DNA of 64,000 nucleotides from Geomonas oryzisoli (GTDB taxonomy: Bacteria; Desulfobacterota; Desulfuromonadia; Geobacterales; Geobacteraceae). The stretch is taken from assembly GCF_018986915.1 (NCBI RefSeq), contig NZ_CP076723.1, positions 3,257,501 through 3,321,500 of the forward strand, written 5' to 3'. Below the pieces are notes generated by a model that saw nothing but the letters and a program-made list of their open reading frames with translations, did not search any database and had not been told where the DNA came from. Of this stretch, positions 1 through 64,000 are shown one piece after another (the first letter of the stretch is position 1; each line of letters begins with the position of its first letter). A program made the translations under genes and the position numbers.

Positions 1-160
1 TGTCCCAGGTCACGTTGTACCCGTCGCGGAAGCAGAGCGAATCGGTGGTGCAGGGAATGAAGGCGCGGCTCCTGACACCGTCATTGATTACGACGGGAGT
101 AGTTGTGGCACAGCCTGCCACCGCTGCTGACAGCAACACGAGATAGACCAGTCGTTTCAT
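1..160 (-). CDS. Putative lipoprotein, 3' end outside window
   Basis: This is an open frame on the minus strand starting at ATG 160-158 and running off the left edge. A strong AGGAGG lies 4 nt upstream of the ATG. The N-terminus MKRLVYLVLLSAAVAGC is a lipoprotein signal peptide with lipobox VAGC, so the product is probably membrane-anchored on the outer side of the inner membrane or in the outer membrane. The visible mature part (about 37 residues) has two Cys and matches nothing I recognise. Function unknown. Confidence 0.7.
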   Translation of the reverse strand, partial: MKRLVYLVLLSAAVAGCATTTPVVINDGVRSRAFIPCTTDSLCFRDGYNVTWD

Positions 161-309
161 CGTCCCTCCTTGATGAAGTGAATTTGTCGACTGTTTGACC
201 GACCTTTCCCCTCATCGGACCGAGGACGTGATACTTTAGTAAACACAGTGGCAGTTATCTCCCACTACTGACCACAAATCTCTCTGTGTTTCATGATGGT
301 TGATTGATC

Positions 310-338
310 TTGACAGCGGCGGCGTATGAGTGTAAGCA
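310..338 (+). promoter_or_regulatory. Possible sigma70 promoter ahead of riboswitch
   Basis: TTGACA at 310-315 is a perfect -35 hexamer. At 17 bp spacing the -10 position (333-338, TAAGCA) is poor, so this is only a candidate for the promoter that drives the riboswitch leader starting near 345. Confidence 0.3.
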
Positions 339-344
339 GGTGGA

Positions 345-440
345 AAAAATCTATGATAAACGATAATACTAAACCATTCGCGAGAATGGGGCGGAAAGCC
401 TAAAGGGTCTCCACGAGACAGCCGGGTTGCCGAAATATCA
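345..440 (+). promoter_or_regulatory. GEMM-family (cyclic dinucleotide) riboswitch aptamer
   Basis: The hallmarks of the GEMM-I/c-di-GMP-I fold are visible. AAACC is followed by a P2 hairpin CCATTC-GCGA-GAATGG with a GNRA tetraloop (373-388). Next come GGCGGAAAGCC, the P3 arm GTCTC/GAGAC, and the closing GCCGGGTTGCCG (421-432). In this family the ligand is c-di-GMP or, for the Geobacter GEMM-Ib group, 3',3'-cGAMP; the base that decides this cannot be assigned safely here because the 5' P1 strand aligns poorly. The leader sits directly upstream of an MshEN-REC gene and is followed by a terminator that shares its last helix. Confidence 0.78.
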
Positions 441-465
441 GACGATATTCAGCCCCGGCTTTTTT
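420..465 (+). terminator. Riboswitch-controlled intrinsic terminator
   Basis: AGCCGGG (420-426) can pair with CCCGGCT (454-460), followed by T460-T465. The 5' terminator strand is the 3' closing strand of the aptamer, so aptamer folding and termination are mutually exclusive. This predicts an ON switch: ligand binding sequesters 420-426 and permits read-through. Confidence 0.75.
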
Positions 466-504
466 GCGTCCAGACGCGGCAGTCACGGCACCGAAAGGGA
501 TCTC

Positions 505-1371
505 ATGGAGTTGGCACAGCAGGCGGCGCCGCACATCGAGCGCAGCACCAGGAAAAAGCTCGGGGAGATCTTCGTGGAGAGGGGGATACTTTCCGCCGTA
601 ACCGTGGAGAGACTGGTCAGCTACGCGCGCAAGAAGGGAAAACGCTTCGGCACCGTGCTCGAGGAGTTGGAGCTGGTGACGCCGGAGGAACTGGCCCGGG
701 CGCTGGCGCAGCAGCACAACATGAAGTTCCTGGGGGATTTCCACCGTTTCCGGTATGCCGATGACCTGCTCAGGATGATCCCCGTCAAGGCGGCCATGGC
801 CAACCTGATCTTCCCGTTGAAGCTTCAGGACGGCAAGCTCGGCGTTGCCATCAGCGACCCCACGTTGTCAGATGTGCTGCGCGGCCTGGCCGAAGAGCAT
901 CAGGTGGGCATCGTCCCCTACGTGGCCACTCACCGCGAAATCATGATAGCCATCAAGGTGCACTATCTCAAATCGGCCCCGGCTGCAGCCTCCGACAAGA
1001 AAAGCGTGTTGATCGTGGACGACGACCAGGCCGTGAGCCAGTTCATCAGTTCTTCGCTCCGGCGCAAGGGATACCACGTCGTCTGTGCCGGCGACGGCAT
1101 GGAAGCCTTCAAGGAGATCATGTCCAACCGCTTCGACCTGGTGATCACGGACAAGGAAATGCCCAAATTGAACGGCTACGCCGTATTGGAGAGTCTGCGC
1201 ACCTTCCCGGAGACCGCCAACGTCCCGGTGATCCTGATAACCTCCACGGCGACGGTGGACGAAGAGGCCACCGCCCTGCGCCGCGGCTTCTTCGATTTCA
1301 TCCCCAAGCCGCTGCGCGAAGCCACCCTCTCCGTGAAAGTCGAAAGGGCCCTCGCCATGGCCCAGTATTGA
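505..1371 (+). CDS. MshEN (GspE N-terminal)-like / response-regulator receiver protein
   Basis: The protein has 288 residues from ATG 505 (AAAGGGA 4-5 nt upstream). An upstream TTG at 427 in the same frame lies inside the riboswitch and is rejected. Residues ~15-75 contain two copies of the RLGxxL...G/L-hydrophobic...LxxxLxxQ pattern of the MshEN domain (KLGEIFVERGIL and RFGTVLEELELV...LAQQ), which in MshE and relatives binds c-di-GMP. The C-terminal ~120 residues form a REC domain: acidic pocket VDDD, phospho-acceptor Asp in VITDKEMP, Thr/Ser in ILITS, Lys in PKP. There is no output domain, so it probably works by protein-protein contact. Control by a cyclic-dinucleotide riboswitch together with a likely cyclic-dinucleotide-binding domain suggests feedback at RNA and protein levels (inference). 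Confidence 0.82.
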   Translation: MELAQQAAPHIERSTRKKLGEIFVERGILSAVTVERLVSYARKKGKRFGTVLEELELVTPEELARALAQQHNMKFLGDFHRFRYADDLLRMIPVKAAMANLIFPLKLQDGKLGVAISDPTLSDVLRGLAEEHQVGIVPYVATHREIMIAIKVHYLKSAPAAASDKKSVLIVDDDQAVSQFISSSLRRKGYHVVCAGDGMEAFKEIMSNRFDLVITDKEMPKLNGYAVLESLRTFPETANVPVILITSTATVDEEATALRRGFFDFIPKPLREATLSVKVERALAMAQY

Positions 1372-1404
1372 GGAAACTCTCCGCTCCCGCCTCGATCAAC
1401 CTCG

Positions 1405-1944
1405 TCAAAGAGCCGTTCCCTGCCCGGGCAGCCACAATCGCGACAGGTCGGCGCCTTCGTGTTGCAGCAGTTTGATCTTTTTGTCGATGCCTCCTGCATA
1501 ACCGGTCAGGCTCCCATTGGTCCCCACCACCCGGTGACAGGGAATGATGATCGAGATCGGGTTGTGCCCCACAGCCCCGCCCACCGCCTGCGCGGACATG
1601 GTTGCCTTCCCTGTCTGAGCGGCGATCCTTTTAGCGATCTCGCCATACGTGAAGACTTTGCCGTAGGGGATCTCACACAGGATGTCCCAGACGGCCCTGC
1701 GGAACGATCCCCCTTTGGGTGCCAGGGGCAAGTCGGCGATGGCGGGCCTTTCCCCTCTGAAATAGGCGTCCAGCCACTGCCGCGCCGCGACAAGCGCCGG
1801 CAGATCCGGCTTTTCCTCGGTCCCTTCCTGCAGGCTCGCCGCAAAATATTTCTGTCCCTCCAGCCACAAACCCACCAGGCTGTCCCCATCGCTGGCGAGC
1901 ATGATTCCCCCCAAGGGGGAGGCATAACGCGCGACATACATCAT
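1405..1944 (-). CDS. ogt: O6-methylguanine/alkyltransferase-like DNA repair methyltransferase
   Basis: The 179-aa product transfers alkyl groups from O6-alkylguanine to its own cysteine. The active-site signature PCHRVVG is preceded by the helix-turn-helix stretch SAQAVGGAVGHNP and the N-terminal strand typical of Ogt/Ada C-terminal domains; the length fits single-domain Ogt. Start chosen at ATG 1944, with GGAGG 5 nt upstream; the longer frame to 2166 has no RBS and would overlap the upstream gene. The Ada/AlkA fusion gene ends 28 bp upstream on the same strand, so the two form an alkylation-repair operon. Confidence 0.92.
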   Translation of the reverse strand: MMYVARYASPLGGIMLASDGDSLVGLWLEGQKYFAASLQEGTEEKPDLPALVAARQWLDAYFRGERPAIADLPLAPKGGSFRRAVWDILCEIPYGKVFTYGEIAKRIAAQTGKATMSAQAVGGAVGHNPISIIIPCHRVVGTNGSLTGYAGGIDKKIKLLQHEGADLSRLWLPGQGTAL

Positions 1945-1972
1945 ATCCACCTCCGGCACCGGAGCGGTGCGC

Positions 1973-3436
1973 TTACAACGAGTTCCACAAATTGACCGTC
2001 GCGTAACTGCGCCAGGGGCGCCACGTCTCGGCCAACGCCGATATTTCCTTCGCACTGCGCGGCGCCAAGGCCTTTTTAACACCGAAATCCGTCTCGGGAA
2101 AGGCATCGGGCCACCCCATCCCTCGCATGGCGATGTACTGTGCGGTCCACGGCCCGATGCCGGCAATGGCCAGCAACTTTTTCATTTCCCTTTCCGGTTC
2201 GGCGCCGAAAGTGAAATCGATCTCTTCCCGTGCCATGGCCCGGGCCAGTTCCAGAATCGTTCGCGCCCGGGCCCCGGTGATGCCGAGCGGGCCGAGGTGT
2301 CCGTCGATGGGCCCATCCAGGGTGATGACATGTTGAGGTGACGGGAACGCATGGGTGAGCCCCGCGATGCCGGTCGCAACGGGAGCGCCATGGGTTGCCA
2401 CCAGCCGTGCGGCCAGAGTCCGGGCCGCCTTAACGGTTATCTGCTGTCCCAGCACTGCCCGCACAGCCATCTCGAAAGGATCGAAACAACCGGGCAGGCG
2501 GGTTCCCAGCGTACATAGGTCGGGGCGAATGGCGTTCATCGCGCCCAGAACTTCGTACACCGCATGCGGATCGCAGAACAGATCGAAGAGGTGCCGGATC
2601 CGGGCCAGCAATTGGGTCAATACCGGTAAAAGGGATGAGTCCACCGTCACCGTCAGCACGTTGTTTTCCGGCCGGTGCCCCACCCGTACCCAGCCATAGA
2701 CATGCTGCTGCTCCGAGCCGACGAGATGCACGGTGCGCAGGTATGCGCCGTCGATGATCGTTTCCACCCCGGGAATGGCGCGCTGGGCGAGAAAGTCCAG
2801 CATCTGCCGCCACTGATAGGGGGGACGATACCCCAGGGCGAGGACGATGGCATTGTCGCGGCTTTTGGCGCTGGACGATTGCCGACGCAAGGCGGTCGGC
2901 GCCAGGCGGTACTGCGACTTGAAGAGGTCGTTGAAGCGTCGCAGGCTGCCGAACCCGGCCGCCATCGCCACGTCGATCACCGAGAGGTCGGTATCGGTGA
3001 GGAGGTTTTTGGCGAGCAGCAACCGGCAGGTTTGCAGGTATTGCACAGGGGTTACGTGGTAGGCTGCCGAAAAAACGCGGCGCATGTGGCGCCCCGTGCA
3101 GCCGAGGTGGTCGGCGATTTGATCGAGGCTCAGCCCGCTGCCGCAGTTTTCTTCCAGCAACACCTTGGCCCGATGGACCAGGGCGACGGAGGCATCGACC
3201 GGCGCGGTCCCCGGGGCGCGTTCCGGTCGGCACAGAAGGCAGGGGCGGAACCCGGCCTGCTCAGCCGCAGCAGCCGTTGTGTAAAAGGTGCAGTTTTCCG
3301 GCTTGGGCAGTTTCGCCCGGCATATCGGCCGGCAGTAGATACCCGTGGAGGCGACCCCCACGAAAAAGTGCCCGTCGAAGCGCGCGTCCTTCGCCTTCAG
3401 TGCCGCGTACCATATCCGTTCTTCATCCCTTGCCAT
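1973..3436 (-). CDS. alkA: Ada-type regulator fused to AlkA DNA-3-methyladenine glycosylase
   Basis: The product has 487 aa in three blocks. Residues ~1-75 are the Ada zinc domain, with the methyl-phosphotriester-accepting cysteine cluster (STGIYCRPICRAK, then CLLCRPE). Residues ~85-190 are an AraC-type HTH (SLDQIADHLGCTGRHMRRVF). From ~205 onward comes AlkA_N plus the HhH-GPD glycosylase (VLGQQITVKAARTLAARL; GIGPWTAQYIAMRG; catalytic Asp in ETDFG). This is the known adaAlkA architecture: alkylation of the Ada domain turns it into an activator, and the glycosylase excises alkylated bases. GAGG lies ~6 nt before ATG 3436. It is the first gene of an operon with ogt. Confidence 0.92.
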   Translation of the reverse strand: MARDEERIWYAALKAKDARFDGHFFVGVASTGIYCRPICRAKLPKPENCTFYTTAAAAEQAGFRPCLLCRPERAPGTAPVDASVALVHRAKVLLEENCGSGLSLDQIADHLGCTGRHMRRVFSAAYHVTPVQYLQTCRLLLAKNLLTDTDLSVIDVAMAAGFGSLRRFNDLFKSQYRLAPTALRRQSSSAKSRDNAIVLALGYRPPYQWRQMLDFLAQRAIPGVETIIDGAYLRTVHLVGSEQQHVYGWVRVGHRPENNVLTVTVDSSLLPVLTQLLARIRHLFDLFCDPHAVYEVLGAMNAIRPDLCTLGTRLPGCFDPFEMAVRAVLGQQITVKAARTLAARLVATHGAPVATGIAGLTHAFPSPQHVITLDGPIDGHLGPLGITGARARTILELARAMAREEIDFTFGAEPEREMKKLLAIAGIGPWTAQYIAMRGMGWPDAFPETDFGVKKALAPRSAKEISALAETWRPWRSYATVNLWNSL

Positions 3437-3518
3437 ACGTCAACCTCTTTTTGAGAAGATACAACATCCTCTCCCAAAAAACCGGCTATTTTCGGACATG
3501 CATGTAAATCTGGCAGAA

Positions 3519-3583
3519 GGGACTGGCTCCGCCAGGTGCCTGTCCCTCTAGCGGAACGCTTCTTTCAACTCAGGCACCTTCCT
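3519..3583 (+). repeat. Partial copy of dispersed terminal-inverted-repeat element
   Basis: It begins GGGACTGGCTCCGCCAGGTG and continues through TGTCCC and GCGGAACGCTTC..., matching one end and part of the inside of the two fuller copies at 36583-36682 and 46277-46379. The distal inverted arm is missing here. Confidence 0.75.
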
Positions 3584-3612
3584 CAGTACGGCAGAACATG
3601 GATACATGCTGC

Positions 3613-3676
3613 CACAAAGGGGCTCACTTGAAGTGAGGTCCTCCCCTTCCACAAGGGGCTCACTTGAACTGAGGTC
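3613..3676. repeat. Short direct repeat
   Basis: AAGGGGCTCACTTGAA-(G/C)TGAGGTCC occurs twice in tandem (about 3615-3640 and 3653-3676). It is followed by the C/G-rich palindromic stretch 3679-3708. Non-coding; located downstream of the tRNA operon. Confidence 0.5.
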
Positions 3677-3738
3677 CCCCCCTTGTGAAAGGGGGGACAG
3701 GGGGGATTTGATTTTATGAACGGAAGATAAACAGAACA

Positions 3739-3777
3739 GACAAAGCCTCTATCTGTAGTCCAGATAGAGGCTTTGTC
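3739..3777 (-). terminator. Terminator of the tRNA operon
   Basis: This is a perfect 17-bp inverted repeat (GACAAAGCCTCTATCTG / CAGATAGAGGCTTTGTC) with a 5-nt loop, just 3' of tRNA-Leu on the minus strand. The 3' arm ends in CTTTGTC rather than a clean U-run. Confidence 0.7.
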
Positions 3778-3785
3778 GAAAGTAC

Positions 3786-3870
3786 TGGTGCGAGAGAGGG
3801 GACTTGAACCCCTATACCTTGCGGTGCCAGATCCTAAGTCTGGTGCGTCTGCCAATTCCGCCACTCTCGC
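3786..3870 (-). tRNA. tRNA-Leu (anticodon UAG)
   Basis: An 85-nt cloverleaf with encoded CCA. Acceptor GCGAGAG/CTCTCGC, anticodon stem CCAGA/TCTGG with loop CTTAGGA (anticodon TAG), a long class II variable arm, and T-arm GGTTCAAGTCC. It is the last gene of the four-tRNA operon. Confidence 0.95.
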
Positions 3871-3892
3871 AAAATCGAACAGCTGAAACAAC

Positions 3893-3918
3893 AAACCCCG
3901 CTTTTAAACGGGGTTGTC
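3893..3918 (-). terminator. Hairpin between tRNA-His and tRNA-Leu
   Basis: AACCCCG / CGGGGTT arms of 7 bp with an 8-nt loop, followed on the minus strand by TGTTGTTT. It could be a weak internal terminator or a processing signal within the tRNA operon. Confidence 0.4.
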
Positions 3919-3927
3919 TTTATAGGT

Positions 3928-4004
3928 TGGGGTGGGTAGTGGGATTCGAACCCACGTATGAACGAGTCACAGTCGTTTGTGTTAACCGCTTCACCATACC
4001 CACC
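3928..4004 (-). tRNA. tRNA-His (anticodon GUG)
   Basis: Anticodon stem AACGA/TCGTT with loop CTGTGAC gives anticodon GTG. The extra G-1 characteristic of tRNA-His is present and pairs with C73; CCA is encoded. Confidence 0.95.
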
Positions 4005-4015
4005 ATATTCAATTG

Positions 4016-4092
4016 TGGCACGCCTGAGAGGGTTCGAACCTCTGACCTACGGCTTAGAAGGCCGTTGCTCTATCCAGCTGAGCTACAGGCGC
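4016..4092 (-). tRNA. tRNA-Arg (anticodon UCU)
   Basis: Acceptor GCGCCTG / CAGGCGT (one G-U), anticodon stem ACGGC/GCCGT with loop CTTCTAA (TCT), T-loop TTCGAAC, encoded CCA. Confidence 0.95.
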
Positions 4093-4114
4093 AGAAGTAA
4101 AGCCCTGCAATGAG

Positions 4115-4192
4115 TGGTCGGGGTGAGAGGATTCGAACCTCCGGCCCCCTGCTCCCAAGGCAGGTGCGCTAGCCAGGCTGCGCTACACCCCG
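4115..4192 (-). tRNA. tRNA-Pro (anticodon UGG)
   Basis: Acceptor CGGGGTG/CACCCCG, anticodon stem CCTGC/GCAGG with loop CTTGGGA (TGG), encoded CCA. First gene of the operon. Confidence 0.95.
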
Positions 4193-4206
4193 ATTCAAGA
4201 ACCACG

Positions 4207-4235
4207 TTTATAGCACAGGGTTTCCGGCTGCGCAA
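4207..4235 (-). promoter_or_regulatory. tRNA operon promoter
   Basis: On the minus strand TTGCGC (4235-4230), a 17-bp spacer, and TATAAA (4212-4207) lie 15 nt before the tRNA-Pro 5' end. Confidence 0.6.
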
Positions 4236-4252
4236 GATCTTTTTTCTGTAAA

Positions 4253-4355
4253 CAGAACCATAATGAACAGGGATAACTGGGATAAAAGGGATAACGTCCC
4301 GGCAAGGTTTAAACCATTCCCTTTATCCCCTTTATCCCCGTTAAATGGTTTTCTG
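4253..4355. repeat. Long imperfect intergenic palindrome
   Basis: Arms of ~38 bp: CAGAACCATAATGAACAGGG... and its inverse ending ...AAATGGTTTTCTG. They contain GGGATAA repeats that mirror TTATCCC repeats. No coding potential; it sits between the tRNA operon promoter and the rdgB stop. Confidence 0.6.
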
Positions 4356-4378
4356 TTCTTTCTTCGCGTCTTGGCGGC

Positions 4379-4969
4379 TTAGCGTGAGGACAGCGCCTCT
4401 TTGAGCATCTGCATCGCCCTTCCCCGATGACTGATGGCGTTCTTCACGTCCATGGGGAGCTCGGAGAAAGTCTGCCCGTACTCCGGGACCAGGAACAAGG
4501 GATCATACCCGAAGCCCCCGTCGCCTCGCGGCGCCTCCAGGATCTCACCGGCAAGCATCCCGTCGAAGGTCTGGCAGGTCCCGTCCGGGAGGCAGAGCGC
4601 GATGACGCAGTGAAACGCGCCGGTACGCTCCTCGCGCGGCACCCCGGCCAGCTCCTTCAGAAGAAGCGTATTGTTGTCGGCGTCACTGGCATCCTCCCCG
4701 GCAAAACGAGCCGAGAAGACACCGGGACGGCCGCCGAGGTAGTCGACGCAGAGCCCGGAATCGTCGGCCAGAACCGGCTTTCCCGTGAACCTCGCCGCCG
4801 AGAGCGCCTTCTTGATGGCGTTCGCCTCGAAGGTGTCGCCGTCCTCCACCACCTCCGGGAGGTCCGGAAAGTCGGCAGGGGACAGGATCGTTTCCACCAC
4901 CCCGCGCAAAAGTTCGGCGAACTCCTTCAGCTTCCCCTTGTTGCCCGACGCCACCAGGAGTTCTTTCAT
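4379..4969 (-). CDS. rdgB: XTP/dITP (non-canonical purine NTP) pyrophosphatase
   Basis: A 196-aa RdgB/HAM1-family protein that hydrolyses dITP, XTP and ITP to monophosphates and PPi, keeping deaminated purines out of nucleic acids. Motifs: [11 protein letters not shown] at the N-terminus (triphosphate binding), [45 protein letters not shown], and the terminal ISHRGRAM. The start ATG overlaps the rph stop by 4 bp (ATGA), so translation is coupled, as in many proteobacteria. Confidence 0.96.
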
Positions 4970-5685
4970 GCCTGAAGCGCCTCCCGCTGCAGTTCGAAGA
5001 GACGGGAGAGCCCGAGCATGGCATGGCTGCGCATCGCGTCCATCTGCTCGATGGTGAACGGCTCCGCCTCGGCGGTCCCCTGCACCTCGACGAAACGCAT
5101 CGACGAGGTCATCACGAAGTTCATGTCCACCTCGGCGCTGGAGTCCTCCGGATAGTCGAGGTCGAGGAAGGGAACGCCGTCGATGATGCCGACGCTCACC
5201 GCTGCCACCGCCTCGCGCAGCGGGCTCTGGGTCAGTTCACCGTTGTCCACCAGGCTCTGCAGGGCGTCCGCGAGTGCCACGTAGGCGCCGGTGATGGAGG
5301 CGGTGCGGGTGCCCCCGTCGGCCTGGATCACGTCGCAGTCGATGAGGATGGAGCGCTCGCCGAGCTTTTCCATGTCCACCACCGCGCGCAGCGACCGGCC
5401 GATCAGGCGCTGGATCTCGTGGGTGCGCCCCGAGAGTTTCCCCTTGGAGGACTCGCGCTGGTTGCGGGTGTGGGTCGCGCGCGGCAGCATGCAGTACTCC
5501 GCCGTCACCCAGCCCGTCCCCTTCCCTTTCAGGAACGACGGCACCTTCGCCTCCACCGTCGCGTTGCAGATGACCTTCGTGTCACCAAACTCGATCAGGA
5601 CCGAACCTTCTGCATGCTTGAGGTAGTTGCGGGTGATCTTCACATCTCTGAGTGCGTCGGCCGCGCGGCCGTTTGTACGGGTCAT
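4966..5685 (-). CDS. rph: Ribonuclease PH
   Basis: A 239-aa 3'-5' phosphorolytic exoribonuclease that trims tRNA 3' tails. Diagnostic stretches: [44 protein letters not shown]-type substrate loop, [31 protein letters not shown], and [15 protein letters not shown]. First gene of the rph-rdgB operon. Confidence 0.97.
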
Positions 5686-5957
5686 GCTTTCTCCAAAAAC
5701 CGTTCAACGTTCAACGTTCAACGTTCGTTATACTGCGTCCACTCATACCGCCCTTTCCCGACGGCTACATCTTTTCGTTATGTTCAGCATCAGCTACAGA
5801 AACTGCGAGTTCACACTTTAGACGTTGCTCCTCAGACCTTCTCCTCGTAAACGGTCCAAGGTTTTCTCCGAAGTTCTCAGACGTTCTCCGTGGCCAATGG
5901 TTTTCTAGCCTATCCGATGTCCGCTTCAAACGTCGAACGTTGAACGTTGAACGGCCG
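5686..5957. other. Intergenic region with heptamer repeats
   Basis: The stretch starts with three tandem GTTCAAC heptamers (5702-5727) and ends with the inverted set, GAACGTT units at 5935-5953, so the two blocks can pair around a ~210-bp centre. It also holds one copy (about 5886-5908) of the TTCTCCGTGGCCAAtGG motif found again near 48870 and 48980. No credible ORF on either strand. Confidence 0.55.
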
Positions 5958-7142
5958 TTATTCCTTTGGCGCCGCCTTGAGCTGGGGCACGACGTTCACC
6001 CTGCCGCGGCCGCCGTTGTCGTAGATCCGCGGTCCGTTCTCGCCCCAGAAGTTGTTGGGGGCACGGAATTCCTCGGTCCCGGCGTTGTAGATGTCGTGGC
6101 CGCCGTTGCCGCTGATGGTGTTGTCCCAGGCCACGCCGGAGCCGTCGAAAACCAGCACCCCCTGCATGCCGTTGCCGGTGATCAGGTTGCCGTTCACCCG
6201 GATGCGCGAACCGGTCAGGGAGAGTGCGTAATCGCTGTTGCGCGCAAGCTTCATGGCGCTGACACTCCCCTCGCTGTCGAGAAGGGTCACCCCGCGCCCG
6301 TTATCGAGCACGGCGCCCCCCTCGAGCTTGACGCGGCAGTTATCGCCGGAGAAGGCAGAGCGGTTCATGGCGAAACTTCCGTCCTGCAGGTAGATGGAAC
6401 TCTTGCGGGCGGAGATCCCCACGCGGTTGCCGATCAGGTTCAGACTGTGCAGGGTGGCCTCGCTGTTGGCGAAGATCAAACCGGTATCGCAGTCCGACGC
6501 CCCCCCTGTTTCCATCTGCACCAATGCATCCTGAAACTGCATGCCGACGGCGCAGCGTTCAACCCGCACCCCTTGCAGCGTCAGGTTGGAGAACAGCGCC
6601 TCGAGTCCCGTCTGCGCACCGTCGATGCGACAGTGGTCCAGGACGTTTTTCTTCTCGCTCCCCAGGAGGGTGATGCCCTGCCAGTCCCCGGGAGCCGAAA
6701 GAGCGAAGGTCGAGGTAAAGCGGATGGGATCGTCCTTGGTCCCCGATGCGGCGATGCGTCCCTGCACCACGAGGGTCGGATTGCGCCCCTCGCTTTTCCT
6801 GAAGCGGACCACCGTTCCCGGTTCCACGGTGAGTGTCGTCTGGGCGGCCACCGTCACCGCCCCTTCCACCAGCACCTCCCCGCGCCAGACCGTATCCTCG
6901 ACCAGCACCTGGTCGCCGTACGTGAGCACCGGTTTGAAGGGCGCCTCGGTGCGCTGGGCTGCGGGCGCTGCGGGAGTTGCAGCCGCACCAGTCTCCCCGG
7001 TCGACGTCTTGACCGCCCCGGCCCCGTCAGCCGGGACCTTGACCGTCTCGGCCGGATTGTCGGTCGCGGCCTCGGCGCAGGGCGAAAGTAAAAAGGCCGC
7101 CAGAAGCGGCCCGTAGAGAAGTGTCCGCAGTTTTCTTTTCAT
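5958..7142 (-). CDS. Secreted right-handed beta-helix protein
   Basis: The 394-aa product has a signal peptide (MKRKLRTLLYGPLLAAFLLSPCAEA) and a low-complexity Ala/Thr/Pro linker to ~residue 65. A repeated solenoid then runs to the C-terminus, with turns such as LTVEPGTVVRF, LVVQGRIAASG, GITLLGS, LTLQGVRVERC, NRSAFSGDNC, and DNTISGNGGHDIYNAG, typical of pectate-lyase-like or copper-binding (NosD-like) beta-helices. Catalytic residues cannot be assigned, so the substrate is unknown. Its start overlaps the stop of the diguanylate cyclase gene by 4 bp, so the pair is co-translated; a cell-surface or matrix role tied to c-di-GMP is an inference. Confidence 0.8.
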   Translation of the reverse strand: MKRKLRTLLYGPLLAAFLLSPCAEAATDNPAETVKVPADGAGAVKTSTGETGAAATPAAPAAQRTEAPFKPVLTYGDQVLVEDTVWRGEVLVEGAVTVAAQTTLTVEPGTVVRFRKSEGRNPTLVVQGRIAASGTKDDPIRFTSTFALSAPGDWQGITLLGSEKKNVLDHCRIDGAQTGLEALFSNLTLQGVRVERCAVGMQFQDALVQMETGGASDCDTGLIFANSEATLHSLNLIGNRVGISARKSSIYLQDGSFAMNRSAFSGDNCRVKLEGGAVLDNGRGVTLLDSEGSVSAMKLARNSDYALSLTGSRIRVNGNLITGNGMQGVLVFDGSGVAWDNTISGNGGHDIYNAGTEEFRAPNNFWGENGPRIYDNGGRGRVNVVPQLKAAPKE

Positions 7143-8209
7143 GACGGCGGGATCTGGAGGCTATTCTGGTGGTAAACCTTGTTCTTGCCGCAGCGCTTGG
7201 CCAGGTACAGCAGCGAGTCCACGATATTGAAGAGCTCGTCCATCTTGTCGGCGTTCTCGGGATAGCTCGCCACCCCGATGCTCACGGTAACGCCGTGAGT
7301 GGTCCCCTCCACCAGTCTGCTCGCGGTCCCGGTTTGCACGCTGTCGCGCAGACGCTCCGCCGCCAGGATGGCCTGGTCCAGCCTGGTCTCCGGCAGGAGC
7401 ACGATGAACTCCTCCCCGCCGTAGCGAAAGGCGACGTCCACGCCGCGGATGGTCTGCAGAATCAGTTCGCCCATCAACTCCAGGAGCCGGTCCCCGGCGG
7501 CGTGGCCGTAGCTGTCGTTGTAGGACTTGAAGTCGTCGACATCCATCATGATGATCGAGAACGGCTTGTGGTAGCGCTTGGCGCGCGCCATCTCCTGCCG
7601 GAAGTACTGCTTGAAGTAGCGGTGGTTGTGCAGCCCGGTGAGGGCATCGGTGATGGCCAGAAGCTTGGTCTGCTTGTGCAGCGTAGCGTTGTGGATCGCC
7701 ATGGCGGCAAAGGAGGCCAGGATGGAGAGAAGGTTCAGCTTGTCCCGGTCGAACTGCCTCGGGGCGAAATCATCCAGGTAGAGGATCCCCACGATCCGCT
7801 CCTGGTATATGAGCGGCACGCAGACCAGCGAACGGATCCCCTCGTTGAGCGCAATCGGGTTGTTGAAGAAGGGGGTCTTCTCGGTGTCCTCTATATAGAA
7901 GATCTCCCCCGCCCGGAGCACCTGCTCCGTCAGCCCGCCGGCACTCACCTCCCAGCGCTCCTTCTTCACAAAATCAGCCGTCAATCCGGAGTGCGCGTGC
8001 AGGCTCAGCTCACGCTTGGCGTCGTAGTAGAGCGCGACGCTCCCGGCCGGGGTTTCGGCGAATCTCATCGCAGAGGTCAGGATGGCCTGCAGCACCGTGT
8101 CCAGGTCCAGCGTGGACACTACGGCTTTGGCGACCTCGATCAGGTCCTTGAGCGCCTTGACTTGGGACTCGAGCGACTCTTTTTGGCTATTGCAATCACA
8201 CTGGGTCAT
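7139..8209 (-). CDS. GAF-GGDEF diguanylate cyclase
   Basis: The 356-aa protein has a GAF domain (~25-185; IRSLVCVPLIYQERIVGILYLD) and a GGDEF domain (~195-350). Active site RYGGEEF; FKSYNDSYGHAAGDRLL carries the Asn and Asp that read guanine in c-di-GMP synthases. The Asp means it is not a Hypr-type cGAMP synthase, which has Ser there. An RxxD inhibitory I-site (RGVD) lies five residues before GGEEF, so product inhibition is expected. Start at ATG 8209 with GGGAG 6 nt upstream; an in-frame start at 8296 has no RBS. First gene of an operon with the beta-helix protein. Likely source of ligand for cyclic-dinucleotide riboswitches. Confidence 0.93.
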   Translation of the reverse strand: MTQCDCNSQKESLESQVKALKDLIEVAKAVVSTLDLDTVLQAILTSAMRFAETPAGSVALYYDAKRELSLHAHSGLTADFVKKERWEVSAGGLTEQVLRAGEIFYIEDTEKTPFFNNPIALNEGIRSLVCVPLIYQERIVGILYLDDFAPRQFDRDKLNLLSILASFAAMAIHNATLHKQTKLLAITDALTGLHNHRYFKQYFRQEMARAKRYHKPFSIIMMDVDDFKSYNDSYGHAAGDRLLELMGELILQTIRGVDVAFRYGGEEFIVLLPETRLDQAILAAERLRDSVQTGTASRLVEGTTHGVTVSIGVASYPENADKMDELFNIVDSLLYLAKRCGKNKVYHQNSLQIPPS

Positions 8210-8350
8210 GGGAGCTCCCGGCAGGAAAATTAACCACACATCAATATCACAGCGACGCCCCGCTTGTAAATGCCTCAGCTGTGTAAACCGCCGCAATTTC
8301 GTTTTTTATGAGCGTCCGAAATTTTAATCTATTAACGCTTGACTTCGTCA

Positions 8351-8389
8351 TACATCTTGTGGTTTATTTCTGCCGCTCCACAAAATGTA
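8351..8389 (+). promoter_or_regulatory. Inverted repeat upstream of nrdJ (possible regulator site)
   Basis: TACATCTTGTGG (8351-8362) and CCACAAAATGTA (8378-8389) match in 11 of 12 positions as inverted repeats around a 15-nt spacer, ~60 bp before the nrdJ start. They could be paired NrdR-type boxes or an RNA hairpin. The match to the usual NrdR consensus is only partial and the centre-to-centre distance (27 bp) is not the usual one. Confidence 0.4.
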
Positions 8390-8446
8390 GGGCCCAAAGC
8401 AAATAACATGGCTACATGTTGAATATCCCAAGGAGGACGAAAGGTT

Positions 8447-10681
8447 ATGAAGAAAACAGTCGAGAAGGGTCAGATCCCGGGTCTCACCAAGAACGCATTG
8501 ACGGTGCTCGAGAAGCGCTATTTGAAGAGGGACCAGGCCGGGAAGCCCCTTGAGACTGCCTCCGACATGTTCCGCCGCGTGGCCACCGCGATCGCACAGG
8601 CGGACGCCGTGTTCGACAAGAAGGCGGACATCTCCGCGCTGTCGGACAAGTTCTACAACATGATGACCAACTTCGAGTTCCTCCCCAACTCCCCGACCCT
8701 GATGAACGCCGGTCGCGAGCTGGGTCAGCTCTCCGCCTGCTTCGTGCTTCCGGTGGGCGACAGCATGGAGGAAATCTTCGAATCCGTCAAGAACACCGCG
8801 CTGATTCACAAGTCCGGCGGCGGCACCGGCTTCTCCTTCTCGCGCCTGCGCCCGGCCAACGACGTGGTCATGTCCACCACCGGCATCTCCAGCGGCCCCC
8901 TCTCCTTCATGCGCGTCTTCGACATCGCCACCGAGACCATCAAGCAGGGAGGCACCCGCCGCGGCGCGAACATGGCGATCCTGCGTGTCGACCATCCCGA
9001 CATCATGGACTTCATCATGTGCAAGAACGACCAGCGCCAGCTGAACAACTTCAACATCTCGGTCGGCATCACCGAGGAGTTCATGAAGGCGGTCGACGCG
9101 GACCGCGACTACACCATATTCAACCCGCGTGACAAGAAGCCGGCCGGCACGCTGAACGCGCGCAAGGTGTTCGCCCGCATCGTGAAGCAGGCCTGGGAGA
9201 ACGGCGAGCCGGGCATCATCTTCCTGGACCGCCTGAACAAGGACAACCCGACCCCGCACATCGGCGAGATCGAGTCGACCAACCCCTGCGGCGAGCAGCC
9301 GCTTCTCCCGTACGAGTCCTGCAACCTGGGCTCCATCAACCTGGGAAAGATGGTGGTCCACGGCAAGGTAGACTGGGACAAGCTGAAAGAGACCGTGCGC
9401 ACCGCCGTGCACTTTTTGGACAACGTCATCGAGGTGAACAACTACCCGCTGCCGCAGATTGACGAGATGACCCGTTCCAACAGGAAGATCGGCCTGGGCG
9501 TCATGGGCTGGGCGGACATGCTGATCATGCTCGGCATCCCCTACGGCTCCGAGGAGTCCGTGGAACTGGGCGAGAAGGTGATGCAGTTCATCAACGAGGA
9601 AGGCAAGATCGCCTCCCGCGAGCTTGCCAAGTCCCGCGGCGCCTTCCCCAACTTCAAGGGTAGCATCTACGACGTCCCGGGCGGCGATCCGATCAGGAAC
9701 GCGACGGTCACCACCATCGCCCCGACCGGCACCATCTCCATCATCGCCAACGCCTCCTCCGGCGTCGAGCCGCTGTTCGCGGTCAGCTTCGTGCGCCAGG
9801 TCATGGACAAGAACATCCTGGTCGAAGTGAACCCGCTCTTCGAGAAGATCGCCAAGGAGCAGGGCTTCTACAGCGAGGAGCTGATGCAGCGCATCGCCGA
9901 GCACGGCACCGTGCACGACATCAGCGCCATCCCCGAGGACGTGCGCGACGTGTTCGTCACCGCCCACGACATCACCCCGGAAGAGCACATCACCATGCAG
10001 GCCGCCTTCCAGCGTCACACCGACAACGCCGTCTCCAAGACCGTGAATTTCCCGCAGGAAGCCACCATCGAGGACGTCGAGGAAGTCTACCGTCTGGCCT
10101 ACCAGATGAACTGCAAGGGGGTCACCATCTACCGTGACGGTTCCCGCGACGAGCAGGTCCTCTCCGTCGGCAAGAAGGAAGAGCCCAAGGCCGCCGCGGC
10201 CCTCACCCTCGAAGAGAAGCGCAGCATCAAGCGCGAGCGCCCCAAGGCGCTCAAAGGGTGGACCTACCAGATGCAGACCGGCTGCGGTCCGCTGTACATC
10301 ACCATCAACGAAGACGCTTCCGGCCTCTTCGAAGTCTTCACCACCATGGGCAAGGCAGGCGGTTGTGCCGCCAGCCAGTCCGAGGCCATCGGGCGCATGG
10401 TATCCCTGGCCTGGAGAAGCGGCGTGCAGGCGCGTCAGGTCGTGAAGCAGCTCCTCGGCATTTCCTGCCACAGCCCGAGCGGTTTTGGCGACAACAAGGT
10501 CCTCTCCTGCGCCGACGCCGTCGCCAAAGCGATCCAGTCGCACCTGGCGCTCACCGGTCATGCCGAAGTCATCGAAGCGCCGAGCTTCGAGAGAGGCGCC
10601 TGCCCCGAGTGTGGTGGTGTCGTCGAGCACGAGGGCGGCTGCGCCGTCTGCCGCGTCTGCGGCTACTCCGAGTGCGCGTAA
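8447..10681 (+). CDS. nrdJ: Adenosylcobalamin-dependent (class II) ribonucleotide reductase
   Basis: A 744-aa oxygen-independent ribonucleotide reductase that uses B12 to form the thiyl radical. Seen: LSACFVLPVGDSM (redox Cys), SGGGTGFSFSRLRP substrate/phosphate loop, STNPCGEQPLLPYESCNLGSINL with active-site Cys and Glu, and the APTGTISIIANASSGVEP loop. A C-terminal module contains a four-Cys zinc-ribbon (CPECGG...CAVCRVCGYSEC) that re-reduces the active site. AGGAGG lies ~9 nt upstream of ATG 8447. Monocistronic, with a structured element downstream. Confidence 0.96.
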   Translation: MKKTVEKGQIPGLTKNALTVLEKRYLKRDQAGKPLETASDMFRRVATAIAQADAVFDKKADISALSDKFYNMMTNFEFLPNSPTLMNAGRELGQLSACFVLPVGDSMEEIFESVKNTALIHKSGGGTGFSFSRLRPANDVVMSTTGISSGPLSFMRVFDIATETIKQGGTRRGANMAILRVDHPDIMDFIMCKNDQRQLNNFNISVGITEEFMKAVDADRDYTIFNPRDKKPAGTLNARKVFARIVKQAWENGEPGIIFLDRLNKDNPTPHIGEIESTNPCGEQPLLPYESCNLGSINLGKMVVHGKVDWDKLKETVRTAVHFLDNVIEVNNYPLPQIDEMTRSNRKIGLGVMGWADMLIMLGIPYGSEESVELGEKVMQFINEEGKIASRELAKSRGAFPNFKGSIYDVPGGDPIRNATVTTIAPTGTISIIANASSGVEPLFAVSFVRQVMDKNILVEVNPLFEKIAKEQGFYSEELMQRIAEHGTVHDISAIPEDVRDVFVTAHDITPEEHITMQAAFQRHTDNAVSKTVNFPQEATIEDVEEVYRLAYQMNCKGVTIYRDGSRDEQVLSVGKKEEPKAAAALTLEEKRSIKRERPKALKGWTYQMQTGCGPLYITINEDASGLFEVFTTMGKAGGCAASQSEAIGRMVSLAWRSGVQARQVVKQLLGISCHSPSGFGDNKVLSCADAVAKAIQSHLALTGHAEVIEAPSFERGACPECGGVVEHEGGCAVCRVCGYSECA

Positions 10682-10746
10682 CGAGAAGTCAAAAGTAACA
10701 ATTGCGAGGAGTCTTTAGAAGACGAACTGAGCGAAGAGTAAAAAAG

Positions 10747-10840
10747 AAGTAGGAAGCAAACGAGGGGACCCCACTAGGCTGCGGCCGCTTCAGCAGAGAT
10801 GCTGCAGCGGCACCATGCTGGTGCGGTCCCCTTTCTACTT
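10747..10840 (+). ncRNA. Multi-stem structured element downstream of nrdJ
   Basis: Nested pairings: AAGTAG (10747-10752) with CTACTT (10835-10840); GGGGACC (10764-10770) with GGTCCCC (10825-10831). Inside are a 12-bp hairpin (10784-10795 / 10800-10811, loop GAGA) and CACCA-TGC-TGGTG (10811-10823). Together they make a branched fold without a clean U-tract. It could be a complex terminator, a 3'UTR-derived RNA, or a small RNA. I match it to no known family. Confidence 0.4.
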
Positions 10841-11106
10841 TGTATCACCGTCCCCCTGACTGCTCCCCCTCCCCCGTCATTTTGGGCAACGGCCTCCTCC
10901 CTCACTGTCTAATCAGTTTACTTTCGCGTCTCCCGGGTTAACATTACCCAATCCCGCCACCCCCCATCAAACACAGAGGACACTGAGGTCCACAAAGGAC
11001 ACAGAGGAATGATGATTTCACGCTTCTGATACGCGAAGACTGCGAAGCCGTTCTCTTTCAAACACGAATATCACCCGTCTCAACCAAGACACCTAGGAGG
11101 TCAGCC
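10841..11106. other. Intergenic region, no gene seen
   Basis: Contains CACAGAGGACACTGAGG...CACAAAGGACACAGAGG near-repeats (10971-11010). No coding frame with a ribosome site. Confidence 0.5.
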
Positions 11107-11343
11107 GTGGAATTCTTCGTCTGTCGCTGTAGTGGCATCGGTGAGGTGATTGTCGATGGCGTGAGCCAAGGAGCGAACCGGGACGCTGACGGCAACCTCT
11201 CGGTCAAACTGTGCAATCCGGGGCTGCACGTCATCTCCCTGCGCTGCAAAAATGGCGGCAACTGCATACCCAAAACGGTGGAGGTGAACATCTGCGATAC
11301 CGACCCGATCTGCCCTAAGGAGGTGCGCTTCAGATGTTCATAA
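11107..11343 (+). CDS. Small Cys-rich protein of unknown function
   Basis: 78 aa starting at GTG 11107 with AGGAGG 7 nt upstream. Seven cysteines in pairs (VCRC, LCN, LRC, NC, IC, IC, RC) and no signal peptide. The middle (GEVIVDGVSQGANRDADGNLSVKLCNPGLHVISLRC) resembles a small beta-sandwich. It overlaps the patatin gene by 10 bp, so the two are translationally coupled. Function unknown; a chaperone or partner of the lipoprotein is a guess. Confidence 0.65.
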   Translation: MEFFVCRCSGIGEVIVDGVSQGANRDADGNLSVKLCNPGLHVISLRCKNGGNCIPKTVEVNICDTDPICPKEVRFRCS

Positions 11344-12839
11344 AAAACCTGCCGCTGAAACTATTCCTCATCGCCACCCTCTGCTGCGCCGGGTGCGCCC
11401 ACTACCGCGACAATCCGGCGGCCTCCGCCTCCCAAACGGGCTACCGCTATGACACCGTGCGCCTGCCGCCAAGCAAGGAACGACCTTTCGTCGTCCTCGC
11501 CTTTTCCGGCGGCGGCACCCGCGCCGCCGCCTTCTCGTTCGGCCTTATGGAGGAACTGCAGAAGGTCACCTACACCGCGCCGGATGCTTCCCGACGCTCC
11601 CTGCTCCAGGACGTGGAGATCATCTCTTCGGTCTCCGGCGGCAGCTTCACTTCCGCGTATTACGCACTCTTTCCCGACTCGTTCTTCGCCGACTTCCCCA
11701 GGGAGGTGCTGACCAGGAACATCCAGGGCGCGCTGATAGGGAGGATGTTCAACCCGTACAACTGGTGGCGCCTCGCCTCCCCTGACTTCAGCCGTATCGA
11801 TATCGCTGAAGAGTACTACGACCATGCCATCTTCAAAGGCATGACCTTCGCCGCGCTGCTGCAACGCCCCAGGGGGAGTTCACCGTTTCTGGTCCTCAAC
11901 GCGACCGACATCGGCATCACCCACCGCTTCGAATTCACGCAGGACCAATTCGATCTTCTCTGCTCCGACCTCTCGGGCGTCTCCGTCTCGCGAGGCGTCG
12001 CCGCCTCCTCCAACTTCCCGGTCGCATTCGCTCCGCTTACGCTGAACATATACAAGAAAGACTGCCCTCCCGTGCCCCCGTGGGTCGCGGAAGCGCTCAA
12101 GCCGGGCAACCGCGACAAGCGCCGCATCGCCGACGCGACGGCTGCGGACTCCTACCGCGCACCGGACCGGCGTTACGCTCACCTGCTCGATGGAGGGCTC
12201 TCCGACAACCTCGGCCTTAGAGGACCTTTCACCGCGGTGACCACGACCGACAGCCCCTATAGCCTGGTGCGGTACATAAACGAAGGGAAGATCGGGAGGA
12301 TCATCTTCATCTCCGCCAACGCGAAGACCACCAAGAAACGAAGTTGGGACGCGAAGAGTACGCCTCCCGGGGTGGGCGCGGTGCTTGACATCGTGACCAG
12401 TGGCCCCATGGACGATGTTTCCTTCGACAGCCTTGAGAGCACCGACGGTCATTTCAACCAGATGAAGCAGTTGGGGCGGGCCATCGACTCCTGCAACGAG
12501 CGCCTGAAAGAGGCCGGCCGCGCGGCCGGCGAGCGGGGAGTCTCGGCAAAATGCCCCGAGCCTGAGCTGATCCCCAATCCGCTCAACACCGATTACGGCT
12601 TTGTCGAGCTTACCTTCGACGACATCCCCGACCCGCGTCTGCGCCGCTGCCTGCAGGAGCTCCCCACCAACTTCTCGCTGCCGGAACCGACCACGCGCCT
12701 GTTGCGCCAGTCCGCCCAGTACCTGCTGATGAATTCGGAACGTTTCCGGGAGGTGATGAAGCGCATGGACGCCCAGTGGCAGCCGGAGCAGATCACCATC
12801 GATCCGCTCCTCATCAACGAGGTGTGCGGCAAGTACTGA
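11334..12839 (+). CDS. Patatin-like phospholipase, lipoprotein
   Basis: 501 aa with a lipoprotein signal (LIATLCCAGC). The patatin fold has the glycine-rich oxyanion loop FSGGGTRAAAFSFGLMEEL, the nucleophile elbow SSVSGGS (Ser of the Ser-Asp dyad; first Gly of GxSxG is replaced by Ser), and the catalytic Asp in LLDGGLSDNLG. Expected activity is acyl hydrolysis of lipids at the outer membrane or periplasm. The start lies inside the preceding small gene, so expression is coupled. Confidence 0.88.
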   Translation: MFIKNLPLKLFLIATLCCAGCAHYRDNPAASASQTGYRYDTVRLPPSKERPFVVLAFSGGGTRAAAFSFGLMEELQKVTYTAPDASRRSLLQDVEIISSVSGGSFTSAYYALFPDSFFADFPREVLTRNIQGALIGRMFNPYNWWRLASPDFSRIDIAEEYYDHAIFKGMTFAALLQRPRGSSPFLVLNATDIGITHRFEFTQDQFDLLCSDLSGVSVSRGVAASSNFPVAFAPLTLNIYKKDCPPVPPWVAEALKPGNRDKRRIADATAADSYRAPDRRYAHLLDGGLSDNLGLRGPFTAVTTTDSPYSLVRYINEGKIGRIIFISANAKTTKKRSWDAKSTPPGVGAVLDIVTSGPMDDVSFDSLESTDGHFNQMKQLGRAIDSCNERLKEAGRAAGERGVSAKCPEPELIPNPLNTDYGFVELTFDDIPDPRLRRCLQELPTNFSLPEPTTRLLRQSAQYLLMNSERFREVMKRMDAQWQPEQITIDPLLINEVCGKY

Positions 12840-12936
12840 GCAAAGGTCGAAGCCGGTCGACGCGAGCATTTCCAGTCAGCAAAGAAAACATGATCCCCCT
12901 GGTCCCCGCAGGGGTCACGCCTATGGAGGCTCCGAA

Positions 12937-13422
12937 GTGCATACTTACTACGTAATCCAGATTGCGACGCTCGCATCATGCATTGCAGGTATAGCCAGCA
13001 TTATTTTCGGCATCTTCATCTACAAAAGACAATCAAATATCCAGGTTTTCATTGCCTACACCAAAAGGTATGAGGAGGTCATGCAGTTTTTTCCACATGA
13101 GGCCATCTCGGCACGGCTTGACTCAGACTGTAGTCTTCCACCAGAAAGCCAGGAACTGACCTTAGCAGTATTGAAGTATCTGAACCTTTGCTCCGAAGAA
13201 TTTTATCTCTGGAAAAGTAGATACCTGTGTTCAAAAATATGGGCGATCTGGGAAGATGAGTTAAAGCGAACTCTGAGCAGTCCCCTGTATTGCAGGGAAT
13301 GGCCAAAAGTGAAAAATGAGTTTGAGAGCTATCCTGCTTTTCTCGAATTTATCCAAAAAGTGCAGAGAGAATGTCCCTTGGTTGCGAAGCTCGGCTCCAG
13401 CATGCAAAGCGGCAATCCTTGA
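12937..13422 (+). CDS. Hypothetical single-TM protein
   Basis: 161 aa from GTG 12937 with GGAGG ~8 nt upstream. One N-terminal membrane helix (YYVIQIATLASCIAGIASIIFGIFIY), then a helical cytoplasmic region rich in aromatic residues (KYLNLCSEEFYLWKSRYLCSKIWAIWEDEL). The segment is clearly more AT-rich than its neighbours, suggesting recent acquisition. The layout resembles small membrane proteins of accessory regions; no function assigned. Confidence 0.7.
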   Translation: MHTYYVIQIATLASCIAGIASIIFGIFIYKRQSNIQVFIAYTKRYEEVMQFFPHEAISARLDSDCSLPPESQELTLAVLKYLNLCSEEFYLWKSRYLCSKIWAIWEDELKRTLSSPLYCREWPKVKNEFESYPAFLEFIQKVQRECPLVAKLGSSMQSGNP

Positions 13423-13464
13423 AGCTCTTCCAGCCGTTTCTGATTCGCTCCTCCCAAACCTTTT

Positions 13465-14238
13465 TTATCTTTTCGTACCCACATAGACCGCGATAGGCAC
13501 GGTGTAGACGATCTTGCCGTCTTCCCTGCGGGCGTTGATGCCTAAACTGTCGATGCCCACGTCGGCGGTCACCAACTCCCTGATCACCCGATCGTCTCCC
13601 GGCTTGGGAAACGACGCCTTTATCTGCGTCTCCAGCTCTATGTCGACGCCGTAGGCACTCCGGCGACAGTCAACCAGGCCGGAGTGCTGGAACAGTGCCT
13701 CGAACTCGTCCTCAGTCAAGGCATGGGTGTGGGAAGGATCGCGGATCAGCTCCAGCTCGTCGTATGCCGCCGACTTTGCCGACGGGATGGCGACATCGGC
13801 CACCATGACCACTCCGCCGGACCGGCATACCCGGATCATTTCGGACAACGCCTGCTGCGGGTCCAGCAGATGATGGAAACTGTAGCGGGTGAGCACCAGT
13901 GAGAAGCAATGGTCCGGATAAGCCAACGGGACGGCGGTGCCGATGTCCCAGGTGAGGTTGGCAAGCCGTTGCTCCGCCTGGCGCTGCCTGGCCTGCTCGA
14001 TCATGGCCGGGGTGATGTCCACTCCCGTTACCTGCCTGGCATGTCTCGCGAAGGCGCAGGCAACCATCCCCGGTCCGCAGGCCACATCCAGAACCTCGTC
14101 CCGCTCGCCTACCCCCGACAACTCGACCAGCACCTGCAACGCATCGTGATGCCCCGGCACCTGCGTGAACGGCACCGCCTGCTGCGAGAATTGCTCTATG
14201 ATCCTGTCCTGATGCGCCTGCTCTTTGTCCTCGGCCAT
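13465..14238 (-). CDS. Class I SAM-dependent methyltransferase (UbiE/Methyltransf_11 type)
   Basis: 257 aa. Motif I VLDVACGPGMVACAFA, motif II acidic TGVDITPAMIEQAR, post-motif LVLTRYSFHHLLDPQQALSEMIRVCRSGGVVMVAD: the classical Rossmann methyltransferase set. AAGGAGG lies 6 nt upstream of ATG 14238. The substrate cannot be told from sequence; a small molecule is more likely than a macromolecule. Confidence 0.88.
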   Translation of the reverse strand: MAEDKEQAHQDRIIEQFSQQAVPFTQVPGHHDALQVLVELSGVGERDEVLDVACGPGMVACAFARHARQVTGVDITPAMIEQARQRQAEQRLANLTWDIGTAVPLAYPDHCFSLVLTRYSFHHLLDPQQALSEMIRVCRSGGVVMVADVAIPSAKSAAYDELELIRDPSHTHALTEDEFEALFQHSGLVDCRRSAYGVDIELETQIKASFPKPGDDRVIRELVTADVGIDSLGINARREDGKIVYTVPIAVYVGTKR

Positions 14239-14324
14239 GGTGTCCTCCTTTTCAAATGATCATCACAATAGCTTGCCATCGGCATGGCTGGAGTGCCGGC
14301 CCCACCTGAAGCAGACATGCCCCA

Positions 14325-17240
14325 TTACTGAGTCATTGCCTCCCGAACCAGGTCCACCCCCTCGCGCAGCCTCTTGAGCTTCGGGACGTATGAATCTGGA
14401 TGCTCACCCGCGACAATCAACTCCTTCCATTGCAACAAGCTGTCTATCTCGTCCGTCACATCCTTGATGCGAATGGAGGCATAGCTCTCGTCGCACTCGA
14501 TGTAGTAAAACCTGCTGGGAACACTGGTACAGAAAATGGTGCTGAGCCCGACCTGCGTGCTGAACATGTTATTGCTTAGGCTGTAGAAGGTGCCTTGTCC
14601 ACCCCTGAAGTTGAGGAGCATTTTCTCGGCGTGCGGACTGATCCCGAGCACCTCCCGAGGCAAAAACTCTCCCCCTACGAGCGCACCAGGGAACATATCC
14701 GAGGACGACTTGGTCTTGAAGTCAAACGCAGCGACTGCACCTGCCAGCGGGAAATAGATCTTGCCCGTGCCCTGGTCGACCCCGTAGATGCAGTCGCCGA
14801 ACGGAAACCGCACTGGCCACGTGAGATTCTTGTTGCAAAGAATGACCCCTCTGTCCGTGACGACGACAAATTCATCCGGCTTGGTGCCAACCCGCTCGAG
14901 TGACAAAGTGGACTGGCCTTTCAAAGAAAGAAACGCGCTGGGGTTTCTGTGGTTGTTGAGGGCAAACTTGAACATTCTGTCGACTTCCTGCTTCTCGGAG
15001 TGGGAGAGAACGCAGAAATATTCATGTTCCCTGCTGGAAAGGAACAACCGGCTTATCTGAAGTTGGTGTCCCGGCCACAAGTCGGCTGTGGCTTGGACTA
15101 CCCCTAAGAACCGACTTCGCTCACCATCCAGGACGAAACGCAGGAAATACTCCCCGTCCGGGCCGTAACGGAAAAGAAAGAGGTTTTCGTCGGAGTTGTA
15201 GTCCTGCAGAAAAGGGGCGGTGAAAAGCGGGGACTGCAGCGACCAGGCGGTCATTTCCTTAAGGTCGATGAACAACAGCGTCTCGTCGCCCGTGCGCAGG
15301 CACGCGTGGCGGTCGGTCACGAAATAGAGATGCGCCGGGTACTCCCTCGCCACATCCACAGGCAGGGAGGACGATACCGTAAGCTCGACCGGGGTGGCCA
15401 CCACCTTCAGGGTCTTGGCGATTTTGCTGTCAATCTCCGAGATAGCCGCCGCGTCGGCTATTGCATCGACCACCGCAGCGGCCCTCGCCGCGTCGCCTAT
15501 CCACTTGGCGGTCTCGTACTCCGCGAGCAGATCCTCGGCGGTTCTCAACGGCCGCAGTTCTTCCGCCCGCGCCTCCACCGTCGACAGGTACCGTGAGCGT
15601 TCATCCTGAGGCAGGTACGTCGAGGCCCGCCGTACCTCGCTGTAGATGGCGGCGACGTCGTCGAAGCTGCTCTCCTCAGCCTGCGCCACGTCGAGCAACC
15701 TCCGGACCTCGTCGCGCTCGGCCTGCTGCTCGACTGCCAGCGCCTGTTCGTACTGCTCCTGAAAATAGGGGGAGGAACGAAAATAGGCGCGTACCCGCGC
15801 CAGAATCTGCAGCGCCTCGCGCTCACGGCCGCCGCGGCGCAACGAAATGGCTGCCACGAAGTCAAGCCAGACAGCCTCGGCGCTACGATCCGGCATCCGC
15901 TCCAGGCGGTGGTTCCGGTACAGGATCTGGAAGAGCGGCGAGAGTGAAGCAGCACTGCGATACGACTCGCCGGCGTCTTCCCGGCTTGCCAGCCATCTCA
16001 TCGCCTCAAAGCACTCCGCCCACTTCTCCTCCTCAAGCGCCGCGCGCAGTGCCTGCATTTTCTGCTCGACCGCCTCGCGCCGCTCGGCGTCCTGCTCGCA
16101 CTGAATCAACTCCCTGATCCGGATCTCGCTGCTTTTATCCAGTTGCAGCAGCCTCTTCAAAACCGGTAGCCGCTCTCTTCTCTCCCGGCACTGTTCCAGC
16201 GTCCGCCAAAGATCGGTCACTTCCGTCATCACCGCACAACACTCCGAAAGCGCTAGGATCCTGCGGGCCTTCGGGAGGTTTCTACCCATGACCAGGGCCT
16301 CTCGGGCCAGTCCCGCGGCGCGCTCCAGGTCCCCCTGGTCCAGGGCAGCTATCGCATCCCGCAGCACCGGTTCCGCCTCGGCGGCAGCCGCCTCCTCGAT
16401 TCTCCTCTTGAGGTCGTCCAAGGCTGCGAAAAATCCATCCTTCTCTTCGGCCCAACCCAACAATTTCTGGGCGAAGACCAGGTTTCCGTCGCGCAAGGCA
16501 ACTTCAGCGTAGGCGCAAAGCGCATCCTTCCCCAAGTCCGAGTGGTGCAATGAATCGAAGAGAGCTCCCGCCTCACCCGGTTGGCCGTTGCCGTAGTAGG
16601 CAAGCGCCAGCAGCTCACGAACACTTTTTTCCTGCAACACGAAGCTTGGTTGGGCGAGGAGTGTATCTATTGCCGTCTGAAACGCGCCGATTTCGTCGAC
16701 GAGCATCCGGATCCCCCTGGTGAACGCGACCAGATCGCCCCCTTTGGTCATGCGCAGCGCGGCCAGTTCCCTCTCGGCCCCGGGGTAGTCGTACTCGTCC
16801 AGCAACCGCTGAGCACGGGCGAGGGCTTCCCGGGGAGAGGTGGCATGAGCGGCCGGTTCATCGCGCCGGCGGCGAGTCTCTCCCGCGGCCCCTCTCGTCG
16901 CTCCGGCTCCGTCTTTTTTCGACACGCAATCCAAAGCCTTGAGCGAGAGAGCGTCGAGATGGGTGTGGCAGGCGTCGATAGAGGGAAGCAACGTATGCTT
17001 GATGAGGACCACGTTGGCGTCGCAAGGATGCGGTAACAGCTTGAAGACCTCGCCGTAACTCTCCAGGAGCAGGTTCTGCAAGCGGTTCTTCACCTCATAG
17101 CCGCGTTCCTTTTCTGTCTCGGGCAGGCAGAGCCGGGTCGGATTGACTCTTTTTATGGAGGTGATTATCAGCTCAGAAGGAGGGATGTTCGCCGAAGCGA
17201 GCAATGCTTCGGCGGCTTTGATTTCATGTACCCATGGCAT
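14325..17240 (-). CDS. Large TPR-like / beta-propeller protein of unknown function
   Basis: 971 aa from ATG 17240 (AAGGTGG ~9 nt upstream); the longer start at 17285 lacks an RBS. There is no signal peptide. N-terminal ~100 residues are an unrecognised globular domain. An Arg-rich linker (GETRRRRDEPAAH) leads to ~450 residues of helical repeats with TPR character (ALARAQRLLDEYDYPGAERELAAL; LAYYGNGQPGEAGALFDSLH). The last ~350 residues are beta-rich and look like a propeller (YLFVTDRHACLRTGDETLLFIDL, VVVTDRGVILCNKNL). Probably a cytoplasmic scaffold; no catalytic motif seen and no helpful neighbour. Confidence 0.75.
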   Translation of the reverse strand: MPWVHEIKAAEALLASANIPPSELIITSIKRVNPTRLCLPETEKERGYEVKNRLQNLLLESYGEVFKLLPHPCDANVVLIKHTLLPSIDACHTHLDALSLKALDCVSKKDGAGATRGAAGETRRRRDEPAAHATSPREALARAQRLLDEYDYPGAERELAALRMTKGGDLVAFTRGIRMLVDEIGAFQTAIDTLLAQPSFVLQEKSVRELLALAYYGNGQPGEAGALFDSLHHSDLGKDALCAYAEVALRDGNLVFAQKLLGWAEEKDGFFAALDDLKRRIEEAAAAEAEPVLRDAIAALDQGDLERAAGLAREALVMGRNLPKARRILALSECCAVMTEVTDLWRTLEQCRERRERLPVLKRLLQLDKSSEIRIRELIQCEQDAERREAVEQKMQALRAALEEEKWAECFEAMRWLASREDAGESYRSAASLSPLFQILYRNHRLERMPDRSAEAVWLDFVAAISLRRGGREREALQILARVRAYFRSSPYFQEQYEQALAVEQQAERDEVRRLLDVAQAEESSFDDVAAIYSEVRRASTYLPQDERSRYLSTVEARAEELRPLRTAEDLLAEYETAKWIGDAARAAAVVDAIADAAAISEIDSKIAKTLKVVATPVELTVSSSLPVDVAREYPAHLYFVTDRHACLRTGDETLLFIDLKEMTAWSLQSPLFTAPFLQDYNSDENLFLFRYGPDGEYFLRFVLDGERSRFLGVVQATADLWPGHQLQISRLFLSSREHEYFCVLSHSEKQEVDRMFKFALNNHRNPSAFLSLKGQSTLSLERVGTKPDEFVVVTDRGVILCNKNLTWPVRFPFGDCIYGVDQGTGKIYFPLAGAVAAFDFKTKSSSDMFPGALVGGEFLPREVLGISPHAEKMLLNFRGGQGTFYSLSNNMFSTQVGLSTIFCTSVPSRFYYIECDESYASIRIKDVTDEIDSLLQWKELIVAGEHPDSYVPKLKRLREGVDLVREAMTQ

Positions 17241-17351
17241 GGCGCAGCACCACCTTGTTGATGGATTTTTCCCGTTGCTGCGCATCAGTGTATTAAAAGT
17301 TTACAATTTATCAACCAGAGTAAGCTGAATATCTGACATCCTGGCCCGCCA

Positions 17352-18134
17352 CTAGCGGTCCTGGAAAACCGGCGCCCGCTTTTCCAGGAAGGCAGCCATC
17401 CCCTCCTTCTGGTCCGCGGTGGCGAAACTGTAGCCGAAGAGTTCCGCCTCGTAGACGCAGGCGCGAGCCAGGTCCATCTCCAGTCCGTTGACCACGGCTT
17501 CCTTGCAAAGCTTCACGGCCACCCGCCCCTTGGAGGCTATCTTCGCGGCCAGTTTGCGTGCCTCGCTCAGCAACTCGTCCTGCGGAACCACCCGGTTCAC
17601 CAGGCCGATGCGCAGCGCCTCCGCGGCGTCGACCATGTCGCCGGTAAGGATGATCTGGAGTGCCCTCCCCTTCCCGACCAGCCTGGGGAGTCGTTGCGAG
17701 CCGCCAAAGCCGGGGAGGATGCCGATGTTGACCTCGGGCTGCCCGAACTTCGCGTTGTCGGATGCGATACGGATATCGCAGGACATGGCGAGTTCACAGC
17801 CGCCCCCCAAGGCATAACCGTTGACGGCGGCGATGAATGGCTTCGATGATCGCTCGATGGCGGCAAAGATGCCGTGAGCCTTGAGCGCCAGGTCGCGCGC
17901 CTGCGTCGAGGTCATGTCCCGCATGAGCGCGATATCGGCGCCCGCGACGAAAGCCTTCAAGCCCGCCCCGGTGATTACCGCGGCGCGGATCTCGTCGTTA
18001 CCGTCTATCTCCTCTACCGCCCGTTGCAGTTCATCCAGGGTCTCCGGCGTCATGGCGTTCATGGCCGACGGGCGGTTCACGGTCAGCGTTGCGATGTGAT
18101 CGGTTACTTCCAGTAGCAGGTTCTTCAAGTCCAT
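17352..18134 (-). CDS. Enoyl-CoA hydratase/isomerase (crotonase family)
   Basis: 260 aa from ATG 18134 with GGAGGGAG upstream. CoA-binding/oxyanion stretch KAFVAGADIALM and NGYALGGGCELAMSCDIRIAS; both catalytic glutamates of crotonases are in place (GGGCEL and GQPEVNIGILPGFGG). Closest in style to short-chain enoyl-CoA hydratase / 3-hydroxybutyryl-CoA dehydratase (crt-like). Stands alone, so the pathway (butyrate or fatty/aromatic acid oxidation) is not fixed by context. Confidence 0.9.
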   Translation of the reverse strand: MDLKNLLLEVTDHIATLTVNRPSAMNAMTPETLDELQRAVEEIDGNDEIRAAVITGAGLKAFVAGADIALMRDMTSTQARDLALKAHGIFAAIERSSKPFIAAVNGYALGGGCELAMSCDIRIASDNAKFGQPEVNIGILPGFGGSQRLPRLVGKGRALQIILTGDMVDAAEALRIGLVNRVVPQDELLSEARKLAAKIASKGRVAVKLCKEAVVNGLEMDLARACVYEAELFGYSFATADQKEGMAAFLEKRAPVFQDR

Positions 18135-18239
18135 ATCTCCCTCCATGCCTCACAGGCAGCTCTCTCTGCCAGTCCTACTGACGCAGATGAGCATACCGGG
18201 AAATCAGTCACTGGCAACTCTCCTCACCGTCCCAGGATG

Positions 18240-18914
18240 TCACAGGATGTTGACCGCCCGTGCGGCAAGAAGAGCAATCACCGACAGTGAGATCATCGAC
18301 TGCAGCATCATCAATACCTTTGCCCAGCGCGACAGGACGGGAACATCGGTTGGAGAGAACGCTGTCGATGTGTTAAAGGCAAGAAACAGGTAATCAATGA
18401 AATTCGGCGTCCACTCATGCAAACCTGCGGCATGTTTTCGCTCCGACGGCAGCGTCATCTGGGGAAAGAGAAATGCCCCCTTGAGGTGTTCCGGGCGTTG
18501 AGCTCGATGGTGCGGACCGCCGGCGTCAAGCCTCCAGTACCAGGAGGCGAAGACCAGGATATTGGATAGCCACAGCGCCGCGGCGGACTGCAGCAGTTCC
18601 TGTGGTTTTTCCAGGTGAAGCGGCAGGGCTCGTATCAGTAACACCAACGAAATGATCATGGCAGTAGTCACCACACCATTTAAAAGAAAACCGATCACCT
18701 GATTAGTGACGTGAGCTCCTTTGTAATGAGTGAGGACAAGCGGCACAGCGAGCACGGAGATGATTGCGAGGAGCAGCCAGCGGGGACCGCCAAGAAGCAA
18801 AGAGGAAGGAAGTGCCGCATACAGGCCGCCCAGCGCCAACAAAGCGCACAGGGAGGGCCAGCGGGACATCGCTGCCAGTGCAACACCCCGCAGTTTCATG
18901 TTTACTCTGATCAT
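18240..18914 (-). CDS. DUF1345-like integral membrane protein
   Basis: 224 aa with about five hydrophobic helices and a conserved-looking core ending in FIDYLFLAFNTSTAFSPTDVPVLSRWAKVLMMLQSMISL, the hallmark stretch of DUF1345 membrane proteins and reminiscent of a two-TM channel pore segment. The family has no established function. Start at ATG 18914; ATG 18899 is also possible. Single gene. Confidence 0.75.
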   Translation of the reverse strand: MIRVNMKLRGVALAAMSRWPSLCALLALGGLYAALPSSLLLGGPRWLLLAIISVLAVPLVLTHYKGAHVTNQVIGFLLNGVVTTAMIISLVLLIRALPLHLEKPQELLQSAAALWLSNILVFASWYWRLDAGGPHHRAQRPEHLKGAFLFPQMTLPSERKHAAGLHEWTPNFIDYLFLAFNTSTAFSPTDVPVLSRWAKVLMMLQSMISLSVIALLAARAVNIL

Positions 18915-19074
18915 TTCATTGCTACCTCACCGTCATCAAAAAACACCCCGCCTCTTACGCATGGGTTCTCAGCTCAAACTTGAAGTATCAATAATGTCTC
19001 TTTCATGCCTTCCTTGGTGAGTGCTCCGGGCTTGCCCTACGGCCCTTCGGCTCCACAGGCGTTCGAGCCCGAAT

Positions 19075-19416
19075 TCACTGCTGCTTGACTATGTCGACGG
19101 AGATCTCCACCGCTGGTATCGTCCCTTTATTCTCGAGCCAGTGTGTGGTGTTCCTATCCTCGGGCCATCCCACCCCCGGCCCGTACTCCGTCGCAAGGCC
19201 GTTTCGATGGTCAGTAATCGTTCCTTGCAGTATATAGACAGTACCAGGTCTGTCTTTATGGTCATGTACCGGGCCGAAGACGCCTCCTGGTTCGATGGTC
19301 ACCATCCGCATTCGGAGTTGGCGCCCCTCCATCCCTTCGATCTCTGGGCCGAGATCAACAGTTGCAAGCAACTGCACCGAAACACCTTTCGTCTCAGGGG
19401 CGTCTTCATTGCTCAT
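19075..19416 (-). CDS. Cupin-domain protein
   Basis: 113 aa; cupin motif 1 approximates G(X)5HxH...E as PGGVFGPVHDHKDRPGTVYILQG, motif 2 as GPGVGWPEDRNTTHWLENKG. The metal ligands look partial (His-x-His present; Glu replaced within TVYIL). Single small beta-barrel; activity unknown. AAGGAG lies ~6 nt upstream of ATG. Confidence 0.8.
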   Translation of the reverse strand: MSNEDAPETKGVSVQLLATVDLGPEIEGMEGRQLRMRMVTIEPGGVFGPVHDHKDRPGTVYILQGTITDHRNGLATEYGPGVGWPEDRNTTHWLENKGTIPAVEISVDIVKQQ

Positions 19417-19514
19417 CGGGATCTCCTTTTTGTACGGCGGTTAACCACGTTCCATACCTGTAATAGTAGACACGGTGTCCCCACAGACCTGTAAAGATAG
19501 AGACTTCAAAGCTG

Positions 19515-21035
19515 TTAGCTTTTGTCCCGAACGAAGTCCACCTTGCCGTTATGCTCTCTGAGCAGAGCTGCCCCTGCAGGTGCTGGCTTTTCGCCGTTGC
19601 CGCTAAAACCGAAACCGTTCCATCGATATTCCATAACGGTCCGCCGGTTGGTTCCTCGCTTTCTTTTCAAAAAGGTTTCATCTTTATGAAGCGCCACCAG
19701 TATCGGCTTTTTGTTGCGGCGACTGATGAACAAAGCATCCATGAGCGGCCTACTCAACGCGCTTCCCCGCCAGAGGGCATGAAACGATCCCTCGAAGCTA
19801 TAGAGATAGACTCTCTTGGCGACTTCACGGTCAAACGTCGAGAAGATCTCCTGAATCAGCATGACTTCCTTTATACCGTCACCATTTAGGTCAACCGGCT
19901 GTACTTTGCGTATAGGCATGGGCGGGGTCCTCGCCTCGCGCCGACCTGTCTCAAGATCATAGAGTTCGAGCCGCGACATCCTGCCGCTTGTGCCTTCAGG
20001 CACTTGAACCAGCCGTTTCAGTTTTGCCGACCGGCCGAAGCGGCCGGTCCAGGATGGAGTAACCGGCGGTTTGCAAGCAGCAAGTTCAGCGTTTTCCGAT
20101 GCAAGCCAATCGGCCGCCGCAAGCGCTGGCAAGTAAGATCCTCGGGGGGTCTCGTGACCGATGAGTTGGCAGGAGAGCTTTCCTAGCTCAACTTCACATT
20201 GAAGCACGGCACCTTTCTTCGTCGAGTCGAACTTCTGGTCAAAAAGGAAATTCCCAAGGGACCAGACCACGGGCCTTCCTCCGACACAGGCCGTCTGCCC
20301 GGGCACATGCGGATGGGTCCCGACCACGACGTCAGCTCCTGCTGCAACGTAGCGTGACGCCAATTCCCGCATCCGTTCTGTCGGCGCGGCAATCAGCTCC
20401 CGCCCCCAATGTACGTAAACCGCAACGACCGTGCCAGCCGCTTTCAGGCGACGGATCTCCCTTTGCAATTGCGGATCATCGGCTGCCACCAGGTGCTGTC
20501 GGTCGCCAGCAGCATTTACCACATCGGTAGCAGAAAGTACGGCCAACGTGCCCCCACCGGTTTCTACCAGTGCAGACGCCTTTTTCCCGGCAAGCGGTAT
20601 TATGCTCCGACGGCGCAATGCAGCAGCGGTCCTTTCGACGCCGGTGCCCCCGGTATCGAGGGCGTGATTATTCTCCAGCGATACGACGTTGAAGCCGTCC
20701 AGCAGTTCAAGCATCTCCGGCCTTATAGGGAAACAGGGATTTCTTCCCGCCTGGCAGGCATCCCCGACTGCTCCCTCCAAGTTCGCGACGCTGAGCGCGT
20801 CAGCAGCGACAAACGGAGCAAGAGCCTGTCGCACCGCCTCCCCTCCGCCGGTATCGCGTACGAATTTTTCGACTCCGCGGGAGAGCAAAACGTCACCGTA
20901 AAAACGGACCGCGGCGGCATGGGCCGGTTGCGGAAAACAGGGCGCCGCCAGCGCCATCCCCAAAAAGATGGCGGCTTTTAAAGCGGAAACGATTGTCCCG
21001 GGACGGCTGTCAGTAAAGCTATTTGCCGGCTGCAT
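19515..21035 (-). CDS. CapA-family (poly-gamma-glutamate synthesis) metallophosphatase-like protein
   Basis: 506 aa with signal peptide (~1-40). The PGA_cap domain shows FYGDVLLSRGVEKF, ANLEGAVGD, SLENNHALDTGGTGVERTAAAL, VYVHWGRELIAAPTERMRELASRYVAAGADVVVGTHPHVPG, and WSLGNFLFDQKFD, the metal/active-site blocks of the family. C-terminal ~150 residues contain an FG-GAP-like turn (VDLNGDGIKEVMLIQE). Acts outside the cytoplasm, possibly on a surface polymer. The start overlaps the upstream DUF3160 gene by 17 bp, so the two form an operon. Confidence 0.85.
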   Translation of the reverse strand: MQPANSFTDSRPGTIVSALKAAIFLGMALAAPCFPQPAHAAAVRFYGDVLLSRGVEKFVRDTGGGEAVRQALAPFVAADALSVANLEGAVGDACQAGRNPCFPIRPEMLELLDGFNVVSLENNHALDTGGTGVERTAAALRRRSIIPLAGKKASALVETGGGTLAVLSATDVVNAAGDRQHLVAADDPQLQREIRRLKAAGTVVAVYVHWGRELIAAPTERMRELASRYVAAGADVVVGTHPHVPGQTACVGGRPVVWSLGNFLFDQKFDSTKKGAVLQCEVELGKLSCQLIGHETPRGSYLPALAAADWLASENAELAACKPPVTPSWTGRFGRSAKLKRLVQVPEGTSGRMSRLELYDLETGRREARTPPMPIRKVQPVDLNGDGIKEVMLIQEIFSTFDREVAKRVYLYSFEGSFHALWRGSALSRPLMDALFISRRNKKPILVALHKDETFLKRKRGTNRRTVMEYRWNGFGFSGNGEKPAPAGAALLREHNGKVDFVRDKS

Positions 21036-23937
21036 CGTCGAGAGTCTTCATCGGTGCAACGGTGGCACTGCCATAATAATCCTTGATCCAGACAGGGCGG
21101 GGCTGCTTCATCTTTCGCCATTTCTTGCTGTCCAGGCTCTCCTTTGCCGTGAATTCGTAATATGAGTAGATAGAGCCTTTGGCGATCTGCCTGCGCCCGA
21201 AGTAGGGCACCACCACGTCCATCTCCGGCGCATGGCCGAGCGCCTCATATAACCGCACCCCGTGCAGATCATCCTTCTGGACATCGACGATCTTGCGCAT
21301 CGGCTCCGGGTTGGACAACGGCTCCCCGTCCGTCCCGTTTGCGCTGGCAATGACCTGCATGAAATGTTCAACGGTCCCGCCGATGGAAAGAATTTCCTCA
21401 AACTCGACATCGCTCGGCATTTCCCCGTTCAGTTCCTTACGGGCGATCGTCTCCAACGCTTGCAGGTGTACCCGATGTTCGGAAAAGCGTTTCCGGAGTT
21501 CTTGCCGCAGCTCCACATCGGGGACCGTCTTCTCGAACTGCGTTGCCAGCCGTTCGAAAGCCTTGTCCAAGGTATGGAAAAATTCAGGATTAGGCTCGAC
21601 GTATCCCCTCGGCCGCCCGACCTCGAGCACTTCGTATCCCCCCTCGCCCGCTTCCGCCCCCACCTGCTCGACCATGGCAATGGTCTCGTAACGGAGGTTG
21701 ACCCAGCTTCCCAGGGCGGTATTCAGTTGCTTCCTGCGCCACGCCGCAGTTTTGGTAAATGCCGGTGCCTTCTCCGGTTCCCTGGTGAGGCTTGCCATCA
21801 AGTCGAGCCAGTCCTGATAAAGGCTTGCCTCCCAGACGCTCTGGGGGAAACTTTTCACCAGGCCAGAAACCCGGTCCAGGGTACGCTCGTAATTTTCATA
21901 GCGCCCTTCTTTGAGCTCTTTCACAAGAATCTCGCGTGCTTCTGCCGAGCCCAACACGGCCATGATGTCCAGCCCTCGCGGGAGCATGCGCGGATTTGAC
22001 TGCGTACCGACAGTATCCTTCCGCTCCCCGTGAGTTATCAGCTCGTCGAAGATGAAAGCGTCCAGCGTGTAAACCGGCGGCAGCAGGCGGAACTCGCTCT
22101 TCCCCTTTATCCAGGGAAGGCCGCTTTTAAACTCGGGAAGAGCGCTGGAACGGATTTCCTGCAGGTTCAGGGGACTCCGATACCTGGATTCCCCCAGCAC
22201 GCTGCGGTACAGGGAGAACATCTTTTCGAGCGCCGGATACACTTTAGGATCGCGGGCAACCGCTAACACAGCCGCCGCCTGGGAACGGTCCGGCTCTTGT
22301 TGCAAATTGAAGGTGAAGGACTGCAACCACTTCAGAGCGCGAAAGTACCCTTTCAGGTCCTTGTCCCTTTCATACTTGCCGCGGATAAAAAAGTCGCCGT
22401 AAGCTACCTCTTTGCCAAAGAGCGATGGAGCGGTTCCCGTTGCTGCATCGATCCGCTTCACCTCCTCCTGCACTCTTGCCGAAGCCACTTTCAGCGTCTC
22501 AGGTTTCAAAAGGGCCAGGCCTACGCTGAAAAGCGACTCGACGTCCGGCGACGACTTCTTCTGCCGGGCGGCGGCTTCCCCCGCCGAACAAAATTCCGTC
22601 AACGCCTTGGTCAGCAGGCTCCGCTCGGCATTTGCATATAGGGTGGTAAACGAAGCATAGAAAGTTTCCAGGACGGCGTCGCTGGTAACGAAGTAAGGGC
22701 GACCATGATCGCCGAGCTCATCCAGGGTCCCGGTCGAGTACGCCTCTGAATCGTAGAGGGAATAGATCTGGTCGTAGGCCGTCTCCTGTAAAATCATCTG
22801 GTTGCGTGCAAGCTTATCCTGATCCTTCGCGCTGAAGGAGAACATCCATAGATTGGCGACGTCTCCCAAGGGGTCGGCATAAGGCTCGACCGCAAGCAAT
22901 GCCTTCCCGCCGCGGTTGACTGAAAGGGCAAACCCTTGCCCGTCAGGGAAGAAGCTTGGAGGAGAAGATAGCTCAGTTCCTGCAAGTACCGGTACTCGCT
23001 TCAGGGATTGACGGGAGATGACCGCCGCCGAACGACGTGCCGGGTCATACTCGAGAAAGCTGCATTGATTGGGGGCCCAGGAGAGAATGCCAGGCGACGA
23101 GGGCACCTTTACTTTTGCAGGATGCCACCACTCGTAGTAGGTGTAAGCCAGCAGCGCCGTAGTGTTCTGTCCGGTCCGGTAGAGGAGAAGATTGCCGCTT
23201 GGAGACCACTCAGGGTTCTCTCCCCCGGAGGTAATAGGGGAAGGCGCACTAGCGGAGGCAGATTCCTTTTCCCAGTAAGGGTCTTTGAGGTATTGCGGTT
23301 TGCGTCGTGCGGAGACCGTAATCGGCTGGTCATATTCCCCCGACTCCCGGACCCACCAAATATCCTTGCGCCCCCCTTCCTCCGAGGTGTAGGCGATGCG
23401 ATAATGCTCGTCGAACCGGTAGGGGGAGCAGCGCGGCCAGGTTTTTTTTCGCGCAGGATCGCGAGTCACCTGAACCAGTTTCTTCGCTTTCAGATTGTAT
23501 AGATAAATCTCCGTAACCCCTTGTCGCGTTCCGGCAAAAACAACCTGGGAGCCATCCGCGCTCCAGGCGGGAGCGGCGACATCGTCCATATCGATGGTCG
23601 GAGTCGACACTGCCCCTGAGGGAAGCTCCACCACTGCGAGTCTGCTTGTGGCGCCACGCTTCAATTGATAAACCACACGTGAGCCATCTGGAGAAACGCG
23701 GGGAAACAAGGCCTCTCCGTCAGGCAGGGGGATCTCGAGATGTTGCAGCGGGTGGAAGGTGACGGGACGCACATCGACAAAATGGGGCTTTGCGGCCGGT
23801 GTCCCCCCCTCAGTACTTGGGGGAGGTTGCGGTGTCACGCTACGGAGGGTAGGTTTTCTTTGCCAAAGGAAAAACACGGCCGCGATAATCAGGATCGCAC
23901 AGATTACCATTACCAAAACATTTCGTTTAAATTGCAT
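21019..23937 (-). CDS. DUF3160-type protein with N-terminal TolB-like propeller
   Basis: 972 aa from ATG 23937 (GGGGCGAG just upstream). N-terminal signal anchor (NVLVMVICAILIIAAVFFLW). Residues ~60-400 are WD40/TolB-like blades (FPRVSPDGSRVVYQL, APAWSADGSQVVFAGTRQG, NPEWSPSGNLLLYRTG). The rest is the DUF3160 region (HGRPYFVTSDAVLETFYASFTTLY; YTLDAFIFDELITHG; RMLPRGLDIMAVLGS; PNPEFFHTLDKAFERL; PMRKIVDVQKDD). Periplasmic or surface protein of unknown role, co-transcribed with CapA-like gene. Confidence 0.82.
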   Translation of the reverse strand: MQFKRNVLVMVICAILIIAAVFFLWQRKPTLRSVTPQPPPSTEGGTPAAKPHFVDVRPVTFHPLQHLEIPLPDGEALFPRVSPDGSRVVYQLKRGATSRLAVVELPSGAVSTPTIDMDDVAAPAWSADGSQVVFAGTRQGVTEIYLYNLKAKKLVQVTRDPARKKTWPRCSPYRFDEHYRIAYTSEEGGRKDIWWVRESGEYDQPITVSARRKPQYLKDPYWEKESASASAPSPITSGGENPEWSPSGNLLLYRTGQNTTALLAYTYYEWWHPAKVKVPSSPGILSWAPNQCSFLEYDPARRSAAVISRQSLKRVPVLAGTELSSPPSFFPDGQGFALSVNRGGKALLAVEPYADPLGDVANLWMFSFSAKDQDKLARNQMILQETAYDQIYSLYDSEAYSTGTLDELGDHGRPYFVTSDAVLETFYASFTTLYANAERSLLTKALTEFCSAGEAAARQKKSSPDVESLFSVGLALLKPETLKVASARVQEEVKRIDAATGTAPSLFGKEVAYGDFFIRGKYERDKDLKGYFRALKWLQSFTFNLQQEPDRSQAAAVLAVARDPKVYPALEKMFSLYRSVLGESRYRSPLNLQEIRSSALPEFKSGLPWIKGKSEFRLLPPVYTLDAFIFDELITHGERKDTVGTQSNPRMLPRGLDIMAVLGSAEAREILVKELKEGRYENYERTLDRVSGLVKSFPQSVWEASLYQDWLDLMASLTREPEKAPAFTKTAAWRRKQLNTALGSWVNLRYETIAMVEQVGAEAGEGGYEVLEVGRPRGYVEPNPEFFHTLDKAFERLATQFEKTVPDVELRQELRKRFSEHRVHLQALETIARKELNGEMPSDVEFEEILSIGGTVEHFMQVIASANGTDGEPLSNPEPMRKIVDVQKDDLHGVRLYEALGHAPEMDVVVPYFGRRQIAKGSIYSYYEFTAKESLDSKKWRKMKQPRPVWIKDYYGSATVAPMKTLDDAAGK

Positions 23938-23995
23938 CTCGCCCCTTCTCATGTCGAAGTTACGTCAAGACTTGCAACCTCACTCCTCGGACGTG

Positions 23996-24370
23996 CTACC
24001 TCGTCAATTCATCACCAGGAATGGTTTTATCGCTTCTTCTCTTTATACTTTTCCCATCCCATACATATGTTTCTTCTTCAGTGATCATGATCCCGTTGTC
24101 ATCATTCCCTTGAGTACTGTCTATAATAATATCGGGAAGGCTTTTACCCTTCACATACTTAAATTCAACGCCTCTGGCCTCCGTCGACAAGACAATTTCG
24201 CACTTGTTCTGGTCACGTAAAAGTACCAACACGGCTCCATTATAAGAGGAAAACGCCCCTCGTAACAACAGAAGCTCCTTGTTCAAGCCATTTGAACGTA
24301 TCGGGATTACCTTGTCCAACCTTACGGTTTCAGCTTCTTCTCCAATGCTTTTGAAGCATGCCGCCCCCAC
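23996..24370 (-). CDS. Hypothetical cassette protein; start codon unclear
   Basis: 124 aa if begun at GTG 24370. A good ribosome site (AAAAAGGAGAGC) lies ~40 nt further upstream, where the frame reads ATA CCA CAA GGT... with no ATG/GTG/TTG nearby. Either the true start is a rare codon (ATA) or the N-terminus has decayed. The visible sequence (LLLLRGAFSSYNGAVLVLLRDQ...IIIDSTQGNDDNGIMITEEETYVWDGKSIKRR) resembles a small secreted beta-rich protein that has lost its signal peptide. First member of the cassette-like cluster. Confidence 0.55.
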   Translation of the reverse strand: MGAACFKSIGEEAETVRLDKVIPIRSNGLNKELLLLRGAFSSYNGAVLVLLRDQNKCEIVLSTEARGVEFKYVKGKSLPDIIIDSTQGNDDNGIMITEEETYVWDGKSIKRRSDKTIPGDELTR

Positions 24371-24431
24371 CTCACTCCGTGAAACTTCACCTTGTGGTAT
24401 GTGCTCTCCTTTTTATTTGAACGATTACTCC

Positions 24432-24499
24432 ACCCAACGTCGTGGGGGCGCACCGGCGTACCGTAGCGGAGGCCGTGTGCGGCCGGTCTTGCTAGCCGC
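24432..24499 (-). repeat. attC-like spacer A
   Basis: GC-rich palindromic spacer ending (minus strand) in GTTGGGT, a match to GTTRRRY, preceded by GCGCCCCCACGAC. The opposite R'' core is degenerate (CTAGC), so this is the weakest of the four sites. Confidence 0.4.
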
Positions 24500-24928
24500 T
24501 TACTGTGTGCGTCTCAACTGTTTCAATCCGAAATACACTCCAGAGGCATCGACGATGTCAACATTACTCATGACTCCATATTCAACTTTGGGAACTTTGC
24601 CAGGTTTGACAAAATAGTAGCCAACGTCGATTTTTCCGGGCTTGAAGACTTTCCTCTTATTGTCTGTTACGACTGCAAATTTCCTCACATATATCTCGTG
24701 AACTGAAATTCCTGCCTTCTGCAGCTTTTGTTTTACTTCCCTCAGGTGCCACTGAAAGTCGTTGAGAACTTCTGAGGTATCACCGCTTTTCTCTACTTCT
24801 TCTTGGGTAACCGGAGCGAAGAACGCAATAAGGGTCGGGCCAGAAACAGTTATAACAGGCATCTTCTCGGCCGTGTATGCAGGAGAGGCCATTATTACAA
24901 AAGAAATCCACAGAACCCAAAATCTCAT
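24500..24928 (-). CDS. Secreted hypothetical cassette protein
   Basis: 142 aa with signal peptide MRFWVLWISFVIMASPAYTA. Mature part is alpha/beta (TVSGPTLIAFFAPVTQEEVEKS, LNDFQWHLREVKQKLQKAGISVHEIYVRKFAVVTD) and looks like a small periplasmic thioredoxin-fold-sized protein without a CxxC. RBS AAGGAAG precedes ATG. Not assigned to a family. Confidence 0.7.
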   Translation of the reverse strand: MRFWVLWISFVIMASPAYTAEKMPVITVSGPTLIAFFAPVTQEEVEKSGDTSEVLNDFQWHLREVKQKLQKAGISVHEIYVRKFAVVTDNKRKVFKPGKIDVGYYFVKPGKVPKVEYGVMSNVDIVDASGVYFGLKQLRRTQ

Positions 24929-24945
24929 TTCACTTCCTTTTTCCG

Positions 24946-25029
24946 TCTAACGGCGCGGCGTGACCGGCGGAGCACCTGACTCTTTCAACTTTCTCGCCCA
25001 CTCTCATCAACGCGCTTGGTTGCAAGCCC
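24946..25029 (-). repeat. attC-like site B
   Basis: On the minus strand: R'' GCAAC, 5-nt spacer, L'' GCGTTGA, then a central stretch, L' TCACGC, 6-nt spacer, R' GTTAGAC. L'' pairs with L' except for one extra unpaired base, which is the extrahelical-base signature of attC sites. The central GTTGATGAGAGT...GAAAGAG is shared with site D. Confidence 0.55.
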
Positions 25030-25033
25030 ATCT

Positions 25034-25486
25034 TTATTTGCATTGCACTTTCTCAAAGTAGACTCCAGGTCTCTGGTTTTCATCTAATTCAGGTAGAAAC
25101 TCTTTCCACTCGGTAGTAATATTGCCATTGCTATATTTCAGCTCCAGAAGATTGGCATTTTGGCGATATTGACGGCCAACGCTATCCAAGGCGGATTTTA
25201 CGTATCTTATCGAAACTTTGTCTCCTTGAGGTATTCCTCTTGCCTGAAGTCGTTGCATCGCCATATACCCATTGGTATTAATTGTCACCTCATATGACCC
25301 TCGAAGTTTAGAGTCCCTACGGATCGAAATTTCATAAAAAATACAATTATTCGTATCGGCGCTGAGGTGAGGCCAACATTCAGTGAATTCCCAGTCTCCA
25401 GCCCACTCTGGCGCCTCACCCCATGCAGTAGTTTCCATCAACACACTCATGGTGATCACAAAGAGAAGCAAAATTATTGACTTCAT
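25034..25486 (-). CDS. Secreted hypothetical cassette protein
   Basis: 150 aa from ATG 25486 (GGGAAAG ~9 nt upstream; ATG 25504 also possible). Signal peptide MKSIILLLFVITMSVLMETTAWG. Mature domain is beta-rich with Trp and a Cys pair (DWEFTECWPHLSADTNNCIFYEISIRR ... VYFEKVQCK). Unknown function; codon use AT-rich. Confidence 0.68.
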   Translation of the reverse strand: MKSIILLLFVITMSVLMETTAWGEAPEWAGDWEFTECWPHLSADTNNCIFYEISIRRDSKLRGSYEVTINTNGYMAMQRLQARGIPQGDKVSIRYVKSALDSVGRQYRQNANLLELKYSNGNITTEWKEFLPELDENQRPGVYFEKVQCK

Positions 25487-25504
25487 ATTCTTAGTCTTTC
25501 CCAT

Positions 25505-25647
25505 ACTCAACTACTAATTTGGACCTGCGTTCGCTTCGCAAGACGGCGGCGCCATCGCGTTCACCAAATGGTGGCCCATCTCTGAATGCACGGATGTGCA
25601 CTCAAATTTGCTGAACGGGGCCGACGCGCACCGCCGAAGTGTTAGCA
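25505..25647 (-). repeat. attC-like site C
   Basis: After the stop of the 25683 gene the minus strand reads GCTAAC (R''-like) followed by a long imperfect palindrome: GGCGGTGCGC / GGCGCCGCC and CGTTCA / TGAACG. It ends at GTTGAGT just before the next ORF. At ~140 bp it is at the upper end of attC lengths. Confidence 0.45.
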
Positions 25648-25682
25648 AAGTCCGCTTGTCGCCGAGTGGTCGGAATTTCTTT

Positions 25683-26273
25683 TCAGTGAGCCCCGTGAGG
25701 TATCAACTCTGTAATAGCAACATCCTCATAAAGCGTTCCAGGATATGTTTCTAGGATGATTAATTTGACTATTGAACCAGGCCTGATGGTGAAAGGCGCA
25801 AAATTTACTGACTGGACTTCCATTGAGTCTGCAAGTTGAACCTCAAATAACGGTTTGTCGTTGTGTTCAATCCTTAACCTTTTTACTCTTGAATTTTCCT
25901 GCCACACCTTCTTGCTTTTGGCATATCCATTGATAAGCTCCAGCCCCCAAAACGTAGTGCTTTTCATGCCTGAGAAGTGTTTTTTCTTAAATAGAAAACT
26001 AACTGTCTCACCAATACCGTTACCTACCGGAACCCAAGCTGTATTAAATTTGCCGTCGTCTATATTTTTTATGTCGTACTTTACTTTTCCTTGCGGCTCG
26101 CGAGCTGACGAGGCTTTCATGTCCCAACCAACAGCGCACCCTAGTGAACATCCCACGCCAAACTCTTCAGTCGCTGGGCCGTCAAGAGTTGACTTGATTA
26201 ACTGGACTTGTGCTGCATAAACTGACGTTGAGATTGTTAAGCAGGCAACTAGCAGCCATCTTTTTACTTTCAT
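25683..26273 (-). CDS. Secreted discoidin/NADGLN-like domain protein
   Basis: 196 aa from ATG 26273 (AGAGGAAAC upstream); an apparent extension to 26393 runs through the attC-like spacer and is rejected. Signal peptide MKVKRWLLVACLTISTSVYA. The C-terminal ~130 residues (AWVPVGNGIGETVSFLF, GLELINGYAKSKKVWQENSRVKRLRIE, VKLIILETYPGTLYEDVAITEL) follow the pattern of the NADase-type glycan-binding (galactose-binding-like) domain: INGYxKS, ENNRVKxLxLE, ILDxYPGTxYxD. Likely binds a surface glycan or ligand. Part of the cassette-like cluster. Confidence 0.72.
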   Translation of the reverse strand: MKVKRWLLVACLTISTSVYAAQVQLIKSTLDGPATEEFGVGCSLGCAVGWDMKASSAREPQGKVKYDIKNIDDGKFNTAWVPVGNGIGETVSFLFKKKHFSGMKSTTFWGLELINGYAKSKKVWQENSRVKRLRIEHNDKPLFEVQLADSMEVQSVNFAPFTIRPGSIVKLIILETYPGTLYEDVAITELIPHGAH

Positions 26274-26287
26274 CAGTTTCCTCTTTC

Positions 26288-26388
26288 TTTCAACGGGCTG
26301 CAGGTGAGCGGCGTAGCGTCTCGCTCTTTCCGGCCTTTCACTAACTCTCATCAACCACGGAGACCGTCTCCACCTGTTATGGTTGGCA
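26288..26388 (-). repeat. attC-like site D
   Basis: Minus strand: R'' GCCAAC, 5-nt spacer CATAA, L'' CAGGTGGAG, central GGTTGATGAGAGTTAGTG..., L' CTCACCTG, 6-nt spacer CAGCCC, R' GTTGAAA. L'' equals the reverse complement of L' plus one extra G, the extrahelical G expected on the attC bottom strand. Homologous to site B. Confidence 0.58.
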
Positions 26389-26446
26389 TCCATCCTTAAT
26401 TCGGCATCAGATTAAATGATGACTGTCACTTCGGGTTTACCTGTTG

Positions 26447-26836
26447 TTACCATGGTATGAACCGCCGCCATCCTTTCTTCGGTTGAATCGATTCAACTGT
26501 GTCAGTTATTTCAGGCTGATGAAATTCTGTTGGACTTGTGTAGATTTCACCGTCATCGCCTTGAACCGCTGCCCCTAGACGGCCAGCAATTTCAAGCATC
26601 TTCGTAATCATAGCCTCATCAGGGTTTTTGGAATAAATCTCTCCTTCACGCCAGTCGAGCCATGGCTCTTCATACTCCGAAGGACCAGTCCATAGGACGA
26701 AAAAGTCTCCATTGTAGCCAGCCAAAGTCAGGCTTGGGTCTTTGTTGACAGCCTCAAGCCATTCTAAACTTGTTATCTCGGGTCCATCATCGTCTGCCCA
26801 AAAGGTTTTACGGGTAATGTGAAGATCATATCCCAT
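26447..26836 (-). CDS. Small acidic hypothetical protein (MGYDLHITRK type)
   Basis: 129 aa starting MGYDLHITRKTFWADDDGPEITSLEWLEAVNKDPSL. Cytoplasmic, acidic, Trp-rich, with alternating beta/alpha pattern. Proteins with this opening are recurrent small orphans in accessory DNA. GAGGAAA lies ~6 nt upstream of ATG, directly after GTTGAAC. Last (promoter-distal or proximal, unclear) gene of the cassette-like cluster. Confidence 0.72.
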   Translation of the reverse strand: MGYDLHITRKTFWADDDGPEITSLEWLEAVNKDPSLTLAGYNGDFFVLWTGPSEYEEPWLDWREGEIYSKNPDEAMITKMLEIAGRLGAAVQGDDGEIYTSPTEFHQPEITDTVESIQPKKGWRRFIPW

Positions 26837-26857
26837 CGTATTTCCTCTTCGTTCAAC

Positions 26858-27345
26858 TACCTATTAGCTAGAATTGTGGCTAACACAAACATTTAAGAAC
26901 ATGATCAACCGTTTGACGATGACTCCATCCGGGCAAGGTATGGAAATCGCTTCCCCATATGGCCGGATTCTATGCCAAATGGGAGGATGGACTGAAAACC
27001 ACTCATCTTCCGTTACTCCCCATAACAAACCACTTTGTTCAGGTGATTGCACTCATTTGCCGCATCAAATATATCGCAATATATAGAGATCCTTCATCCA
27101 TGTCAAAGCGGAAGTGACGCCTGCTACCGCGTCCCCCACCGTTCTTCGGCGAGAGTCCTTGGACGAACAGGTACCGGATATGACCTCCTGGCGGACAGGA
27201 ATGACTTCAGGCGCGGGGTGACTTGAAGAAATGACGGAAAGTCTTACACTTGTTGTCATTGCACCTGCAGAAAGGAGGGTCGGCAAAGGCGCAGGGATAC
27301 ATCCTTGGTTGTTTCACTATGCAGTGACTATCAAAGGAGGATTCT
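26858..27345. other. Intergenic region, no convincing gene
   Basis: About 490 bp. Short frames on both strands (e.g. 26864-27052) lack ribosome sites. The right half carries the leader of the esterase gene with AAAGGAGG at its end. No repeat or RNA family recognised. Confidence 0.5.
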
Positions 27346-28311
27346 ATGGCGACGGTTCTTTTGAAGAGACGGACGATCGTGGAGATGCTGCTGGCCCTCG
27401 TGCTCCTGCTACCGGCAGGATGGGCCTCGGCACAGACATCCTTCGACCGCATCGTGGTATTCGGCGACAGTCTTTCCGATTCGGGCAACGCCTTCGCGCT
27501 TTTGGGCAAAGCCAATACCCCACCCTACCAGTTCCTCGACCAACTCCTCGTCCCGGACATGCCCTACGCCAGGGGCGGCCACCATTTCACCAACGGTGCA
27601 ACATGGGTGGAACAGCTGGCACGGCAACTCTCGCTTTCGGGCAACACCCGCCCGGCCTTCGTGGAACTCGGTGTCGACGCGACCAATTACGCTATCGGCG
27701 GTGCACGGGCGCACGACGCGCCGGGCAAGGCGACCATGACCCTCGAAGTCACCACCTTCCTCAACGTCTTCCGCGGTCAGGCACCGCCGAACGCGCTCTA
27801 CGTGGTCGAATTCGGCAGCAACGACATAAGAGACGCCCTGGAAGCCCAGGACCCGCAAGCTGTCATCCAGCAGGCAGTGGCGACGTTACACGCCAACGTC
27901 GCGGCTCTTTACAGCGCCGGCGCCAGGAAGTTCCTGGTCTGCAACGCCCCGGACCTCTCGCTGACACCGGCACTTCTTGCGACCGACCAGGTGATGCCGG
28001 GGGCGGCGGCAGCGGCACACCAGCTGTCCCAGTACTACAATTTCCTCCTCGATAGCTTGATGTCGACCATGTCATCCCAATTTTCCGACCTGCAGGTGGT
28101 ACGGGTCAGCTTCTTCGACAAACTCGTCGAGATGGTGGCTACCCCGGACGATTTCGGGCTCAGCGTCGTCAATACTCCCTGCCTCAACCCGGGCTCGCCT
28201 CCCTACGCCTGTAACAATGCCGACACCTTCCTCTTTTGGGACGGCATCCATCCCACCAAGAAGGTGCACGGGGTCATCGCGCATCAGGCGCTGTCCGAAC
28301 TGGCGAAATAA
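27346..28311 (+). CDS. Secreted SGNH/GDSL-family esterase
   Basis: 321 aa with signal peptide (to ~residue 29, WASA-Q). Block I FGDSLSDSGN holds the nucleophile Ser, block II Gly in NYAIGGARAHD, block III GSNDIRD holds the oxyanion Asn, block V DGIHPTKKVH holds the Asp/His dyad: all four SGNH residues present. Resembles the thermolabile-haemolysin/plant-lipase branch. Acts on ester lipids or acylated glycans outside the cytoplasm. RBS AAAGGAGG upstream of ATG 27346; single gene. Confidence 0.9.
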   Translation: MATVLLKRRTIVEMLLALVLLLPAGWASAQTSFDRIVVFGDSLSDSGNAFALLGKANTPPYQFLDQLLVPDMPYARGGHHFTNGATWVEQLARQLSLSGNTRPAFVELGVDATNYAIGGARAHDAPGKATMTLEVTTFLNVFRGQAPPNALYVVEFGSNDIRDALEAQDPQAVIQQAVATLHANVAALYSAGARKFLVCNAPDLSLTPALLATDQVMPGAAAAAHQLSQYYNFLLDSLMSTMSSQFSDLQVVRVSFFDKLVEMVATPDDFGLSVVNTPCLNPGSPPYACNNADTFLFWDGIHPTKKVHGVIAHQALSELAK

Positions 28312-28369
28312 CCAGACAAGACAAGACCGGAGCCCCTCCGCAGAGGAACTCCGGTCTTGTCTTGTCTGG
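28312..28369. terminator. Perfect 21-bp inverted repeat after the esterase gene
   Basis: Arms 28312-28332 and 28349-28369 are exact complements with a 16-nt loop, directly after the TAA. There is no U-run, so it could be a terminator-like or mRNA-stabilising hairpin. Confidence 0.6.
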
Positions 28370-28457
28370 GTGCAGGCTTGTCCGGGAAACCGGCAGGACG
28401 CCAATGAGTGGACCGAGTCAGAGGGGGGCGGAAGTTGCGGTAGCCACTCGAAAAGGA

Positions 28458-28490
28458 GACTGCCGCCTTTACGGCGGCAGTCTATTTAGA
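28458..28490. terminator. Bidirectional terminator
   Basis: GACTGCCGCC-TTTAC-GGCGGCAGTC followed by TATTT; it lies between the convergent esterase and lipoprotein genes. Confidence 0.75.
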
Positions 28491-28492
28491 CG

Positions 28493-28939
28493 CTATTTTT
28501 TCGGCTCACCTTCATTCGATGCGGAATATTCACCGAGACCGTCGAGTTGATCGCTCGGAGTCTTCGTTGTCGCCAAGGAGGCCGGGTCGTCAACAGCTTT
28601 GTAGTTATACCAGGGGTTGTTCACAAGAGTGGTCTGCCCTGCATAAACTTCAAAGCCGTAAACGTAATAAACAGCGTTACTGGACATGACAAGCTTGAGG
28701 TCGTAGGTGCCAGGGGGGACATTGGTAAGCGTAAAGGATCCGTCGGGAAGTATAGTGTGAGTCCCCAGTTGGTCAGGTCCCCACTGGTTCTGAGATGACG
28801 GGGAAACATACAGGTAGTAAACAGAGTTGGAAGCGGAGTTTGTGACTTTTACACTGCCTTTTGCAGATTCATCGCTTCCCCCACCACACCCCACCAGCAA
28901 CGTTAACAGCACGAGCATCAAAGCAAATAACTTTTTCAA
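28493..28939 (-). CDS. Small lipoprotein with prealbumin-like (CarboxypepD_reg) fold
   Basis: 148 aa. Start is TTG 28939, because AAAGGAG lies 5 nt before it, whereas ATG 28960 has no RBS and would put that RBS inside the gene. Lipobox LLVGC. Mature part has the beta-sandwich signature GSFTLTNVPPGTYDLKLV (FxLxxLPPGxYxL), common in surface lipoproteins that carry transthyretin-like modules. Function unknown. Confidence 0.78.
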   Translation of the reverse strand: MKKLFALMLVLLTLLVGCGGGSDESAKGSVKVTNSASNSVYYLYVSPSSQNQWGPDQLGTHTILPDGSFTLTNVPPGTYDLKLVMSSNAVYYVYGFEVYAGQTTLVNNPWYNYKAVDDPASLATTKTPSDQLDGLGEYSASNEGEPKK

Positions 28940-29462
28940 AGGTAACTCCTTTCGAATCATGAAATTTTATTTACAACAGATGTAACGGTTTCGCATCCCG
29001 ATACGACACTGCCCCTCCACAAGAATGTCACACGCCATCACAGCCCCCCCAAAGCCCGACGCTTCTATGTTCACTCTCGTTTTGGGCATTATAATAACCA
29101 AAACTTAACACTATTTAATTTAAAAATATCAGTTAAATTCTAACAAGTCAAGCTTCGATTACTGTATGAGAAGAAATGTGTTTCACCTTGTTGCAACTTC
29201 AACCAGAAGTTGAGGGTGCTCCACACAATTGAGCACCACCTGTTACAGTAATTTTGAGTTAGAGCGCCAGTTATGACAATATTGGTTACAATACAGCCAT
29301 AATCAAAGAGGATCTTTTGTTTTTGGGGGACACATCAGGAAGGGGGTAATAAGCGGTTCGGGCTTAAAGGCCTTGGCAAGGTGCGGCACATGGAGCGGGG
29401 GCAAACAAAAAGCACCCGACGAACTCTTCCGTCGGGTGCTTTTTGTACTCCAGCGATAACGA
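28940..29462. other. AT-rich intergenic region with hairpins
   Basis: No ORF with an RBS. It contains CAACTTC-AACCA-GAAGTTG (about 29202-29220) and GGTGCTC-...-GAGCACC (about 29223-29247), both palindromic, and the strong terminator at 29407-29444. Confidence 0.5.
29407..29444 (-). terminator. Terminator of the lipoprotein operon
   Basis: AAAAAGCACCCGAC / GTCGGGTGCTTTTT, 14-bp stem with T-runs on both strands, 20 bp after the stop of the 45-aa lipoprotein. Confidence 0.88.
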
Positions 29463-29600
29463 TTATTCAGCGTTCAGCTGTCTTTGAACTTCTTCTGCCC
29501 TTGAATGCTGGGAATCGTAACTGTTTTGATGCGTATGATTCGGGATTGCGGCTGTGCATGCACCAAGAAACAGAAGCCAACCAAGGATTAGCATCCTCAT
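29463..29600 (-). CDS. 45-aa lipoprotein, last gene of the riboswitch operon
   Basis: ATG 29600 with AAGGAAAAA 2-4 nt upstream; reads MRMLILGWLLFLGAC then TAAIPNHTHQNSYDSQHSRA... to TAA at 29463. Lipobox LGAC. The mature peptide is only ~30 residues and polar. It lies 16 bp after the LPP20-like gene and before the operon terminator, which supports it being real. Function unknown. Confidence 0.7.
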   Translation of the reverse strand: MRMLILGWLLFLGACTAAIPNHTHQNSYDSQHSRAEEVQRQLNAE

Positions 29601-29616
29601 AGTTTTTCCTTATATT

Positions 29617-30189
29617 CTAGGGATTGAATTCCTTGTCGACATCCTCTTCCAGTTGTTTGAATGCCTTTTTGGCTTCCTCCTTCTGGTAGAGAGCGTGTTC
29701 GTTGTTGAGGCTGGTAACCGCCATCTGTTTGGCGGCGTCTGCCACGGACTTCGGATCAAGCGCTACCAGGATGTACATGGTGCCGTCCGCACCGATCCAC
29801 AGGTCCTTCTGTTTCGAACCATTCAGGGTCTGTTTTGCCAACTGCTGCGAAACCGATGTCGTCACCTTGTCAAAGGTCTGGCTATCGCCTACGCCGGTCT
29901 GCTCAGCAAAATTCTTGAATGAGTTTTTAACCTTGATGCTCAGCATCCTGGCCAACTCGTCTCTGCCACCGGCCATTGCTTCGTTTCTTTGGAACTGAAT
30001 GCCACCAGGGCTCTTGGCTGCAGACCCCACGGCGTTCAGACCGGGAACCGAACCCGGATCCAGCACCCATTGGGGGGCGCCATTCCCGACAGGGTTGGCA
30101 ACCCCTTTAGCCACGTTTGTCTGCGTACTGCTGCAGGCAGCCAAACACGCCATGAAAAGGACGAAAAACATAATCTTGAGCTTTGACAT
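29617..30189 (-). CDS. LPP20-family lipoprotein
   Basis: 190 aa from ATG 30189 (TAGGAGAAACC upstream). Lipobox LAAC. Region GSAAKSPGGIQFQRNEAMAGGRDELARMLSIKVKNSFKNFAEQTG followed by TMYILVALDPKSV is the LPP20 pattern (GxA...A...AR.eLA..l...v......Y.LV.ld). Outer-membrane-associated. Third gene of the four-gene operon that also encodes a CsgG-like lipoprotein, an arrangement seen in flagellar/secretion-associated FlgO-FlgP-like and CsgG/LPP20 sets. Confidence 0.82.
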   Translation of the reverse strand: MSKLKIMFFVLFMACLAACSSTQTNVAKGVANPVGNGAPQWVLDPGSVPGLNAVGSAAKSPGGIQFQRNEAMAGGRDELARMLSIKVKNSFKNFAEQTGVGDSQTFDKVTTSVSQQLAKQTLNGSKQKDLWIGADGTMYILVALDPKSVADAAKQMAVTSLNNEHALYQKEEAKKAFKQLEEDVDKEFNP

Positions 30190-30245
30190 GGTTTCTCCTA
30201 GCACTGCTTTGGAATTATATGGCGGGTTAAGACAATAGCGGCAAA

Positions 30246-31283
30246 TCATTTGGATATCAAGGTATTCATGAGGCTACCAGCATCTTTCATGTACTCGAAG
30301 GCCCCTTTTGAATACACTACCTTCACTTGGTCTCCAAGCTTCACTTCTTTACTTTCGTCCAAGGAAGCCATGACCCAGGAGTTTCCAGGCGTGATCTGGT
30401 TTGTAATGACGCCATCACATATCTTGCGAGTCTCGGTTTCAGTTGCTCCGGATATCTGATTCACGCTCTCTACCACAGTAAAAATCTCGCATTTATCTCC
30501 AGGCTGTGCACCTTTGTCCGCACCGAGGTTCACCTTGAATATCGCCGAAGAGTCTTTCACTTTTTTGTCGAGGACGTAGGCACGCGGGGCAACCAGATTT
30601 TTGATTTCGGATTTGATGGAACCAATGGCATCGCGCCCTGCTCCGCGCACCAGGTCGTCATCCCTTTCCGCGTAATTCTGACTGGAACGGGTCTCCTCAC
30701 TTCTTGCCTTGTTGTCACTGATCTTAAACACCTTCACGACTTTCATGGAAGGAATTTCGTAAAACTTGATAGTTCCTTCTACATTCGCGGTGTAGCGGAA
30801 GGACGGGGCGGTAACAGTTACACGCCCCTTCTTGTCGACAGTGCGGGTAGCTTCGAAAAATTTATGGGTGAAGGAGGCATTGCTGATGGAACCGGAAACC
30901 GCATAATCGGCGATAATAGGTCCATCATAGGCGCCAGTCTGGTTCATCTCCGCAAGCTTTACTTCATCTTGAAGTTTGGTGGCGATTTTCCTGTCCACAA
31001 TCTCGGCACTGTTGCTTTCAGTCAACACGGCCTCGAGTGCACCCGCCAGCGACAGCCCGAGCTCAGCCGCTTCGGCAACCTGGTTGCCGTTTTCAGAAAG
31101 AGGGAAAACCACGATTTTCGACTTGCCCTTTTGGAGGACTTCAGTGCTGGGTGCAAATTTCGACTTCTCGAGGGTGATAGGCTTGTACTCATCCAGAGAT
31201 TTTACCTGGTGACTCGCACACCCCATAGATAAACAGAAAGAAATTACCAGCGTACCCCGAAGACCTTTTTGCAGAAATGACAT
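30246..31283 (-). CDS. CsgG/HfaB-like outer-membrane lipoprotein
   Basis: 345 aa; lipobox LSMGC. N-terminal half follows the CsgG fold (SKIVVFPLSENGNQVAEAAELGLSLAGALEAVLTESNSAEIVDRKIATKLQDEVKLAEM ... DYAVSGSISNASFTHKF). The C-terminal ~100 residues form a separate beta domain (AIFKVNLGADKGAQPGDKCEIFTVVESV...LGDQVKVVY), like the FlgT/OB-type module. CsgG proteins form secretion or anchoring pores. AAAGGAGG upstream of ATG. Second gene of the riboswitch-controlled operon. Confidence 0.82.
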   Translation of the reverse strand: MSFLQKGLRGTLVISFCLSMGCASHQVKSLDEYKPITLEKSKFAPSTEVLQKGKSKIVVFPLSENGNQVAEAAELGLSLAGALEAVLTESNSAEIVDRKIATKLQDEVKLAEMNQTGAYDGPIIADYAVSGSISNASFTHKFFEATRTVDKKGRVTVTAPSFRYTANVEGTIKFYEIPSMKVVKVFKISDNKARSEETRSSQNYAERDDDLVRGAGRDAIGSIKSEIKNLVAPRAYVLDKKVKDSSAIFKVNLGADKGAQPGDKCEIFTVVESVNQISGATETETRKICDGVITNQITPGNSWVMASLDESKEVKLGDQVKVVYSKGAFEYMKDAGSLMNTLISK

Positions 31284-31335
31284 CTATTCCTCCTTTTGTT
31301 TATTGTACTTGTGCCTGATTCAGGTACATTGAATG

Positions 31336-32361
31336 CTATTGTTGTGCAGCCTCTTTCTCCATCCCCAGCATTGCCCAGACTCCAGCTTCTTTTATTTTCT
31401 TGTCCAGGTTTATGGCTGCGGCTTGATAAGCTTCATTGAAACTAATGGTGGACGATCCCTTCGTTTCTATTTTTGCTGCCGCTACTGTGTTTCCGGCTGC
31501 AGTCTTTGCTTCAAAATTTGTTCTAAACTTCACAATTTTTGCACCGTAGAGCTCGAGTCTTTTCAGTTCAGATGAAATTTGAAGAGCGACAAGATCCTTG
31601 TTATCCGGGTCGTAAGAAGGAACTATCACTATAGAAGCATCATTTAAGTGCTTGGTGACAACTGGAATCAGTTCCTTTGAATCGGGGCCATAATCGAGGT
31701 ACACCTGCAATCTGGATGATACAGCTTTTATATCAGCCGCGAGCTTGTTGTACTTCGAGTGATAGCTTTGCACATTAAAAGAAGGTTCGACACTCTGTAT
31801 TATTCCCAAAAGGAAATTGTTTTCCTTAATCTTGGATGTCACACCTCTATACAGATTGATTCGTTCGATGATGCTCTTATCTGCACCAAGGGCGTAAGTA
31901 CTATAAATGTACTCGTCTGCATTCTTAAGTTCTGTCACTTTTTCTGACACGAACCTCTTCTTATCCACTGAAACGAGCAAGAAGACTTCCTGCCCGTCAT
32001 TTGATTTATTGATCACTTCGTAGTTGTTGAATTTTATCTTTGCAACTTTGCTGGTGATATTGTTGCTGACCTGCCTGTTGTAGCTTTCAACCCCGCTGTT
32101 AGATGCAGCCGTTTCTGTCTTCTCGAAAGCGGACCCGACAGTGATGCTCATCTTCGACGCGATCTGATTGAGAGCTTCATTAGTTGCATCCTCTACTGTC
32201 GTTCCATGTCCTGCGCCATACATAGAGGCTTCGTCATTATTGGGAGGAAGAAGGAACCATTTTGGCGGCGAATAGGAGAGTGCTGTTGAACAAGAAACGA
32301 ACGTCATGGCAACACAAACGAGAATATTTACGAGGTACTTGAGATTTTTTTTGGATAACAA
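31336..32361 (-). CDS. LPP20-like lipoprotein
   Basis: 341 aa from TTG 32361, preceded by GGAGAG; ATG 32379 six codons upstream has no RBS of its own but is an alternative. Lipoprotein-type signal ending FVSC. SMYGAGHGTTVEDATNEALNQIASKMSITVGSAFEKTET ... VFLLVSVDKKRFVSEKVTEL is the LPP20 domain; the rest (~170 residues) is helical then beta and may be a second assembly domain. First gene of the operon, directly behind a riboswitch and terminator. Confidence 0.8.
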   Translation of the reverse strand: MLSKKNLKYLVNILVCVAMTFVSCSTALSYSPPKWFLLPPNNDEASMYGAGHGTTVEDATNEALNQIASKMSITVGSAFEKTETAASNSGVESYNRQVSNNITSKVAKIKFNNYEVINKSNDGQEVFLLVSVDKKRFVSEKVTELKNADEYIYSTYALGADKSIIERINLYRGVTSKIKENNFLLGIIQSVEPSFNVQSYHSKYNKLAADIKAVSSRLQVYLDYGPDSKELIPVVTKHLNDASIVIVPSYDPDNKDLVALQISSELKRLELYGAKIVKFRTNFEAKTAAGNTVAAAKIETKGSSTISFNEAYQAAAINLDKKIKEAGVWAMLGMEKEAAQQ

Positions 32362-32414
32362 AACTCTCTCCAATAACATAAAGATTTGTTTTAATTGTTA
32401 AATTAATTTGAACG

Positions 32415-32452
32415 CAAAAAAACGCCCTACTCACCGAAGTGAGAAAGGGCGC
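32415..32452 (-). terminator. Intrinsic terminator of riboswitch leader
   Basis: Minus strand CGCCCTTTCTCAC-TTCG-GTGAGTAGGGCG then seven T. It sits 20 nt after the aptamer and ~55 nt before the first start codon, so it is the expression platform of the leader. Confidence 0.88.
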
Positions 32453-32469
32453 TCGTCAAGGCTCCACTC

Positions 32470-32552
32470 GTTGCTCTTCGGTAACCGGCAATCCTTTTCA
32501 GGACCCTAGGGTTTTGCGTCACCAGATCACTCTGGTTTTGCTCTTATCGGTG
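32470..32552 (-). promoter_or_regulatory. GEMM-family (cyclic dinucleotide) riboswitch aptamer
   Basis: Minus strand GCAAAACC, P2 hairpin CCAGA-GTGA-TCTGG (GNRA loop), TGACGCAAAACC, then CTAGGGTCC...GGATTGCCGG and GGTTACCG. This is the order and spacing of the c-di-GMP-I/GEMM consensus (GCAAACC ... GACGCAAAGCC ... GGTTACCG). It controls a lipoprotein operon through the adjacent terminator. Ligand could be c-di-GMP or cGAMP; not decided here. Confidence 0.82.
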
Positions 32553-33041
32553 CATATTCAATTTTAATATAAACAACTATTTACTGCATCAGTGTCTATC
32601 TGAAATACCACTGTTATTTCAGCGCTGAGCTCAGCCCCGCAATTGTGGTCCCGCTATTTGTTGGCTACCGAGGATTGTTATCAGACAAGATAGATGTAAT
32701 ATTTTTGTGGTCAATAATTACCAAAACCACATAACTTGATTTTTATTATAATAAACACAAACACTCTATGTCAACACTTTCTTGGAGATTCTTATTATTG
32801 GACTTTTGACTGCATCTGCTGTCATTTTCACCGGCCGCACAGAGAGCATCCGCATTCAACAACGGCGCCTCAGGCTCTCGGCTCAGGGAAGCTGGACGCC
32901 CCCATTGGGCGCTGGACGTGGAAGTGACGCGGTAGTTTCTCCAGAAGTTGTTGTCCCCACAAGTCGTTCCGCTGGACGTGATAGAAGACGGCGAAATCAA
33001 CATATCGCCTGCCGGTAAGGATAATGGATTCCTTCCGTCCA
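32553..33041. other. AT-rich leader and degenerate sequence, no gene seen
   Basis: Left part (32553-32760) is AT-rich and probably holds the promoter for the riboswitch operon, with a perfect 8-bp hairpin CTGAAATA/TATTTCAG (about 32602-32624 region). Right part becomes GC-rich and leads into the 41-bp array through a half-unit resembling the repeat. Small ORFs here have no RBS. Confidence 0.45.
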
Positions 33042-33506
33042 CCAGAGAATGCATTCGTCGTGCGGCGGATGCATTCCGTTTCCGGAGAAAGCATTCGCCG
33101 AGCAACGGATGCATTCCGTTCTCCAGAGAATGCATTCGCGGAGCGGAGGATGCATTCCGTTTCCGGAGAATGCATTCGCGGAGCGGCGGATGCATTCCGT
33201 CCTCCAGAGAATGCATTCGCGGAGCGGAGGATGCATTCCGTCCTCCAGAGAATGCATTCGCGGAGCGGCGGATGCATTCCGTCCTCCAGAGAATGCATTC
33301 GCGGAGCGGCGGATGCATTCCGTTCTCCAGAGAATGCATTCGCGGAGCGACGGATGCATTCCATTCTCCAGAGAATGCATTCGCCGTGCGACGGATGCAT
33401 TCCATTCTCCAGAGAATGCATTCGTCGAGCGGCGGATGCATTCCGTTCTCCAGAGAATGCATTCGTCGAGCAACGGATGCATTCCGTTCTCCAGAGAATG
33501 CATTCG
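33042..33506. repeat. 41-bp tandem repeat array (11 full + 1 partial unit)
   Basis: Units begin (CCAGAG or CCGGAG) at 33042, 33082, 33123, 33163, 33204, 33245, 33286, 33327, 33368, 33409, 33450 and 33491; most are 41 bp, two are 40 bp. Each holds the perfect palindrome GAATGCATTC and the near-palindrome GGATGCATTCC, so ATGCATTC recurs at alternating 20 and 21 bp. The unit length is not a multiple of three and frames stay open on both strands, so the many ORFs here are artefacts. Confidence 0.92.
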
Positions 33507-33606
33507 CTACGAATTGCTCTGTACATTGGATTGAGAGGAAGAGGTGTGGCGGGGACCGGTCCCCCAGACCTGCGGGGACCGGCGTTTTGGGCGTAAGGCA
33601 TGAACT

Positions 33607-34260
33607 CTAGGTCACGATGATTCCAACCGGCTCACTCCAGGGGCCGACCTCGTTGTTGCCGATACTCCTGATTCTGAAGTAGTACCAAGACGCCCTTTCC
33701 AGATTCCCGACGACCGTCCGAACTTTCTTCAAAAATCCGTAATCGTAAAACGATTCGTCCCCATTGGGGTGTCCCTTACAGATCTGCAACTGATAGGAGC
33801 CCGCCCCAAAATCCTTATCCCAGCTCAAGGTCACTTCGCCGATGTTCGGCCCGTTCTTCGCCCTGAGCATCAAGGCAACCGCGGCAACGGCCCTGTCGAA
33901 CATCCTTTTTGGCTTTTCCTTGTGCTGATACCCGCTGTTGTGGAGCCACGAGTCATCTTTCTCATGTTTGGCCCTCAGCATGAGGTAGTTGGCATTGGTA
34001 TGCACGTCCTCCAACGCGGCAGCGATCGCCGCCTCGAGCTCCTTCGTCATAGCCACATTGAGGGCGGCGGCTTTTTCCAGCTCCCGTGCGATCGCCTCTT
34101 TATGCGCCCTGTATTCTGACGTTCCTGGGACCCAAACGTCCTTTTGGGTGCTGATCTTGGGGTGCGCGGCCTGCAACGTGGCTGCGTCATCGAGCCAGTG
34201 GATGAAGTCCTGGGGATCCATCTCCGCATGGTTCATTACGAATTTGTCGAATACGCTCAT
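33607..34260 (-). CDS. Hypothetical protein with C-terminal fibronectin type III-like domain
   Basis: 217 aa from ATG 34260 (GGAGGAGAAAGGC upstream). No signal peptide. Helical first ~130 residues (ATLQAAHPKIS, EYRAHKEAIARELEKAAALNVAMTKELEAAIAAAL). The last ~80 are an FnIII-like sandwich (GEVTLSWDKDFGAGSYQLQICKG ... SWYYFRIRSIGNNEVGPWSEPVGIIV). Unknown role; cytoplasmic adaptor-like. Confidence 0.75.
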   Translation of the reverse strand: MSVFDKFVMNHAEMDPQDFIHWLDDAATLQAAHPKISTQKDVWVPGTSEYRAHKEAIARELEKAAALNVAMTKELEAAIAAALEDVHTNANYLMLRAKHEKDDSWLHNSGYQHKEKPKRMFDRAVAAVALMLRAKNGPNIGEVTLSWDKDFGAGSYQLQICKGHPNGDESFYDYGFLKKVRTVVGNLERASWYYFRIRSIGNNEVGPWSEPVGIIVT

Positions 34261-34435
34261 GCCTTTCTCCTCCCCCGCAAGATTGATTTTTACTAATCCT
34301 GCAGAGTTTACAAAGAACTGAGCGTCGGTCAAGCGTCAACCTGAAAGGATTCCGACTAGGGGGGGGAAGGGGGGGGAGATGCAAGACCGGGGGGGCTGCA
34401 TGCTGCAGGCCTCCCGGCTCCTGCTCCGGCGGGAT

Positions 34436-35074
34436 CTACTCCATTCTCAACTTCGCCTTGATTTCCGGCGCGGAGGCGCTGGTCGCATAGACCGAGGTGC
34501 CGACGTCGAAGAGCTTCGACGCGGTCAGCCCGCCCACGACGACCGGGTCGAGCCCCACGCTCCGGGCCAGTTCGACCGCGGCGTCCACCGCTTCCAGATC
34601 GTCACCGGCGATCGGGATGCCGATCCTGTCGCCGTTCTGGTTCACCGTCCGCTTCAGGTCTTCGAAATAAACCGTGTTGAAGGCCCGCACGATCCTCGCG
34701 CCTGGAAGCAGACGGGCCACCACGCTTCCCATCCCTCCCGGATCCTGTCTCGCTTCCAAGGCCATCGCCCCATCCCTGTCCGGGTAAGGATTGGAGGTGT
34801 CGATGACGATCTTCCCTTTGAGGGCCTGCTTCGTTTCGTTGTCCAGGTCCCGGTACGCCTTGAGCGGTATGGAGAGCAGGACGACGTCGCCAAAGGCGAT
34901 CGCTTCAGCTACGGTCCCGACCCGGGCAGCAGAGCCCGCGTCGGGCAGGAGTTCTGTAAGGTTCTCGGGGTGCCTGGAACTGAAGCACACCTCGTATCCC
35001 GCCTTGCTCAACAATATGCCCAAGTTGCCGCCGATGTTGCCCGATCCGACGATCCCTATCTTTGTTATTTTCAT
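34436..35074 (-). CDS. NADP-dependent oxidoreductase of the F420-reductase/NpdG-like family
   Basis: 212 aa with Rossmann opening KIGIVGSGNIGGNLGILLSKAGYEVCFSSRHPENL, conserved DVVLLSIPLKAY and IDTSNPYPDRDG, and the domain-joining RIVRAFNTVYFEDL. This is the NADPH:F420 reductase-like (F420_oxidored) fold, widespread also in organisms without F420, so the true electron acceptor is uncertain. GAGGAGGAC precedes ATG 35074. Confidence 0.85.
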   Translation of the reverse strand: MKITKIGIVGSGNIGGNLGILLSKAGYEVCFSSRHPENLTELLPDAGSAARVGTVAEAIAFGDVVLLSIPLKAYRDLDNETKQALKGKIVIDTSNPYPDRDGAMALEARQDPGGMGSVVARLLPGARIVRAFNTVYFEDLKRTVNQNGDRIGIPIAGDDLEAVDAAVELARSVGLDPVVVGGLTASKLFDVGTSVYATSASAPEIKAKLRME

Positions 35075-35356
35075 GTTCGTGTCCTCCTCGTTCGCTGACC
35101 GCGTCCCTCCTTCACATGCTATTTTTTCCTCCTCAAACGAGTATACTCCCTGGCGCCATCCGGCATCCAGCGCTTATAATTCGAGGCTGGTAACCGCGGC
35201 TTTATGCTGGAAGCAGCGGTTGCCGGGAGCGACACAGCGGTGAGCAACGGCGCCGGGGGCGGCGCAGGACGCCCCTTGCGCGTTCTTTTGCTTGTGGCGG
35301 CGGGTTCGCTGTGTTACAGCAAAGGTGCAAGATCGTCATCGTTACAGGAGGATGCC

Positions 35357-35614
35357 GTGGCCAACATAAAACGGAGCATCTTGGGCAACGTCGCGGAAAT
35401 GGTGATCGACATAGACGCCTATCCGAAAGGATTCGAGGTCTTCGGGCACGACAAGCTGGGCAGAAAGGTCGTATTCGCTCGGCGCAGCACGCTCGAGCCG
35501 ATCATCCTGGACGGTGCGCGGGTGGCGCAAAGCCTTGCCGACTTCGCTAAAAAGCCGGTTACCCTGCGGGTCCAGTCCGAAAAAAGGGAGGAATTCTTCC
35601 CGACGACGGCGTAG
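35357..35614 (+). CDS. Small conserved-looking protein, unknown function
   Basis: 85 aa from GTG 35357 (AGGAGGATGCC upstream). The longer in-frame start at 35204 lacks an RBS and adds a low-complexity Gly/Ala stretch. Sequence VFGHDKLGRKVVFARRSTLEPIILDGARVAQSLADF suggests a compact alpha/beta protein. No family recognised; lies 51 bp before the AEC transporter. Confidence 0.65.
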   Translation: MANIKRSILGNVAEMVIDIDAYPKGFEVFGHDKLGRKVVFARRSTLEPIILDGARVAQSLADFAKKPVTLRVQSEKREEFFPTTA

Positions 35615-35665
35615 GGCGGCCCTGCCGCCGCTCGCACTCCAGTCGGGCAGGAGAAGCTGGTAGTA

Positions 35666-36574
35666 ATGGAAAATTTCGTATTGATCGGGGTCTTCGTCCT
35701 TCTGGGGATGCTCTTTCGCCGCCTCGAGGCCTTCCCCAAGGACTCGGCGCAGACCCTCAACATGTTCGCCCTCTACGTCTCGCTGCCGGCGCTGATTCTG
35801 CTCAAGGTGCCGCAGATCGCGCTCTCGGGGGAGATCGTCACCGCGGCGGTCGTCCCGTGGGGGATGCTGCTCCTCTCCGTCGCAGCGGTGTTCGCCGCGG
35901 CGCGGTTTTGGCGCTGGGATCGGGCGACCGTCGGCGTACTGCTCCTCGTGGTGCCGCTTGGCAACACCTCGTTCCTGGGCGTCCCCATGATCCAGGCCTT
36001 TTTCGGTGCGGCCGGCCTTCCCTACCTGATCATCTACGACCAACTGGGGACAATGATCATCATGGTCACCTACGGTTCCTTCGTCCTCGCCCTCTACGGC
36101 AAGGAAGGCTCCGTGAAGCTTTCGGCCATGGTGCGCAAGATGCTCTTCTTTCCGCCGAGCATCGCCCTCATGGCGGGCATTGCCGCCCGCGGCTGGCCCT
36201 ATCCCGAAAGACTGGCCCAGGTGCTGCACAACGTTTCCCTGACCCTGGTGCCGGTGGTGATGACCGCGATCGGCATGCAGATGCGGCTCAGGCTGCCGCG
36301 CAGGGTGATGGGGCCGCTGAGCTTCGGGCTCGCCATGAAACTCCTGCTCGCCCCGCTGTCCGCCCTGGCCGTCTGCCGGCTGGCCGGGCTTACCGGCATG
36401 GTGGTGGACGTCTCGGTGCTGGAGGCGGCGATGCCCCCCATGGTGACCGCCGGCGCCCTGGCCGTGGTCGCGGGAATGGAAGCGGACCTCGCCGTGGCCA
36501 TGATCGGTATCGGCATCATCCTCTCCTTCGGCACACTCCCCGCCATCTATTGGCTGACGCGCCTGATCCCCTGA
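35666..36574 (+). CDS. AEC-family (auxin efflux carrier type) transporter
   Basis: 302 aa, ten predicted membrane helices. Family features: N-terminal VLLGMLFRRLEAFPKDSAQTLNMFALYVSLPALILLKV, mid-protein PLGNTSFLGVPMIQAFFG (TGFxGxP-like), and the C-terminal MPPMVTAGALAVVAGMEADLAVAMIGIGIILSF. Members move organic acids or malate/malonate-like anions. Single gene, followed by a repeat element and a bidirectional terminator. Confidence 0.9.
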   Translation: MENFVLIGVFVLLGMLFRRLEAFPKDSAQTLNMFALYVSLPALILLKVPQIALSGEIVTAAVVPWGMLLLSVAAVFAAARFWRWDRATVGVLLLVVPLGNTSFLGVPMIQAFFGAAGLPYLIIYDQLGTMIIMVTYGSFVLALYGKEGSVKLSAMVRKMLFFPPSIALMAGIAARGWPYPERLAQVLHNVSLTLVPVVMTAIGMQMRLRLPRRVMGPLSFGLAMKLLLAPLSALAVCRLAGLTGMVVDVSVLEAAMPPMVTAGALAVVAGMEADLAVAMIGIGIILSFGTLPAIYWLTRLIP

Positions 36575-36582
36575 CGCCAGAG

Positions 36583-36682
36583 GGGACTGGCTCCGCCAGG
36601 TGCCTGCCCCCTTGGGGTTAGAGAAGCCGGCTGAGCGGAAAAGGCGTTCCGCCAGAGGGACAGGCACCTGACGGAGCCTGTT
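36583..36682. repeat. Dispersed terminal-inverted-repeat element, copy 2
   Basis: Starts GGGACTGGCTCCGCCAGGTG and ends with the inverted GGGACAGGCACCTGACGGAGCC, with inner sequence AAGCCGGCTGAGCGG...GCGTTCCGCC. ~100 bp, intergenic, no ORF. Same family as 3519-3583 and 46277-46379. Confidence 0.8.
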
Positions 36683-36692
36683 ACTTCCATAA

Positions 36693-36731
36693 AAAAAACC
36701 GGAGCATCCTGACAAGGAGCTCCGGTTTTTT
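36693..36731. terminator. Bidirectional terminator
   Basis: AAAAAACCGGAGC ... GCTCCGGTTTTTT between the convergent AEC transporter and outer-membrane protein genes. Confidence 0.9.
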
Positions 36732-36762
36732 CGTTAGCCGCAACGGCAAGCGCTGGGCCGGC

Positions 36763-37596
36763 TTAGAAGAGGTAGTAGAGGGAAAGGCCGGCTTTGAACC
36801 CGTCGGCGGAACCGGCGCGGGCGACGTCATCCTTGGTCCTCACGTCGGTGGAGACCACGTAGGCGACGCTGGGCAAAACGTAGAAGTTGTGTGCCATCTG
36901 GAGGTAGCTCGCCAGCTCGAACTTGAAGTCCTCGTTGGCGGTGACGTCGCGGGTAGCGGTGTTGAAGTTCGCGTCCACCTTGGCGTCGATGGTCACCGTG
37001 TGGTTCAGCTCCTTCTCGAAGCCCACGGAGATGGTGTGGGTGTCGTACTCATCGTGGTTCCTGATGGTGGCACGGTAGATGGCGTAGGGGGTGTTGTGGT
37101 GGCCGAGGTTCGCGCTCGCCGCGATGAAGGGGCTCACGTCGGTGGTGCCGGTTCCCGCCTGGCTGTCGCCTGCGGTATCGAATTTCAGCCCCAGGCCCGC
37201 CACGACGGTGTACGGCGCTTCCTCGCCGCCCAGCAGACGGTATTTTGCCTCGAGCGCCAGGTCGCCGAAGCCGTCACGCCTCTCCTGCTCGGGTTCAAAT
37301 CCGTCCATCTGAAGCTTGTCCCGCTCGCTGAAAACGTAGGGAATGGACGCGGACACTTCCAGACCATGCCCAAGGCCGACACCGACGGAATAGAGCGACT
37401 CGGTGGCATTGAGGGTGCGTTTCCCCGATTCCCCGAGGATGGTGACGTCACCTTTGACGTGGGAATACTCGAAAAGGGCCTGTGCCTCGACCTGCTTCTT
37501 GTCGAGAACTTCGGTGACCAGCAGTTTGTGCTCCGCATGCGCGGTGGCCGTCGTCATGAGTATCCCGCCCAGTACTGCCAAAACCATCTTCTTCAT
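36763..37596 (-). CDS. Outer-membrane beta-barrel protein
   Basis: 277 aa with signal peptide (MKKMVLAVLGGILMTTATAHA). Alternating amphipathic strands and a C-terminal Phe (GFKAGLSLYYLF), the BAM recognition signature. The look is that of the transporter/MetA-pathway (phenol degradation) OMP group. Substrate unknown. RBS GGAGG before ATG; single gene. Confidence 0.8.
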   Translation of the reverse strand: MKKMVLAVLGGILMTTATAHAEHKLLVTEVLDKKQVEAQALFEYSHVKGDVTILGESGKRTLNATESLYSVGVGLGHGLEVSASIPYVFSERDKLQMDGFEPEQERRDGFGDLALEAKYRLLGGEEAPYTVVAGLGLKFDTAGDSQAGTGTTDVSPFIAASANLGHHNTPYAIYRATIRNHDEYDTHTISVGFEKELNHTVTIDAKVDANFNTATRDVTANEDFKFELASYLQMAHNFYVLPSVAYVVSTDVRTKDDVARAGSADGFKAGLSLYYLF

Positions 37597-37851
37597 GTAA
37601 CACTCTCCTCCTGCATTGAAATTACCCGCCGGCGCAGGTCCACAGCTGCATGCGACGGGGGAAAAGGTTTAAATACAACGAACCTCCTGTTATTACAACC
37701 CAAAACGGCGCAGTCCCATCACCTTTTCCGGGCAACGCCCCGCTTCGCCACGCCGAGAGCTGTAAACGGCGTTTACGCAGTGATACCCCGGTGTGGCACG
37801 CTCCGGCGCCACCACCCTTCCCCTGCCGTTAGAGTCCCCGCGTCGCGGGGA
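37597..37851. other. Intergenic region, nothing recognised
   Basis: Divergent spacer between the outer-membrane protein and the zinc-ribbon gene. Contains a GTAAACGGCGTTTAC palindrome near 37762 and CCCCGCG/CGCGGGG near 37836-37850, possible operator or hairpin; no gene. Confidence 0.4.
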
Positions 37852-37880
37852 TTGACAAAAAAGAAGTAAAATAATACATT
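37852..37880 (+). promoter_or_regulatory. Promoter of the small zinc-ribbon gene
   Basis: Perfect -35 TTGACA (37852-37857), 17-bp A-rich spacer, -10 TACATT (37875-37880), 78 bp before the start codon. Confidence 0.65.
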
Positions 37881-37958
37881 GTTCTAGGTCTTGAAGGGGG
37901 AGCTTGCAACGCTGCCCCTGCACGACATTCCCGAACACTTCCGCAAAGGAGCAGGACA

Positions 37959-38189
37959 ATGGCTCTCGCATTACAATGCAAGTTCTTCGGCCACATCATC
38001 TCCGTCGACAAGGCGCTGGCCGTACGGGACGGGGCGACGCCGGCACACCGGCACGCACTTCTCTTCGAGTGCGACAAGTGCGGCAAACCGGTGCGCCCGC
38101 GCGCGGCCGGCGACAAGCACGTCGCGCACTTCGTGCACATCAGGCAGAATCCCGAGTGCTGCTACGCCGAGCCAACCAGGGAATACTAG
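37959..38189 (+). CDS. Small CoiA-like zinc-ribbon protein
   Basis: 76 aa. Pattern FECDKCGKPVRPRAAGDKHVAHFVHIRQNPECC: a CxxC knuckle, then HF-x-H and a terminal Cys pair. It matches the zinc ribbon that opens CoiA-like competence proteins (CxxC...V......HFxH...C). It lacks the nuclease domain. AAAGGAG lies ~11 nt upstream of ATG. Function unknown. Confidence 0.7.
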   Translation: MALALQCKFFGHIISVDKALAVRDGATPAHRHALLFECDKCGKPVRPRAAGDKHVAHFVHIRQNPECCYAEPTREY

Positions 38190-38297
38190 CGGAGAGCGAA
38201 CGTCCCTCCGGGAGCCCCGGCCCCGTTGCGGCGGAAGCTGCCGCCCGGGCTTCCGATCGGCTGGAAAGAAAGCGGCTGCTGTGCTAGGATCGCCCGC

Positions 38298-39416
38298 ATG
38301 ACGGGTTTAAGCGAATCAGCCGCCAAGCGGCGCAAACAACTGCTGCGTTTCATCTCGACCGACCTGCTCGGGCCGATCGCGGGAAAGATGCCCAAGTCGT
38401 GCATCGAATCACTGGAAAAGGCGTCCTTCCACGCCAACATCAGCAGGCACATCCTCGATATCGTCCCGGTGACCGAAGCCCGCATCGTGAAGCACGAGGT
38501 CGCCGCGAAGCTCCCCCCTTTCCTCAGGACCGAAGCCGTCTTCGGCAAGCGCAACCTGTACCTTTTGCACAACGCCACCGTCTCGCCCCTCTCCGGCATG
38601 GCCTGGATCGAAAACAGGGTCATCGAAGAGAGCGTGGGTTCCCTGCGCCGCATCATGGATTGGGGGGACGTGCTGCACGAGCCTATGCTGCCGGTGACCG
38701 AACTCCGTGTCCCGCAGCCGGTCGTCGTCTGCCATCCCGCCTCCTACTACCATTGGCTCCTCGAGGTCCTGCCCAACGTCCTGTTCGCGGTCACCACATT
38801 CCCCGATGTCAGGATCGTGCTGCCGGAACACTCGCCGCGATATGTCCTGGACGGGCTGGCGACGGCGCTTGGCCCCGAAGCGGCGCGGGACTTCATCTTC
38901 AGTTCCACCCCAGTCCGCGTCGACAGGCTGGTCGTGCCGCAGTACCATGCCCAGCCGGAATTCACCGATCCGCAGGTGTTGGAGCTTTTGAGGTCGGCAG
39001 TGAAGGCCAAGGTGGCGCCTTCGCAACACCGGCTCGGCACGCCGGGGTCCCGCAGCCGGATCTACATCTCGCGGGGGAAAAGCAGGCGCCGCCTTGCCGG
39101 CGAGGCCGAGCTCGAAGAGAGACTGCGGCAGGCGGGCTTCTCGATACTGCACTGCGAAGCGCTCTCCTTCGCCGAACAGGTTCGCGCCTTCCACGAGGCG
39201 GAGGTCGTGGTCGGGAGCCACGGCGCCGGTCTGAGCAACCTGGTCTGGTGCGAGCCCCCCTGCCGCGTGGTCGAGATCTTCCCGAAAAACTACATCCTTG
39301 ACTGCTTCGCCTGGCTCAGTTTCAGCCGCGGCTTCGATTACCGCTATGTCATCTGCGACACCGGACATAAGATTGATCAGCTCGCCATGGATGCCGTGCT
39401 CGCTCTAGTCCAATGA
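38298..39416 (+). CDS. Glycosyltransferase family 61 (DUF563) protein
   Basis: 372 aa from ATG 38298 (TAGGA upstream); the longer TTG start at 38226 has no RBS. GT61 blocks: HPASYYHWLLEVLPNVLFA, LPEHSPRYVLDGLATALG, SRIYISRGKSRRRLAGEAELEERLRQAGFSILHCEALSFAEQVRAFHEAEVVVGSHGAGLSNLVWCEPPCRVVEIFP. No membrane helix. Probably adds a sugar to a surface polysaccharide; acts alone here. Confidence 0.88.
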   Translation: MTGLSESAAKRRKQLLRFISTDLLGPIAGKMPKSCIESLEKASFHANISRHILDIVPVTEARIVKHEVAAKLPPFLRTEAVFGKRNLYLLHNATVSPLSGMAWIENRVIEESVGSLRRIMDWGDVLHEPMLPVTELRVPQPVVVCHPASYYHWLLEVLPNVLFAVTTFPDVRIVLPEHSPRYVLDGLATALGPEAARDFIFSSTPVRVDRLVVPQYHAQPEFTDPQVLELLRSAVKAKVAPSQHRLGTPGSRSRIYISRGKSRRRLAGEAELEERLRQAGFSILHCEALSFAEQVRAFHEAEVVVGSHGAGLSNLVWCEPPCRVVEIFPKNYILDCFAWLSFSRGFDYRYVICDTGHKIDQLAMDAVLALVQ

Positions 39417-39880
39417 CACCACCGCTGCCGCACTCTTTCAGATGGAAGCCTCCGACAAATAACAAAGGTTATGCAGCACACGCACATGCCTCCGGTTCCC
39501 ATACCGGGGGCATGCGAGTATCATGCGCATCATTTTCCCCGCACGTGCAGCAGCATTCCAGCCGTCATTCCCCTCACCGCCGCAGATCCTGCCCAACTGC
39601 ACAAGTTCACGATACTGCACCTTCCACCCCGTCCTTAGTTACAGCACAAAGTGTATACACATAATCGTTTACGAAAGGCTTGATGCTGATTCCTTTTTCG
39701 GCTATAAACGCCCCGGCCGGTATTTGTATGACAAAATATCAGCTGTCAAATCCTGCACTTATGCCAATTAAGGCTTTTTACAAATTGCGAAAGTACAGTA
39801 AAAAACCGTGAAATTAAATGTTATAAAATGACCAGAAGTTTTTTAAACAGTACTTCATGTTTCTGGGTAAGGATGAACCT
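39417..39880. other. Intergenic region before chemoreceptor gene
   Basis: GC-rich to ~39620, then AT-rich. Contains CATGCCTCCGGT...ACCGGGGGCATG (about 39486-39515), a palindrome. No ORF with RBS. The AT-rich end (39770-39850) likely holds the MCP promoter. Confidence 0.45.
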
Positions 39881-41983
39881 GTGAAAATAAGCATAGTAAC
39901 GAAGATCATGGCTCTGATTATCGCCATCGTCATCACGGCGGTGAGCGTCACGACCTATATATCCCTGGCGAAGATGCGGCAGGAAATGATGCGCGTGGCG
40001 ACGGCATCGCAGGAGAGCAGGCTCAACACGTTCTGGGAGCTTCTGCGGCAAAAGGGCGAGCTGAGGATCGTCGACAACCGCCTCATGGCCGGCGACTACG
40101 TCATCAACAACAATAACGAGCTCCCCGACCAGGTAGCCAAGATCTGCGGCGGAACGGCGACCATTTTCATGAACGACGAGCGGGTCGCCACCAACGTCAT
40201 CAAGGAGGACGGCAGCAGGGCGGTGGGGACCAAGCTGCAGGGGCCCGCCTTCGACGCGGTGTTCCGCAAGGGAGAACCGTACCGCGGCGTCGCCCCCATC
40301 CTCAACATCCCCTACTTCACCGCCTACGACCCGATTCTGGATGCCGGCGGCCACGTCATCGGCGCGCTCTACGTCGGGGTGAAGACCGCCGAATTCCTGC
40401 AGTCCTTCGAGCACACGAGGACCGTGGTGATCTCGCTCGCCATCGGATTCACCGTTTTGGCCAGCTGCATCGCCGCCTGGTTCACCAGGATGCTCCTCGC
40501 TCCCCTGGGCAAGGCCGTGGCCATCACCGAGGCGGTGGCGGAGGGAGATCTCACCGTGGCCATCCCGGCCGGCGGCGGGGACGAGGCGGGCAAGCTGCTC
40601 GGCTCGCTGAAGATGATGGTGGCTGGACTGTGCGGCATGATCAGCCGTGTGGCGGGCTCGGCCACGGCGCTGCAGGGGATTTCCGGACGGCTGGCGGCGG
40701 AAGCGGTGCATGCCGTGACGGCGGCCAGGCACCAGCAGGATAAGGTGGCCGAGGCGTCGGCCTACGTGCGCACCATTGCGGACAAGGCTGAGGAGATCCA
40801 GAACGGAACCCAGCGCCTGGCACAGGCCGCCTCCGAGTCTTCCTCGGCGATCCTTGAGATGACCGCCAGCACCGACGAGGTCGCCTTGAACGCGGAGCGG
40901 CTGACCACGCTGGTGGCCGAGGTCACTGCGGCGATGACGCAGAGCGCTTCCGCCACCAGCGAGATCGGTGAGCACACCAAGTCCCTGGTTTCCTCGTCGC
41001 TTTCCACCGCTTCCTCGATCCTGGAGATGGAGGCGGCGACCAACAGCGTCAAGGGGAACGCGCTGTTGACCGCGGAGGTGGCCCAGGGGGTCGAGGAAGA
41101 CGCCCTGAAGGGGGTTGAGGCGATGCGCGCCATGCGCCAGGGGATGAGCGACATCCGCGCCTCCTCGGGGGTCACCAACCAGGTCATCGCGACGCTCACT
41201 GCCAGGACCCACGAGATCGGGGCCATCTCCTCGGTGATCGACGACATCGCCAAGAGGACCTCGCTGCTCGCCCTCAACGCGAGCATCATCGCGGCGCAGG
41301 CCGGGGCGCACGGCAAGCCCTTCGGCGTGGTGGCCGAAGAGATCAAGATGCTCGCGTCAAGCACGGCCAATTCGACCAACGAGATCGCGGACCTCATCGC
41401 GGCGGTGCAGTTGGAGACCGAGCACGCGGTGAAGGCGATCAAGGAAGCCGACCAGCGCATCGTCGCGGGAGAGGAGCTCAGTTCCCGTTCCAGCGCCGCG
41501 CTGGAAAAGATCGTGAACGGCGTATCCAGCGCCCGCAGCCACGTCAGCGGCATTGCGCTCGCTACCGCCGAGCAGGCCAAGGGGACCAGCCTGATCCGCG
41601 AGGCGATGGACCGGATCACCCAGATGACCGAGAAGATCGAGAGGGCGATCCGGGAGCAGGCCGGGGCCAAGGAGGCGATCATGTTCGCCGCCGAGGAGAT
41701 GCGGGAGCTTGCCGCGCAGTTCCACGGCGCCACCCGGGAGCAGAGCAAGGTGGGACGTGCCATCTCCGACTCGATCCTCGACGTGAGCGAGATGTCCAGG
41801 AAGATCGAGACGGCCTGCGCGGTGCAGGCGAAGGAGAACCAGCAGATAGCGGCGGCGGTGGCGGAGATACACACGGATGCCGACCGTTGCCTGCGGGCAG
41901 CCGCCCTGTTGGAGGCAGGCGCAAGCGACCTCACCAGCCAGGTGGAAGTGCTTCAGCAAGGTGCGGCCGCTTTCCGGCTTTAG
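39881..41983 (+). CDS. Methyl-accepting chemotaxis protein with periplasmic Cache domain
   Basis: 700 aa from GTG 39881 (AAGGATG upstream; ATG 39857 possible). TM1 (IMALIIAIVITAVSVTTYISL), Cache-type sensor ~40-190 (NPYF-like LNIPYFTAYDPILDAGGHVIGALYVGV), TM2 (VVISLAIGFTVLASCIAAWF), HAMP, then a long coiled-coil signalling domain. The hairpin tip reads LLALNASIIAAQAGAHGKPFGVVAEEIKMLA: the usual [10 protein letters not shown] Glu and Arg are Ile and Gln, so it belongs to a variant class. No C-terminal CheR pentapeptide. Confidence 0.9.
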   Translation: MKISIVTKIMALIIAIVITAVSVTTYISLAKMRQEMMRVATASQESRLNTFWELLRQKGELRIVDNRLMAGDYVINNNNELPDQVAKICGGTATIFMNDERVATNVIKEDGSRAVGTKLQGPAFDAVFRKGEPYRGVAPILNIPYFTAYDPILDAGGHVIGALYVGVKTAEFLQSFEHTRTVVISLAIGFTVLASCIAAWFTRMLLAPLGKAVAITEAVAEGDLTVAIPAGGGDEAGKLLGSLKMMVAGLCGMISRVAGSATALQGISGRLAAEAVHAVTAARHQQDKVAEASAYVRTIADKAEEIQNGTQRLAQAASESSSAILEMTASTDEVALNAERLTTLVAEVTAAMTQSASATSEIGEHTKSLVSSSLSTASSILEMEAATNSVKGNALLTAEVAQGVEEDALKGVEAMRAMRQGMSDIRASSGVTNQVIATLTARTHEIGAISSVIDDIAKRTSLLALNASIIAAQAGAHGKPFGVVAEEIKMLASSTANSTNEIADLIAAVQLETEHAVKAIKEADQRIVAGEELSSRSSAALEKIVNGVSSARSHVSGIALATAEQAKGTSLIREAMDRITQMTEKIERAIREQAGAKEAIMFAAEEMRELAAQFHGATREQSKVGRAISDSILDVSEMSRKIETACAVQAKENQQIAAAVAEIHTDADRCLRAAALLEAGASDLTSQVEVLQQGAAAFRL

Positions 41984-42209
41984 GAGGCGCAAGGCAGCAC
42001 CGCAAGCGCACCCTGGCAGGAGTTGTGTCGTAAAATCAATTATTTAGTGGCGTTTTCCCGAAAAAGGTCGTACCATAAGAATCAAAGGCAGGTGAAACGA
42101 AAAAGGGTGCCTCTGCTCCCACGCCCTCAAATGAGCGCGAGTAGAAGTGGTAAGCAGTGTCACCGGAGACACCTTCTAAAATCCAAAACCTCAAGGGGTG
42201 AAAGGCAAA

Positions 42210-42244
42210 GAGCTGGCGAGCAGTAGAAAACGCCGGCTCTTTTT
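42210..42244 (+). terminator. Intrinsic terminator in leader
   Basis: GAGCTGGCG / CGCCGGCTC (one G-U) followed by TTTTT, ~190 bp upstream of the MCP start and ~225 bp after the previous gene. Confidence 0.75.
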
Positions 42245-42310
42245 GCGTCCGCAGTTCGCGCCCTACTCCAGCGTCCTCCCCCCAGTCCCCCCCGAAGTTT
42301 CCTCACCACC

Positions 42311-42346
42311 GATTTGTCGCCACAGCGAGTGAGATGGCGACAAATC
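42311..42346. repeat. Perfect 12-bp inverted repeat
   Basis: GATTTGTCGCCA (42311-42322) and TGGCGACAAATC (42335-42346), 12-nt loop. Operator or mRNA hairpin ~90 bp before the MCP start; no U-run. Confidence 0.6.
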
Positions 42347-42435
42347 TGCTAAAGAAATATCCGCCTGAAGCCGATAATCCAGGAACCGGCCTAACAGAAT
42401 ACCCGCCACACCACCTGGCAGAGGAGACATAGAGG

Positions 42436-44436
42436 ATGAAACGTTTTCGCGATTGGGGGATATTTCAGAAAATCATCAGCGCCACGCTTTTGTCCTGGCT
42501 GCTGCTGGTGGCGATATCGGTGTTCCTGCTGACACCGTACCTGCGCTCGCTGATCATGAACGAGCGGGAGGAAACGGTGCGCGCCCTCGTTCAGCAGGCC
42601 ACCAGCATGATGAAGGGATACCAGGACCAGGTCGACCGGGGGCTTCTGACCAGGGAGGAAGCACAACGCAGGGCGATCCAGGAGGTCTCGACGGCAAGGT
42701 ACCAGGGGAACAACTACCTCTGGGTCAACGACCTCACGCCGAGGATGGTGGTGCACCCCCTGAAGCCCGAGCTGAACGGCAAGGACCTGGGGCAGTTCAA
42801 GGATCCTACCGGAAAGTTGCTGTTCATGGAGATGGTGCGCGCCTGCAACGAGAAGGGTAAGGGCTTCGTCAGCTACCGCTGGCCCAAGAGCGCCGCCGGC
42901 GCTCCCGAACCGAAACTCTCCTACGTGGAGCTGTTCCGTCCGTGGGGGTGGGTGGTGGGGACCGGCATCTACCTGGACGACGTGCGGGCCACGCTATTGC
43001 GGACGCAGCTGTACATCGGCGCGGGACTCCTCGCAGTGCTCGCCCTGACCCTCATGCTCACCTGGTTCATAGCCCGCTCCATCACCCTTCCCCTGAAGGA
43101 GATGGTGCAGGCCGTGGAAGAGATCGCTTCGGGGGACGGGGACCTTTCTCGGAGTATCGCGAGCGGCCGGTCGGACGAGTTGGGCGCGCTGGCCAGGAAC
43201 ATGAACGTGTTCATCGAAACACTGCACAGCCTGGTAGGCAACGTGCTCAAGGTGAGCATCAACGTGGTGATCGGTTCCAGCAAAGTGCACGGCATGGCCA
43301 AGCAGATCAACAGTAACGCCGACGACCTGTCGGCCCAATCGGTTGCGGTCGCCACCGCCAGCGAGGAGATGTCGGCGACCTCGCAGGACATCGCCCGGAG
43401 CTGCGCGCAGGCGGCGCAGGGGGGAACGGCCACCACCCGTGTAGCTTCCGACGGGGCCCGCGTGGTCAACGAAACCGTGGCGGGCATGCACCAGATAGCG
43501 GACCTGGTACGGGAGTCGGCAACGACCGTCACCGGCCTGGGGCAACGCTCCGACCAGATCGGGGAGATCGTCGGCACCATCGAGGAGATAGCCGACCAGA
43601 CCAACCTGCTGGCGTTGAACGCGGCGATAGAGGCCGCGCGGGCGGGGGAACAGGGGCGGGGTTTCGCCGTCGTGGCCGACGAGGTGCGCGCCCTGGCGGA
43701 GAGGACCACCAAGGCGACCAAGGAAATCGGGGCGATGATCGGCGCTATCCAGGTGGAGACCAGGGCGGCGGTGCGATCCATGGAACAGGGGGTCTCGGTG
43801 GTCGAGCAGGGTTCCCAGGGGGCGCAGCGGTCGGGACAAGCCCTGCAGGACATCATCACCAGCATCGAAGGGGTGACCGGCGACCTGGCCCAGATCGCGA
43901 CGGCCGCGGAGGAGCAGAGTGCGACGACGCACGAAATAGCGGCAAACGTGCAGCGGGTGACCGAGATCGCGCGGGATACCTCTTCGCAGACGCAGCGCAC
44001 CACGCACGAGGCGAACCTCCTGCTCTCCATGGCCGAGGATTTGATGGCCCTGCTCGGCAAGTTCAAGATCAACGAGGATGCTGCGCTGGTGATCAGCAGG
44101 GCGAGGAGCGCGCACATGATCTTCGTGGGCAAGATCAAGGGACACTTGGACGGCACCATCAAGATCGACCCGCAGGCACTGCCCACCCACCTCACCTGCG
44201 CCTTCGGGAAATGGTACCAGAGCAAAGGAAGGGAAGACTGCGGCCACAGCGACCTGTTCCGGCAGATCGACCCGCCGCACGCAAAAGTCCACGAACTGGG
44301 CAAACAGGCGGTCATCGCCTGCAACAACGGCGACAGGGTCAAGGCGGCGCAACTGTGCACCGAGATGGTGGCCGCGTCCCAGGTGCTGCTGGAGATACTG
44401 GAGCAGCTCGAGGGGCGGTGCGCGGGAAAACAGTGA
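42436..44436 (+). CDS. Chemoreceptor with Cache sensor and C-terminal CZB zinc-binding domain
   Basis: 666 aa: TM1 (~15-37), single Cache_2 domain ([27 protein letters not shown] ... [13 protein letters not shown]), TM2, HAMP, and a canonical signalling tip [20 protein letters not shown]. At the C-terminus is a CZB domain (~560-650: [14 protein letters not shown]...[25 protein letters not shown]) with the Cys and His residues that bind zinc in CZB receptors and DgcZ. It probably senses a small ligand outside and zinc or redox state inside. Confidence 0.93.
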
Positions 44437-44441
44437 AACGG

Positions 44442-44480
44442 GTTCTACGTTCTACGTTCTACGTTCTACGTTCTACGTTG
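44442..44480. repeat. Tandem heptamer GTTCTAC x5
   Basis: Five uninterrupted 7-bp units right after the MCP stop. Related to the GTTCAAC heptamers at 5702-5727 and 5935-5953. Confidence 0.75.
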
Positions 44481-44557
44481 ACAACCTGGTGCAACCGGCA
44501 TAGATTCGCCTGTGCCGGGCGTAGCTCGCACTATATCTTCAACCAAGAGAGAAACCG

Positions 44558-46240
44558 ATGAACCTTTTCACGAAGGCCGTCCGGCCACTGGCGGCCCTCC
44601 TCACGGCAACGCTCTTGACCGCCACGCCGTCGTTTGCCGGGGACCATCCCGCTGCCGCCACCACGGCGGGGATGCAGATCTGCGGCAAGGCCAACGATGC
44701 GGTGCGGGAGTACGCCGCGGTGATCGAGAAGACCCGGAAGGAGCAGCCGCAGCTCGCGGAGGCGCTGCGCCTGTTCCCCAAGGGGGCGGACCTGCACAAC
44801 CACCTATCCGGAACCGTCCCCGCTGAAAAGTACCTGGCCCTAGCCGCCGACGACGGCGCCTGCTTCGGCCCCGAGGGGAACACCGGGCGCTACACCCTGG
44901 CAGGCGCCACCTCCTCCGGCGGCTGTGGCGACGGCTTCAAGTCCATCTCCGGTGCTTCCCCGGAGGACCGTGAGAGGATCCTGCAATCGCTCTCCATGTA
45001 CCGTTTCGATTATGCCGACACGCAGCAGGGACACGATCACTTCTTCGCCACCTTCGCCAGGTTCCGCGCCGTCTCCGACAACGTCTGCAACACCCCCGCC
45101 ATGCTCGCCGAGGTGCTGAGACAGTCCCGGCAGGACGGGGTCTCCTACCTGGAAACCATGCTCTCGTTCCAGTCCTCGGCAGTGAACGCGCTTGCCAAGC
45201 AACTGAGACAGAAGTACCCGAAGGAAGAGTCATACCGGAACGTGCGCCAGTTTCCGGCCATGCAGCGTTTCCTGCTCGACGCCGGGCTCGCTGACACCGT
45301 CACCGCCGCCCGCACCGAGATCGCCCAATACGTGAACAAAACGCGGACGCTGCTCAACTGCGGCAGCGCAGGGCAAGAGGGCGCCTGCGGCGTGACGTAC
45401 GCGTTCGTGGCCACCGTGAACCGCACTTCCGCTCTGCCGGACGGCACGCCCGACCTCGCCAAGGTGTTCACCCAGGCCGCTTTCTCGATGCTGCTCTCCG
45501 CGTCGGAGAGCCGCGTGGTGGGGGTGAACCTGCTCAGCAAGGAGGACGCGCCGGTTTCCCTGGCGGGGTTCCGGGACCAGATGCAGATCTTCCGCTTTTT
45601 CCACGAGACCTTCCCGGGGGTGAACATCGCCCTGCACGCCGGGGAGCTCACGCCATGCTTCGTAGGAAACGGCAACCCCGCGCTCAAGGAACACCTGACC
45701 GGCACGCTCAAGGCGGGGGCGAGGCGGATCGGCCACGGGGTTTCCTTTGCCTTCCTAAAACCGGAGCAGAAGTTGGAAGTGGCCGACCAGATCAGGCGCA
45801 ACAACGCGCTGGTCGAGATCATGTTCACCAGCAACGCACAGATCCTCGGGGTTGCCGGGACGGAGCACCCGTTCGCGCAGTACCGCGCCTACGGGGTCCC
45901 GGTCGCCTTCGCCAGCGACGACGAGGGGGTCTCCCATGCCAACCTCACCGACGAATGGATCTACGGCGTCCGCAAGTACGGCCTTACCCGGGACGATCTG
46001 CAGTACCTCGGGCGCAACAGCCTGCAATACAGCTTCATGTCGGGCGAGCCGCTCTGGGCGGACGTGGCACGGGAAAAGCCGGTCGAGGCCTGCTCCGGTG
46101 ACGTTCCCGGCTCAGCTACCCCGTCCCGGCGCTGCGAAACGTTTCTGAAGCAAAGCGCTAAGGCGGCGGCGCAGTGGGATTACGAGGCACGGCTGAAGGA
46201 GTACTGGCGCAACTACGGGAGATATTTCGGGAAGAGGTAG
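44558..46240 (+). CDS. Secreted adenosine deaminase-family protein
   Basis: 560 aa with signal peptide (to ~residue 28, SFAG). Metal/catalytic blocks of adenosine deaminase/ADGF: GADLHNHLSGTVP (HxH), NIALHAGELTP (His and catalytic Glu), RIGHGVSF (His), ASDDEGVSHANLTDEW (metal Asp pair). Larger than cytoplasmic Add (~330 aa), with an extra N-terminal region as in extracellular ADGF/CECR1-type enzymes. Expected to deaminate extracellular adenosine or a derivative. Single gene. Confidence 0.88.
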   Translation: MNLFTKAVRPLAALLTATLLTATPSFAGDHPAAATTAGMQICGKANDAVREYAAVIEKTRKEQPQLAEALRLFPKGADLHNHLSGTVPAEKYLALAADDGACFGPEGNTGRYTLAGATSSGGCGDGFKSISGASPEDRERILQSLSMYRFDYADTQQGHDHFFATFARFRAVSDNVCNTPAMLAEVLRQSRQDGVSYLETMLSFQSSAVNALAKQLRQKYPKEESYRNVRQFPAMQRFLLDAGLADTVTAARTEIAQYVNKTRTLLNCGSAGQEGACGVTYAFVATVNRTSALPDGTPDLAKVFTQAAFSMLLSASESRVVGVNLLSKEDAPVSLAGFRDQMQIFRFFHETFPGVNIALHAGELTPCFVGNGNPALKEHLTGTLKAGARRIGHGVSFAFLKPEQKLEVADQIRRNNALVEIMFTSNAQILGVAGTEHPFAQYRAYGVPVAFASDDEGVSHANLTDEWIYGVRKYGLTRDDLQYLGRNSLQYSFMSGEPLWADVAREKPVEACSGDVPGSATPSRRCETFLKQSAKAAAQWDYEARLKEYWRNYGRYFGKR

Positions 46241-46276
46241 GGGCTCCATCCACCTTAGAGCCCTTCCCCGAAGGAG

Positions 46277-46379
46277 GGGACTGGCTCCGCCAGGTGCCTG
46301 TCCCCTTAGTGCTCGGGAAGGTGGTTGAGCTGAAAGGAGCGTTCCGCAAAAGGGACAGGCACCTAATGGAGCCAGTCCC
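46277..46379. repeat. Dispersed terminal-inverted-repeat element, copy 3
   Basis: GGGACTGGCTCCGCCAGGTG...TGTCCCC at the left end and the inverted GGGACAGGCACCTAATGGAG...CAGTCCC at the right; inner TTGAGCTGAAAGGAGCGTTCCGC is the complement of the inside of copy 1. 103 bp, intergenic. Confidence 0.8.
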
Positions 46380-46404
46380 TTTTACTTTTCACATCGGCGG
46401 GGGG

Positions 46405-46932
46405 CTACATGAAGAGCATGAAACCGTTGGCGAACTGGACCAGGCCGCAGATTCCGACGGCGACACCGGCGACCCAGACGATCTTCTTCTTCAGGAGCGC
46501 GGCGATAGAGGAGAGCAGGATGGCGATCTGCAGGAAGATGACCGCGAGCCCGAAGGGACGGCCGTGACGCTGCGCGTCATCCCTCTCCTTCTCGAGCTTC
46601 TTGGCATCGTCCTGGATCTTGGCCTTCTCCTGGTCATATTTGGCGATCTTCCCTTTGACCGCCTGTACCCTGGCCTCTATGGCGGCGGCCACCTTCTGGT
46701 CGCCGGTCCTCAATAGCTCACGCTCCAGCTGCCCCTGCTCCATCTCGGCCAGGGACTGCTTGATGCTCTTGGCCTGGTAGAAGGCCCACTGGTCCGAGGC
46801 CTGGTTCTGCACCAGTACGGATCTCGTCGAGAAGCCGCCCCCCTTGAAGGTGGCCAGCGTGGCGCAGACGGCGAGAACCACTGTGGTGAGTGCGAGATAG
46901 TTGAGCCAAGCCTCCTTTTTTTCTTCTGCCAT
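46405..46932 (-). CDS. DUF4337 membrane protein
   Basis: 175 aa from ATG 46932 (CAGGAGG 7 nt upstream). TM1 (LNYLALTTVVLAVCATLATF), a ~90-residue coiled coil rich in Glu/Lys (KAKIQDDAKKLEKERDD), then two TM helices. The DUF4337 layout is complete. Function unknown; 42 bp upstream of it (minus strand order) ends nothing, so it is probably monocistronic. Confidence 0.85.
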   Translation of the reverse strand: MAEEKKEAWLNYLALTTVVLAVCATLATFKGGGFSTRSVLVQNQASDQWAFYQAKSIKQSLAEMEQGQLERELLRTGDQKVAAAIEARVQAVKGKIAKYDQEKAKIQDDAKKLEKERDDAQRHGRPFGLAVIFLQIAILLSSIAALLKKKIVWVAGVAVGICGLVQFANGFMLFM

Positions 46933-46974
46933 TGTCAAACCTCCTGCTGGTAGTGGTTGTTTTCGCGGCGGCAG

Positions 46975-47991
46975 CTAGTGCTCGTGCCGGTAATGCTGAT
47001 CGGGCCAGTGCACATGGGAATGGGTGACCGGCCGGTGTACGTGAAAGTGGTCGTGGGGCTCCGCCTGCTCCCCCTCCTGGTGTTCGTGATCGTGGTGGTC
47101 GTCGTGACGGTGCGGATGGGCGTGGGCCAGTTCCTCGTGGGTATGACGGTGACCGTGCACCTCCACGTAGAGAAGCAGGATGCCGGCCAGCATCAGCACG
47201 GTCGCAACCCAGTAGGGTGCGGGGGGGCGCTCACCCAAAAGCGCAACGGAGAGGAGCGTCCCGAAGAAGGGGCCGACCGCGAAGAAGGTCGCGGTCCGGG
47301 CGGCACCGATCTGGCGCAGCGCCTCCACGAAGAGGACGAGGCTGAGGCCGTAGCTCATGGCGCCCACGCCGAGCGCCCCGGCGATCTGCCCCGGGGTCAC
47401 CGTTCCGGCACTGAAGATGAGTGCCAGGACGATGGAGAAGAGTCCCGCCGCGAGCCCCTTCACCGACGCGAGTACCGTGGAAGATATCTCGTCCACGTCC
47501 CGGGTCAGGTTGTTGTCGATCCCCCAGAAGATGCAGGCGACCACCACCAGCAGGCCGGAGAGCGAGAAGGAAAGTCCTCCTTGCGCCCTGAGCACCACGA
47601 GACCGGCACCGATCAGGATCAGGACCTTTCCGGTCCAGACGTAGGGGCCGATGTATTCCCTGAAGACGAGCCAGGCGATGAGGGTGGTGGCCACGGTTTC
47701 CAGGTTGAGAAGCAGGGAGACCTCGGAGGCGGTGCCGTACTTGATGCCGAAGGCGAGGCAGAGCGGGGCGACGATGCCGCCGGCGATGACGGCGCCGGCG
47801 AGTTTAAGCTTGTGCCCCGGGGAGAGCAGGCGCAGTTCGGCGCGGGTGCTCTTGCGCTGGAACAGGAGCAGCGCCTGCAGCCCGAGCCCGGAGCCCAGAT
47901 AGAGCAGCCCGGCGAGCAGGGCCGGCGACATGTCGCCGATGAGCAGCTTGCAAAAGACCGGCGACACGCCGAAGAGTGCGGCGGAAAGCAT
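46975..47991 (-). CDS. EamA/DMT-family transporter with His-rich C-terminal tail
   Basis: 338 aa from ATG 47991. An in-frame CTG at 48021 with GGAGG 6 nt upstream would add LPVFTGQLFA, a plausible natural N-terminus, so the real start may be non-ATG. Two EamA repeats (~10 TM helices). The last ~60 residues hold more than 20 His (HGHRHTHEELAHAHPHRH...), a likely metal-binding tail, suggesting a role in Ni/Co/Zn handling rather than amino-acid export. Substrate unproven. Confidence 0.85.
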   Translation of the reverse strand: MLSAALFGVSPVFCKLLIGDMSPALLAGLLYLGSGLGLQALLLFQRKSTRAELRLLSPGHKLKLAGAVIAGGIVAPLCLAFGIKYGTASEVSLLLNLETVATTLIAWLVFREYIGPYVWTGKVLILIGAGLVVLRAQGGLSFSLSGLLVVVACIFWGIDNNLTRDVDEISSTVLASVKGLAAGLFSIVLALIFSAGTVTPGQIAGALGVGAMSYGLSLVLFVEALRQIGAARTATFFAVGPFFGTLLSVALLGERPPAPYWVATVLMLAGILLLYVEVHGHRHTHEELAHAHPHRHDDHHDHEHQEGEQAEPHDHFHVHRPVTHSHVHWPDQHYRHEH

Positions 47992-48106
47992 GGCGAAAAG
48001 TTGTCCGGTGAAGACGGGCAGGCGGCACCTCCGGGAGCGATCCCTTACTGGGAGAAGAACAATAACCGAATCAGTGGGATTTTTCCAGAGCGTAAACGAG
48101 GGGAAT

Positions 48107-48223
48107 CAAAAGCCTCAACGCAAAGGCGCCAAGGCGCGAAGACGCCGAGAAAACCTTGAAAAGCTTTTGAATGTTTCACCCCTTGCGCCTTTGCGGCTCT
48201 GCGGCTTTGCGTTGAGGCTTTTG
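48107..48223. repeat. Intergenic palindromic element
   Basis: Perfect 19-bp terminal inverted repeats (48107-48125 / 48205-48223, CAAAAGCCTCAACGCAAAG and complement) with further complementary GGCGCC/GGCG-rich sequence inside. 117 bp, non-coding, between the EamA and ferritin-like genes. Confidence 0.75.
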
Positions 48224-48322
48224 TGACAAAGCGGAAGTATCTTTTGCTGTCGGCATTTTGTTATAATTAAGCATCGACAGAGAGCGCCTGTCACGCGTTG
48301 TCTGAGAGCAAGGGGGTACGCC

Positions 48323-48802
48323 ATGAACGTTTTCGATTGCGCCATAAAAATAGAGGAAGAAACCAAGGCATACTATGAAGGACTGGAAGCCGAAGCCATG
48401 GAGCCTGAGATGAAGACGCTCTTCTCCATGCTTGCCGCGTCTGAGGAGGAACATCAGAGGAAGCTGAGAAGACTCAGAAAGAGAATGGACGGCGCCAAAC
48501 TGGAAGGACTCACCCAAAATGCCTGCAGGTTCAGACCGCTGCTCAGCCAGAGAGAACTCCTGGAGGAAGCCGGAAGGGACCCGAACCTGTACCGCTTCGC
48601 CGTCAACAACGAGGAACAGGAGATCCGCTTCTACGAGGAACTGGCCTCGGCGGCAACGGACGAGACGACCCGCAAGGGACTGCGCATGCTGGCCCAGGAG
48701 GAACGGCGCCACCTGCAGAAGGTGACCAACATCTACTCCTTCGTGGAGACGCCGAAAACCTTCCTGGCCTGGGGCGAGTTCAGCAACATGCAGGAGCTCT
48801 AG
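48323..48802 (+). CDS. Ferritin-like (rubrerythrin-type diiron) protein
   Basis: 159 aa, four-helix bundle. Diiron ligands in two ExxH-type pairs: AIKIEEETKAYYEGL ... LAASEEEHQRKL and NNEEQEIRFYEELA ... LAQEERRHLQKV. No rubredoxin domain, so it is an erythrin-only protein. Likely iron or peroxide handling. Followed by a strong terminator. Confidence 0.88.
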   Translation: MNVFDCAIKIEEETKAYYEGLEAEAMEPEMKTLFSMLAASEEEHQRKLRRLRKRMDGAKLEGLTQNACRFRPLLSQRELLEEAGRDPNLYRFAVNNEEQEIRFYEELASAATDETTRKGLRMLAQEERRHLQKVTNIYSFVETPKTFLAWGEFSNMQEL

Positions 48803-48828
48803 CACCGGTTCCGGCTGAAGAAACGAAG

Positions 48829-48857
48829 AAGCCCGCCGGCAACGGCGGGCTTTCTGT
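48829..48857 (+). terminator. Terminator of ferritin-like gene
   Basis: AAGCCCGCCG-GCAA-CGGCGGGCTTT. Confidence 0.88.
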
Positions 48858-48867
48858 TTTCAAAGGC

Positions 48868-49005
48868 AAAACCATTGGCCACGGAGAAAATCTGTGAACT
48901 TCTGAGAAAACCTAAACAGCTGCGGGTTGAACCACAAGCCTTTAACCCGTCATCTGTTTTTGATTGCTCGGATTCCCTCAGATTTTCTCCGTGGCCAACG
49001 GTTTT
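48868..49005. repeat. Inverted pair of dispersed GTGGCCAA motif
   Basis: AAAACCATTGGCCACGGAGAAAAT (about 48868-48893) and its inverse ATTTTCTCCGTGGCCAACGG (about 48976-48996) flank ~85 bp. A third copy is at about 5886-5908. Intergenic; may form a long hairpin. Confidence 0.55.
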
Positions 49006-49011
49006 CGGTTC

Positions 49012-49284
49012 CTATTCGGTTTCGGCCTTGGCGGGGTCGTAGGCGCTGTCCGGATCGCACTCCGGACGGAGGTAGCGCTCCAGTCCTTCATAGAGGTTAT
49101 CCGAGGTCAGCTTGATCGCCATCACCATGTCCATCTCCTGAACGATCCCCTGCTTCAGGTAGCTCAGGTGCAGCCGGTCCACCAGCCCCTTCAACTGCTG
49201 CGACAGGCAGTAGACCTCCTTCAGCATGACGTAGTTGCTCTCGGCTAGTTCCTGCAGCCTTTCGTCTTTCAGTCCGGATGTCAT
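49012..49284 (-). CDS. Small helical hypothetical protein
   Basis: 90 aa, almost entirely helical (ERLQELAESNYVMLKEVYCLSQQLKGLVDRLHLSYLKQGIVQEMDMVMAIKL). No TM or signal. Lies 21 bp after the ferredoxin gene on the same strand, so likely co-transcribed. Function unknown. Confidence 0.7.
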   Translation of the reverse strand: MTSGLKDERLQELAESNYVMLKEVYCLSQQLKGLVDRLHLSYLKQGIVQEMDMVMAIKLTSDNLYEGLERYLRPECDPDSAYDPAKAETE

Positions 49285-49305
49285 GTTCCCTCCCCGGCGC
49301 GCGTT

Positions 49306-49494
49306 TCAACGCCAAGCGATACAGTTGACGGGGCAGCTGTCTATGGCCTTTTGGATCTTCTCCCTGTCTCCGCCCCGTTGCACGTACACCTCGGACACGC
49401 CGTCGCCGTTTAGCCGGAACAAGTCGGGGAGTATGCTCACACAAAGCCCGCACCCTATACAAATCTGCTGGTCGACGTACACCTGGCTCGGCAT
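49306..49494 (-). CDS. Single-cluster [4Fe-4S] ferredoxin
   Basis: 62 aa. CIGCGLCVSILP plus a distant CPVNCIAW provides the four ligands of a single-cluster (Pyrococcus/Desulfovibrio type) ferredoxin. Cytoplasmic electron carrier. The neighbourhood of HgcAB, also a ferredoxin-dependent system, makes a link possible but unproven. Confidence 0.88.
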   Translation of the reverse strand: MPSQVYVDQQICIGCGLCVSILPDLFRLNGDGVSEVYVQRGGDREKIQKAIDSCPVNCIAWR

Positions 49495-49641
49495 CGGTAG
49501 TCCCTCCGGGTCTGAGCTGCGAAACGGATAAACGATACACGATGATCGGCAAATGTCGAACCCGCCCGGGGCAGGGGCGGGAGCCTCGAGAGGTGCTGCG
49601 GAAGGGGGCTGCGGTTCTTGGGGAATGGGAGCCGCGACGGG

Positions 49642-49941
49642 CTATTTCGGCTTGTAGGTGAAGCAGTCGGGATGCGACTCGTGCATGCCGACGTCCACGG
49701 CGGGAGCCGCACATTCCAGGGACTGGTTGTAGCTGCAGCTCTCCACCTTGCAGGCCCCGATGCCGCCCTGGACGTCGACGATCCCCCCCTTCTGGCTCCC
49801 CTGCATGAAGGTGTCACACTCGGGGCAGGTGTCGCCGGGGCCGCCCACGGTGATGGCGAGCGTGTGGCAGGAATTGTGTTTATTGTAGGCGCACTGCGTT
49901 ACGTTGCAGGAACTGATCTTGACCATCTGCTTCTCTTGCAT
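49642..49941 (-). CDS. DUF1540-repeat Cys-rich protein
   Basis: 99 aa from ATG 49941 (AAAGGAGG 7 nt upstream). Two DUF1540-like units: SSCNVTQCAYNKHNSCHTLAITV...CPECDTF and GACKVESCSYNQSLECAAPAVDV...HPDCFTY. The regular Cys spacing suggests metal binding (zinc or soft metals). Sits 78 bp after hgcB on the same strand; a soft-metal role near hgcAB is an inference. Confidence 0.82.
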   Translation of the reverse strand: MQEKQMVKISSCNVTQCAYNKHNSCHTLAITVGGPGDTCPECDTFMQGSQKGGIVDVQGGIGACKVESCSYNQSLECAAPAVDVGMHESHPDCFTYKPK

Positions 49942-50019
49942 GTTCTGCCTCCTTTGGCGGCCCCCTTCGCGCATTAGGAGTTTTTAACAGACACGACTTG
50001 ATAGTCAAGCGGGACCACG

Positions 50020-50313
50020 CTACCCGCAGCATCCCCCGCTGCTGATGCCCGGAATCTTCTTCTCCCGGAGCCACTCATGGATCATCCCGCTGGCGCACCC
50101 TACCCCGGCGTCCACCTTGAGCGCGGCGGCGGGACAGTTGAGCGCGCAGGCGCCGCACTCCATGCAGGCGTCCCGGTCGACGACGAGGGCCTTTTCCCCC
50201 TCGATCCGGAAGACCTGGTGCGGGCAGACTTCGACGCAGCGGCCGCAACCGATGCAAAGTGGGGCGGCGAGCTCGAGAGTGGCCACCCCCTCCAGATACC
50301 TGAACCCTTTCAT
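50020..50313 (-). CDS. hgcB: Mercury methylation ferredoxin HgcB
   Basis: 97 aa. Two CX2CX2CX3C clusters, Cys20-Cys30 (CIGCGRCVEVCP) and Cys50-Cys60 with the HgcB signature CMECGA. It also has the conserved lone Cys73 (GVGCASG) and the C-terminal vicinal pair Cys95-Cys96 that binds Hg(II) in HgcB. It reduces the corrinoid of HgcA and may hand over mercury. Ten bp downstream of hgcA, the usual order. Confidence 0.93.
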   Translation of the reverse strand: MKGFRYLEGVATLELAAPLCIGCGRCVEVCPHQVFRIEGEKALVVDRDACMECGACALNCPAAALKVDAGVGCASGMIHEWLREKKIPGISSGGCCG

Positions 50314-50323
50314 AGTTCCTCCC

Positions 50324-51484
50324 TTAGGCCAGAAGCCGACCGGCTACGACGACGAAAAACGCGCTCGCGAGGGCACCGGCCATGAGCGGCAGTCCCAGGC
50401 GCATCTCCTTCTTCACGCCGGATTTCGAGGTGTACGTGGTGCAGCCGGTGAAGTTGAGGGTGTAGAAGGAGGAGACGGCCGGTAGCGCCAGGAAGGCCGC
50501 TACGGTCGCCGCCCACCCCCACCCCGCCCCGGCGAGCAGGTAGACAAGCGCGCAGTAGAGCACCCCGGCGAAGGCCCCCTTGACCGCGAAGCTCCTGGTG
50601 GGCAGCAGCGGCAGCAGCAGCGGACCGACGGCGACCCCGGTGCAGACCGCCCCCAGGAAGGCAAGCGCCGCTGCGGCCGCGGCATCTGCGCCCCAGACGA
50701 GTCTCGCCACGAGGTAGATGAGCGCCGCCACCGGGAGCACCGGCTTGGCCGCCAGCACCAGTTCCACCGGGATCAGCACCATGCGGTCATACCAGTTGAA
50801 GCGGAGCTCGCGCATGGCGGGGGTGCTCGCCCCCCCCTGGTCCAAAAAGGCGGGGAGATCGGCCGCGCGCATGGTGGCGTAGACGACGTCGAAGCCGCTT
50901 CTTTGCTTCACCCGGTGCGCCGACACACCGGCGGCGCCCAGGATGGGAAGGATGAGCCGCCGGTGGCTGACCACCTGGGCGAGCCCGCTCTTTTCGATGC
51001 GGCGCACCAGCTCGCCGGTGCCGAAGGTCCCCTTCCCCGCCGCGCACCATACGTTGATTCCGTAGGTCTCCAGGACCAAAAGCCAGACGTTCCTGCCGCA
51101 AAGCGCCCGCCGCACGATGTCGTAGCTCATCTTGTAGTTGGCGGTCACGACGACCGGAGCCTCCGAGCCGGGAGAGCCGATGGCGTAGAGGCCGGGGGGA
51201 ACCATGAAGGTCATCCGGTTGATACCCCAGCGCGCCAGGCAGGCGCCCAGGTGATCGGCAAGGGTCAGGGTGCCGTCGACCTGGGGCGCGCGGCCGCTGC
51301 CGGCCGGTATCCAGCGCTGGAAGCCCGGGACGTTTTCGCTGATCTCTCCGCCGCCGGCGGAGGTGGGGGGACCTCAGCAGGGGGGAGCATCCGGGTTGGC
51401 GCCTTCCTGCGGCGCCGCCATGGAGGATACCGGCTGCTTCACCTCGATCTTCTTGAACCGGCGCATCCTGATCTCTTCGCTCAT
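50324..51484 (-). CDS. hgcA: Mercury methyltransferase HgcA with in-frame UGA (candidate selenoprotein)
   Basis: The HgcA core is certain: NVWCAAGKGTFGT (residues 144-, cap-helix Cys147 that ligates the corrinoid Co) and a C-terminal five-helix membrane domain (~235-386). The frame runs unbroken upstream of ATG 51214 for 53 codons (ISENVPGFQRWIPAGSG... is typical HgcA N-terminal sequence) with no ATG, GTG or TTG, up to UGA 51376-51374. Beyond it the same frame continues to ATG 51484, which has GGGAGG 6-7 nt upstream and overlaps the arsR stop (ATGA). UGA (codon 37) follows Cys36 and precedes GPP. With UGA read as Sec the protein has 386 aa. Alternatives are a nonsense mutation or a CTG start at 51268/51250/51238. 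Confidence 0.85.
51346..51362 (-). promoter_or_regulatory. Candidate bacterial SECIS hairpin in hgcA
   Basis: Eleven nt after the UGA: CTCCGCC-GGC-GGCGGAG, a 7-bp GC stem. The loop starts 19 nt after UGA and begins with G, inside the usual bacterial SECIS window (loop 16-37 nt downstream, G among the first loop bases). The small loop and GC-rich context mean it could be chance. Confidence 0.5.
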
Positions 51485-51882
51485 GGTTCTCCCTCCCCGG
51501 GGTCGCGCCCCTCTAGATCCGATTTTTTGGATTTCACCGCCTCGGGACAGCAGGCAAGCCCCCTTCTCTCCCGCAGCCGCCGCAGGTCCTCCCGTGCCGT
51601 ATCCGTGACCAGGAGGAAGTTGCGCAAGACCGGAACCAGGAATTGCTGCACCGGCTCCAGGGAGGCGTTGATCGAGTAGTGGTTCCAGGCCCCGCCCCTT
51701 CTCCCCTTGACCCACCCTGCGCTTTTCAGGATGGCGAGCTGACGGGAGACGGTGGACTGGGGGAGCTTGAGGACGGCGACGAGGTCGCAGACGCAGAGCT
51801 CCTCGGCCTGAAGCAAGAGCGCCAACAAGCGCAGCCTGGTCTGGTCGTCCAGGGACTGAAACAGCAGGGCGATGTTTTCCAT
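51481..51882 (-). CDS. ArsR-family metal-sensing repressor upstream of hgcAB
   Basis: 133 aa from ATG 51882. Winged-helix (DLVAVLKLPQSTVSRQLAILKSAGWVKGRRGG) with the alpha3 metal site ELCVCDL (Cys30, Cys32) of ArsR/SmtB sensors and an extra C-terminal vicinal pair (LACCPEA). ArsR genes next to hgcAB are known in other methylators. Stop overlaps the hgcA start (ATGA). Upstream ATG 51894 lies inside the predicted promoter, so 51882 is preferred; the mRNA would be leaderless or nearly so. Confidence 0.9.
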   Translation of the reverse strand: MENIALLFQSLDDQTRLRLLALLLQAEELCVCDLVAVLKLPQSTVSRQLAILKSAGWVKGRRGGAWNHYSINASLEPVQQFLVPVLRNFLLVTDTAREDLRRLRERRGLACCPEAVKSKKSDLEGRDPGEGEP

Positions 51883-51889
51883 GCGGGGA

Positions 51890-51919
51890 AACATATCCGC
51901 AAAAGCGGATACGGTCAAG
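51890..51919 (-). promoter_or_regulatory. arsR-hgcAB promoter with embedded operator
   Basis: On the minus strand TTGACC (-35), exactly 17 bp, TATGTT (-10, 51895-51890). The spacer is occupied by the perfect inverted repeat TATCCGC-TTTT-GCGGATA (51911-51894). An ArsR dimer bound there would block polymerase, which predicts autorepression and induction by thiophilic metal. Confidence 0.7.
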
Positions 51920-51921
51920 CC

Positions 51922-51958
51922 GAAAATAAAGAAGCCCGGAGGATCTCTCCTCCGGGCT
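51922..51958 (-). terminator. Terminator of the first cytochrome gene
   Basis: AGCCCGGAGGA-GAGA-TCCTCCGGGCT then TCTTTATTTT on the minus strand, immediately before the arsR promoter. Confidence 0.85.
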
Positions 51959-51988
51959 CATTTCACTACGACTCCCTAACGTTGCACT

Positions 51989-54900
51989 TTATTGGGGAGT
52001 GACGACCTGCTGCATGTAGCCGACCTGAACGCCGGTGTTGCTGTAGCAGTAGATCTTGATGGTCTTCGCGGTCTTGGTGGCGTAGGTGTGGTTGACCGTG
52101 ATGGAGCTGGTTGTGATGCCGGTCTTGGTGGTCACGCCGCCGTCGCCCCAGTAGATCTTGGCGGTGGCGGTACCGGCCGGCAGGCTCGCGAAGGTGGCGG
52201 TGGTGCCGACATAGGTGATGGTGATGACCGGATCGACCACGTTAATGGTGCTGCTTACGGTGCGGACCTTGCCCTCTTCGTCGGTCACCGTCAGGTAGAT
52301 GATCTTGCTGCCGGTGCTGGCGAAGTTGAGCGTGGCGTCCTTGCCGACGACCGGGGTGCTGTTGTCGGAAGTGGTCCACTGGTAGGTCACTGTGCCGACG
52401 TCAGCGGTGTTGCCGGCGTTGGGCTGAGCGAAGGCTGCGCTCACCGCGTAGTTTTTGTCTTTGATCCACTGCACGCCGAACTGGCTGGCGTTTTCGTCGA
52501 TCAGTGCGTTGATGCCCGCCACCGGGTCGACTCCGATACCGTAGTCGGCCATGTTGGTGGAGAGGGTGTTCAGATAGGTCACGAACTGGTCGCGGGTATC
52601 GGCGACCTTCGTGCCGTTGCGGTAGATCGGGTCGTTGACGTAGACCTTCCCTTTCAGCCCCAGCGGGCCGGAGTCGGTCTGCGGGGAGATGCGGATCTGC
52701 TTACCGGCAGCGGCGGTGATGGTGAGAGCGCCGCCAGCCTCGGTGATGGTGAAGTCGGCGTTGGACCTCATGCTGGCCGGGAATGCGGCGAGCACTTCCG
52801 CCATGGTGGTGGCGTTGTCTTTACCCAGCTGCGCGGTGCGGAAGGTGATTTTGGCGGGATCCGCATCGTTTTCCGGACGAACCTCGATCTTGAGCAGCCA
52901 CCCTTTGGTGGAGGTCGCCTTGGACTTGACATCGCCAAGGGTCGCGCAGAAGAACGGGCTGGTGGGGCCGGAGCAGACAGCGGCCGGAGCGTCACCGGTG
53001 ATGGTGCTGTACCAGGTGGTGTCGCGGGTCTGGAAGGTCTGCTCGTAGATGACCTCGCTCCTGTCGATGTTGCGCAGGGTCTGGTTGGCCACGGGGGTGG
53101 TCGCGTAGGGACCGTCGAACTTGGTCAGCAGGGTGACCGGTACCGTCCTGTCGCCCTTCTTGGTCACGACGCTCGGATGGGAGTCGGTGATGTCGGCAAG
53201 GCCGTTGACCTTGGTGAAAGTGGTGACCTGGTTGGACATGAAGCGGAAGTTGAAATTGGTGCCGTCAGCGGTACCGTCCATGTTCCCTTTGATCGGGTAG
53301 GCCCCGTTGTAGAAGCCTTTGTCGGTGCCGTGGCAGTCGGCGCAGCCACCTTTACCCCAGGCCATCTTGCTGGTCCGTGCGATGTTGTGGCTTGCCTTGA
53401 ACGGAACCATCAGGAAGGACATCTTGGGGATCAGTTTGTAGGTGTTGGCGGCGTCGTTGATGCCCAGGAGCTGCTTGAGGCCGCCCGGGTAGGTGCCGGA
53501 GCCGGTGCTGGCCGTGCCGGTGCCGTCGCCGCTGATCCTGGCGAGGAGGGCGGTCACCTCGACCTCGTTCACCCAGCTGCCGTCCGCTTCCTGATGCATG
53601 GTGACCGCGGTGGCGCCCACGGCGTTGTTCAGGTCGTTGATGTGGGTCTGCAGCAGGGTATCCATGCCGGCGTTGCGGCCGTCGTTGTTGGCGTCGAGGC
53701 CGCCGTTGGCGGTATCCATCCCGTTCATGTCGCGAACGAAGGAGGAGGTGAGCAGGTTGGCACCGTAGAGTTTGCCGTTGTTCCAGTACAGGGCGTTGCC
53801 GGCGGTGCCGGCCATGTTGCGGGCGACCTGCGGCTCGTCGTGCAGGGCCACGCGCCCTTCCGCATCCGCGCCGGTACCGTCGACGATGGCGCCGCCGTCG
53901 AACTCCTTGTTGATGTGGCAGGCGGTGCAGTCCATGATGTCCATGTGGCTGGCCGGGTTGCCGTCCTTGTCGAAGGCGATCTTCGCGGTCAGGCCTTTGT
54001 TCGCATGGGCGGTCTTGGAGTTCGGCGCGCCGTAGGTCGGCCAGGTCTGAGTGGTCGCCGGCTCATGGCAGTCGGAGCAGTGCTTGAAGGCGACGGTATC
54101 GAGCTTGTTCCACATGGCGTCGAAGTCGGAAGCGCCACCCTTGGCGGGGTCGCAAAGACCCAGCTTGTCGTCGATCAGGCCGGAGGTGCCGACTGTGGGG
54201 CTGGCGATGTCCTTGCGCTCGTGGCAGGCCATGCAGCCCAGGCTGTAGTGGACTTCCTGACCATCAAGCCACTGCTCGCCGCGCTTTTTCCAGTCGACGT
54301 TGTACTGGGACTGGTGGCAGGCGGAGCAGTTGGTGGACACGGGCTTGCTGTTCAGGGTGGAGCTCAGGTCGACGTAGAGCTTGCCGGAGGCGTTGGTCTT
54401 GACCGCGGTGTAGTTGTAGAAGACGCTGGTGCCGTTGGCGACGGCGTTGGTCAGCTTGGCGCCGACCGCGCGGGATGCGTCGAACTCGCCATTTCTCACC
54501 GCTTCCTTGCGGGCCGCCCAGTCATAGCCGGTCTGGTGGCACATGAGGCAGTCCATCTCCAGGACGCCGGTCTGGGCGTAGTCCTGCTTCACGACCTCGC
54601 CGCGCTTGGTCAGATCGGTGTTGAAGATGTCGATGAAGTAGTTCCAGGCGGTGACCGCGGAGCCGAAGTCGAAGGTACGCAGGGACGCGCGCTCATGCGG
54701 CTTGTAGGTCGAGGTGCTCATGTTGGCATAGACGTACTCGTTCATGCCGCCGCCCACGTGGCACTCGGCGCAGTCGCGCATGACGCCTGCGTTGGAGTTG
54801 TCGACCTTCTGCTTGTAGGCGAGCTGCCCCGCGCCGGAATCGGCACCGAAGGAGAAGATCTCGAAGTTGATGCCGGTCGGGTTTGCCACCTGCCCGGAAC

Positions 54901-55462
54901 CCGGGGTGGTGGGGTCCACCATGACACTGCCGAAGTTTACGGTTTCGAACCGGTTGGTGGTGCCGTTGTAGCTTGCGCCTGCGCCGTCTTTATATGCTCT
55001 CGCCAACTGGCGAGCGGAGGGCGGTCACCAGCTCCCGAAGTGGCCGGGGCTCTGCACCCAGTTCTTGCCCTGGGGGCCTGCGCCCGGACGCCACTTGTCG
55101 CCGGTTTTGGTGTAGGGGTTGTAGGCGTCAGGGTTGGCGGGGTTGAACCCCCTGAACTCGTTGGCGCCCAGCTGGGTGTGGTAGCTGTGCCTTTCGATGT
55201 CGTCGTAGCTGAACTTGGCGTTGCCGACGGCGCTGTTGCCGTGGCAGGCGACGCCGTTGTTGGTGCCGAAGCAGGTCTGCTTCACGCTGTAGGCAGGGGC
55301 GGCCAGGCCGGCTGCCGGACGGGCGATCTCGTTGCCCTGCCAGTCCTTAAGGATGATGCTGGTGTGGTCGCCGGTGGCAGCGAGCGCCGATCCCGCAGCG
55401 AGTCCCAAAAGGACCGCGGAGGAGACGGCGGCCGCTTTGACGACCTTCCTCGTGTGTTGCAT
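51989..55462 (-). CDS. Multihaem c-type cytochrome with PKD module and in-frame UGA (candidate selenoprotein)
   Basis: The frame runs from ATG 55462 (AAGGAGG 7 nt upstream; signal peptide MQHTRKVVKAAAV...SALA) to 51989, broken only by UGA 55027-55025 (codon 146). Reading through gives 1157 aa. Around it GHFGSW-UGA-PPSARQLA aligns with GKFGRWSPVYNRQLG of the paralogue at 58116-61178, so both halves belong to one protein. Canonical haem sites: CAECH, CLMCH, CSACH, CMACH, CSDCH, CTACH, CADCH; the first site is CX8CH (CFGTNNGVACH, residues 64-74). The C-terminal ~230 residues are PKD/Ig-like with a terminal sorting-type repeat. Probably an extracellular or outer-surface electron carrier. Confidence 0.85.
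54999..55014 (-). promoter_or_regulatory. Candidate bacterial SECIS hairpin in cytochrome gene
   Basis: Ten nt after the UGA: CTCGCC-AGTT-GGCGAG. The loop AGUU starts 17 nt after UGA and has G at position 2 followed by U, as in the E. coli fdhF-type SECIS loop. It fits bacterial SECIS spacing rules well. Confidence 0.62.
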
Positions 55463-55804
55463 GTGGAGCCTCCTTGAAGATTTCATTGTTGCCATGTCAT
55501 GGTCGCCGCGGACGCGGCGACGGCAGCAAGCACGCCGGGTTCCCCGGTGGGGGAACCGGGGCGCGGTGCGTGAACTCCGCTTTGGTCGGAAGAGAGCCGA
55601 GCCAGTTGGAGTCCAGAAAGCAGGAAGTGTACCCATGCAACTGGGGTGTTGGCATTACGCGGACAAACTCAGTATTTTCAACTAATTGCGGAATGATGCA
55701 GCGAAGTGAGGGGGATTATTGCAGTGTGAGGCGGGCGTCAAACTGGGGCAAACACCCCACCGACAGGGAAGAAGGTGGGGTATTTGCCTTAGCAGGGTAC
55801 TTTT
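55463..55804. other. Cytochrome gene leader and terminator region
   Basis: Upstream region of the first cytochrome gene (minus). It holds the terminator of the response regulator gene at 55747-55788 and no ORF with RBS. Confidence 0.5.
55747..55788. terminator. Terminator after response regulator gene
   Basis: GGCAAACACCCCACC ... GGTGGGGTATTTGCC, 15-bp stem with one mismatch. Confidence 0.8.
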
Positions 55805-56479
55805 CTATTTCCACTGCTCCAGGTCGATGAGTCCCAGGCGTGCGGCGTAACGCACCAGCTCGATGCGGCTGTGCACGTCCAGCTTCTTCATCAGGTTGGT
55901 GCGGTGGTTCTCGACGGTCTTGGCGCTCACCTGGAGCTGTTCGGCGATGCTGCGGGAGGAGCCTCCCTCGGCCACCAGGCGCATCACCTGCTGTTCCCGG
56001 GCGGAAAGCAGCGCGTAACGCGCGTCCTGCACGGCGCCTTCCTTGCCCTGGCCGCACAGATGCCTGATCACCATGTCTCCGGAGAGCTGGCCGTCGAGGA
56101 AGTGCTCACCCTGCGAGAGCGCATCCATCGCCTCGATGAGCCGGTCGCTGGTGGCCTCCTTGACGATGTAGCCGCGTGCGCCGGCCTTGAAGGAGTCGGT
56201 GGCGTACTCGAGGTTCTGGTACATGCTGAGCATCAGGATCTTCACGGAAGGAACCGCCTGGATGATCTTCCTGGTCGCCTCGATGCCGCTCATGTCCGGA
56301 AGCGAGACGTCCATGGTCATCAGGTCGGGGGCGAGTTCCTGGGCCAGGCGCAGCGCCTCTTCGCCGCTGCCCGCCTCGCCGACGGTCTCGTACTTGGTAC
56401 TTCTGGCGATCAGGCTCTTCAGCCCGTCGCGAAAAAGTGGATGATCATCCACGATGATGACACGGCTCTTTGCTGCCAT
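55805..56479 (-). CDS. NarL/LuxR-family response regulator
   Basis: 224 aa: REC (VIIVDDHPLFRDGL; phospho-Asp in LMTMDVSLPDMSG; LMLSMY; Lys in YIVKE) and a C-terminal LuxR-type HTH (LSAREQQVMRLVAEGGSSRSIAEQLQVSAKTVENHRTNLMKKL). Partner of the histidine kinase 24 bp upstream. Lies between cytochrome genes, so these are candidate targets. Confidence 0.95.
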   Translation of the reverse strand: MAAKSRVIIVDDHPLFRDGLKSLIARSTKYETVGEAGSGEEALRLAQELAPDLMTMDVSLPDMSGIEATRKIIQAVPSVKILMLSMYQNLEYATDSFKAGARGYIVKEATSDRLIEAMDALSQGEHFLDGQLSGDMVIRHLCGQGKEGAVQDARYALLSAREQQVMRLVAEGGSSRSIAEQLQVSAKTVENHRTNLMKKLDVHSRIELVRYAARLGLIDLEQWK

Positions 56480-56503
56480 CTGTCCTCCTCATTGCATTGC
56501 AAA

Positions 56504-57955
56504 TCAGACCGCGCTGCGGGTCCATGCCCCGCCCCGGTCGTTATTTCTGAGCAGCTCCGATTCCGCTTCTTCCGCGATGGGTATCTCGACGGTGAGGCGC
56601 GTCCCCATGCCGGGGTTGGAGTGGATCTTGAAGGAGCCGTGCAAAAGCTCCACCCGCTCCGCCATCCCCACCAGTCCCAGTCCCCCGCCGCGCTTTCCTT
56701 TGCACGAGGCGGCATCAAAGCCCGTACCGTTATCCCTGATGCGCATCCTCACGATCGGGTACGAGGCCACCAGCTGGATCCCCACCTCGGTCGCTCCGGC
56801 ATGTTTCACGACGTTGTTGAGCGCCTCCTGCACCACGCGGTACAGGTTGATCTCGGCATCCTGGGAAAGGCGCACCCCTTCCATGCCGTGGTGGGTGAAG
56901 GTCACCTTCAGCCCCTGGCGTGCGGCGAGCTGATCGCAGTCGTTGCCGATCGCCTCGACCAGCCCGAGCCGCTCCAGCGAAGCCGGGCGCAGTCCCGCGC
57001 TCAGGTGACGCACGCTCTCCACCCCTCCCTTTAACATCTGGGAGAGCTGTCCCAGCCGGGCGGCGACGTCCCCCGGCGCTCCCGCGAAGTCCTGCGCCAG
57101 GAGGTCCACGGCGATCTTGGCGGCGTTGAGACGCTGCCCGAGGTCGTCGTGCAGTTCCCGGGAGAGGTGCTTTCTCTCCTCCTCCTGGACGTTTATGAGC
57201 CGGTGCGACAGGGCGCGGACCTTCTCCTCCGCCTCCTTGCGCTCCGTGATGTCGCGGGCGACGGCGAGTTTGGTGGGACGGTCGATGCCAGGCATCCGGA
57301 CCGGGAGTTCGATGACGGAGTACCAGCACTGGGCGAGCTGGTTGAAGTACTCCTTCTGCATGGGGCGCTCGGAGATGAAGACGTGGTCGGTGGAGCAGTC
57401 CTCGCACGGGGACTCGAGGCCCCGGCACAGCTTGTAGCAGTACTCCTTGTCCATCTCGCCGCGCAGCGCGGCCTTCATCTTGCGGTTTGCGTAGACCAGG
57501 CGGTAGTCGTCGGTGACCACGTAGACGCGGTCTTCCATGGCGTCCAGCAAAAGGCGCAGCGTCTCCTGGGAGGCATGCATCGCCTCGCCGATCAGCTTGC
57601 AGTCGGTGCGGTCCAGGAAGGTGCCGAAAACGGCCGGTTCCCCCTGCACCTCGATGAGCCGGGCCTCCACCTCGATCCAGAAGGGGGTGCCGTCCACCTT
57701 GGCCGAGGGCTGCCCCCAGGAGATCTTTTCGTAGTTGCCGGAAAGGAGCTGCTCGTGCACCTTCCGGAACAGGTCCACGCTCTGCCAGTCCGGGTAGACC
57801 TTGGCGAACATGTCGCGGCCGATCAGGCTCTCGTGGTCCCGGTAGCCGAAGATCTCCCCGAAGCGCTGGTTGAGGAATATGGCCTTGCCGTTTTGGATCA
57901 CGTAGATCCCGTCGGAGAGGTTGGCCACTATGCTGGCGAAAAGGTCCGTTTTCAC
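56504..57955 (-). CDS. PAS-domain sensor histidine kinase (NarX/HisKA_3 type)
   Basis: 483 aa from GTG 57955 (AAAGAGGTGACA upstream); longer frames extend through the upstream terminator and are rejected. No TM helices: a soluble cytoplasmic sensor. Two PAS domains (~10-120 and ~140-255), the second with a Cys set (YCYKLCRGLESPCEDC) that may bind metal or sense redox. HisKA_3 dimerisation/phospho-acceptor ELHDDLGQRLNAAK, then HATPase (ALNNVVKHAGAT, DNGTGFD, GGGLGLVGMAER). Operon with the NarL-type regulator. Confidence 0.93.
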   Translation of the reverse strand: MKTDLFASIVANLSDGIYVIQNGKAIFLNQRFGEIFGYRDHESLIGRDMFAKVYPDWQSVDLFRKVHEQLLSGNYEKISWGQPSAKVDGTPFWIEVEARLIEVQGEPAVFGTFLDRTDCKLIGEAMHASQETLRLLLDAMEDRVYVVTDDYRLVYANRKMKAALRGEMDKEYCYKLCRGLESPCEDCSTDHVFISERPMQKEYFNQLAQCWYSVIELPVRMPGIDRPTKLAVARDITERKEAEEKVRALSHRLINVQEEERKHLSRELHDDLGQRLNAAKIAVDLLAQDFAGAPGDVAARLGQLSQMLKGGVESVRHLSAGLRPASLERLGLVEAIGNDCDQLAARQGLKVTFTHHGMEGVRLSQDAEINLYRVVQEALNNVVKHAGATEVGIQLVASYPIVRMRIRDNGTGFDAASCKGKRGGGLGLVGMAERVELLHGSFKIHSNPGMGTRLTVEIPIAEEAESELLRNNDRGGAWTRSAV

Positions 57956-58077
57956 TGTCACCTCTTTCTTGTCCGCTGGCTGCCTGACCAGGAAACGGCA
58001 GCGGTAGATTACCTTATTGGGCAAGCCCTGTTCAATATAAAAAGCTTCTTTGCCGGACGCCGGCACTATCGAAGGGG

Positions 58078-58110
58078 AAGCCCGGAGGATGTTCATCCTC
58101 CGGGCTTTTG
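58078..58110. terminator. Terminator after second cytochrome gene
   Basis: AAGCCCGGAGGATG / CATCCTCCGGGCTT with T-run on the plus strand and A-run/T-run context on the minus; the same stem sequence recurs after all three cytochrome genes. Confidence 0.8.
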
Positions 58111-58115
58111 TCATG

Positions 58116-61100
58116 TCAGGGTGTGATGATCTTCGTCGCGTACCCCAATTGTCCTCCACCGGAATTGTAACAGTACACCTTGATCTGTTTCGCGGTGCCG
58201 GTCGAGTAGTGGTGCACCACAGAAACGGAGGGGGTGTTGGTGGTGACCGTGCTGATCAAGCCGTCGCCCCAGTAGATCTTCATGTATGCCGTGCCTGCCG
58301 GGAAGCTCGTGAAGGTCGCCGTGTCGCTGACCGGCTCCCAACTGATGGAGATGGGGGGCACGATGGCGGTGACGCTGGTGGACGTGGTACGGGTGATCCC
58401 CTCCTCGTCGGTCACGGTGAGGGTGATGGTCTTCGCGCCGGTGGAGCCGAAGACGATGGAGGCGTTCTGGGAGTTGCCGCCGGTGATCACCGCGCCGGAG
58501 TCCGAGCTGCCCCAGGCGTAGCTCACCTGCCCCACCAGCGTCTCGCCGGCGTCGTATTTGCCGTTTTTGTTGGCATCCAGGAACTGGGCCGGCGGGCAGG
58601 ACAGGGCAACCGGCAGGCCTATCACCACCTGAGTGCCGAACTGGGTGCTGTCGGCATCGGCGATCGCGTTGATGGCCGGAACGGGAGGGAGGCCGAGCCC
58701 GTAGGCGGCCGGATCGATGGCGTTCAACGCCGCGACCCTGGACGCGTCATACCCGAGGAACTCCGAGCGGCTGATGTCCCGGGTGCTTTTGGCCACGGTG
58801 TCGGCGAAGCTGATGCTGCGCCTGATGCCGTCTCGGTCCCAGGAAACGGCCTTGGCCGCGACCTGCCCGTTGCTGTTCCATCTGACGGTGACGGGGATGG
58901 TCGAGCTGTCCGGGGCTTTTGCCTTGCCGATCATGTTGATGCTGCCGTTGTAGACGCCGCCGGTGCCGCCGTGGCAGTCGGAGCAGCCGTAGATGGTGAC
59001 CCCGTTGCTGCCGGTAGCGGTCTTGCCCAGGGCGAACTGACCGGTGGAAAGGACGTTATGCGTGATCAGGTACGGCTCCGATTCCAGCACGAGCTGCGGT
59101 ACCAGACCGGGATCTTTGGTGGTCACCTGTGAGCGGTAGGCCTCGATCTCGGCGGGACGGGTGAACATCACGGCGCCGTCGGCGTTTTTGACGGACTGGG
59201 AGTCGAAGCCGGTGTTGCCGGTGAGCCCGGTGGGAATCCTGTTGTTCTCCTGGTTCACACCGAACCGGAAGTTCTCCTTTACCGCTCTTTGGAAAAACGG
59301 GTCCGCCGCCACGATCTTTCCGTTGTTGCTCATCCCCGTGGTGAACCCGTCGCCGTTGGCGTCCTTGGACCCCACGTTGTTCCAGTAGATGCCGGTGACG
59401 TAGTTGAAGGGATAGATGAGGCGCCGCCAAAGGGGGTTGGGCGTCCCGTCGGCGCGCAGCTTGGGGACGGTCTCCTTCCAGCTGTAGGCCAAATCGACCC
59501 GCTCGGGCCCTGAGCTTTGGTCCAGTGCGTTGCCGACGAAGTTGAAGAACTGGGCGCCGGTGCTGTAGTCGATGGAACGCGCGGCGGCGTAGCGCTTCTG
59601 GATATGGCAGCTGGTGCAGGAGATGATGTCGAGGTGGCTGCCGGTGAACTGCACCTCCGCGCCCTTGTCGTCCAGGCGCTTGGCCCCCGGCACGATCTTG
59701 GCCATCAGCCCCGCCTTGCTGTGGGAGTTGTCCGGGACCGGGGCGTAGAACCAGTCGGTATCGGTCACGCCGTCGCCGTTCACGTCGCCTTTGAGGACGT
59801 GGCAGTCATAGCAGAACTTGACCGTGCCGCCGAACTCGTCAGCGCCTTCGCCCATGGGGTCGTACCCCTTGCCGGGGCTGTGCATGTAGTTCGCGTCGTT
59901 CGATTTCCACGCCTGGAACTTCCCGGTCTGGGAATGGCAGCCGGAGCACTGCAGCCCCTTGTGCAACTCGTCGGAGTTCCAGATGTCGCCCCGCTTCACC
60001 ATGTCGCTCAGGTAGCGGGCCGGCTTCACGTTGCCGGGGTTGGCCGGGTCGTCGGAGGGGACGGCATCGTAGGCGTAGAACTGCTTCTTCCAATCCACAC
60101 CGGCCTGGTTTTTCACCGCGGTGGGCATGTGGCAGTGCACGCAGTTGCCCGCCTGCGGGAAGCGGGTGATGCGGTCGGTGAAGGAAAAGTCGAGGTAAAG
60201 GTTGCCGTCGCTTGCCACCATCACCTGGCTTGCATCGTAATCCATGCTGAAACCGTCGCCGGCCGCGGCATCGAGCACCGCAAGCCCGGAACCGACGGTC
60301 CCTGCGTTATAGAGGCGCTGGTAGCGGGTGATCTCCTCGTTGCGGGCCAGGTGGTCGTACCCCTGGAGGTGGCACATAAGGCAATCGAGCTGCAAGGTCC
60401 CGTTGCTCCCCCACTGCGCCCAGTCGACCTGCTGCACCGTGTCGTTGGCGACGAAGAAATCCCACGGGTTCAAAGGAACGCGCCGGGGGTAGTAAGGGCT
60501 TGAAAGCGGCAGAGGGAAGATGAAGTCGTTGGCGATGGATTGGTTGCGGAATTCGTTGTCGAGGTTGCTGTGCACGCCGCCGGCACCCAAATCCTTGCCG
60601 AAATAACTGCTGACGCGCCAGGAGAAGGTGAAGCCGTAGGGGTTGGTAATCCCCGGACCGCCGCCCACGTGGCAGACACCGCATTCCGTGGTGAATTCGA
60701 AGGCTCCGAGGTCCAGTTTCTTCACCAGGTCGGCTTCGGTGGCGTAGGTGGTGTTCATGTTGCCCAGCTGCCGGTTGTAGACGGGGGACCACCTGCCGAA
60801 TTTGCCCGGGCCGGAGACCCAGGGTTTCTCCTTGTCGTAGCCGTAGCCGTACTCGGGAAGGACGATCTTGTTGTAGGACATAGTGGCATGGCGATTCTTG
60901 TTCTCGTTCGCCACGATGTCGAAGTGACAAAGGTTGCAGCTGGCGCGAATCCCGAAGGGGGCCAACCCCTTGTACCGACCGTCGACGGCCGGCCCGTATG
61001 GCCTGATCGGCGACATGCTGAAGTAGTCCAGAAGCGGGATCCCGGCCATGGCGGGGTTGAACTGAATGCCGCGGTACCCGGTCTCGCCGGGTTTAGGGTG

Positions 61101-61178
61101 TGCAGCTTGTGCATCCGGTGACACCATCAGAAGTGATGCTGCCAGTATAGCGAGTGCGACGGACAACGTTTTTCTCAT
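58116..61178 (-). CDS. Octahaem c-type cytochrome with C-terminal PKD module
   Basis: 1020 aa, signal peptide MRKTLSVALAILAASLLMVSPDAQA, CAGGAGGC before ATG. Eight CxxCH sites in order: CNLCH, CGVCH, CLMCH, CVHCH, CSGCH, CYDCH, CTSCH, CSDCH. EF-hand-like calcium turns (DVNGDGVTDTDW; KDANGDGFTTG; DANKNGKYDAGE). The C-terminal ~230 residues are Ig/PKD-like (VSYAWGSSDSGAVITGGNSQNASIVF ... TITLTVTDEEG) ending in a short repeat shared with both neighbours. Likely periplasmic or surface electron carrier for extracellular electron transfer. No UGA interruption: Ser occupies the aligned position. Confidence 0.93.
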   Translation of the reverse strand: MRKTLSVALAILAASLLMVSPDAQAAHPKPGETGYRGIQFNPAMAGIPLLDYFSMSPIRPYGPAVDGRYKGLAPFGIRASCNLCHFDIVANENKNRHATMSYNKIVLPEYGYGYDKEKPWVSGPGKFGRWSPVYNRQLGNMNTTYATEADLVKKLDLGAFEFTTECGVCHVGGGPGITNPYGFTFSWRVSSYFGKDLGAGGVHSNLDNEFRNQSIANDFIFPLPLSSPYYPRRVPLNPWDFFVANDTVQQVDWAQWGSNGTLQLDCLMCHLQGYDHLARNEEITRYQRLYNAGTVGSGLAVLDAAAGDGFSMDYDASQVMVASDGNLYLDFSFTDRITRFPQAGNCVHCHMPTAVKNQAGVDWKKQFYAYDAVPSDDPANPGNVKPARYLSDMVKRGDIWNSDELHKGLQCSGCHSQTGKFQAWKSNDANYMHSPGKGYDPMGEGADEFGGTVKFCYDCHVLKGDVNGDGVTDTDWFYAPVPDNSHSKAGLMAKIVPGAKRLDDKGAEVQFTGSHLDIISCTSCHIQKRYAAARSIDYSTGAQFFNFVGNALDQSSGPERVDLAYSWKETVPKLRADGTPNPLWRRLIYPFNYVTGIYWNNVGSKDANGDGFTTGMSNNGKIVAADPFFQRAVKENFRFGVNQENNRIPTGLTGNTGFDSQSVKNADGAVMFTRPAEIEAYRSQVTTKDPGLVPQLVLESEPYLITHNVLSTGQFALGKTATGSNGVTIYGCSDCHGGTGGVYNGSINMIGKAKAPDSSTIPVTVRWNSNGQVAAKAVSWDRDGIRRSISFADTVAKSTRDISRSEFLGYDASRVAALNAIDPAAYGLGLPPVPAINAIADADSTQFGTQVVIGLPVALSCPPAQFLDANKNGKYDAGETLVGQVSYAWGSSDSGAVITGGNSQNASIVFGSTGAKTITLTVTDEEGITRTTSTSVTAIVPPISISWEPVSDTATFTSFPAGTAYMKIYWGDGLISTVTTNTPSVSVVHHYSTGTAKQIKVYCYNSGGGQLGYATKIITP

Positions 61179-61275
61179 ACGGCCTCCTGAATCGTGGTGG
61201 GTGCTGCCGAAATGGGACTACGTGTTGCCTTTTGCAGCTGCAACCCCCCTGAGCCGGGGAGGCCTCGATAACATT

Positions 61276-61306
61276 GGAAAAAGCCCGGAGGGGTTGCCTC
61301 CGGGCT
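61276..61306 (-). terminator. Terminator after third cytochrome gene
   Basis: AGCCCGGAGG-CAACC-CCTCCGGGCT followed by TTTTTCC on the minus strand. Confidence 0.88.
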
Positions 61307-61339
61307 GAATTACATCTTCATTGCAGCTACCCTAACGGA

Positions 61340-64000
61340 CTAGGGATAGACGACCGCCTGCATGTAGCCAAGCTGGACGCCGGTGTTGCTGTAGCAGTAG
61401 ATCTTGATGGTTTTCGCGGTCTTGGTCGCGTAGGTGTGGTTGACCGTGATCGTGGTGGTGGTGATGCCGCTCTTCGTAGTCACGCCGCCGTCGCCCCAGT
61501 AGATCTTGGCGGAAGCGGTGCCGGTGGGCAGGCTTTCGAAGGTAGCGGTGCTGCCGGCATAGGTGATGCTGATGGTCGGCTCGATCACGTTGACGGTGGT
61601 GCTTACGGTACGCACCTTGCCCTCTTCATCGGACACCGTCAGGTAGATGGTCTTGCTGCCGGTGGTGGCGAAGTTGAGGGTGGCGTTCCTGCCGGTGAGG
61701 ACCGTGTTGTTCTCGGAGGTGGTCCACTGGTAGGTAACGGTGCCGACGTCGCCGGTGTTGGTGCTGTTGGGCTGGGCAAGGGGTGCGCTGACTGCGTGGT
61801 CCTTCGCCTTGACCCACTGCACGCCGAACTGGCTGGCGTTGTCGTCGACGAGCGGGTTGATGGCCGCCACCGGGTCGACCCCGATGCCGTAGGCGGCGAG
61901 GTCGGTGGCCACGCCGGTTTCGAGGTAGGTTGCGAACTCGAGGCCGGTCATAGCGGTCGGGGTGCCGACCAAGTGCCCTTTCGCGTCGAGCTCGCCGGCC
62001 TTGTAGTACATCGCACCGTCTTCCTCGGGATAGAGGATGTCGGCACGCTCGATGGTGGAGGCGTAGCTGTAGTCGACTCCGCCTACGTTGACGTCATGGA
62101 CGAAGTTGATTTCACGCGGCTGGCCGAGTTTGTTGTAGCCCTCGAAGTAACCGGTGAGGTCGCCCTTGTAGGCCTTGATGCGGACCGGCTCAAGCGGACG
62201 CATCATCATGTTGCCGTCGTCACCCTCGATGCTCCACCCCTGGGCGGTGTGACGCATCGGCTCGCCGGTAGCCGCGTCGACTACCAGGTTGTCGTAGGGG
62301 TCAAGGATCGGGGAGTTGCTCGGGTCGTAGCTCTGGGTGGACGGAAGCGCCGGACCGATCATGTCGAAGCTCCCTTTGAAGAAGCCTTTGCCGCTGGCAT
62401 GGCAATCGGCACAGCCGGTTTTACCCTTGGCGTAGATGGCGGTCGGTTTCACGCCGTGGGTCACCATGAACGGCGCGCCGATCAGGGTGAGGGTGGTGCC
62501 ATCCCAGGATTTGCCGTCGGTGGCGTTCTTGATGGCGCTGCGGTAGTTCTTGTAGCCGCGGATCTGGTCCGGCTCGGTGAAGACCACCGCACCACTCCAG
62601 ACGGACGCGTACTTCCAGTTGTCGTTGGCGAACCTGCCGGTCTGCGGGTTGTACAGGCTCTGGTATGCGCCGGCGGTCGGGTCGGTCATGTTGGCCGGGG
62701 TGCCGAAGCCACCGAAGCCGGTGGAGATTACGGAAAGCGGTCCCGGCATGAAGTTGAAGCCGGACTTCAGGTCGCGCATGATCCACGGGTCGAAGATCGG
62801 CTTCTCGAACCCGGAGGTGTTGTTCGCGTCGGGAACGTCACCGGTGAAGATGTCGCGGTAGCCCCTAAGCGACGGTTTGGTGATGTCGTTGCCCTGGGCA
62901 TCGAGGTGGTGGTTACCCGCCAGGTCGGCATCGCCGATCAGCAGGCCGCCCGGCACGCCGTCGCCGTTGGCATCGACCGAACCGCTCTCGTTGTTCCAAA
63001 GCACTGCGGTGATCGGGTTGGTCAGGTACAGCTTGCGACGGAACTGCATGTCGGTTTTCGGGGCGTTATCCATGCTAAGCGGCAGTTCCATGTTGCCGTA
63101 AGGCTGCCACATGACAACCGGTTTCCACGGCTTGAGCTCGCCGCCCATCTTGGTTACGTCTGCGCCCATGCCGGTCGGGTCCTCGAACAGACCGAGCATC
63201 CCCCTCTCGGGGTCGGTGCCGACGATGGCCGGGAAGCGCATGCCGGAGCTGGCATCGAGCGAACGAACGGCCATGCTGACCTTGTTCACGTGGCAGACGG
63301 TGCAGTCCATGACGTCGAGGTGGTTACCCCGGCCAAGGACGGTACCACCGGCAACCTTGCCGTCTTCCTGGGTGGTGAAGTTGGACAGCCTGGGCACCCC
63401 TTTGCCGCCGTACTGGCCGTGGAGCCCCATCTGGTTGACAACCTGGGTGAGGTTGGCCATGAGGCCTGCCTTGGTGTGGGCGGTGGTCGGGTCGGGCGCG
63501 CCGAAGGTGTCGATGGCGTTGCCCTGGTAGTCGGTGCCGGTCACATGGCAGAACTCGCAGCGCTTGATGGTGTTGCGGGTGTCATGCTTTTTGATGGTGG
63601 CAGCGAGATCGCCACCCTCGACGACCGGAGCGCGCTCCTTGAACGCCGGCAGGCCGTCCTGGATGGTGGAGGCCGCATCGAAGCCGCGGGCCGGGTCGCA
63701 CTGGTTCTTGTCGGTGGAGTTGCCGGTGAAGTGGCAACCGGCGCAGCCGAAGGAGCCGTGAACATCCTGGCCGGTCTGCCATGCGTCGCCGCGCTTGAAC
63801 CACTCGGCGCGGGGGAACGGCATGGTGGAGCGCTTCAGGATGTTCTGGTCGACGGGCTTGCCGTCCATGGTCGAGTAGTACAGCGGGCCGGTCATGGCCA
63901 TGTTGCCGCCGCCGATCTCACCCTTGGTCGGATCCAGGGCGTTGAACGGAGAGGGGCCCATCGCCTGCGGGTAGGTGAGGCCGGCCATCATCATGGTGCC
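61340..64000 (-). CDS. Multihaem c-type cytochrome with PKD module, 5' end outside window
   Basis: 887 codons visible; the frame is still open at the right edge, so the N-terminus and first haem sites are missing. Visible haem sites: CAGCH, CEFCH, CTVCH, CADCH. Calcium-type turn VDANGDGVPGG. The C-terminal ~230 residues are nearly identical to those of the 51989-55462 gene (FGVQWVK-DxAVSA, VTYQWTTS, TGTASAKIYWGDGGVTT, YCYSNTGVQLGYMQ), showing recent duplication or gene conversion of this module. Confidence 0.92.
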   Translation of the reverse strand, partial: GTMMMAGLTYPQAMGPSPFNALDPTKGEIGGGNMAMTGPLYYSTMDGKPVDQNILKRSTMPFPRAEWFKRGDAWQTGQDVHGSFGCAGCHFTGNSTDKNQCDPARGFDAASTIQDGLPAFKERAPVVEGGDLAATIKKHDTRNTIKRCEFCHVTGTDYQGNAIDTFGAPDPTTAHTKAGLMANLTQVVNQMGLHGQYGGKGVPRLSNFTTQEDGKVAGGTVLGRGNHLDVMDCTVCHVNKVSMAVRSLDASSGMRFPAIVGTDPERGMLGLFEDPTGMGADVTKMGGELKPWKPVVMWQPYGNMELPLSMDNAPKTDMQFRRKLYLTNPITAVLWNNESGSVDANGDGVPGGLLIGDADLAGNHHLDAQGNDITKPSLRGYRDIFTGDVPDANNTSGFEKPIFDPWIMRDLKSGFNFMPGPLSVISTGFGGFGTPANMTDPTAGAYQSLYNPQTGRFANDNWKYASVWSGAVVFTEPDQIRGYKNYRSAIKNATDGKSWDGTTLTLIGAPFMVTHGVKPTAIYAKGKTGCADCHASGKGFFKGSFDMIGPALPSTQSYDPSNSPILDPYDNLVVDAATGEPMRHTAQGWSIEGDDGNMMMRPLEPVRIKAYKGDLTGYFEGYNKLGQPREINFVHDVNVGGVDYSYASTIERADILYPEEDGAMYYKAGELDAKGHLVGTPTAMTGLEFATYLETGVATDLAAYGIGVDPVAAINPLVDDNASQFGVQWVKAKDHAVSAPLAQPNSTNTGDVGTVTYQWTTSENNTVLTGRNATLNFATTGSKTIYLTVSDEEGKVRTVSTTVNVIEPTISITYAGSTATFESLPTGTASAKIYWGDGGVTTKSGITTTTITVNHTYATKTAKTIKIYCYSNTGVQLGYMQAVVYP

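What the first reader, a model, noticed from the sequence alone, without database searches (positions are those of the whole stretch)
50324..51484. HgcA reading frame contains an in-frame Cys-UGA: candidate selenocysteine mercury methyltransferase
Seen directly: from ATG 51484 (strong RBS, ATGA overlap with arsR) the frame gives 36 codons ending ...PPC, then UGA, then 53 codons of HgcA-like N-terminus without any ATG/GTG/TTG, then the certain HgcA core. A 7-bp hairpin with a G-first loop lies 11 nt after the UGA. If UGA is Sec, HgcA carries an N-terminal Cys-Sec pair. Selenols bind Hg(II) even more tightly than thiols, so this could be a mercury capture site on the methylating enzyme. To my knowledge HgcA has not been described as a selenoprotein.
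Basis: partly seen in the sequence, partly recalled or inferred. Interest (0 to 1): 0.92.

Follow-up and report, generated by a model that had tools for sequence, protein, structure and literature searches.

The report
Selenocysteine in mercury-methylating protein HgcA
The gene for the mercury-methylating enzyme HgcA very probably uses a UGA codon to insert selenocysteine beside a cysteine, but HgcA has already been listed in print as a selenoprotein, so this is a well-supported further example whose biochemical role is still untested.

Summary
The ORF from ATG 51484 (minus strand) runs 36 codons to Cys, then UGA (51376-51374), then 53 codons with no ATG/GTG/TTG, then the HgcA core. The UGA is almost certainly selenocysteine. 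All 40 hgcA-bearing genomes of the family among 48 searched carry it exactly 109 codons before the cap-helix Cys. Of 197 distinct loci surveyed, 126 have it; close relatives without it read CCGP. A bSECIS-like hairpin follows; it is stronger than synonymous recoding predicts in UGA forms but not in Cys-Cys forms, and it covaries. The genome has selA, selB, selD and tRNA-Sec. Mercury capture is plausible but unproven: the Cys-Sec pair lies in a disordered tail, and HgcB beside it ends in its own Cys-Cys tail. Verdict: real, already known in kind.

The parts
50324..51484 (-). hgcA, read through one in-frame UGA: 386 aa, Cys36-Sec37
   Evidence: NF040863 432.5 bits, cut-off 275, profile 2-323 of 325 on residues 67-383
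51374..51376 (-). in-frame TGA read as selenocysteine (codon 37), next to Cys36
   Evidence: same place in 40 of 40 hgcA-bearing genomes of the family
51346..51362 (-). bSECIS-like hairpin: stem 51362-51356 / 51352-51346, loop GGC 51355-51353, 11 nt after the UGA
   Evidence: comparative support
51377..51484 (-). 36-codon upstream half of the N-terminal tail
   Evidence: Substitutions at codon positions 1/2/3 against five congeners 34/27/60; residues 1-39 have pLDDT under 50
51044..51046 (-). codon of cap-helix Cys147 (taken as Cys93 of ND132, proposed lower cobalt ligand)
   Evidence: Position; role from passages of PMC11588087
50020..50313 (-). hgcB, 97-aa ferredoxin ending GGCCG
   Evidence: NF040864 126.1 bits, cut-off 99; sequence
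51481..51918 (-). arsR/smtB-type metalloregulator, stop overlaps the hgcA start (ATGA)
   Evidence: NF033788 79.9 bits, cut-off 55

Best explanation
This is an hgcA gene whose in-frame UGA is translated as selenocysteine, directed by a bSECIS hairpin that begins 11 nt downstream and by the genome's own SelA/SelB/SelD/tRNA-Sec. The product carries a Cys36-Sec37 pair on a flexible N-terminal tail ahead of the corrinoid-binding domain. Shown computationally: the frame, conservation across the UGA, Cys/Sec exchange, the hairpin, the machinery. Inferred (about 0.45): the pair binds Hg(II) or CH3Hg+ as a thiolate-selenolate ligand and passes it to or from the cobalamin site, together with the Cys-Cys at the end of HgcB's flexible C-terminal tail. 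The confidence below is for selenocysteine decoding only.
For: UGA exactly 109 codons before the cap-helix Cys in 40 of 40 hgcA-bearing family genomes, 19 of 19 in the genus; within 105-115 codons in 126 of 197 distinct loci after setting L199 aside. Relatives with Cys at that column: L009, L012, L018, L027, L058, L157 read CCGP. UGA forms have better hairpins than their own synonymous recodings (126 loci, mean -12.0 against -8.6 kcal/mol, mean z -1.45); 41 Cys-Cys forms do not (-7.7 against -8.3, z +0.26). The Geobacteraceae-type stem pairs in 520 of 546 cells (maximum of 500 shuffles 491) with C-G/T-A exchanges; six Cys forms pair 22 of 42, the shuffle mean being 22.2. selA 600.7, selB 393.5, selD 360.6 bits (with an in-frame TGA), tRNA-Sec 74.9 bits. 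selA over cut-off in 38 of 38 UGA-form genomes tried. Confident strands 55-61 and 64-69 lie between the UGA and the first later ATG, codon 91. For the role: the tail is disordered; HgcB ends in Cys-Cys in 87 of 126 UGA loci; losing both HgcB tail Cys cut activity by 95% (passage of PMC7305189).
Against: No protein or 75Se data. The hairpin in this sequence alone is not exceptional (z -0.30), and singly only 39% of UGA loci reach p 0.05, median p 0.10. The pair shuffles do not allow for relatedness. selA is also in 51 of 57 genomes whose hgcA is not a UGA form, so it is permissive, not diagnostic. The lack of a start codon after the UGA is not general: 109 of 126 UGA loci have ATG/GTG/TTG within 40 codons after it. 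For the role: ND132 HgcA, if its Cys93 is Cys147 here, starts at about residue 55 here and lacks this tail as annotated, yet E. coli lysates that hold it methylate Hg; 26 of 197 loci have neither UGA nor Cys-Cys in that stretch, 27 with L199.
Confidence: 0.94

Rival explanations
1. UGA is a real stop: a 36-aa leader peptide is followed by HgcA started at an internal codon, probably ATG 51214 (codon 91), or by an inactive gene.
For: UGA normally stops; ATG codons exist at 91 and 94; mechanical ORF listing gives a 296-aa ORF from 51214; 109 of 126 UGA loci have a possible start within 40 codons after the UGA.
Against: A start at codon 91 removes residues matched by NF040863 from 67 on, the confident strands 55-69 and helix 75-85. 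It leaves the conserved CUGP across the UGA, the Cys-form relatives and the UGA-specific hairpin unexplained.
Confidence: 0.04
2. Sequencing error or recent nonsense mutation.
For: None found.
Against: Same UGA at the same place in 18 other genomes of the genus and 21 more of the family.
Confidence: 0.01
3. Sec is decoded, but its role is redox or regulatory rather than mercury capture: for example reduction of cobalamin or of a disulfide in HgcB, or selenium-dependent control of the HgcA level through the early UGA. (This rival concerns the role only and is not exclusive of the decoding.)
For: Vicinal Cys-Sec pairs are classical redox centres (established knowledge); the UGA is early (codon 37), so low selenium would abort the protein before the core.
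Against: Nothing decisive. Cys directly before Sec in 117 of 126 UGA loci (CUG 102, CUP 14, CUA 1) and Cys-Cys in others fit a two-coordinate soft-metal site as well as a redox pair.
Confidence: 0.45

Closest known systems
HgcA selenoprotein form, NF040863 with motif CU (Haft and Gwadz 2023, J Bacteriol 205:e0025922; tabulated in PMC13188914)
   Same: Same family and same Cys-Sec motif in the review's table; the review says Haft and colleagues sought UGA-containing extensions of unexpectedly truncated proteins (passages).
   Different: No difference found, but the 2023 paper is not held, so species and SECIS could not be compared.
COG1456 'CO dehydrogenase/acetyl-CoA synthase gamma subunit' selenoprotein entry of PMC9312934 (2022)
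   Same: The 2026 review's HgcA row carries the same description in brackets, so it appears to be the same protein.
   Different: Listed in 2022 without motif or mention of mercury (one passage). Reference 61 of the 2026 review for HgcA, PMC2398784, has no acetyl-CoA or COG1456 term in its main text.
HgcB selenoprotein form, NF040864 with motif GVGU
   Same: Partner protein, also listed as a selenoprotein in PMC13188914.
   Different: HgcB in this window reads GVGC and ends CCG; it is not a Sec form.
HgcA of Pseudodesulfovibrio mercurii ND132
   Same: Corrinoid domain, cap-helix Cys and five-helix membrane domain (papers; model).
   Different: By the numbering Cys93 against Cys147 its annotated start falls near residue 55 here, without a Cys-Sec tail (inference; its gene was not read).

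Membership tests
HgcA (NF040863) | score over curated cut-off | tested here: met
   432.5 bits against 275
HgcA (NF040863) | cap-helix motif NVWCAAGK with Cys | tested here: met
   NVWCAAGK, Cys147; these columns are invariant in the 41 sequences of alignment A1, i.e. the window and 40 of the 75 loci
HgcA (NF040863) | adjacent hgcB ferredoxin | tested here: met
   50313-50020, NF040864 126.1 bits
HgcA (NF040863) | Hg methylation activity | not testable with these tools
   needs culture or enzyme assay
bacterial selenoprotein | in-frame UGA with coding sequence on both sides | tested here: met
bacterial selenoprotein | Cys at the UGA column in homologues | tested here: met
   L009, L012, L018, L027, L058, L157 read CCGP; 41 of 197 loci have Cys-Cys somewhere in the stretch
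bacterial selenoprotein | bSECIS hairpin just downstream of UGA | tested here: met
   comparative tests; energy of this sequence alone inconclusive; bSECISearch itself was not run
bacterial selenoprotein | selA, selB, selC, selD in the genome | tested here: met
bacterial selenoprotein | selenium in the protein | not testable with these tools
   needs 75Se labelling or mass spectrometry

The most novel reading that the evidence does not exclude
HgcA of many methylators of this phylum carries a second, overlooked mercury site: a Cys-Sec (or Cys-Cys) pair on a disordered N-terminal tail that works with HgcB's C-terminal Cys-Cys tail to load Hg(II) onto, or take CH3Hg+ off, the corrinoid. If so, methylation in these organisms would depend on selenium supply, and enzymology done with a tail-less HgcA misses this step.
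Probability: 0.35. Interest if true: 0.75.

Novelty: already known. Interest (0 to 1): 0.33.

Why it matters
HgcAB makes the neurotoxin methylmercury. If HgcA of this whole family of iron reducers is a selenoenzyme, selenium supply could limit or tune methylation directly, and gene callers that stop at UGA misplace the start of hgcA. The protein evidence is still missing.

Tried and rejected
Energy of the 57 nt from the TGA alone: not informative, so comparison with synonymous recodings and with Cys forms was used instead. selA as a discriminator: 38 of 38 UGA-form genomes against 51 of 57 others, too common in the phylum to separate them; the UGA-form genomes G181 and G331 were left out of the 38, and the 57 are not all of the others and include G397, whose hgcA was not classified. 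Two nearly complete genomes without selA (G423, G329) have an HgcA without the UGA, as expected, but they are only two. Solved structures: only the corrinoid protein of CO dehydrogenase matched (2h9a and 4c1n), nothing with the tail. No tRNA beside selA; tRNA-Sec lies elsewhere. Earliest prediction: PMC2398784 main text does not name the protein.

Rows dropped before the counts: six loci in which no cap-helix motif was found (L170, L175, L180, L204, L224, L246), L177 (wrong frame) and 20 duplicates; two truncated and one masked locus are inside the 197. Of the 114 genomes over the cut-off, five with partial genes (G066, G129, G183, G198, G290) were not fetched; matches under the cut-off were not examined there. 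L199 has a TGA in range but a start codon after it and was not counted as Sec, giving 126; L061, L062, L200 and L210 have a TGA nearer than 105 codons and were not counted either. In the tree (189 rows) Sec against not-Sec changes at least 15 times and Sec against Cys-Cys 12; this was a FastTree run without tests of branches, and the Cys-Cys label means any CC in a 50-residue stretch, so the numbers are rough. The survey is uneven: the 75 loci were found with this protein as query and are UGA forms in 65 of 75, whereas the phylum draw gives 43 of 111.

Full report
Observation. The minus strand from 51484 to 50324 gives ATG, 36 codons ending PPC, TGA, then an open frame to the next stop at codon 387. 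The ATG overlaps the stop of an ArsR-type regulator as ATGA. Codons 38-90 hold no ATG/GTG/TTG; the first later ATG is codon 91. The protein matches NF040863 (HgcA) with 432.5 bits over profile positions 2-323, residues 67-383, and is followed by hgcB (NF040864, 126.1 bits). The hairpin described (7 bp, loop GGC, 11 nt after the TGA) is there.

Is the UGA decoded? A search of species genomes found 75 related loci, 65 of them with a TGA at this place. In the same family 40 of 48 genomes have an HgcA match, and all 40 have TGA exactly 109 codons before the cap-helix Cys; the genus alone gives 19 of 19. A phylum-wide draw had any match in 296 of 395 genomes and 114 over the HgcA cut-off (stretches); of 111 loci from it 43 are UGA forms, 36 have Cys-Cys, 14 Cys but no Cys-Cys, 8 no Cys, and 10 could not be used or were set aside. 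Together 224 loci gave 197 distinct usable ones: 127 with TGA 105-115 codons before the Cys (106 at exactly 109; one, L199, looks like an ordinary stop, leaving 126), 41 with Cys-Cys in the stretch and no such TGA, 15 with Cys but no Cys-Cys, 11 with no Cys, 2 truncated, 1 masked. The residue before the UGA is Cys in 117 of the 126 (CUG 102, CUP 14, CUA 1). Six relatives close enough to align directly (L009, L012, L018, L027, L058, L157) read CCGP, with Cys at the UGA column. Of the 126, 124 have ATG, GTG or TTG in the open frame before the UGA; but 109 of the 126 also have one within 40 codons after it, so the lack of a downstream start in this window is not general.

SECIS. For each locus the best hairpin with its loop 14-37 nt after the codon was compared with 60 synonymous recodings using the gene's own codons. 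UGA forms (126): mean -12.0 kcal/mol against -8.6, mean z -1.45, median p 0.10, 39% at p 0.05 or less. Cys-Cys forms (41): -7.7 against -8.3, z +0.26, 2%. In 79 sequences (78 distinct) chosen as the Geobacteraceae-type CUG loci by locus number, the stem at positions 11-17/21-27 pairs in 520 of 546 cells, above each of 500 shuffles (mean 482.5, maximum 491) and each slide by up to 3 (413 at most), with C-G, T-A and A-T pairs replacing each other at the two outer positions; the innermost pair forms in 62 of 78. In six Cys-form relatives it pairs 22 of 42, as shuffled (22.2). The shuffles do not allow for relatedness. The other 47 UGA loci have a hairpin in a similar place with different letters, in 7 of them exactly GGCTCAGGTGAGCC. 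Against this, the window's own 57 nt are not unusually stable for their composition (z -0.30).

Machinery. The genome (one contig, 4.85 Mb) has selA (600.7 bits), selB (393.5), selD (360.6, with one in-frame TGA) and tRNA-Sec (74.9, gathering score 47). selA is over its cut-off in 38 of 38 UGA-form genomes tried and in 51 of 57 others; this is consistent but weak, because the phylum is rich in selA.

Structure and role. A model from 41 sequences (mean pLDDT 83.4) has residues 1-39 under pLDDT 50, confident strands at 55-61 and 64-69, an alternating strand-helix domain and then five long helices, in line with the corrinoid and membrane domains described for HgcA. Starting at codon 91 would delete the confident strands. 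So Cys36-Sec37 sits on a flexible tail in front of the corrinoid domain. In ND132 the pair Cys94-Cys95 of HgcB is likewise at the end of a disordered tail; changing both to Ala cut activity by 95%, and the authors propose that it delivers Hg(II) to the corrinoid (PMC7305189, passages). HgcB ends with Cys-Cys in 87 of 126 UGA loci; 18 had no HgcB in reach, 5 were cut, 16 were other or unclear. The upstream 36 codons show third-position bias (34/27/60 substitutions against five congeners). I infer that the Cys-Sec pair is a second soft-metal site that shares Hg handling with the HgcB tail; a redox or regulatory role is about as likely. E. coli lysates with ND132 HgcAB methylate Hg (PMC11588087, passages), and the ND132 numbering puts the start of that HgcA near residue 55 here, so such a tail is not needed by every HgcA.

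What is known. PMC13188914 (2026 review; [quoted passage not shown] known here from its citation only). PMC11588087 (2024, passages) states that some hgcA and hgcB homologues may be selenoproteins. PMC9312934 (2022, one passage) already lists a COG1456 'CO dehydrogenase/acetyl-CoA synthase gamma subunit' selenoprotein, a description that the later review gives in brackets for HgcA. Paper searches run; in their listings and the passages opened I saw no test of selenium in HgcA and no tail-deletion experiment, which is a statement about those only.

Verdict. A correct observation and very probably a correct decoding, already known as a family-level prediction; the functional idea is open and testable.

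Noticed in passing
window 51484-51377 (residues 1-36): The 16 other genus- or family-level HgcA tails printed (some from the same genome twice) all carry an additional Cys about 11-13 residues before the Cys of the Cys-Sec pair (as in SSCAP); the window's protein has SSMAAP there and lacks it.
   Followed up: partly
L086 (G000:C1:3776436-3777353): The genome's selD contains one in-frame TGA, so SelD is probably itself a selenoprotein.
   Followed up: no
L132, L136, L144, L146, L173, L209, L215: The identical hairpin GGCTCAGGTGAGCC follows the UGA in seven loci from seven different families and goes with an A-Q-V-S stretch in the protein: the SECIS may dictate the amino-acid sequence there.
   Followed up: partly
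L171, L173, L178, L185, L214: Some HgcA have the UGA without a Cys just before it, as TUC, GUC or GUS, so the order of the pair is not fixed.
   Followed up: no
L223, L189, L201 downstream of hgcA: HgcB tails end in C followed by TGA (CGCU, GCU) with a few more open codons; could be Sec or simply Cys then stop.
   Followed up: no
window 55006-51989: Long multi-CXXCH, cytochrome-like ORF directly upstream of arsR-hgcA-hgcB on the same strand (weak TIGR03508 match under its cut-off).
   Followed up: no
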